Virus record (IMG/VR): IMGVR_UViG_3300021425_000249
Span: 1 to 20,020 of that record
Direction: 5' to 3' (one strand)
Source of the DNA: a virus
DNA: 20,020 bases
A program made the position numbers and the translations under genes. The notes beneath the pieces were generated by a model. It worked only from the letters and a program-made list of their open reading frames with translations, searched no databases and was not told the origin of the DNA. Numbering within the stretch: position 1 is the first letter of the stretch; each line of letters starts with the position of its first letter. This document shows, one piece after another, positions 1 through 20,020 of this stretch.

Positions 1-1
1 T

Positions 2-1465
2 AGTAACGATAGACTTCCTGCAACCATTAATAGTGACATAACAGGTAATGCTGGAACTGCCACCACTGCCACTAACTTATCTGATGCTGCTAACATTACT
101 ACAGGAACCATTAGTAGTGATAGATTAACTGGTTCTTATGCTATTGATATTACTGGTAATGTAACTGGAACTGCTACTACCGCAACTAATCTTGCTGATG
201 CCGCTAATATTACTACAGGAACCATTAGTAGTGATAGATTAACTGGTTCTTATGCTATTGATATTACTGGTAATGTAACTGGAACTGCTACTACCGCAAC
301 TAATCTTGCTGATGCTGCTAACATTACTACAGGAACTATTAGTAGTGATAGATTAACTGGTTCTTATGCTATTGATATTACTGGTAATGCTGCTGGTCTT
401 ACTGGAACACCAGATGTTAATCTGGGAGTAACAACAACCGGAAATCTTACTGCTGGATCTATTGTTGGCACAGGACTCTCGGTAACTTCTATTGGTATTG
501 GAACTGCCATACCTGCTAATACATTCCAACAGAGAGCAACTGGTAATACAGAACTTCAAGTCACAAGTGATACTGGATCAGCAAGTGTAACTATCGGTAG
601 AGAACCAGGAACTGCTAAAACAAATACTTCAGAATTTAGATATGGTGGTGGTGGATTCCTATATAGTACTTCAGAATCACTCGATTTAATTAATTATGGT
701 AATGGAAACATAAATTCATATCTGCAAGCGGGAGTAGTTGGTCTGAACACAGGATCTTTCCACTGGCATGATAAGAGTGATGTAATAATGTCTCTTACCT
801 ATGAAGGTAACTTAGGCATTGGTATAACAAATCCAACAGAAAGATTAAATGTTCAGGGTACTTCATTCTTCTCCGGTCCAGTAACTTTTGATGATAATAT
901 TAGTGTTAATGGTTCTATAACCTCACCAGTTAAAGGTAATCTTCTAGATTTATCAGACGATGTTATTGTTGATGTATCAGAAAAATTATTTTTTGGAAAT
1001 GTAAATATTAGTAGTGGAATCTCCACATTTAATCAAGTTTCTGCTGGATCTACAGTACGAACAAATAACATCGTTATTGGTGGAAATACAGTTTCACGTT
1101 CCTCAACAACTCATATTATTACCGGTAATAATGAGCAAAATAGATTCTATGTAAATGATAGTGGAGCAATAGGAATATCAACAACAGTTGATTATGGACT
1201 AGATGTAGGAATAAATGCTCCATCTAAATTTGCAGTTTTAGGTGGTGTTGGTGTTGGAACTACTGCTCCTAGATGTGCAGTAGATTTTGCAGATGCTGGT
1301 ACTGTGGGACTTACAACGTTCCCATACTTTTTACCACCAAAAATATCCAACACAACTAGAAATGGTATTGGTGAAACAGTATCTGGTGCCACAATTTATA
1401 ATACCGACTTAAATAAATTACAAGTTTACACAGGATCTGCTTGGGAAACCTTAACCAGTAGCTAA
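2..1465 (+). CDS. Tail fibre / phage structural protein, C-terminal part (5' end outside window)
   Basis: The frame is open from base 2 and ends at TAA 1463-1465, giving 487 visible residues; the true start lies upstream. The N-terminal visible part is Thr/Gly/Ala-rich with tandem 38-residue repeats (DAANITTGTISSDRLTGSY... type), followed by beta-rich repeats such as GNLGIGITNPTERLNV and VGVGTTAPRCAVDF. It closes with a segment of the type NGIGETVSGATIYNTDLNKL and YTGSAWETLTSS, which I recognise from cyanophage and pelagiphage structural proteins. It probably forms a trimeric beta-helical fibre on the virion for host attachment. An ATG at 788 could be mistaken for a gene start, but the repeats upstream are in the same frame. 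The next structural gene starts two bases after the stop. Exact fibre identity is not known. Confidence 0.82.
   Translation, partial: SNDRLPATINSDITGNAGTATTATNLSDAANITTGTISSDRLTGSYAIDITGNVTGTATTATNLADAANITTGTISSDRLTGSYAIDITGNVTGTATTATNLADAANITTGTISSDRLTGSYAIDITGNAAGLTGTPDVNLGVTTTGNLTAGSIVGTGLSVTSIGIGTAIPANTFQQRATGNTELQVTSDTGSASVTIGREPGTAKTNTSEFRYGGGGFLYSTSESLDLINYGNGNINSYLQAGVVGLNTGSFHWHDKSDVIMSLTYEGNLGIGITNPTERLNVQGTSFFSGPVTFDDNISVNGSITSPVKGNLLDLSDDVIVDVSEKLFFGNVNISSGISTFNQVSAGSTVRTNNIVIGGNTVSRSSTTHIITGNNEQNRFYVNDSGAIGISTTVDYGLDVGINAPSKFAVLGGVGVGTTAPRCAVDFADAGTVGLTTFPYFLPPKISNTTRNGIGETVSGATIYNTDLNKLQVYTGSAWETLTSS
83..389 (+). repeat. 114-bp tandem repeat inside the tail fibre gene
   Basis: Copies begin at 83, 197 and 311 with a period of exactly 114 bp (38 codons), so the frame is kept. 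The third copy breaks off after 389. Copies 1 and 2 differ only at GCT/GCC and AAC/AAT, and copy 3 has ACC/ACT; all three changes are synonymous. A degenerate older copy occupies bases 2-82. This is repeat expansion within a fibre shaft. Confidence 0.93.
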
Positions 1466-1467
1466 TT

Positions 1468-2586
1468 ATGCCCTTACCATCAAGTCCTAATCAAATAAGT
1501 GCCTCCCAAATTAAATCAGAATTTGGGAAAAAACCTAATAGTGACTGGAAAATTGGTGATTATAGAAGGACCGTCAATAAAGGTGAAATAGAATGGCCAG
1601 TTGATGATGGTATTCCTACATCAGGTACAATTAGTTTCAGTGATTTTCATGGTAAACAGCACAATATAGTCATTGTGTTATCGGGAGGTCAGACCTACAG
1701 AAAAAAGATACTTAATGATTACGAGAGTATTGATAGTACAGCATTTAGGGGCACAGGTTCTGGTACAAGAAAAACTTCTAAAAATATTGTTTATGTTAAT
1801 CGAGTAATAGGATCTTCACAGGGTTCTAGAAATAAATGTGCATTACGAACGGGAACTAAAGATAATTGGTTTGGTGGAGATCCCAATGGTGGAAAAATTT
1901 TGATTAGAATTGGTAGTAGTGGAGGATTATATGGTGCTGGTGGAGATGGTGGACTAGGTGGTACTGAGGAAGAAAAAGGTGACGATGGTGAGAATGGAAC
2001 TAGCGCATTAGGTTTAGAAGTGAACGTAGAGTCCATAACCATTGATGATGGTGGTGTTATTCACGCAGGCGGTGGTGGTGGAGCTGGCGGCGGTGGAGCT
2101 AGAGAAGATTCTAGTGGAAAAGTGAGAAGAGCTGGTGGTGGAGGCGGCGGTGGCGGTGCTGGTCTACCTCCTGGAGAGAAGGGTGGTATCAGAAAAAAAG
2201 ACAATCAATCCGAAGGAGGGAGCGGAGAGGATGGAGAATTAACTTCTGGTGGAGCCGGTGGAAATGGTGGTAACAATGATGATGAAGCTTTCGGAGGCGG
2301 CGGTGGCGGCGGTGGAACAGTTGACGGATCCGGAAATGCTGGAGGAGGTGGTGAAAAAGGTGGAGCCGAAGCGGGGGATGGAGAAGATGGTAATGGATCT
2401 AATGGCAAAGGTGGAGATGGTGGAGCTGGAGATGATGAAGGTGATGGGGGTGCAGGTGATACAAATGGTGGAGAAGGTGGAGAAGGAGGATATGCAATTA
2501 CAAGAAATAGTGGAATTTCTGAACCCACTATCCTTGGAGAAACATCTGAGGTAAAAGGAGATACCGGTCAATACGGAGTCGATTAA
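1468..2586 (+). CDS. Glycine-rich structural protein, candidate tail adhesin
   Basis: 372 residues, ATG two bases after the tail-fibre stop, so probably co-transcribed with it. Residues 1-63 form a short domain ending in the phrase PTSGTISFSDFHGK, common in small phage structural proteins. Residues about 140-345 are dominated by glycine with runs such as GGGGGAGGGGA and GGGGGGGGAG, interspersed with acidic and polar turns. In T-even-like phages, glycine-rich motifs of this kind pack as polyglycine-II helices in the gp38-type distal adhesin; assigning that fold here is inference from composition and position. It probably sits at the tip of the fibre encoded just upstream. An ordinary glycine-rich virion protein is the alternative. 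Confidence 0.75.
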   Translation: MPLPSSPNQISASQIKSEFGKKPNSDWKIGDYRRTVNKGEIEWPVDDGIPTSGTISFSDFHGKQHNIVIVLSGGQTYRKKILNDYESIDSTAFRGTGSGTRKTSKNIVYVNRVIGSSQGSRNKCALRTGTKDNWFGGDPNGGKILIRIGSSGGLYGAGGDGGLGGTEEEKGDDGENGTSALGLEVNVESITIDDGGVIHAGGGGGAGGGGAREDSSGKVRRAGGGGGGGGAGLPPGEKGGIRKKDNQSEGGSGEDGELTSGGAGGNGGNNDDEAFGGGGGGGGTVDGSGNAGGGGEKGGAEAGDGEDGNGSNGKGGDGGAGDDEGDGGAGDTNGGEGGEGGYAITRNSGISEPTILGETSEVKGDTGQYGVD

Positions 2587-2591
2587 AGTTG

Positions 2592-2599
2592 GTTAAATA
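2592..2599 (+). promoter_or_regulatory. Late-promoter-like octamer GTTAAATA
   Basis: GTTAAATA followed by GTAG lies 26 bases before the ATG at 2626. T4-type late promoters are centred on TATAAATA recognised by the gp55 late sigma factor; this is a one- or two-base variant. Five further octamers of this family occur in the window at 20-26 bases from a start codon, which supports it. Confidence 0.4.
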
Positions 2600-2625
2600 G
2601 TAGAAACCATTGACTTTTTTATATC

Positions 2626-3270
2626 ATGGAAGAAGAATTGTCGGCAACAGCATGTGAATTTCCCTTTCCACATTTGATTATAGAAAATTTTTATAATGAT
2701 GAAGAACTAGAATTGATATGGGAAGAATTAAATTTTTACACAAAACCTAATAAATTACTGCCAGCAGAAAAATATGGTGGAGTCGTAGATTTTACAGAAT
2801 CTAAAGGACTTGTTTTAGATAATCTTTACAAAAATTATAAAGATTCTGGTAAAAACTACAGAAATATTTCTAACATTTTAACAGTTAATCGGAAATTATT
2901 CAACAATGCTATTCTAGATGTATTTTCAGAAATACATGATTGCTGTTGTATCGCTAATAAATCAAATGACGATATTACAAAAGTTAGATATTATCACAAT
3001 GGTGAGGGATATAAACCACATACAGATAAAGGTTTTCAATTTTTAGCATTTTCATATTTTTACAAAGAACCAAAAAAATTTAGTGGTGGGGAATTATTCT
3101 TTCCAAAATATGATTATGAATATTCTTGTGATAATAATTCAATGATTATCTTTCCTGGATGGGTAGAACACGGTGTGAAAGAAGTAAGCATAAGTGACTC
3201 AGAATACTTTGAAGGATATGGTAGATACGCCATCACTTCATTTTTTGGTTCTAAACCAAGACAGACTTGA
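2626..3270 (+). CDS. 2-oxoglutarate/Fe(II)-dependent oxygenase (prolyl-hydroxylase-like)
   Basis: 214 residues. The double-stranded beta-helix signature is visible: H132-x-D134 in KPHTDKG, the distal His182 in WVEHGVKEV, and Arg200 in GRYAITSFFG, which would bind the 2-oxoglutarate carboxylate. The SGGELFFP strand before the distal His is typical of the 2OG-FeII_Oxy_3 / P4Hc family. The enzyme couples decarboxylation of 2-oxoglutarate to hydroxylation of a substrate that cannot be told from sequence; cyanophages often carry several such genes. The start is the ATG after a late-like promoter. The gene is clearly more AT-rich than the helicase that follows, and is separated from it by a terminator, so it belongs to the structural/late side. 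Confidence 0.88.
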   Translation: MEEELSATACEFPFPHLIIENFYNDEELELIWEELNFYTKPNKLLPAEKYGGVVDFTESKGLVLDNLYKNYKDSGKNYRNISNILTVNRKLFNNAILDVFSEIHDCCCIANKSNDDITKVRYYHNGEGYKPHTDKGFQFLAFSYFYKEPKKFSGGELFFPKYDYEYSCDNNSMIIFPGWVEHGVKEVSISDSEYFEGYGRYAITSFFGSKPRQT

Positions 3271-3334
3271 CAAGTTAAGAGAATCTCTGTAGACTACCTT
3301 TGTCTGGGTTGAAGATGAGAGTCTAAGCCGCTTT

Positions 3335-3372
3335 AAGAACCGTCCACTGGGTCGCACCAGAGACGGTTTTCT
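3335..3372 (+). terminator. Hairpin terminator after the oxygenase gene
   Basis: The outer stem AACCGTC (3338-3344) pairs perfectly with GACGGTT (3362-3368). An inner stem CTGG (3347-3350) pairs with CCAG (3357-3360), and TTTT follows. It separates the oxygenase unit from the promoter at 3375. Confidence 0.65.
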
Positions 3373-3380
3373 GCTATAAT
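3373..3380 (+). promoter_or_regulatory. Sigma70-type -10 element (TATAAT) for the helicase operon
   Basis: TATAAT at 3375-3380 is preceded by TGC, an extended -10. No good -35 is visible 16-18 bases upstream. The ATG at 3405 lies 24 bases downstream, the same spacing as other promoters in the window. Confidence 0.65.
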
Positions 3381-3404
3381 AAGAAGGTATTCGAGAGACA
3401 CCTG

Positions 3405-4598
3405 ATGACCACCATCACTCTGCGTCCTCACCAGCAAGATGCCTGTGATGCCATGCTGGAGCATAAGAAAGGCACTATTGTTATTCCGACTGGTGGTGGA
3501 AAGACTCTCACCATGATTCAGGATCTTATTCATCAACATGCTGTGCCGACTGGTACAACTTCTGTTGTTGTTGCTCCTCGTATTCTGCTTGCAGAACAAC
3601 TTTGCAGTGAGTTTCTGGAGATTCTGAATACTACTCACACTCACATCATTCACGTTCATAGTGGAGAGACACATCATTTCTCCACCACTAAGTCTGAAAA
3701 GATTCACCTGTTTGCTAACACTGCACGGACTGCTGGTGAGAATGTTATTATCTTCACCACCTATCATTCTCTGCACCGTGTGATGGAAGCAGATATTGAA
3801 GTCAACAACATTTACTTTGATGAGGCACATAACTCTGTTCAACGTAACTTTTTCCCTGCTACAGAGCACTTTGCTGCTGAGTCTGATCGGTGTTACTTCT
3901 TCACTGCTACTCCTAAGCATTCTCTGTCTGTATTCAAACCAGGTATGAATGATGCTGAGGTCTACGGTAAAGTCATCTGTAATGTTCCTGCACCTAAATT
4001 GGTAGAAGAAGGTTATATTCTTCCTCCTAAGGTTGTTGTGAAGCAACTGGACATGGTTCAGGACAAGCAGATGATTGCTGACCGTGATTCTCAGAATCTG
4101 ATTGATACGATTGATGAGAACTCTCTGAATAAGATTCTGATCTGTGCTCGTTCTACTAAGCAGATTATCAAACTTCTTTCAGAATCTGACTTCCGTAATG
4201 AACTTGCAGAACGTGGTTATTCTTGCATGTATATCACTGCCAAGACTGGTGGTGTGATTGACGGTCAGAAAGTCAATCGTGAGGTATTCTTTGATACTCT
4301 CAATGCCTGGGGCAAGGATCCTAACAAGAAGTTTGTTGTTCTGCACCACTCTATTCTGTCCGAAGGTATCAACGTTTCTGGTCTGGAAGCAGTCCTGTTT
4401 ATGCGTAATATGGACTACATCGGAATCTCTCAGTCAATCGGTCGTGTAATCCGTCTGGGTGGCACTCAGAAGACCTTTGGACTGGTCTGTGTTCCTGTCT
4501 ATGATAAAGTGGGTATCAGCACCGCCAAGTCCGTTCAAGCAGTCGTTGACACCGTTTTCCAGCAGGGACAACCTGCCATCTCCGTTATCCGTCGTTGA
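3405..4598 (+). CDS. SF2 DNA helicase (DEAD/DEAH, restriction-subunit-like / UvsW-like)
   Basis: 397 residues with the superfamily 2 motifs in order: motif I PTGGGKT (28-34), motif II DEAH (139-142), motif III TATP (167-170), motif V around SEGINVSGLEAV (319-330) and motif VI QSIGRVIRLGG (343-353). The protein should translocate on or unwind DNA using ATP. T4-like phages carry UvsW in this class for recombination and replication fork remodelling; cyanophage versions are often labelled type III restriction Res subunit because of the same core. No methylase is adjacent, so a full restriction system is unlikely. It is first in a two-gene unit; the next start is three bases after its stop. Which helicase subfamily it belongs to cannot be settled by eye. 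Confidence 0.88.
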   Translation: MTTITLRPHQQDACDAMLEHKKGTIVIPTGGGKTLTMIQDLIHQHAVPTGTTSVVVAPRILLAEQLCSEFLEILNTTHTHIIHVHSGETHHFSTTKSEKIHLFANTARTAGENVIIFTTYHSLHRVMEADIEVNNIYFDEAHNSVQRNFFPATEHFAAESDRCYFFTATPKHSLSVFKPGMNDAEVYGKVICNVPAPKLVEEGYILPPKVVVKQLDMVQDKQMIADRDSQNLIDTIDENSLNKILICARSTKQIIKLLSESDFRNELAERGYSCMYITAKTGGVIDGQKVNREVFFDTLNAWGKDPNKKFVVLHHSILSEGINVSGLEAVLFMRNMDYIGISQSIGRVIRLGGTQKTFGLVCVPVYDKVGISTAKSVQAVVDTVFQQGQPAISVIRR

Positions 4599-4601
4599 CC
4601 T

Positions 4602-5219
4602 ATGAAAACCACACTTGATCTAGTCCAAGAACTTCGTTCTCTTCCTGATGCCATTTACCAAAATTTCTGCAATCAGGCAAAGATGGTGGCATTGGAGTAC
4701 CCTTCTGCACACGGAATCGACTGTTTTGCCCGTGGTGAAACGATCGAATATGGGTTTATTGATATCGTAGGGCAGTACATTGACCTGAAACCTAACATAA
4801 AGGAAGATTTCAACGATCCTGATGGGGTTTATGCATCAGAGCACCTGACGGACGTAAAAACGCAAGGAAATGGGTTTTTACCACGTAAGGACAAGAAAGC
4901 TCTGTTTTACTCTAAACAATGGGACATTAAAAAGACTGCTAGTGGTGTATCACAATTTGAATCTAAGGCACATTCATACATTATGATTGACCCTATTTGT
5001 GCTCGCATTGCAGTGGTAGATGCTAGTGTTTTCTATCGCAAACCATTCCGCAATAACTCTGCACGTATTTCATTCAGTGTAAAACCACAGGATGTTTATA
5101 TGATCTATGATGGTATCAGCAGTGTGATTGATACTTCAATTGTTCCTGATCCTAATGCAATCTATCGTGAGATTTGGAATAAAGCAGGGAACCGTCTGCA
5201 AGAGATGACCACTTTCTGA
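4602..5219 (+). CDS. Unknown protein paired with the helicase, possible nuclease
   Basis: 205 residues, starting three bases after the helicase stop, so almost certainly translated from the same message. I do not recognise the family with certainty. The segment FIDIVGQYIDLK (52-63) followed by HLTDVKTQGN (81-90) contains acid-x-Lys patterns (D61-x-K63, D84-x-K86) flanked by hydrophobic strands, and a later strand IAVVDASVF. This arrangement resembles a PD-(D/E)XK nuclease core, but the match is loose. Basic clusters (RKDKK, KQWDIKK) fit DNA binding. The pairing with an SF2 helicase makes a DNA-processing role plausible; that is inference only. No transmembrane segment or signal peptide is visible. 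Confidence 0.72.
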   Translation: MKTTLDLVQELRSLPDAIYQNFCNQAKMVALEYPSAHGIDCFARGETIEYGFIDIVGQYIDLKPNIKEDFNDPDGVYASEHLTDVKTQGNGFLPRKDKKALFYSKQWDIKKTASGVSQFESKAHSYIMIDPICARIAVVDASVFYRKPFRNNSARISFSVKPQDVYMIYDGISSVIDTSIVPDPNAIYREIWNKAGNRLQEMTTF

Positions 5220-5238
5220 ACTGTCTACTGGCACTCTG

Positions 5239-5258
5239 TGCTATAATTACAAAGTAAT
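5239..5258 (+). promoter_or_regulatory. Promoter with TATAAT and downstream dyad ATTACAAAGTAAT
   Basis: An extended -10, TGCTATAAT, has its TATAAT at 5242-5247 and runs into the dyad ATTAC-AAA-GTAAT (5246-5258). The same arrangement recurs at 11941 and 13824. The ATG at 5271 follows 23 bases after the -10. No clear -35. Confidence 0.65.
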
Positions 5259-5270
5259 CAAAGGAACACC

Positions 5271-5681
5271 ATGCGTTGCAAAGTTCAACTCTATGTTGCT
5301 GGTAAAACTTTTTACGAAGAAATGGAGGCAGTTGATTATCAACACGCTCGTCAGATTGCACTTGCCCGCAACCCCGGTGCTACTGTTGTAAGTGTCAATG
5401 CAGTATTTGATAATGGTGGTTATCAATCTTCCTCGGCGGATGTGTATGAGGCACCTGAGGAAACATATCATTCTAATGACACTAGTGGATTTGGTGGTCT
5501 TGCAGTTCTGGCAATCGGTGGCTGGTTGGCATGGGAAGCATGGAAATTTGGTTCTGCTATTGTAATGGGTGCTTGGAAATGGTTCGTCGGATTGTTTCCA
5601 TTCATGACACCACAACTTTTTGTGGGTCTTGTTCTAGGATTCTTCTTCCTTGTTCTTATTCTCGGTGCACTTGATGACTAA
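5271..5681 (+). CDS. Small membrane protein, conserved-type cyanophage hypothetical
   Basis: 136 residues. Residues 1-45 make a soluble, probably beta-alpha-beta region (KVQLYVAGKTFYEE...ALARNPGATVVSVNAVF). A polar Ser/Glu linker (about 50-72) leads to two hydrophobic stretches: FGGLAVLAIGGWLAWEAW (about 74-91) and MTPQLFVGLVLGFFFLVLIL (about 112-131). This predicts an inner-membrane protein with the N-terminal domain in the cytoplasm or periplasm. It is the first gene of a long chain of overlapping small genes; the next ATG overlaps its last codons by eight bases. I recognise the pattern from cyanophage genomes but know of no function. Confidence 0.78.
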   Translation: MRCKVQLYVAGKTFYEEMEAVDYQHARQIALARNPGATVVSVNAVFDNGGYQSSSADVYEAPEETYHSNDTSGFGGLAVLAIGGWLAWEAWKFGSAIVMGAWKWFVGLFPFMTPQLFVGLVLGFFFLVLILGALDD

Positions 5682-5928
5682 GTTTCAAAAACCTTTTATA
5701 CATCATCAGAGTATTCTAGATCCTAAAATAGGAGACCCTGATGGTTATGTAACAAACGATGGAATGTGGGCTGCTATTCCGTGGGCAGGAAATAAGAAAG
5801 GGTTTGCCATTATACATAACGGTAGACAAGTGCATGATATGAAGACGTATAAACAAGCACTTGCTTATATTAAAAAAGAATCTAAAATTAAAAAGAAAAG
5901 TACATCCACTTTAGAGGAGTTTCTATGA
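5674..5928 (+). CDS. Small conserved-type phage hypothetical protein
   Basis: 84 residues from ATG 5674, which overlaps the previous stop by eight bases (ATGACTAA); a longer reading from 5650 would need a non-ATG start inside the neighbour. The middle, DGMWAAIPWAGNKKGFAIIHNGRQVHDMKTYKQALAYIKK, looks like a compact alpha/beta fold with two Trp; the tail is Lys/Ser-rich (SKIKKKSTSTLEEFL). The next gene starts within its stop codon. Function unknown. Confidence 0.75.
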   Translation: MTKFQKPFIHHQSILDPKIGDPDGYVTNDGMWAAIPWAGNKKGFAIIHNGRQVHDMKTYKQALAYIKKESKIKKKSTSTLEEFL

Positions 5929-6104
5929 CCGAGAAGGAACAAAAACGTAAAGATGCTTTCTTCATCTTTTATGAGAGTGTTTTGAAACCTGACTCAGAAC
6001 TTCGATTATATGCACATGACGAAAAATGTTTTCATGAGTTGATGGAGTGGAGAGGAGAAATTATTGAGTATCTTGATCGACGCAGAAACGAGGAGTTTAG
6101 TTAA
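5925..6104 (+). CDS. Small charged hypothetical protein (59 aa)
   Basis: ATG 5925 overlaps the preceding stop as ATGA and follows TTAGAGGAG, a good ribosome site eight or so bases upstream. The product begins MTEKEQKRKDAFFIFYESVL and ends DRRRNEEFS. It is highly charged and predicted helical, with no membrane segment. The stop TAA (6102-6104) shares a base with the next ATG. Tight coupling at both ends supports a real gene. Function unknown. Confidence 0.72.
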   Translation: MTEKEQKRKDAFFIFYESVLKPDSELRLYAHDEKCFHELMEWRGEIIEYLDRRRNEEFS

Positions 6105-6355
6105 TGAATGCTCAATACGTTTGGTTCCTCGTCTTTGGTGTGTTGGCATACATCATTGTTACTGATCCAAACGTTGCTAGAGCATATAATTATGTTCTTG
6201 ACTTGGCAAACACTAACATTAAACGTTGGTGGTGGTGGACGACTAACAATCCTGCTAATCCTGTAGTAAAATATATGTTATATCGTAAGAACCTCAAACT
6301 TGCAAAAGAATTACGTGCAAAGATTGACAAGTATTATGAGGAAAATAAATATTGA
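6104..6355 (+). CDS. Single-pass membrane protein with Trp cluster (83 aa)
   Basis: The N-terminal residues 5-20 (YVWFLVFGVLAYIIV) form one membrane helix. Residues about 41-46 are a striking cluster RWWWWTTNN, as found at membrane interfaces, and the C-terminus is a basic helix (KNLKLAKELRAKIDKYYEE). It starts as TAATG on the previous stop. It probably anchors in the host inner or thylakoid membrane with the basic helix in the cytoplasm. Function unknown. Confidence 0.75.
   Translation: MNAQYVWFLVFGVLAYIIVTDPNVARAYNYVLDLANTNIKRWWWWTTNNPANPVVKYMLYRKNLKLAKELRAKIDKYYEENKY
6344..6351 (+). promoter_or_regulatory. Late-promoter-like octamer AATAAATA
   Basis: AATAAATA overlaps the end of the preceding gene and lies 20 bases before the ATG at 6372, matching the spacing of the other late-like octamers. 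It also favours 6372 over the upstream ATG 6336 as the start of the next gene. Confidence 0.4.
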
Positions 6356-6371
6356 TAAAGCAAAAATTATT

Positions 6372-6689
6372 ATGCTTTCTACTCAATACCGTCTCCGTTT
6401 AGAATTCATTTGTAAATGTATTGCTAATGGAGAAGAAGTTAAACTGGATGATATGGTCTGGACGCAGAAATTAGCAAAGGCAAATACCTCCGCCAGAGAA
6501 ATGTTAAAAAAGGCAAGATACCTTGCTGCTAATCCTGACATACAGGAAGGCAGTATGGATGCTTTTATGGGTTCTATGGGATTAGGTGACCCGGACCCAT
6601 CCAATTATAAGACGGGTTTTGATGGTGCAGATGAAATTGTAGATTGGTTCAAACAAGATAAACCCGACGACTGGAGGCAAAGAGACTAA
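6372..6689 (+). CDS. Conserved-type cyanophage hypothetical protein
   Basis: 105 residues from ATG 6372 (MLSTQYRLRLEFICKCIANG). An in-frame ATG at 6336 would add twelve residues and overlap the previous gene by 20 bases; I prefer 6372 because a late-like octamer sits 20 bases before it and the homologues I remember start at this methionine. The protein is helical in its first two thirds (VWTQKLAKANTSAREMLKKA) and acidic with Gly-Asp-Pro turns at the C-terminus (GLGDPDPSNY, KQDKPDDWRQRD). No catalytic motif is visible. The next gene begins within its stop (TAATG). Confidence 0.8.
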   Translation: MLSTQYRLRLEFICKCIANGEEVKLDDMVWTQKLAKANTSAREMLKKARYLAANPDIQEGSMDAFMGSMGLGDPDPSNYKTGFDGADEIVDWFKQDKPDDWRQRD

Positions 6690-6925
6690 TGCAAGCATCA
6701 ATTTATTCTAACGGTAGTCAAGAATGTGAGAGAGCATCCTCTCTTATGAAAGCAGTTCATCTTGATGAAGTTGTTGTATATGAACTTGATAAACATTTTA
6801 CTTCGAAACAATTTGAAGATGAGTTTGGTGATGAGGTAGAATATCCTATGATTTCTATTGGTATGTTTAGAGGCACATTGAAAGAAACTCTTAACTATAT
6901 GAATAATAAGGGAATGTTCACATGA
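6689..6925 (+). CDS. Glutaredoxin-like thiol oxidoreductase
   Basis: 78 residues with a minimal thioredoxin/glutaredoxin fold: strand ASIYSNGSQECERA, helix, strand VVVYELD, then EYPMISIG with the expected cis-proline (P53) before the third strand, and a final helix LKETLNYM. The usual CxxC active site reads S10-Q-E-C13, so only the second cysteine is kept; the same SNGSQEC form is what I remember from cyanophage glutaredoxins. A monothiol or altered activity is therefore likely. Phage glutaredoxins can supply electrons to ribonucleotide reductase; whether this one does is inference. It is linked by overlapping stop/start codons to both neighbours. Confidence 0.82.
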   Translation: MQASIYSNGSQECERASSLMKAVHLDEVVVYELDKHFTSKQFEDEFGDEVEYPMISIGMFRGTLKETLNYMNNKGMFT

Positions 6926-7110
6926 AGTTTGACCTGACTATGGAGGATCATACGATTATCCTTAATGCGTTACATTACTATAAAAAAGTAGAAAAACGTG
7001 GTAATTTTCAGCAATATCATGATCAACGCATTAATCAATTGAGAGATAAGTTAGCACATCAACTTATTTGGGGTAATAGTGATATAGATAAATTTGTAAG
7101 TAAGGAGTAA
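6922..7110 (+). CDS. Small helical hypothetical protein (62 aa)
   Basis: ATG 6922 overlaps the glutaredoxin stop as ATGA. The sequence MKFDLTMEDHTIILNALHYY followed by a QRINQLRDKLAHQL helix predicts two amphipathic helices. It resembles in plan the protein at 14944-15156 (E-x3-IL-x-AL followed by a leucine-spaced helix), so the two may be distant paralogues. Function unknown. Confidence 0.75.
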   Translation: MKFDLTMEDHTIILNALHYYKKVEKRGNFQQYHDQRINQLRDKLAHQLIWGNSDIDKFVSKE

Positions 7111-7111
7111 A

Positions 7112-7321
7112 ATGAAACCAGCAGTCCTTATTGCCTGCCTATCTCCAATAGCAATAATATGGATTGTGATGAAACTTACATTATGGTTATCTGCTACTAA
7201 TACGGAACGAAAGTATGTCGCAGGAGAAAAATATAGAGTCAGAGGACCCTACGTGGCAGATGCATATGCAGACGTTGATGAAGAGGAAGAGGAGTATGGA
7301 GATCGCACAGATTATAAATGA
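7112..7321 (+). CDS. Small membrane protein with acidic tail (69 aa)
   Basis: Residues 4-27 (AVLIACLSPIAIIWIVMKLTLWL) form one membrane helix. The C-terminal part is strongly acidic (ADVDEEEEEYGDRTDYK). AAGGAG precedes the ATG at a suitable distance. The Glu-rich codons double as the ribosome site (GAAGAGGAG) for the next gene, which starts inside this one. Function unknown. Confidence 0.72.
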   Translation: MKPAVLIACLSPIAIIWIVMKLTLWLSATNTERKYVAGEKYRVRGPYVADAYADVDEEEEEYGDRTDYK

Positions 7322-7442
7322 AGCACTGGAAGAATATTATGCTGAACAAGGAAAACCTGTTCCGAATTGGAGACAAAATAGAAATCCTGAGTGGTGGATA
7401 GAATATCTTAAGGAACTGGGACTTGACCCAGACAACTCATAG
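7296..7442 (+). CDS. Short hypothetical protein (48 aa)
   Basis: The frame is open from 7215, but ATG 7296 is preceded by GGAAGAGGAGT, an excellent ribosome site, and gives the coherent product MEIAQIINEALEEYYAEQGK ... WWIEYLKELGLDPDNS. The longer start would place an unlikely Lys/Met-rich stretch in front. It is a helical, acidic protein with a WW pair. It overlaps the preceding gene by 26 bases; the -35 of the next promoter lies in its last codons. Confidence 0.7.
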   Translation: MEIAQIINEALEEYYAEQGKPVPNWRQNRNPEWWIEYLKELGLDPDNS

Positions 7443-7451
7443 TGCTATAAT
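7423..7451 (+). promoter_or_regulatory. Sigma70 promoter TTGACC-17-TATAAT
   Basis: The -35 TTGACC (7423-7428), a 17-base spacer and TATAAT (7446-7451) preceded by TGC make one of the two best sigma70 promoters in the window. The ATG at 7474 is 22 bases after the -10. Confidence 0.85.
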
Positions 7452-7473
7452 ACCATTACACAAAAACCTTATC

Positions 7474-7671
7474 ATGGATTACAAACCTTATTCACCAGAG
7501 TGGCATCGTAAAAGATACCTGAAAGAAGCACTGGATAAGTATTTTGATGACTACATTGAGAATGAAGTCATTTGCGGTGACCTGATGGATATTCTTTCGG
7601 CAAGAATGTCTGCTGCTGTGGATGAAGTGAATAAGGTGATGGATCTTAAAGATAAACTCAAATATAATTGA
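7474..7671 (+). CDS. Small helical hypothetical protein (65 aa)
   Basis: ATG 7474 lies just after a strong promoter, so a start within the promoter (7423) is excluded. The product MDYKPYSPEWHRKRYLKEAL ... NEVICGDLMDILSARMSAAVDEVNKVMDLKDKLKYN is predicted all-helical, with a basic N-terminal half and a leucine/methionine-spaced C-terminal helix that might form a coiled coil. First gene of a new early transcription unit. Function unknown. Confidence 0.75.
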   Translation: MDYKPYSPEWHRKRYLKEALDKYFDDYIENEVICGDLMDILSARMSAAVDEVNKVMDLKDKLKYN

Positions 7672-7678
7672 ATATACT

Positions 7679-7686
7679 GTTAAATA
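7679..7686 (+). promoter_or_regulatory. Late-promoter-like octamer GTTAAATA
   Basis: Same octamer as at 2592, followed here by GAAC, 23 bases before ATG 7710. The region around it is AT-rich, which lowers the weight of the match. Confidence 0.35.
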
Positions 7687-7709
7687 GAACACAACTTTGT
7701 TTTATTACA

Positions 7710-7874
7710 ATGGATCCTAAAGAAAACTCTGAGATATTGTGGCAACTTCATAGCATAGGACAAAAACTTGACAGTGACTATAAATTATCTCATTATTGCG
7801 TATCGGATAGAACTACTCAATGTGGGAGATATGTAATAGAATATAATTATAAAAAAAAGAATGAAAAAGAATGA
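7710..7874 (+). CDS. Short hypothetical protein (54 aa)
   Basis: The ATG at 7710 starts MDPKENSEILWQLHSIGQKL and the product ends with a lysine-rich tail (YKKKNEKE). The open frame reaches back to 7668, but that would require a TTG start upstream of the late-like octamer. It overlaps the next start by 14 bases. Two cysteines (HYCVSDRTTQC) are spaced seven residues apart; no known motif. Function unknown. Confidence 0.65.
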   Translation: MDPKENSEILWQLHSIGQKLDSDYKLSHYCVSDRTTQCGRYVIEYNYKKKNEKE

Positions 7875-8274
7875 TACTGTAGAATATCTTGGATGTTCTG
7901 ATGAACAAGTCAGATGGGGAAACAATGATGACCCTAAATCATTTCTTATTGTTGGAACAGAATATAAAATTGAAAAGGTAGATGTTCATAGGCAACATAC
8001 AAAAATCAAATTATATAATAAGATGGGATGGTTCAACTCAGTCTGCTTCAGATTAGTGGAAACTGAGTTAAATACTTATTCCAACTATGAGACAGACATG
8101 GACCCATCTGATATACAACTTGAAAGCACTGCAAAGATGTTTGAGTATGAAAAGTTATCGCGGGAAATTGAAAACTGTGATGACGTAGATGCTCTCAAGC
8201 AATTGGCAAGATCTTTCGTTAAACTTTATCTTAAGCATCAAGAAGTTGCTGCAAATGTTATTAAAATGAAATGA
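7861..8274 (+). CDS. Conserved-type cyanophage hypothetical protein
   Basis: 137 residues. The N-terminal half (about 1-68) reads as a small beta-barrel of SH3/KOW type (NDTVEYLGCSDEQ, SFLIVGTEYKIEKVDV, TKIKLYNKMGWFNSVCFRLVE). The C-terminal part (about 95-137) is a helical pair, SREIENCDDVDALKQLARSF and LYLKHQEVAANVIKMK, a tail I remember from many cyanophage small proteins. The beta-barrel suggests binding to nucleic acid or protein, but no catalytic residues are visible. ATGA overlap with the following gene. Confidence 0.8.
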   Translation: MKKNDTVEYLGCSDEQVRWGNNDDPKSFLIVGTEYKIEKVDVHRQHTKIKLYNKMGWFNSVCFRLVETELNTYSNYETDMDPSDIQLESTAKMFEYEKLSREIENCDDVDALKQLARSFVKLYLKHQEVAANVIKMK

Positions 8275-8483
8275 ACCTGATTCAACCAACTGACCCGAGG
8301 TATTTCACCGAAACTTCAAGTGAACCTTATGATCGACATCATTATAAGGTAATCAGAACCACAGGTGAACATGTTGTGGTAGAATCGTGGGAGCAAGTGC
8401 AATCAATCTGGTGGAACAGTCCACCACACTTTCTCTCACACATTGAAGTGCTAGATAAAAAGGAGACCAAAGGATTTAAATGA
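8271..8483 (+). CDS. Small hypothetical protein (70 aa)
   Basis: The ATG overlaps the stop of the preceding gene (ATGA) and its own stop is overlapped by the next start. The product has strands HHYKVIRTTGEHVVVESW and a helix-like segment EQVQSIWWNS, with a basic end. It resembles conserved short cyanophage proteins, but I can assign no function. Confidence 0.78.
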   Translation: MNLIQPTDPRYFTETSSEPYDRHHYKVIRTTGEHVVVESWEQVQSIWWNSPPHFLSHIEVLDKKETKGFK

Positions 8484-8950
8484 GTGTTCAGTTTCGTAAG
8501 CATCGGGTGTTTCGTGAGACTCCCGATGTTGTTTTCTATGATATTAGTGTAGATGATTCAAACGCATCTGATCTTGTGGTACACGAAGGACCGGCAGTAT
8601 CACCACCAGATGATGTCATCGGTGCAAAACAGTTCTACATCCACCATCATCAAGTGGACCATAATCGTGTCCTCTCAGGTGAAAGAACGTTTGAACTTGT
8701 GAACTTTGATTGGAAGTTTCCCTATCACATTGTTCACATGAATCGTAAGAGTGGAGCACTGGTAGTGCCCATCGGAACTTATCATCGTAGCATCTCAGGT
8801 GAACAAGGTTCGATCGTAATCAATCAGGCAGTCCGAGACGATGAGTTTAATCCAGACACAGAGTTTATTCCTGTGAGTGCTGGAAACAACCCAGAACTTT
8901 ACCGGGTTCTTGTCCATGAACAACCTGTAATTCACGAGATAGGAGAGTAA
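8480..8950 (+). CDS. Cupin-fold protein
   Basis: 156 residues. The two cupin motifs are visible: motif 1 around HHHQVDHNRVLSGERTFELV (H55-H57, H61, G67) and motif 2 PIGTYHRSISG (P97, G99, H102). A beta-barrel with a metal held by these histidines is expected. Cupins include sugar isomerases, dioxygenases and small-molecule binding proteins; the substrate cannot be read from the sequence. The start ATG overlaps the previous stop. The gene is somewhat richer in GC and host-like codons than its neighbours. It is followed one base later by another ATG with a good ribosome site (AGGAG). Confidence 0.75.
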   Translation: MSVQFRKHRVFRETPDVVFYDISVDDSNASDLVVHEGPAVSPPDDVIGAKQFYIHHHQVDHNRVLSGERTFELVNFDWKFPYHIVHMNRKSGALVVPIGTYHRSISGEQGSIVINQAVRDDEFNPDTEFIPVSAGNNPELYRVLVHEQPVIHEIGE

Positions 8951-8951
8951 A

Positions 8952-9143
8952 ATGCATGATTTTCTAGACAATTTGGGTGCACAACAGTATGAAAAAATAA
9001 TGGAGAGAAATGCCACCAAGGAAGAAATCACCAACACCTGCGAAGAAACCTACGGCAAAGAAAAGTGCCACGAAGAAACCTATTACGACTCCCAAAGCGA
9101 AGGCAAAGAATTCCAAACCAAAACGGAAGAAACTTCCACCTGA
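8952..9143 (+). CDS. Short protein, first of three genes overlapping in three frames
   Basis: 63 residues. AGGAGAGTAAA precedes the ATG, one of the better ribosome sites here, so initiation at 8952 is likely. The first 20 residues (MHDFLDNLGAQQYEKIMERN) look like ordinary protein. From 9010 the frame runs antiphase to the K/P-rich gene and becomes Glu/Thr/Cys-rich, as expected of an overprinted frame. The C-terminal two thirds may be a by-product, or the gene may once have been longer or ended sooner. Confidence 0.5.
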   Translation: MHDFLDNLGAQQYEKIMERNATKEEITNTCEETYGKEKCHEETYYDSQSEGKEFQTKTEETST

Positions 9144-9300
9144 AGAAATGCACCCATTTCCAACATTTCCATATCGTTTAGAATATCAAGATGGAAACGA
9201 CACCAGAGTCTGTCACTTCGAATGTGAAGAACACAGAACCAAACACATCCAACGATATAAACTCCGAAAGGGAAAATACTTCATCGACAACTTTACCTAA
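9010..9300 (+). CDS. Basic Lys/Pro/Ala-tailed conserved-type protein (96 aa)
   Basis: Residues 1-43 are a histone H1-like disordered tail made of Lys, Pro, Ala and Thr (PTPAKKPTAKKSATKK and similar). Residues about 47-96 are a compact domain, HPFPTFPYRLEYQDGNDTRV, CHFECEEHRTKHIQRYKLRK, ending KYFIDNF, with a CHFEC...EEH cluster. Nucleic-acid binding by the basic tail is plausible; the globular part is familiar from cyanophages but without known function. The start has GGAGAG just upstream. It overlaps the neighbouring genes by 134 and 110 bases in different frames. Confidence 0.78.
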   Translation: MPPRKKSPTPAKKPTAKKSATKKPITTPKAKAKNSKPKRKKLPPEEMHPFPTFPYRLEYQDGNDTRVCHFECEEHRTKHIQRYKLRKGKYFIDNFT

Positions 9301-9433
9301 GGATCCTATCATCCCCTCCCTAATGTTCCTGGGAGTGATACTTGCCACATTGTGCGTGATTGTGTTAGGATACTTCAAAGGTAATATGCATCTCCTCACT
9401 ACACTTAAAAACGCAAAGGAATTTTATGGCTGA
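9191..9433 (+). CDS. Small membrane protein, third of the overlapping set (80 aa)
   Basis: The first 37 residues are Thr/Ser/Asn/Glu-rich and overprint the preceding gene; then DPIIPSLMFLGVILATLCVIVLGYFKG... gives one clear membrane helix lying after the preceding stop at 9300, where the sequence would otherwise be an unexplained gap. The ATG at 9191 is the only ATG upstream of the helix; its ribosome site is weak, and a GTG at 9224 is an alternative. It overlaps the next gene by eight bases. Confidence 0.65.
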   Translation: METTPESVTSNVKNTEPNTSNDINSERENTSSTTLPKDPIIPSLMFLGVILATLCVIVLGYFKGNMHLLTTLKNAKEFYG

Positions 9434-9578
9434 CACTGAGAAAAAACAGTTTGTAAACTCCAAAGGTGATACTTGGGAGTATGAAGAGACTGAAGAAATG
9501 CGGAAGGCAGTAGAACGACTGCATCAAACTATCCGAGAACTTGAAGCAAAAGCACCTGATTATGGAGTAGGTAAGTGA
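9426..9578 (+). CDS. Short hypothetical protein (50 aa)
   Basis: The ATG lies inside the last codons of the previous gene, with AAAGGAA as ribosome site. The product MADTEKKQFVNSKGDTWEYE ... KAVERLHQTIRELEAKAPDYGVGK ends in a predicted amphipathic helix with heptad-like spacing (V, L, I, L). Function unknown. Its stop TGA overlaps the GTG of the next gene. Confidence 0.75.
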   Translation: MADTEKKQFVNSKGDTWEYEETEEMRKAVERLHQTIRELEAKAPDYGVGK

Positions 9579-9721
9579 AAGAAAGAGTCACTCCCGAAAC
9601 ATATAAAAAAATGAATGAAGAATTTGAAGAGGAGGGCACTCCTTTTAGAATTATTATTCCTACTCAAGAACAAATAGATCAATGTTTAAATCAAGAAAAT
9701 CATGAAACTACTAACACTTGA
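9575..9721 (+). CDS. Short acidic hypothetical protein, GTG start (48 aa)
   Basis: GTG 9575 overlaps the preceding stop as GTGA, a classic coupling signal. The product is MKERVTPETYKKMNEEFEEE... ending QCLNQENHETTNT. An internal ATG at 9611 is the alternative. The next gene's ATG lies 20 bases before this stop. Function unknown. Confidence 0.62.
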   Translation: MKERVTPETYKKMNEEFEEEGTPFRIIIPTQEQIDQCLNQENHETTNT

Positions 9722-9905
9722 AGATTATCAAAAGGCAGGAGAAGAATTCTGGCCAAAGTATTGGTATGTTGCCAAAGAACTGGGAGAAAATGCTAAACCA
9801 GAAGACGTGCTAAAAGTTATGGAAGCAGTTGGTGGTCTTGCACTGAAACTTAAACTTGAAGAGAAACTTCCTCCATTTGGATTTAACAAAAAAGATAATG
9901 ATTGA
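9702..9905 (+). CDS. Small helical hypothetical protein (67 aa)
   Basis: Product MKLLTLEDYQKAGEEFWPKY ... ENAKPEDVLKVMEAVGGLALKL, ending PPFGFNKKDND. Predicted three short helices, no membrane segment. The pattern is familiar from cyanophage accessory regions, with no function known. It overlaps both neighbours (20 bases upstream, eight bases downstream). Confidence 0.78.
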   Translation: MKLLTLEDYQKAGEEFWPKYWYVAKELGENAKPEDVLKVMEAVGGLALKLKLEEKLPPFGFNKKDND

Positions 9906-10188
9906 AACATCTGCAAAATCTAAACTCTCCACCTCTTTTGGTGGTACTGTAGAAAAAAATATCCCTGAGGATGTTGAATGGATTGATGATGTCTTTTACA
10001 TTAAAAAGACACGTTTTGGACTTTATACGTCTATCCTAAAAGAACCTCTTGGGCAACATTTCATCACAGGACCCACATATGAAGCAGTGCTGACTGTTTC
10101 TAGATGGCATCTTAAGGCATTGCAAGATGGTTCCCTTGAAGATTATACTAGAGTGGTAAATAGTGGTGTTGTTGGTGGTAAACTCTAA
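9898..10188 (+). CDS. Hypothetical protein (96 aa), end of gene chain
   Basis: ATG 9898 overlaps the previous stop; the longer open frame to 9856 would need a non-ATG start. The sequence alternates beta strands (DDVFYIKKTRFGLYTSIL, GQHFITGPTYEAVLTVSRWH) with a helix (LKALQDGSLEDYTRV), suggesting a small alpha/beta fold. A strong terminator follows 40 bases downstream, so this is the last gene of the unit. Function unknown. Confidence 0.78.
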   Translation: MIETSAKSKLSTSFGGTVEKNIPEDVEWIDDVFYIKKTRFGLYTSILKEPLGQHFITGPTYEAVLTVSRWHLKALQDGSLEDYTRVVNSGVVGGKL

Positions 10189-10227
10189 ATAATAATGCTT
10201 TTGTTTGTGGTTATTCAGAAGCACAGT

Positions 10228-10252
10228 AAAGAGGTCGCAAGACCTCTTTTTT
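10228..10252 (+). terminator. Strong Rho-independent terminator
   Basis: AAAGAGGTC pairs with GACCTCTTT (nine pairs) across the stable tetraloop GCAA, and the T run continues to 10252. The best terminator in the window; it ends the unit that includes 9898-10188. Confidence 0.93.
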
Positions 10253-10260
10253 AATAAATA
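10253..10260 (+). promoter_or_regulatory. Late-promoter-like octamer AATAAATA
   Basis: AATAAATA followed by GTAG directly abuts the terminator and lies 24 bases before ATG 10285. Transcripts beginning a few bases later would start inside the right arm of the inverted repeat. Confidence 0.6.
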
Positions 10261-10326
10261 GTAGTAACCACAAACAAAAAGCAGATGGAAGAACTAATCA
10301 AGGGCTTATAGTCCTTTGATGCTGGT

Positions 10327-10653
10327 GTGCCAGATCCTAGTGAATTTATGGATTGTAAATGGCATCCACCAAAGGGACATATGGAAGGTTTCGTATTTAC
10401 TGATGAAATGCGAAGAAAGATGAGTGTAGCAGCAAAGAAAAGAGAACCATTCTTTCTTGGTAAAACTCACACAAAAGAGGTTAGAAATAAGTTAAGTAAA
10501 CTATATAAAGGTAAACCATTTGTTGGTGAACACAATAGTCACAAAGGAACTAAATGGTGGAATGATGGACAAATTAACAAACGTAGTGTAGAATGTCCTG
10601 GTAAAGACTTCGTTCCTGGTAGAATACCACTAGGACCATATAAAAGGAGGTGA
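10327..10653 (+). CDS. NUMOD3-type protein, probable homing-endonuclease remnant (GTG start)
   Basis: 108 residues from GTG 10327. It carries NUMOD3-like DNA-binding repeats (FTDEMRRKMSVAAKKR; GKTHTKEVRNKLSKLYKGK) and a C-terminal KWWNDGQINKRSVECPGKD element of the type found at the end of phage HNH and GIY-YIG homing endonucleases. No nuclease domain is present, so it looks like the DNA-binding tail of a decayed endonuclease or a captured free-standing binder. In the same frame, ATG 10285 (MEELIKGL) is followed by an amber TAG at 10309, then SFDAGV joins straight into this product. The ATG is well placed behind the late promoter, so either the gene is broken by the amber codon, or the codon is read through, or translation starts at the GTG. 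Confidence 0.7.
   Translation: MPDPSEFMDCKWHPPKGHMEGFVFTDEMRRKMSVAAKKREPFFLGKTHTKEVRNKLSKLYKGKPFVGEHNSHKGTKWWNDGQINKRSVECPGKDFVPGRIPLGPYKRR
10645..10650 (+). promoter_or_regulatory. Near-full-length Shine-Dalgarno AAAGGAGGTGAT
   Basis: The stretch 10643-10654 matches the anti-SD at the 3' end of 16S rRNA over about twelve bases. The annotated-style GTG 10650 overlaps it; ATT 10659 lies at the ideal eight-base distance from AGGAGG. This site decides, or confuses, the start of the following gene. Confidence 0.6.
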
Positions 10654-10838
10654 TTGTCATTTACGAAGAATTAAATTGCTTTGAGGAAGCATTGAAACAC
10701 TTTGGCACCAGAGTAGAAGTAATCACTGCTATGGAAATGTCTAAACGTATTTCTGCAGAAGATGCATACCAGATGATTAAGGATGAACTTAAAGAAGTGA
10801 AAAAGTGTCGTAAAGAGTTTAAGAAAGATGGATGCTGA
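10650..10838 (+). CDS. Small helical hypothetical protein with non-ATG start (up to 62 aa)
   Basis: The frame MIVIYEELNCFEEALKHFGT ... AEDAYQMIKDELKEVKKCRK, ending KKDGC, is helical and charged. No ATG exists before codon 28 (10731). GTG 10650 is inside the Shine-Dalgarno itself; ATT 10659 is better spaced. Either rare start would give nearly the same protein. The ATG of the next gene is 11 bases before its stop. Function unknown. Confidence 0.62.
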   Translation: MIVIYEELNCFEEALKHFGTRVEVITAMEMSKRISAEDAYQMIKDELKEVKKCRKEFKKDGC

Positions 10839-11010
10839 TGATGGTCTGAAAGTACATCAAAATGATGATGGAACATTCAGTTTAGAATGGGACAAAGAAG
10901 ATCCCAAATGGAGTTTTCTGAATGGAATGACATCCAAAGAAATCGTTGCTATTATTGAACAAGCAGTAATGGAGGATTACTCTAATGTCGAACATAACAG
11001 AGGCGACTAA
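10828..11010 (+). CDS. Short acidic hypothetical protein (60 aa)
   Basis: MDADDGLKVHQNDDGTFSLE looks like a beta hairpin start (NDDGTFSLEWD), followed by the helix SKEIVAIIEQAVMED. AAGAAAG lies upstream. It overlaps both neighbours (11 bases upstream, 26 downstream). The pattern of a D/G hairpin and short helix is common in small cyanophage proteins; no function is known. Confidence 0.72.
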   Translation: MDADDGLKVHQNDDGTFSLEWDKEDPKWSFLNGMTSKEIVAIIEQAVMEDYSNVEHNRGD

Positions 11011-11125
11011 AGAAGATTGGGAAGATTTTTGGAATGAATTAGAATCTTCAGAAGAAGAAGATTTTGAAAAAACATGGAAAGAAATGGATGAAATTGAACC
11101 ACTTACACCGAGGACAACAAAATAA
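10985..11125 (+). CDS. Very acidic short protein (46 aa)
   Basis: ATG 10985 follows ATGGAGGATTACTCTA, which supplies a GGAGG ribosome site. The product MSNITEATKEDWEDFWNELE, then SSEEEDFEKTWKEMDEIEPL, has about one third Asp/Glu plus aromatic residues, reminiscent of DNA-mimic or adaptor peptides, which is only a compositional remark. Its stop TAA shares a base with the next ATG (TAATG), supporting a real gene. Confidence 0.68.
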   Translation: MSNITEATKEDWEDFWNELESSEEEDFEKTWKEMDEIEPLTPRTTK

Positions 11126-11349
11126 TGGCACTATCACAATCAGTTGAAGAATCACTTAAAGAAGCAGAATTAAATCTTCGTAATGCTCTTGCATATGCTG
11201 CAAGACAGGAACGTCCATTTGTTTGCAATGGTATTGCTGAAATGATACAAAAAATAGATTGTATGAGGCAAACTGATTCTATTTTTGATAAACTTGAAAA
11301 CCGTCAAGAAGGTGATTCTGGATTATTTGGTAACATGTTTAACGATTAA
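11125..11349 (+). CDS. Conserved-type cyanophage helical protein (74 aa)
   Basis: MALSQSVEESLKEAELNLRN followed by ALAYAARQERPFVC and an AEMIQKIDCM helix, then a short Gly/Asp-rich tail GDSGLFGNMFND. I remember near-identical N-terminal phrases in many cyanophage genomes, always as hypothetical proteins. Predicted two-helix hairpin with two cysteines. It starts on the previous stop (TAATG) and ends its gene chain. Confidence 0.8.
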   Translation: MALSQSVEESLKEAELNLRNALAYAARQERPFVCNGIAEMIQKIDCMRQTDSIFDKLENRQEGDSGLFGNMFND

Positions 11350-11383
11350 TCCCAAAGAAAATCTTAAATTTCTAGATAGTAGT

Positions 11384-11403
11384 AAATTCTAATGTTAGAA
11401 TTT
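11384..11403. repeat. 20-bp near-perfect palindrome
   Basis: AAATTCTAA (11384-11392) and TTAGAATTT (11395-11403) are separated by TG. It lies in the 74-base gap before the gene at 11424. It may be an operator or a weak hairpin; the two-base loop argues for a protein-binding dyad on DNA. Confidence 0.6.
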
Positions 11404-11423
11404 GAAAACATCGCAAGGGACTT

Positions 11424-11618
11424 ATGACACTTCCATCTCATGGCAGAAAACTCACTGAAAATGAAGAAAAAAGTATAGAAAATGCCGTGAGAGAGGCAGG
11501 GATTCAGCAAATTCATCCCGAAAAGATGGAAGCATTTGCAGAATCTATGGTGGAAAAACTTAAAGGAAATGCCACAAATGCCCAGGGTTGGCGCACTACA
11601 AGTGCTCTGAATGAGTAA
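11424..11618 (+). CDS. Small hypothetical protein (64 aa)
   Basis: AAGGGACTT precedes ATG 11424, a good ribosome site. The product MTLPSHGRKLTENEEKSIEN ... PEKMEAFAESMVEKLKGN ends with a polar tail GWRTTSALNE. Predicted helical and cytoplasmic. An 11-codon frame MLEFENIARDL (11392-11427) ends on its start codon (ATGA) and might be a coupled leader. Function unknown. Confidence 0.75.
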   Translation: MTLPSHGRKLTENEEKSIENAVREAGIQQIHPEKMEAFAESMVEKLKGNATNAQGWRTTSALNE

Positions 11619-11623
11619 TTAAC

Positions 11624-11631
11624 AATAAATA
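11624..11631 (+). promoter_or_regulatory. Late-promoter-like octamer AATAAATA before CP12
   Basis: AATAAATA followed by GTA, 26 bases before the CP12 ATG at 11658 and just after the preceding stop. The core AATAAATAGTA is the same as at 10253. Confidence 0.55.
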
Positions 11632-11657
11632 GTACAAAGCTTTACAAAAAACTTCAC

Positions 11658-11885
11658 ATGGAAAGTATCGAAAAGCATATTGAAAGAGATAAGGAAATCT
11701 TACATGATCCCACTGTCTCACCACAAATGCGTCGTCACATTGAAGGTGAACTGCACGATTTAGAAGAATATGCAGAACATCATAAGAAAGAAATTGAGGC
11801 AGGTGATCATCACGATCCATCATACCTTGAGTTGTTCTGTGATCAGAACCCATCAGAACCCGAATGTTTGATCTATGACGATTGA
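11658..11885 (+). CDS. cp12: CP12-like Calvin-cycle regulator
   Basis: 75 residues. The C-terminus LELFCDQNPSEPECLIYDD matches the CP12 signature: a cysteine pair with eight residues between (C61, C70) closing in (I/V)YDD. The helical core (MRRHIEGELHDLEEYAEHHKK) precedes it as in CP12. The N-terminal cysteine pair of plant and many cyanobacterial CP12s is absent. In the host, CP12 joins GAPDH and phosphoribulokinase into an inactive complex, with the C-terminal segment entering the GAPDH active site. Cyanophage CP12 is a known auxiliary metabolic gene thought to shut the Calvin cycle and push carbon to the pentose phosphate pathway for NADPH and nucleotides. It has its own late-like promoter and a terminator 28 bases after the stop, so it forms a single-gene unit. 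Confidence 0.82.
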   Translation: MESIEKHIERDKEILHDPTVSPQMRRHIEGELHDLEEYAEHHKKEIEAGDHHDPSYLELFCDQNPSEPECLIYDD

Positions 11886-11912
11886 GTGTGACAGTTGAAG
11901 AGGTGGCACACG

Positions 11913-11934
11913 GACTCTTAAGGGGTCTTTTTTT
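11913..11934 (+). terminator. Terminator after CP12
   Basis: GACTC (11913-11917) pairs with GGGTC (11923-11927), including one G-T pair, and seven T follow. The stem is short but the T run is the longest after a hairpin in this part; a promoter for the next unit begins seven bases later. Confidence 0.6.
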
Positions 11935-11940
11935 ATGCTC

Positions 11941-11957
11941 TATAATTACTATGTAAT
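11941..11957 (+). promoter_or_regulatory. Promoter with TATAAT and dyad ATTACTATGTAAT
   Basis: TATAAT (11941-11946) runs into ATTAC-TAT-GTAAT, then CAACGGA, as at 5242 and 13824. The ATG at 11972 follows 25 bases after the -10. No clear -35. Confidence 0.68.
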
Positions 11958-11971
11958 CAACGGATAACCCC

Positions 11972-12394
11972 ATGGGAACCCGCAGCAGAATCGGAATCCA
12001 ACTGGCAGACAACAGTGTTGTTTCGATTTATTCGCACTATGATGGATATCCTGAGTTCAATGGTCGTGTGTTGCGTGATCATTTTGACACTAAAGAAAAG
12101 GTAAAAGATCTCATCGACGGAGGAGACATCAGTTGCCTGTGGACAAATGCAGGTTGGAACAATGAAACTCTCCCTAAAATGGGTCCTCTTTATTACACCA
12201 TGCGTAATGAAACTCTGGAGAGCAATGCACCACGATATGATGAAAGCATCTTTGATTTTCTTGACAAGAAGAACAATGAAGAGTATGCTTACATCTGGAC
12301 GGTCAATAATAAGTGGGTCTGCACAAAGATGAATCAGTTTGATGATGATAAGCAACCTGAAAAGGTTGAGATCCCTGCCGGACCAGTTGCATAA
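11972..12394 (+). CDS. Conserved-type phage hypothetical protein (MGTRSRIGI family)
   Basis: 140 residues. The N-terminus MGTRSRIGIQLADNSVVSIY and SHYDGYPEFNGRVLRDHF is a phrase I recognise from many cyanophages and other phages, always unannotated. The middle has DLIDGGDISCLWT; the C-terminal part EEYAYIWTVNNKWVCTKM looks like paired strands with conserved tryptophans. No metal or nucleotide motif is visible. It has its own promoter and is followed by a GC hairpin, making a single-gene unit. Codon use is more GC-rich and host-like than the region before 11900. Confidence 0.85.
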   Translation: MGTRSRIGIQLADNSVVSIYSHYDGYPEFNGRVLRDHFDTKEKVKDLIDGGDISCLWTNAGWNNETLPKMGPLYYTMRNETLESNAPRYDESIFDFLDKKNNEEYAYIWTVNNKWVCTKMNQFDDDKQPEKVEIPAGPVA

Positions 12395-12400
12395 GTGGCA

Positions 12401-12425
12401 CAGGGTGCCCTCAGAGGCACCCCTG
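12401..12425 (+). terminator. GC-rich hairpin between two units
   Basis: GGGTGCC (12403-12409) pairs with GGCACCC (12416-12422), and the flanking CA/TG pair continues past one bulged C. No T run follows, so termination is uncertain; it may instead stabilise the upstream mRNA or lie in the next promoter region. Confidence 0.45.
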
Positions 12426-12431
12426 ATGCCC

Positions 12432-12437
12432 TATAAT
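12432..12437 (+). promoter_or_regulatory. Sigma70-type -10 element
   Basis: CTATAATATGTTCAT; TATAAT is 24 bases before ATG 12462. The downstream ATA(T/A)GTTCAT is shared with the promoter at 14104. No -35 match. Confidence 0.6.
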
Positions 12438-12461
12438 ATGTTCATACAAGGGAAACGACCC

Positions 12462-12911
12462 ATGACCACCTCCTTCGCAGACTACGTTGCTCAGCAGGAC
12501 GCACGCAACACCATCCAGTTGAACGTCCGCAAGTGGACTATGATGCTGTGTGATGCTCTCAAGCAAAACTATATTGAGCGTTCAATCAAATCACACGAGC
12601 GTTCACTCTTTCGTGACTTTCATCAAACCAGTGTTGATTATCATGAAGCATGTATTGAAGCACTGAAAAATGGTGAGTGTGATTATGACTTCTTTATTGA
12701 AGAAGGTCGCAAGTATCTCAAAATTGTGATGGATGCTAATGGTTCTAAATCTGTTCATGCTTTTGTTGACAAGAAAACTGGTGAAGTTTACAAGCCTGCT
12801 TCATTCAAAGCACCTGCAAAGATCGTTCGTTTCAATCTCTGCCTGATTAAAGATCGTGAGTGGTTGCTGGAAAATGCAGACTGGGCAGGTTCTTATCTCT
12901 ACATGAAGTGA
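12462..12911 (+). CDS. Conserved-type cyanophage hypothetical protein
   Basis: 149 residues from ATG 12462 (MTTSFADYVAQQDARNTIQL). The open frame extends to 12339, but a start there would lie before the promoter and inside the preceding gene. The C-terminal block SVHAFVDKKTGEVYKPASFK followed by APAKIVRFNLCLIKDREW and ENADWAGSYLYM is strongly familiar from cyanophages and reads as a small beta domain; the N-terminal half is helical. Function unknown. First gene of a unit with 12914 and 13117. Confidence 0.85.
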   Translation: MTTSFADYVAQQDARNTIQLNVRKWTMMLCDALKQNYIERSIKSHERSLFRDFHQTSVDYHEACIEALKNGECDYDFFIEEGRKYLKIVMDANGSKSVHAFVDKKTGEVYKPASFKAPAKIVRFNLCLIKDREWLLENADWAGSYLYMK

Positions 12912-12913
12912 TT

Positions 12914-13120
12914 ATGAATTACACCAGAGAGCAACTGATTGATGCACTTGTGGCAGAGTGGGAGTATCTCTGCCATGATGATTTTGATCCTGAGCATGAT
13001 GATACTCCCGAAGAATATCGTCTCAAACTTGAGTGTTATAGTGATGAAGATTTGATTGCGGAAACTGACACTGATGATGAATTTTTCACACTTGACGAAT
13101 ACATGGAGCGTTACTTATGA
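12914..13120 (+). CDS. Small acidic hypothetical protein (68 aa)
   Basis: ATG 12914 is two bases after the previous stop. The product MNYTREQLIDALVAEWEYLC, then DDFDPEHDDTPEEYRLKLE, is very rich in Asp and Glu and ends FFTLDEYMERYL. The phrase YSDEDLIAE resembles the SDEEL.EE phrase in the proteins at 13117 and 19715, suggesting a family. The next gene overlaps its stop (ATGA). Function unknown. Confidence 0.78.
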   Translation: MNYTREQLIDALVAEWEYLCHDDFDPEHDDTPEEYRLKLECYSDEDLIAETDTDDEFFTLDEYMERYL

Positions 13121-13293
13121 CTATTGACCGCGATTGGCTTCAGGAACGATACATTCAGTGGGATCTGAATAAGATGTCAAATGAAGAACTTCGACAGTTC
13201 TTTATTGACACTCAAAATCGTGAGTTAGGTGATCTTGATGACGATGAACTGCTTGAAGAAGTGGAACAATATGCTCCTGAACTGTTTGTATGA
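13117..13293 (+). CDS. Small acidic hypothetical protein (58 aa)
   Basis: ATG 13117 overlaps the previous stop. MTIDRDWLQERYIQWDLNKM leads into a helical acidic C-terminus, DDDELLEEVEQYAPELFV, which closely parallels SDEELMEEVKEYYPHILE in the 19715 protein. Coupling at both ends (ATGA) supports translation. Function unknown. Confidence 0.76.
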   Translation: MTIDRDWLQERYIQWDLNKMSNEELRQFFIDTQNRELGDLDDDELLEEVEQYAPELFV

Positions 13294-13424
13294 CATCTAA
13301 GGAAAAACTCCTGTTCACTGCATCTTTTATTTGGTTTCTACATTGGGGAACATGTCTAGCATCTACCATTCTGGATACAGTTATTCTAAGAAACTCTGTG
13401 AAGATGTTACCTCTTGGTTTCTGA
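13290..13424 (+). CDS. Possible tiny membrane protein (44 aa)
   Basis: ATG 13290 overlaps the preceding stop as ATGA. Residues 7-24 (LLFTASFIWFLHWGTCLA) are hydrophobic. The second half overprints the start of the metallopeptidase-like gene (13352) by 73 bases and reads less convincingly. It is either a real coupled peptide or a chance frame across the gap between two genes. Confidence 0.4.
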   Translation: MTSKEKLLFTASFIWFLHWGTCLASTILDTVILRNSVKMLPLGF

Positions 13425-13828
13425 ATAAGTATTATCCACGTCATAAGATTGATGTGGATATTGTTCATCGTGGATTGAAACGTGAAAGTGTACTGGGGTA
13501 TTGTGATGTTATTGGTCGTTCTTATCGTCCAAGACACTTCCTGATTGAACTCCAGACCGATATGTGTAAGGAGTTGTATATAAAAACTCTTTTGCATGAA
13601 CTGACCCATCTGGCACAGTGGGTAGATGGTTCTCTGCGGTTTACGCATGGAAAAATGTGTTATTGTCAAGAACCGGTCGAAAACTATGATTATGAGGATC
13701 AACCTCATGAAATTGAGGCACGGGAAAGTGAAACAATCCTATATGATCTGTATATGAGTGATAAACAAGGTAGTCCAGTCAAACAAGTGTCACAGGGGTC
13801 ATTCCCGAACCGTCTGACGGCTGTATAA
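13352..13828 (+). CDS. HExxH metallopeptidase-like protein (SprT/ImmA type)
   Basis: 158 residues from ATG 13352 (MSSIYHSGYSYSKKL). The zinc motif HELTH (82-86, in KTLLHELTHLAQW) is followed after about 33 residues by QPHEIEARE, where E120 or E122 could be the third ligand, as in gluzincin-type small peptidases. A SprT- or ImmA-like fold is suggested by length and spacing. The substrate is unknown; a role in processing host or phage regulators is speculation. An upstream TTG/GTG start would extend it into the preceding frame. The stop codon lies within the TATAAT of the next promoter. Confidence 0.78.
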   Translation: MSSIYHSGYSYSKKLCEDVTSWFLNKYYPRHKIDVDIVHRGLKRESVLGYCDVIGRSYRPRHFLIELQTDMCKELYIKTLLHELTHLAQWVDGSLRFTHGKMCYCQEPVENYDYEDQPHEIEARESETILYDLYMSDKQGSPVKQVSQGSFPNRLTAV

Positions 13829-13840
13829 TTACAAGGTAAT
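13824..13840 (+). promoter_or_regulatory. Promoter with TATAAT and dyad ATTACAAGGTAAT
   Basis: TATAAT (13824-13829) continues into ATTAC-AAG-GTAAT and CAAGGGA. It overlaps the stop codon of the metallopeptidase gene. ATG 13856 is 26 bases after the -10. Confidence 0.68.
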
Positions 13841-13855
13841 CAAGGGACGGCACCC

Positions 13856-14095
13856 ATGGGCAACACCAACGTTTTCTACAAGGTTGAGATCGACACCAAG
13901 GATGCAGTGCAACCGATCATCTATTTCCGTAAGGCAAAACGTTGCACCACTGCCAAGGGTGCCGATCGTCAGCACAATCGCATTGTGAATGAAACTGTTG
14001 ATGCCTGGCGTCAATTCTCCTCTCAGATCCGTCGTTACACCATCTCCCGTGTGCCAGCTGACGTAGTGGTCGGTGGTGAGGTCCGTGCTGCCTGA
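13856..14095 (+). CDS. Small basic hypothetical protein (79 aa)
   Basis: MGNTNVFYKVEIDTKDAVQP starts with two predicted strands, followed by a basic middle (YFRKAKRCTTAKGADRQHNR) and a C-terminal strand pair YTISRVPADVVVGGEV. Notably GC-rich for this genome, with codon use close to the gene at 14134. It has its own promoter and is followed nine bases later by another TATAAT, so it is a single-gene unit. Function unknown. Confidence 0.78.
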   Translation: MGNTNVFYKVEIDTKDAVQPIIYFRKAKRCTTAKGADRQHNRIVNETVDAWRQFSSQIRRYTISRVPADVVVGGEVRAA

Positions 14096-14103
14096 TCGGC
14101 ACC

Positions 14104-14109
14104 TATAAT
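14104..14109 (+). promoter_or_regulatory. Sigma70-type -10 element
   Basis: CTATAATAAGTTCATCAA; 24 bases before ATG 14134. It shares the downstream GTTCAT..CAA with the promoter at 12432. No -35 match. Confidence 0.6.
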
Positions 14110-14133
14110 AAGTTCATCAACGCAAGAGACCCC

Positions 14134-14376
14134 ATGCAACTCACCACCAACGTCACCATCGTTGACTTCTTCCCCGAAGCATATATTGCTGATGAGGGTG
14201 TCAAGCGTTTCCAGAAACGTGTCACCTGGCGCAAGAATGGTCTGAAGTCCTACAGCACCGTCACCATGCTCACTGCTAAGAATGAGTGGGAATCCCGTAT
14301 TGCTAATGGTGCTGAGGTTACTGGTTACAACACTGAGAAACTTCCTCAGTCTGAGTATATGCCGATGATGTGCTGA
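14134..14376 (+). CDS. Small conserved-type hypothetical protein (80 aa)
   Basis: MQLTTNVTIVDFFPEAYIAD, then KRFQKRVTWRKNGLKSYS and TVTMLTAKNEWESR, reads as mostly beta with a basic face. First gene of a tightly coupled chain: its stop TGA shares a base with the ATG of a 16-residue peptide. The codon use is GC-rich at the start and becomes more average. Function unknown. Confidence 0.8.
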   Translation: MQLTTNVTIVDFFPEAYIADEGVKRFQKRVTWRKNGLKSYSTVTMLTAKNEWESRIANGAEVTGYNTEKLPQSEYMPMMC

Positions 14377-14426
14377 TGTTGTATCTTCTCTCCATTATTG
14401 TTATCATTGTTTCACTCTTCTCATGA
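14376..14426 (+). CDS. 16-residue hydrophobic peptide
   Basis: MLYLLSIIVIIVSLFS is nearly all hydrophobic and long enough for a short membrane helix. Its ATG shares the stop of the preceding gene (TGATG), and its own stop overlaps the next ATG (ATGA), so it fits precisely into the coupling chain. It could act as a membrane peptide, or only as a translated bridge that carries ribosomes to the next gene. Confidence 0.55.
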   Translation: MLYLLSIIVIIVSLFS

Positions 14427-14590
14427 TTACTTCTAAGCAACAAATGATCCGGGTGATGTCTAAATGCACCGATGCAGATACACTCACCCGTGCACAAAAG
14501 TTTGAAGTCTTCTGTAGAGTGTGTGATAACATGCTCAAGGAAGGTAGAATCAGTAAAGTAAACCACAAACGTTGGACGGAGATTTGGTGA
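14423..14590 (+). CDS. Small basic hypothetical protein (55 aa)
   Basis: MITSKQQMIRVMSKCTDADT, then LTRAQKFEVFCRVC and GRISKVNHKRWTEIW. The RIS...RWT ending is a phrase I remember from cyanophages. It is basic and helical with three cysteines, but without CxxC pairing. Start and stop codons overlap those of both neighbours. Function unknown. Confidence 0.76.
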   Translation: MITSKQQMIRVMSKCTDADTLTRAQKFEVFCRVCDNMLKEGRISKVNHKRWTEIW

Positions 14591-14739
14591 TGTTTTCCAA
14601 AGAAGATCATGAGTTTATCGACTTCCTGTTCGGTAAACTCACCTCTCTCACTGATACTGAGATGATTGATTTGCAGGATGATGATTCCTGCGATGACCAC
14701 CTTCAATTCAAACAACTGGAGATCAATGACAATGTGTGA
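14590..14739 (+). CDS. Short acidic hypothetical protein (49 aa)
   Basis: ATG 14590 shares its A with the preceding stop (TGATG). MFSKEDHEFIDFLFGKLTSL, then a strongly acidic stretch (LQDDDSCDDHLQ). Predicted helical. It overlaps the next gene by 8-14 bases, depending on that gene's start. Function unknown. Confidence 0.7.
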   Translation: MFSKEDHEFIDFLFGKLTSLTDTEMIDLQDDDSCDDHLQFKQLEINDNV

Positions 14740-14911
14740 CATCAAACAGGGTGACATTGAGACCATCATTGGTGGTCTGGAGGATGCGATTAATGTCTGC
14801 TATCGTGTAGATAGTAGCAGTGATGACTGTGAACGCAGTTATCCTTATGCCGCCGGATATTCCCGTGCTGCAATGCAAACTGCCATTGAAGATCTTCGAA
14901 GACTGATGTGA
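14726..14911 (+). CDS. Conserved-type cyanophage hypothetical protein (61 or 59 aa)
   Basis: Product (MT)MCDIKQGDIETIIGGLED, AINVCYRVDSSSDDCERS and AAMQTAIEDLRRLM. ATG 14726 is four bases after GGAG and ATG 14732 ten bases after it, so both starts are possible. Two amphipathic helices flank a polar loop with three cysteines. Recognised as a common cyanophage small protein, function unknown. Last gene of the 14134 unit. Confidence 0.78.
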   Translation: MTMCDIKQGDIETIIGGLEDAINVCYRVDSSSDDCERSYPYAAGYSRAAMQTAIEDLRRLM

Positions 14912-14917
14912 TATAAT
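14909..14917 (+). promoter_or_regulatory. Extended -10 promoter TGATATAAT
   Basis: TATAAT at 14912-14917 with TGA in front overlaps the end of the preceding unit, 26 bases before ATG 14944. No convincing -35. Confidence 0.6.
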
Positions 14918-14943
14918 TAGAGTTGTAGTAAGCAAGAAGTACA

Positions 14944-15156
14944 ATGACTTTTGAGAAGAATGTACCACTGAATGTTCAGGAAATAGGTGTTATTCTCTCC
15001 GCACTACAACTCTTAGAATATGGTGATGAGAATCGAATTGCCAAACATTATGGTAGTGCATCATCACTGTACCGTCGATTGGAGGAGATCTATGAACAAA
15101 TGGATACCTCAGTCTGCGGACCTCAAAATGACCCAATCTGCGAACCCTCGTTTTAA
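14944..15156 (+). CDS. Small helical hypothetical protein (70 aa)
   Basis: MTFEKNVPLNVQEIGVILSA then LQLLEYGDENRIAKHYGSAS and SLYRRLEEIYEQM. The plan resembles the 6922-7110 protein (an E...IL.AL helix followed by a second leucine-spaced helix), so the two may be paralogues. The C-terminus (CGPQNDPICEPSF) has two cysteines. AAGAAG precedes the ATG. Function unknown. Confidence 0.78.
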   Translation: MTFEKNVPLNVQEIGVILSALQLLEYGDENRIAKHYGSASSLYRRLEEIYEQMDTSVCGPQNDPICEPSF

Positions 15157-15158
15157 TT

Positions 15159-15383
15159 ATGGACAAACAAGTCAAAGATATACTCCTGGCATACATGGAC
15201 TGGGAGAAAAAACAACCAAAGAGCACAAAGAATGTGCACCAGATTGATACCGGTGAATATAAGATTGTGATTGATGGTGTGGAGGTTGATATTCCAGAGG
15301 AGGAGGATTTAATTGCTTCATATGAGAGGGAAGCAGCAAAGTTGGAGGTGACGGTTGATTATTATATGGAGGAGTTCCTGTGA
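15159..15383 (+). CDS. Small acidic hypothetical protein (74 aa)
   Basis: The ATG is two bases after the preceding stop. MDKQVKDILLAYMDWEKKQP is a charged helix, followed by a beta hairpin, TGEYKIVIDGVEVDIPEEED, and an acidic helix YEREAAKLEVTVDYYMEEF. No catalytic motif is visible. The GGAGGAG in its final codons serves as ribosome site for the next GTG. Function unknown. Confidence 0.78.
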   Translation: MDKQVKDILLAYMDWEKKQPKSTKNVHQIDTGEYKIVIDGVEVDIPEEEDLIASYEREAAKLEVTVDYYMEEFL

Positions 15384-15541
15384 AAAAGATTGAAGATCCT
15401 GTATTCAAACTCCTATCGGCAAAACACCAGGTCGAAAATGTGATGAAACTCATTGAGGATAATCCTTATGAGAAGTATATGTACATGCATTTGAACACGG
15501 TTTATTATGAGCTCGAAAGACAGTTATCTTTACGTTCTTGA
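15380..15541 (+). CDS. Conserved-type helical protein, GTG start (53 aa)
   Basis: GTG 15380 overlaps the preceding stop as GTGA and is preceded by GGAGGAG at a good distance. The product MKKIEDPVFKLLSAKHQVEN, VMKLIEDNPYEKYMYMHLNT, ending VYYELERQLSLRS, is an all-helical phrase I remember from many cyanophage genomes. An ATG-only scan would miss it. It overlaps the next gene by 35 bases. Function unknown. Confidence 0.8.
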   Translation: MKKIEDPVFKLLSAKHQVENVMKLIEDNPYEKYMYMHLNTVYYELERQLSLRS

Positions 15542-15749
15542 CTACTGGGTGCCATTTCCTGCATCTGAATATGGTGGATTGATTGTATTGATTGCCGAAA
15601 ATGATCAGGATGCCTTTGAAATTCTATCTAATGAGGAACAACTAGAGAGTGATTATGGTCACCTGATCATGGAACAGATCGTGAAGTCTACCAAACTAAA
15701 GTTGGCGGATGACCACGAATCTGGTATAATAGATGTATTCTGCACTTAA
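15507..15749 (+). CDS. Small alpha/beta hypothetical protein (80 aa)
   Basis: ATG 15507, inside the preceding gene. MSSKDSYLYVLDYWVPFPAS, YGGLIVLIAENDQDAFEILS, then a helix and LKLADDHESGIIDVFCT. Alternating strand-helix-strand with a hydrophobic first strand suggests a ferredoxin-like small fold. The -35 and -10 of the next promoter lie in its last 48 bases. Function unknown. Confidence 0.76.
   Translation: MSSKDSYLYVLDYWVPFPASEYGGLIVLIAENDQDAFEILSNEEQLESDYGHLIMEQIVKSTKLKLADDHESGIIDVFCT
15702..15730 (+). promoter_or_regulatory. Promoter TTGGCG-17-TATAAT inside the preceding gene
   Basis: TTGGCG (15702-15707), a 17-base spacer and TGG-TATAAT (15725-15730). An ATG at 15733 is too close to the -10 to be used from this promoter; ATG 15754 is 23 bases away and fits the usual spacing. 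Confidence 0.7.
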
Positions 15750-15753
15750 ACAA

Positions 15754-15918
15754 ATGGGACAAGAACGTTATCGCATCGAAGAAGAATTGACCGTTGGTTG
15801 GGAATGTCCCGGACCAGAGTATCAGCACGTTACTAAAGAACGTGCAAAAGAATTGCTAGAGTATTTGTATTCCCGTGGTGCATCACCCGAACGTATTCGT
15901 GTCGTAAGAGAAAAGTGA
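15754..15918 (+). CDS. Short hypothetical protein (54 aa)
   Basis: ATG 15754 is chosen over 15733 because of the promoter position. MGQERYRIEEELTVGWECPG, then TKERAKELLEYLYSRGASPE and RIRVVREK. A strand, a Pro-Gly turn, a helix and a terminal strand make a compact beta-alpha-beta unit. It overlaps the following GTG by four bases. Function unknown. Confidence 0.74.
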   Translation: MGQERYRIEEELTVGWECPGPEYQHVTKERAKELLEYLYSRGASPERIRVVREK

Positions 15919-16217
15919 ACAGTGAAATCCCCTCTGACTTCCCTCACCAACCACCTGATGGATACAGATACGAAGCAGTTCGTAAAAACTCTACTACTAT
16001 TGCAATTTGGACTGTATGTAATCCTGGGTTTGTCTACAATGATGGTAATGATGTTCGTTGTATCTGGGGATTCTACAACACAAAGAAGGGATGCTATTAC
16101 TCCCCTATTAACTCCACCAAGCAAGGAGATCAGGTAGACATTAGTTCTACGACTCCTTATTCGGCAATTCAGTTAAACTTGAATCCTTTGATGCAATGTC
16201 TTATGTCCCCCGGTTAG
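15915..16217 (+). CDS. Conserved-type cyanophage protein, GTG start (100 aa)
   Basis: GTG 15915 overlaps the preceding stop (GTGA). The stretch TVCNPGFVYNDGNDVRCIWG, FYNTKKGCYYSPINSTKQGD, then TTPYSAIQLNLNPL, is a pattern I recognise from cyanophages: aromatic and beta-rich, with three cysteines in the core. Another frame from 15922 contains a hydrophobic run but overprints this gene and is taken as a shadow. The next gene begins 22 bases before its stop. Function unknown. Confidence 0.8.
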   Translation: MNSEIPSDFPHQPPDGYRYEAVRKNSTTIAIWTVCNPGFVYNDGNDVRCIWGFYNTKKGCYYSPINSTKQGDQVDISSTTPYSAIQLNLNPLMQCLMSPG

Positions 16218-16474
16218 ATGATTATGTTGTATGGAAAGACTCTTTAGGAAGAGTCAGTGAAGGGTGGGTTTATTTTGTCAATGAGGCATATATCACGATT
16301 GAAATCAGTGTCAAAGATAAACCACCTTGTGAGTATACGATGAACGAAAAGCACAAGAAAGTTCATTGTCTAGTTTGTTGTTTCCCTCAATACTGGCATG
16401 AATTGGAGTATGTGAAGAACAGAAGAGAGAGCAATATTGATGAATATAAATCACAGGAGGGTATTAATGACTGA
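16196..16474 (+). CDS. Conserved-type cyanophage protein (YVVW...EGWVYF family, 92 aa)
   Basis: MSYVPRLDDYVVWKDSLGRV, SEGWVYFVNEAYITIEISVK, then a C/H-containing segment (CEYTMNEKHKKVHCLVCCF) and QYWHELEYVKNRR. I remember many paralogues of this family in T4-like cyanophages, always without function. The N-terminal half is SH3-like beta; the C/H cluster may bind metal. AGGAGG in its last codons serves the next gene. Confidence 0.83.
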   Translation: MSYVPRLDDYVVWKDSLGRVSEGWVYFVNEAYITIEISVKDKPPCEYTMNEKHKKVHCLVCCFPQYWHELEYVKNRRESNIDEYKSQEGIND

Positions 16475-16748
16475 TAATAATAACAACAAAGAAGAGTTTC
16501 CATCTATTAATGAACAAGGAAAGAACCTAGCAAAGTTTACATTTGAAGTGGTAAAGAATGTCATTGATATATCACCTAGTAATGAAACAAAACTTATACT
16601 ATCAGAAGAAGAACAAAAGAAAAGATTAGATGTATGTAAGAAGTGTGATTACTATAGTGTAAGACAGAATAGATGTAGACAGTGTGGTTGTTATCTGGCA
16701 ACTAAAGTAAAATTCGGTGTTTCCGCGTGCCCGATAGGTAAGTGGTGA
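16467..16748 (+). CDS. Zinc-ribbon-like small protein (93 aa)
   Basis: ATG 16467 follows AGGAGGGTATTA, an excellent ribosome site; the open frame from 16437 is unnecessary. Residues 1-50 are polar and Asn/Glu-rich. Residues 57-75 hold C57-x2-C60-x9-C70-x2-C73-x-C75, and the end reads ACPIGKW (C88), a typical phage zinc-ribbon ending. It probably binds Zn and may contact nucleic acid or RNA polymerase, which is inference from the fold. Its stop abuts the stop of the homing endonuclease on the other strand, giving the palindrome TGATCA. Confidence 0.8.
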   Translation: MTDNNNNKEEFPSINEQGKNLAKFTFEVVKNVIDISPSNETKLILSEEEQKKRLDVCKKCDYYSVRQNRCRQCGCYLATKVKFGVSACPIGKW

Positions 16749-17537
16749 TCACGCCTTAAACCAATAATATCCTTTGTAAGAGTTTTTACGGGGATTATTA
16801 AGAGACTTTCTTACACCACCTTCACTACCAAATATTCTACCTGCTTCTTTTATACTGTTGTAGGTTGGTGTTCTCTGCCAGGTAATCTTATTGATGCCAT
16901 ATACCTTAACACATTGCTTAGATTGTTCTAATCTTTTCCATAGATGTCCCTGACACTTATATCCTTTATTCATTGCACGGGTAATGTTTCCTGCAATGTT
17001 TTTATTACCTGTTAGTTCTATTGCTGCTTCTACTATACTATTCCATACTCTCTCTTCTCCTGTTTCTACATTTACAGACATTATCTTAGTTGCTAAGTGT
17101 TTGCCATTGCCCCTATTCTTTGCTATATGAAATCCCCAATTATCTAACTTATCTTTTAATCCATTACTGATATTATTACAATGTTTTTCTGATTTACTTA
17201 CACCAGACATCTTATCTGATATCTTTTGTTTTGTTTCATCACTTAGTAATCCACCTGATGTAGCATTATATCCTTCACTACTATTGAATGTATTGAACTT
17301 TTGTATATAATATTCTTCTCTCTCATTCAATAGTTTGGTATCACATTCTTCCAATTCTTTAATCATAAAGTTGTGATTACCGTGTTTTCGCATTGCATTA
17401 TGTAACGGATACGGAGACATACGCATTGCTTCCTGTATATGTTGTGCCCATCTCTTGTTCATCCCCTGAGATGTTTGTCCGACGTATTTGTGCCCGTTGA
17501 TCTTATTGATGATGAGATATATCTGTCCTACTGCCAT
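16749..17537 (-). CDS. GIY-YIG homing endonuclease
   Basis: 262 residues from ATG 17535-17537 on the minus strand. The nuclease domain starts with QIYLI (GIY position, 5-9) and KYVGQT (YIG position, 17-22), with R29 and H33 (KRWAQH) and a glutamate in NEREEYYIQKF (E74/E75) as catalytic residues. It is followed by a NUMOD3-like helix pair (LLSDETKQKISDKMSGVSK) and two IENR1-like modules (EERVWNSIVEAAIELTGN; TPTYNSIKEAGRIFGSEGG) that would recognise DNA. The open frame continues upstream to 17705, but those residues are AT-driven Ile/Leu/Asn-rich and lie before a late promoter. It is a free-standing mobile gene inserted tail-to-tail with 16467-16748; it would cut a related phage genome lacking it. 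Confidence 0.9.
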   Translation of the reverse strand: MAVGQIYLIINKINGHKYVGQTSQGMNKRWAQHIQEAMRMSPYPLHNAMRKHGNHNFMIKELEECDTKLLNEREEYYIQKFNTFNSSEGYNATSGGLLSDETKQKISDKMSGVSKSEKHCNNISNGLKDKLDNWGFHIAKNRGNGKHLATKIMSVNVETGEERVWNSIVEAAIELTGNKNIAGNITRAMNKGYKCQGHLWKRLEQSKQCVKVYGINKITWQRTPTYNSIKEAGRIFGSEGGVRKSLNNPRKNSYKGYYWFKA

Positions 17538-17559
17538 TTTATGATAAGATGCATACCAA

Positions 17560-17567
17560 TATTTATA
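17560..17567 (-). promoter_or_regulatory. T4-type late promoter TATAAATA for the homing endonuclease
   Basis: Exact TATAAATA on the minus strand, 22 bases before the endonuclease ATG. It fixes the start at 17537, because the longer frame would be cut by the promoter. Confidence 0.6.
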
Positions 17568-17829
17568 GAACTGTATTGCTTTGTGATAATATACAATACA
17601 TTTCTGTATTATTAGATTAAATATAAATAACCTGATTTTATTGATTCTCAATTGCAATAAGTTATTGAGAATAATACCCTGTAGATACTTGTGAGTAACC
17701 GTCAAGTAACCTCTGAGTCATTGTAACCTTTGCCTGCAGCCTATCACACTCGGAGTATTTTGTCAAGGGGGACGCACAGAAATTCTTACAGGATACGGAT
17801 TTTTTATAAATATTGCTTATGAGACCCGC

Positions 17830-17858
17830 TTGACATTCAAGAGGGTGGTCGGTATAAT
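17830..17858 (+). promoter_or_regulatory. Perfect consensus sigma70 promoter TTGACA-17-TATAAT
   Basis: TTGACA (17830-17835), a 17-base spacer, TATAAT (17853-17858). The only fully consensus promoter in the window, pointing at the gene at 17892 (33 bases after the -10). Confidence 0.93.
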
Positions 17859-17866
17859 AACAAAGT

Positions 17867-18127
17867 ACGAGATTCACCCGCACGAGATCCCATGTACCAG
17901 GACTACGAGATTGCATACGAGTTATCATACGAGTATAACAACGAGTCTTATTCATATAATCTCGACGAGATGTGCGAGTACGTGATGCGAGATACACATA
18001 ATCAATATAACATACAAGATACATACGAAATTGATGACGAGTATGTACGAGATTCATGTGATTATAACGAGCTTGCATACAGGCACTATGCATAATCATA
18101 TACGAGATACATGTATACAACGAGATG
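17867..18127 (+). repeat. Cluster of ACGAGAT motifs
   Basis: Seven exact ACGAGAT heptamers (17867, 17882, 17905, 17965, 18047, 18102, 18120) plus several ACGAGT/ACGAGC in about 260 bases. They occur both outside and inside the small gene and in more than one reading frame, so codon use does not explain them. Confidence 0.75.
17892..18095 (+). CDS. Tyr/Asp/Glu-rich small protein (67 aa)
   Basis: MYQDYEIAYELSYEYNNESY then YNLDEMCEYVMRDTHNQYNI and CDYNELAYRHYA. It contains an unusual amount of Tyr, Asp, Glu and Asn, partly because the DNA is full of ACGAG motifs (Tyr-Glu codons). It has the strongest promoter of the window but a poor ribosome site. The LAYRHYA ending resembles short cyanophage proteins I remember. 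It may be a real acidic protein, or the frame may be a by-product of the repeated DNA motif. Confidence 0.62.
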   Translation: MYQDYEIAYELSYEYNNESYSYNLDEMCEYVMRDTHNQYNIQDTYEIDDEYVRDSCDYNELAYRHYA

Positions 18128-18137
18128 TACATGTATC
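18106..18137. repeat. 10-bp inverted repeat over a -35 region
   Basis: GATACATGTA (18106-18115) and TACATGTATC (18128-18137) are perfectly complementary across 12 bases. The right arm covers the -35-like TGTACA of the next promoter. Operator-like. Confidence 0.65.
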
Positions 18138-18154
18138 ATCATATATGGTATAAT
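18126..18154 (+). promoter_or_regulatory. Promoter TGTACA-17-TATAAT
   Basis: TGTACA (18126-18131), 17-base spacer, TGG-TATAAT (18149-18154). ATG 18179 lies 24 bases downstream. Confidence 0.7.
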
Positions 18155-18178
18155 ACACACACATCGCATGAGATTCAC

Positions 18179-18337
18179 ATGTACACACAAGCACGCAAAC
18201 GTATTGTAAGTGTAACACTAGATATCGAGTGTTATGATGACTTTCCACTGGAAGATTTAGAGTGGAAAGATCTGTTAGGTCTAGAAGGAGACGAGAAAGT
18301 AGACATTAGCATCAGAGAATTGGCAGATATCTTTTAA
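18179..18337 (+). CDS. Small acidic hypothetical protein (52 aa)
   Basis: ATG 18179 is chosen because it lies after the -10; the open frame from 18125 would start before the promoter. MYTQARKRIVSVTLDIECYD, DFPLEDLEWKDLLGLEGDEK, VDISIRELADIF: strand, helix, strand with acidic surface, probably a compact beta-alpha-beta domain. The pattern is familiar in cyanophages; no function known. A large nested hairpin follows six bases after the stop. Confidence 0.77.
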   Translation: MYTQARKRIVSVTLDIECYDDFPLEDLEWKDLLGLEGDEKVDISIRELADIF

Positions 18338-18342
18338 ACCAC

Positions 18343-18427
18343 CAGTTCGTAGATTGGCACACACGTATTAATATTTGGTTCTCAATAAGCATTCGTTATT
18401 GAGAACAGTGTGCCAATCTACGAACTG
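18343..18427. repeat. Nested inverted repeat: 20-bp and 11-bp perfect stems
   Basis: The outer arms 18343-18362 (CAGTTCGTAGATTGGCACAC) and 18408-18427 are perfectly complementary. Inside, GTTCTCAATAA (18378-18388) pairs with TTATTGAGAAC (18396-18406) around a seven-base loop. A 15-base single-sided bulge (18363-18377) separates the stems. No T run follows. It could be a structured RNA, a DNA cruciform or a recombination site; the length and lack of mismatches exclude chance. Confidence 0.92.
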
Positions 18428-18444
18428 TACACTATTTCCCCACA

Positions 18445-18466
18445 GGGGCAAGATTTCGTGTATTGT
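18445..18466 (+). promoter_or_regulatory. CGTGTATTGT box, first member
   Basis: GGGGCAAGATTTCGTGTATTGT upstream of ATG 18490. The box CGTGTATTGT recurs at 18754, 19124 and 19958. TATTGT could serve as a weak -10. This member lacks the 56-bp repeat found before two of the others, and has the large inverted repeat instead. Confidence 0.5.
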
Positions 18467-18489
18467 GTATACAAGTTCAAAAAAGTTTC

Positions 18490-18699
18490 ATGGTTTTCGT
18501 TAAATCAAACAAGAACGGTTGCACTTACACTTTGGATGCAAATAATGGCGTGGTTTTGATGTATCATCCGTTGTATTCTAACGGAGATATTGAGACAAAC
18601 CGTGGCGCTTATGAATATGTTGAATGGGATTGTTTGGATGATGATGTTCTCGAAGAGGCAGATCGTTGTTATAACTTACTCAAAGAGGAGTTAGTGTAA
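18490..18699 (+). CDS. Small hypothetical protein (69 aa)
   Basis: MVFVKSNKNGCTYTLDANNG, VVLMYHPLYSNGDIETNRGA, YEYVEWDCLDDDVLEEADRC, YNLLKEELV. Beta-rich start and acidic helical end. ATG 18490 is preceded by CAAGTTCAAAAAAGTTTC, the same leader as in front of the TTG at 18788. The last four codons (EELV) belong to the 56-bp repeat shared with the end of the next gene. Function unknown. Confidence 0.77.
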   Translation: MVFVKSNKNGCTYTLDANNGVVLMYHPLYSNGDIETNRGAYEYVEWDCLDDDVLEEADRCYNLLKEELV

Positions 18700-18763
18700 A
18701 CAATATGTGCCAATAGTTTTAGTGGCACAGTAAATGAGCACTGTGCCCAAAATCGTGTATTGT
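18686..18763 (+). repeat. Intergenic module, copy 1 (stem-loop plus CGTGTATTGT box)
   Basis: Bases 18686-18741 are identical to 19056-19111 (56 bp); after four or five differing bases, CCCAAAATCGTGTATTGT is again identical. It contains the stem GTGCCA/TGGCAC around ATAGTTTTAG, then TGAGCA 17 bases before TATTGT, a possible -35/-10 pair. Confidence 0.88.
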
Positions 18764-18787
18764 TAACTCAAGTTCAAAAAAGTTCTC

Positions 18788-19069
18788 TTGAATTACACTC
18801 TCTCACAACTTCGTGATCGTGTCAATCAACTCATCGAAAATCAAGGTGAAGATGCACATTGTGCGGCATGGATTTACACCAAAGAAGATTGTCATTTGAA
18901 GGATGAAGATGGTGAGATTGATTATGATAACTTTGTAGAAGATTCTGAGGTTGTTGAGCGTATCTTCAACGATATTGGCAACATTGATTACATCTACACT
19001 GTGATTCAAGAATGTGTAGATGAAGTCACAGAAGAGCAGGTTATGTTACAACAACAGGAGTTAGTGTAA
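18788..19069 (+). CDS. Acidic hypothetical protein, TTG start (93 aa)
   Basis: TTG 18788 (TTGAATTACACTCTC) is the likely start: no ATG is available, and its upstream leader CAAGTTCAAAAAAGTT is identical to the leader of ATG 18490 and places the codon at nearly the same distance. MNYTLSQLRDRVNQLIENQG, EDAHCAAWIYTKEDCHLKDE, then an acidic helical part ending MLQQQELV. The end again lies in the 56-bp repeat. Function unknown. Confidence 0.76.
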   Translation: MNYTLSQLRDRVNQLIENQGEDAHCAAWIYTKEDCHLKDEDGEIDYDNFVEDSEVVERIFNDIGNIDYIYTVIQECVDEVTEEQVMLQQQELV

Positions 19070-19133
19070 ACAATATGTGCCAATAGTTTTAGTGGCACAG
19101 TAAATGAGCACGAACCCCAAAATCGTGTATTGT
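19056..19133 (+). repeat. Intergenic module, copy 2
   Basis: Second copy of the module at 18686, 370 bp downstream, with the same stem-loop and box. Here the box continues TATTGTATACAAG, which includes the palindrome TTGTATACAA. Confidence 0.88.
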
Positions 19134-19158
19134 ATACAAGTTGAGACATTTCACTCCA

Positions 19159-19359
19159 ATGATTGTTCCTTTCTCTGAAGTTTGCATCGGCAACTCTATT
19201 GTTCTCAACAGAGAGGCAGGTGTGAAAGTATCATCCCGCACCGCAGATATTATTGTCGGTGAAGTTGATGGTAAATCTATTTGGAAGAAAGTGTGGGTGA
19301 AGCAGAAGCAAAATGTTGTTATTGCTGACCCTGGACAGGGTATTGTCCTCACATTCTGA
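19159..19359 (+). CDS. Small basic hypothetical protein (66 aa)
   Basis: ATG 19159; TTG 19141 would add six residues. MIVPFSEVCIGNSIVLNREA, GVKVSSRTADIIVGEVDGKS, then WKKVWVKQKQNVVIADPGQG. It reads as a small beta-barrel with a basic face (KKVWVKQKQ), so RNA or DNA binding is possible by fold only. Third gene served by a copy of the intergenic module. Function unknown. Confidence 0.72.
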   Translation: MIVPFSEVCIGNSIVLNREAGVKVSSRTADIIVGEVDGKSIWKKVWVKQKQNVVIADPGQGIVLTF

Positions 19360-19387
19360 TCACTAACTGTTCCTTTGCTATTTGATT

Positions 19388-19522
19388 ATGTTTGACGAAA
19401 CTTGGTCTGAAATTGTTGATGCACCCGGTGAGATCTACGATGTCATTGAGTATAAAGAAGAATGGGAGAAAGATGATAAGTTTGACGTAGAATCTTACAT
19501 CAAAGGTAACACCGACTATTGA
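19388..19522 (+). CDS. Short acidic hypothetical protein (44 aa)
   Basis: MFDETWSEIVDAPGEIYDVI, EYKEEWEKDDKFDVESYIKG, NTDY. Strongly acidic. Its stop TGA shares a base with the next ATG (TGATG). The ribosome site is weak, and it lies 28 bases after the previous stop. Function unknown. Confidence 0.66.
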   Translation: MFDETWSEIVDAPGEIYDVIEYKEEWEKDDKFDVESYIKGNTDY

Positions 19523-19713
19523 TGTCTTTCGTATCAACTTTCACCTATTCCAAAATGAACACTAATCTTGAAATGTTGACTGCTCGTGAACAATTAATGG
19601 AGGATATTGATTGTATTATCAGTGAATACTTTCAGGGCATCGATGATGCTGAACTGAGTCAAGTTACAGAGATTCTCTGTGATGCTGTCTGCCGTAACTT
19701 TCCTGCTAACTGA
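19522..19713 (+). CDS. Small helical hypothetical protein (63 aa)
   Basis: ATG 19522 is coupled to the preceding stop (TGATG); ATG 19555 (MNTNLEMLTAREQLMEDIDC) is an alternative start that resembles related proteins I remember. Helical, with the end TEILCDAVCRNFPAN holding two cysteines. The next ATG is one base after its stop. Function unknown. Confidence 0.74.
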   Translation: MSFVSTFTYSKMNTNLEMLTAREQLMEDIDCIISEYFQGIDDAELSQVTEILCDAVCRNFPAN

Positions 19714-19714
19714 C

Positions 19715-19900
19715 ATGAATCGTTCTGAACTCCAAGACAACATGATCCAGCAAATCCTGGATGACATGGACATCAAAACTATGATGGCAATTCTTTACGA
19801 TAACATGAGTGAGAGTTATGATAAGTATTCGGATGAAGAATTGATGGAAGAAGTGAAAGAATACTATCCACACATTTTGGAGGAAAGTAACACTAACTGA
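19715..19900 (+). CDS. Small acidic hypothetical protein (61 aa)
   Basis: ATG 19715 is one base after the previous stop. MNRSELQDNMIQQILDDMDI, KTMMAILYDNMSESYDKYSD, EELMEEVKEYYPHILEESNT. Familiar from cyanophages. The SDEELMEEVKEYYP segment parallels the end of the 13117 protein. Predicted helical, unknown function. Last complete gene in the window. Confidence 0.8.
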   Translation: MNRSELQDNMIQQILDDMDIKTMMAILYDNMSESYDKYSDEELMEEVKEYYPHILEESNTN

Positions 19901-19925
19901 GTCGGCTGCCCGACCAGTTGACAAG

Positions 19926-19967
19926 GTGGCACATAAAATGGGCACGGGGTCCGTTTCCGTGTATTGT
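19926..19967 (+). promoter_or_regulatory. Diverged copy of the intergenic module
   Basis: GTGGCACATAAAATGGGCAC parallels GTGGCACAGTAAATGAGCAC of the other copies, and CGTGTATTGT follows after the same 12-base spacing. TGGGCA (19939-19944) lies 17 bases before TATTGT (19962-19967). A small hairpin GTCGG/CCGAC lies just upstream at 19901-19914. Confidence 0.65.
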
Positions 19968-19991
19968 AGAAGGGTCAAAGGAACACACGCA

Positions 19992-20020
19992 ATGGCAACT
20001 CCAATCTTCACACTTTCACC
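19992..20020 (+). CDS. Start of a gene running off the right edge
   Basis: ATG 19992 preceded by AAAGGAACACACGCA; visible product MATPIFTLSP, no stop before the end of the window. It is served by the fourth member of the intergenic module. Identity cannot be judged from ten residues. Confidence 0.6.

Follow-up and report, generated by a model that had tools for sequence, protein, structure and literature searches.

Genes and promoter-like sites at the locus

The window analysed here is a 20,020-nucleotide stretch of the IMG/VR record IMGVR_UViG_3300021425_000249. The window is a cyanophage fragment: nearly all of the DNA relatives found for it in the phage collection are Synechococcus phages, with Synechococcus phage S-SKS1 as the nearest named one. 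Towards its right end lie two small genes of 67 and 52 aa (Table 1); no known family could be assigned to the first, and the perfect sigma-70 promoter-like site ahead of them is also present in most relatives. The hairpin described below starts 5 nt past the stop codon (18335-18337) of the 52-aa gene and is followed by a TCGTGTATTGT box, a putative promoter with further copies at 18753, 19123 and 19957 (the last as CCGTGTATTGT) and in S-SKS1.

The surroundings are rich in other repeats. ACGAGAT 7-mers cluster at 17867-18126, partly within the 67-aa gene (7 of the 8 copies in the window), and at the equivalent place in S-SKS1 (9 of the 14 same-strand copies in 200 kb); the cluster is possibly an iteron or a binding site. 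In many relatives an origin-like array lies upstream of the 52-aa gene, at a distance of about 0.5-0.6 kb (L006, 2629-2786; S-SKS1 record, about 151300-151470; equivalent places in others). Three DnaA-box-like 9-mers (TGTGGAWAA) with a spacing of about 21 bp come first, and AT-rich 11/22-bp tandem repeats come after them; the DnaA-box-like cluster of S-SKS1 is the only one in 200 kb. The cumulative GC skew of S-SKS1 falls monotonically through the site and is uninformative as to an origin. The array is absent from the window, where a GIY-YIG homing endonuclease gene (Pfam PF01541; 16752-17537, minus strand) lies near the corresponding position. At the far end of the window, an ORF that runs off the window start contains three tandem repeats of 114 bp (51-389; 94% matches).

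Table 1. Features at and around the hairpin (window coordinates).
Feature	Position	Strand	Remarks
Sigma-70 promoter-like site, TTGACA-N17-TATAAT	17830-17858	+	Perfect, 12/12 match; ahead of both small genes
67-aa small gene	17892-18095	+	Conserved in S-SKS1; overlaps ACGAGAT cluster
Second promoter-like site, TGTACA-N17-TATAAT, TG before -10	18126-18154	+	Consensus match only
52-aa conserved small gene	18179-18337	+	PHROG 12516 (unknown function); stop codon precedes hairpin
Outer stem, left arm	18343-18362	+	20 bp, perfect with right arm
Internal loop, 5' side	18363-18377	+	AU-rich, 15 nt, unpaired
Inner hairpin, GTTCTCAATAA-GCATTCG-TTATTGAGAAC	18378-18406	+	Interchangeable module, also occurs alone elsewhere
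Outer stem, right arm	18408-18427	+	Also GTGCCA-N10 upstream element of following promoter-like module
Small hairpin, CCCC-ACA-GGGG	18438-18448	+	Between big hairpin and TCGTGTATTGT box
Promoter-like box, TCGTGTATTGT	18456-18466	+	Pattern repeat; putative promoter
GTGCCA-N10-TGGCAC dyad	18707-18728	+	Next module
GTGCCA-N10-TGGCAC dyad	19077-19098	+	Third module

Anatomy of the hairpin

An initial annotation had described nested perfect stems of 20 and 11 bp at 18343-18427, and both the arm coordinates and the folding agree with it to the base. The inner stem pairs 18378-18388 with 18396-18406 around a 7-nt loop (18389-18395), and the spacer between the outer arms measures 45 nt. What had been called a one-sided 15-base bulge has its 15 nt on the 5' side but is faced by a single unpaired A (18407), and is thus a 15 x 1 internal loop. 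The interval itself is free of genes, as had been noted, although it directly follows the conserved 52-aa gene. The folded RNA has a minimum free energy of -46 kcal/mol, and its folding z-score is -9.6 for 18330-18440 and -11.8 for 18338-18428, with none of 200 shuffled sequences folding as well. No other perfect stem of the window is as long as the outer one (the runner-up has 15 bp); by simple arithmetic, chance alone would give about 2e-6 perfect stems of 20 bp with a loop of at most 90 nt in a 20-kb sequence.

The GTGCCA of the right arm lies 58 nt from the TCGTGTATTGT box, and the spacing is identical at the two GTGCCA-N10-TGGCAC dyads downstream, so the right arm doubles as an upstream element for the promoter-like module that comes next. 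The left arm is, as a sequence, an inverted copy of this element placed at the stop codon. Inner-type hairpins also occur by themselves: a solitary one lies at 17645-17671 (plus strand), and the dispersed hairpin ATTCTCAATA..TATTGAGAAT, which is the inner-stem module, stands alone in intergenic positions in many of these phages (L002, L007, L120, L124 and others).

The hairpin occupies a conserved slot

Three protein-based scans returned about 200 loci with 72 distinct slots downstream of the 52-aa gene, distantly related named phages being set aside. The slot has a folding z-score below -3 in 47 of the 72, and the following 110 nt in none. A near-perfect stem of 20-27 bp (35 bp in one case) is found in 35 of them, which we call strong slots; here the spacer is 25-54 nt, the start of the stem falls at -3 to +6 nt relative to the stop codon's end, and the helix is never shorter than 20 bp. 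In the same place S-SKS1 carries a stem of 26 bp whose sequence is quite different; no other perfect stem exceeds 15 bp in the 200 kb examined of the 208-kb genome. Across about 1.25 Mb of (redundant) cyanophage loci, 21 of the 22 distinct stems of at least 16 bp lie in this slot. The outer hairpin has one copy per genome where this could be tested, and only the inner module is dispersed. Because of the divergence of the arms, a direct BLAST search with the hairpin found nothing in named phages beyond short, chance-like matches, and synteny was needed to find the hairpins of relatives.

Conservation of the slot is not complete. The more distant phage S-T4 carries the hairpin in imperfect form and with another inner hairpin. 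The right-arm element is all that is present in S-CAM7 and S-SCSM1, and two loci (L025 and L138) are without the left arm. Homologues of the 52-aa gene without the hairpin were found in S-SRM01, DSL-LC03, Sf-CH8, Bellamy, S-SM2 and SynMITS9220M01, and three loci (L178, L180 and L099) keep the gene with a weak hairpin or none in the slot. The hairpin is therefore not essential.

The two arms change together

Loss of the stems in relatives, or a lack of compensation, had been named beforehand as the sequence-based part of the outcome that would speak against the element; the comparison was made and the hairpin survived it. Among 38 distinct arm pairs, 88% of cells are paired, compared with 38-42% when one arm is slid by -1 or +1, and 12 of the 20 base pairs show changes on both sides. 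The covariation score reaches 0.267, while shuffles give 0.140 (0 of 500 as high) and the slid controls at most 0.091. Over the central ten bases, arms pair better with their own partners than with swapped ones, only 1 of 100000 permutations being as good. On a tree of the upstream genes there are 19 changes of the left arm, 20 of the right arm and 22 of the pair, which indicates that the arms mostly change together. Near-identical genomes on this tree (L016 and L022, for example) can differ by replacement of the whole cassette, so part of the covariation reflects cassette exchange and not stepwise compensation.

In close relatives the arm centre passes from GT/AC to TC/GA to CC/GG, both arms together. 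Such multi-base changes are what would be seen if the hairpin were a mutational relic, that is, two inverted copies of a promoter-upstream dyad whose perfect match is maintained by template switching as the DNA replicates, with no selection on RNA. Template switching is able to create and maintain perfect hairpins (PMC8794818), and a second quasi-palindrome in the window is perfect in one relative. This repeat (19460-19478/19532-19550) runs from the 3' part of one small gene to the ribosome-binding region of the next, and is imperfect in the window and a perfect 20-bp stem in L187 (2302-2394); it is a possible case of translational coupling or a possible template-switch product.

The mismatches in imperfect stems argue the other way. 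There are 34 distinct G-U and 8 A-C mismatches, where 14.3 and 7.8 are expected from arm composition (p = 0.034). This excess points, with moderate strength, to an RNA of the plus strand and would be unexpected under template switching. The restriction to a single slot across relatives with very different arms, the re-acquisition of the element as a whole cassette and the single orientation of type-I spacers throughout likewise speak against a relic. Template switching probably contributes to the arm changes, but leaves the single slot and the G-U bias unexplained, and as a full account it seems rather unlikely.

The same data bear on a role in DNA, in which the arms would act as a pair of operators or form a cruciform, to the benefit of the next promoter or of the origin-like region nearby. 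The GTGCCA-N10 form of the right arm with its fixed spacing to three promoter-like boxes would fit such a role, as would the DnaA-box-like and tandem repeats about 0.5 kb upstream of the 52-aa gene in relatives. Against this, the central N10 co-varies, a complementarity for which two protein sites would have no need, and the G-U bias is strand-specific. Extrusion of a cruciform is unfavourable with a 45-nt spacer. We regard a DNA-level element as improbable, and the cruciform put forward in the initial annotation finds no support. Nor does its suggestion of a site for resolution or recombination, which is at odds with the uninverted spacers and the single copy per genome; no recombinase was found among the neighbouring genes tested.

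A proposed transcript-end hairpin without a U-tract

The eight nucleotides 3' of the stem contain no more than three T in the window hairpin and in 34 related ones, so the absence of a T run extends to all 35 strong slots. A canonical intrinsic terminator resembles the element in being a stable hairpin that ends a transcription unit immediately after a stop codon, and some relatives (e.g. L114, L118, L120) and S-T4 have a second GC-rich hairpin with a T-rich tail downstream. With no U-tract directly after the stem, and with a stem of 20-27 bp that is far longer than usual, a canonical terminator is very improbable; the first description had already judged the structure far stronger than a terminator needs.

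We favour an RNA 3'-end or insulator hairpin that closes off an early cyanophage message of one or two small genes, and give this reading roughly even chances. Transcription from one or both sigma-70 promoter-like sites would run through the 52-aa gene, and the ~90 nt past the stop codon would fold into the nested stems as soon as the ribosome has left it. The hairpin, probably without releasing RNA polymerase as a canonical terminator does, would fix the 3' end of the transcript, shield it from 3'-5' exonucleases (PNPase/RNase II) and keep the early unit distinct from the promoter-like module that follows, for which the right arm serves as upstream element. Cyanobacteria lack Rho, and canonical terminators serve a minority of their transcription units (PMC13289151). 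In Synechococcus elongatus PCC 7942, 22% of units have defined 3' ends but no U-tract (PMC13289151). Rho-less hosts and U-less defined ends favour the reading; of those U-less ends 46% are highly structured and most are not (PMC13289151), which counts against it. A transcript-end protector was one of the four candidates first proposed, and is the one that best fits the position at the stop codon, the missing U-tract, the compensated stem and the excess of G-U over A-C on the transcript strand; protection as such would be its presumed function. A free-standing non-coding RNA, another of the four, fits less well, as no promoter of its own was seen, and the element would form the 3' terminus of the mRNA of the small gene.

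The closest rival is processing by RNase III, in which the host enzyme would cut the 20-27-bp duplex in a read-through transcript and split the small-gene mRNA from the downstream message. RNase III prefers about two turns of duplex, a length that the helices of all 35 strong slots reach, and the plus-strand G-U bias is also as expected for an RNA substrate. Cyanobacteria have 1-3 RNase III genes, and two of the enzymes, from Synechococcus PCC 7002, cut many E. coli substrates (PMC10989914). Stems that are short or imperfect in many relatives do not agree well with this role, and read-through would be minor if the TCGTGTATTGT box is a promoter. We consider processing a tentative possibility; it could also act jointly with a 3'-end role.

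Relation to known elements

At the gathering threshold no Rfam family matched, and a lax search returned only microRNA hairpin look-alikes far below it; a tRNA/tmRNA search found none. A search of 84,980 genomes with the half-hairpin pattern yielded 12 matches in unrelated phyla, about the chance expectation, and a host origin was rejected. No description of this hairpin was found in the literature searched on cyanophage hairpins, non-coding RNAs and inverted repeats.

The 3'-end-stabilizing hairpins of E. coli (REP-type elements and processed 3' ends) offer a close likeness: like them, the element is a stable hairpin without a U-tract directly 3' of an ORF, on the transcript strand, and would block 3'-5' exonucleases. 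It differs from them in being phage-encoded and present once per genome where testable, with arms that diversify by compensation and cassette exchange; the dispersal typical of a REP element is lacking, the outer hairpin occurring once in S-SKS1. Phage RNase III sites of the T7 early region type are likewise long intergenic duplexes between early genes, whereas the cyanophage hairpin is sequence-plastic and a single site. CfrI of cyanophage S-PM2 is also an RNA element of a T4-like cyanophage near a homing endonuclease gene. It is an antisense RNA of ~225 nt, directed against psbA and an endonuclease gene (PMC2984593), whereas the present hairpin is sense, lies 3' of a small gene and is unrelated.

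A U-less hairpin at a transcript end is of a known kind; a phage-encoded, sequence-plastic cassette confined to a single slot appears to be new. More speculatively, in cyanobacteria, which lack Rho, a swappable, dedicated phage RNA cassette may end or process an early, origin-linked transcript with no need of a U-tract and be kept by exchange of whole hairpins, an idea that we put forward with reserve. The hairpin bears on how cyanobacteria end their transcripts without Rho. Its dozens of natural variants with compensated arms make this conserved U-less cyanophage element a system in which RNase III processing or hairpin-defined 3' ends could be tested in infected cells, and a clean case in which to separate selection from template switching behind perfect stems.
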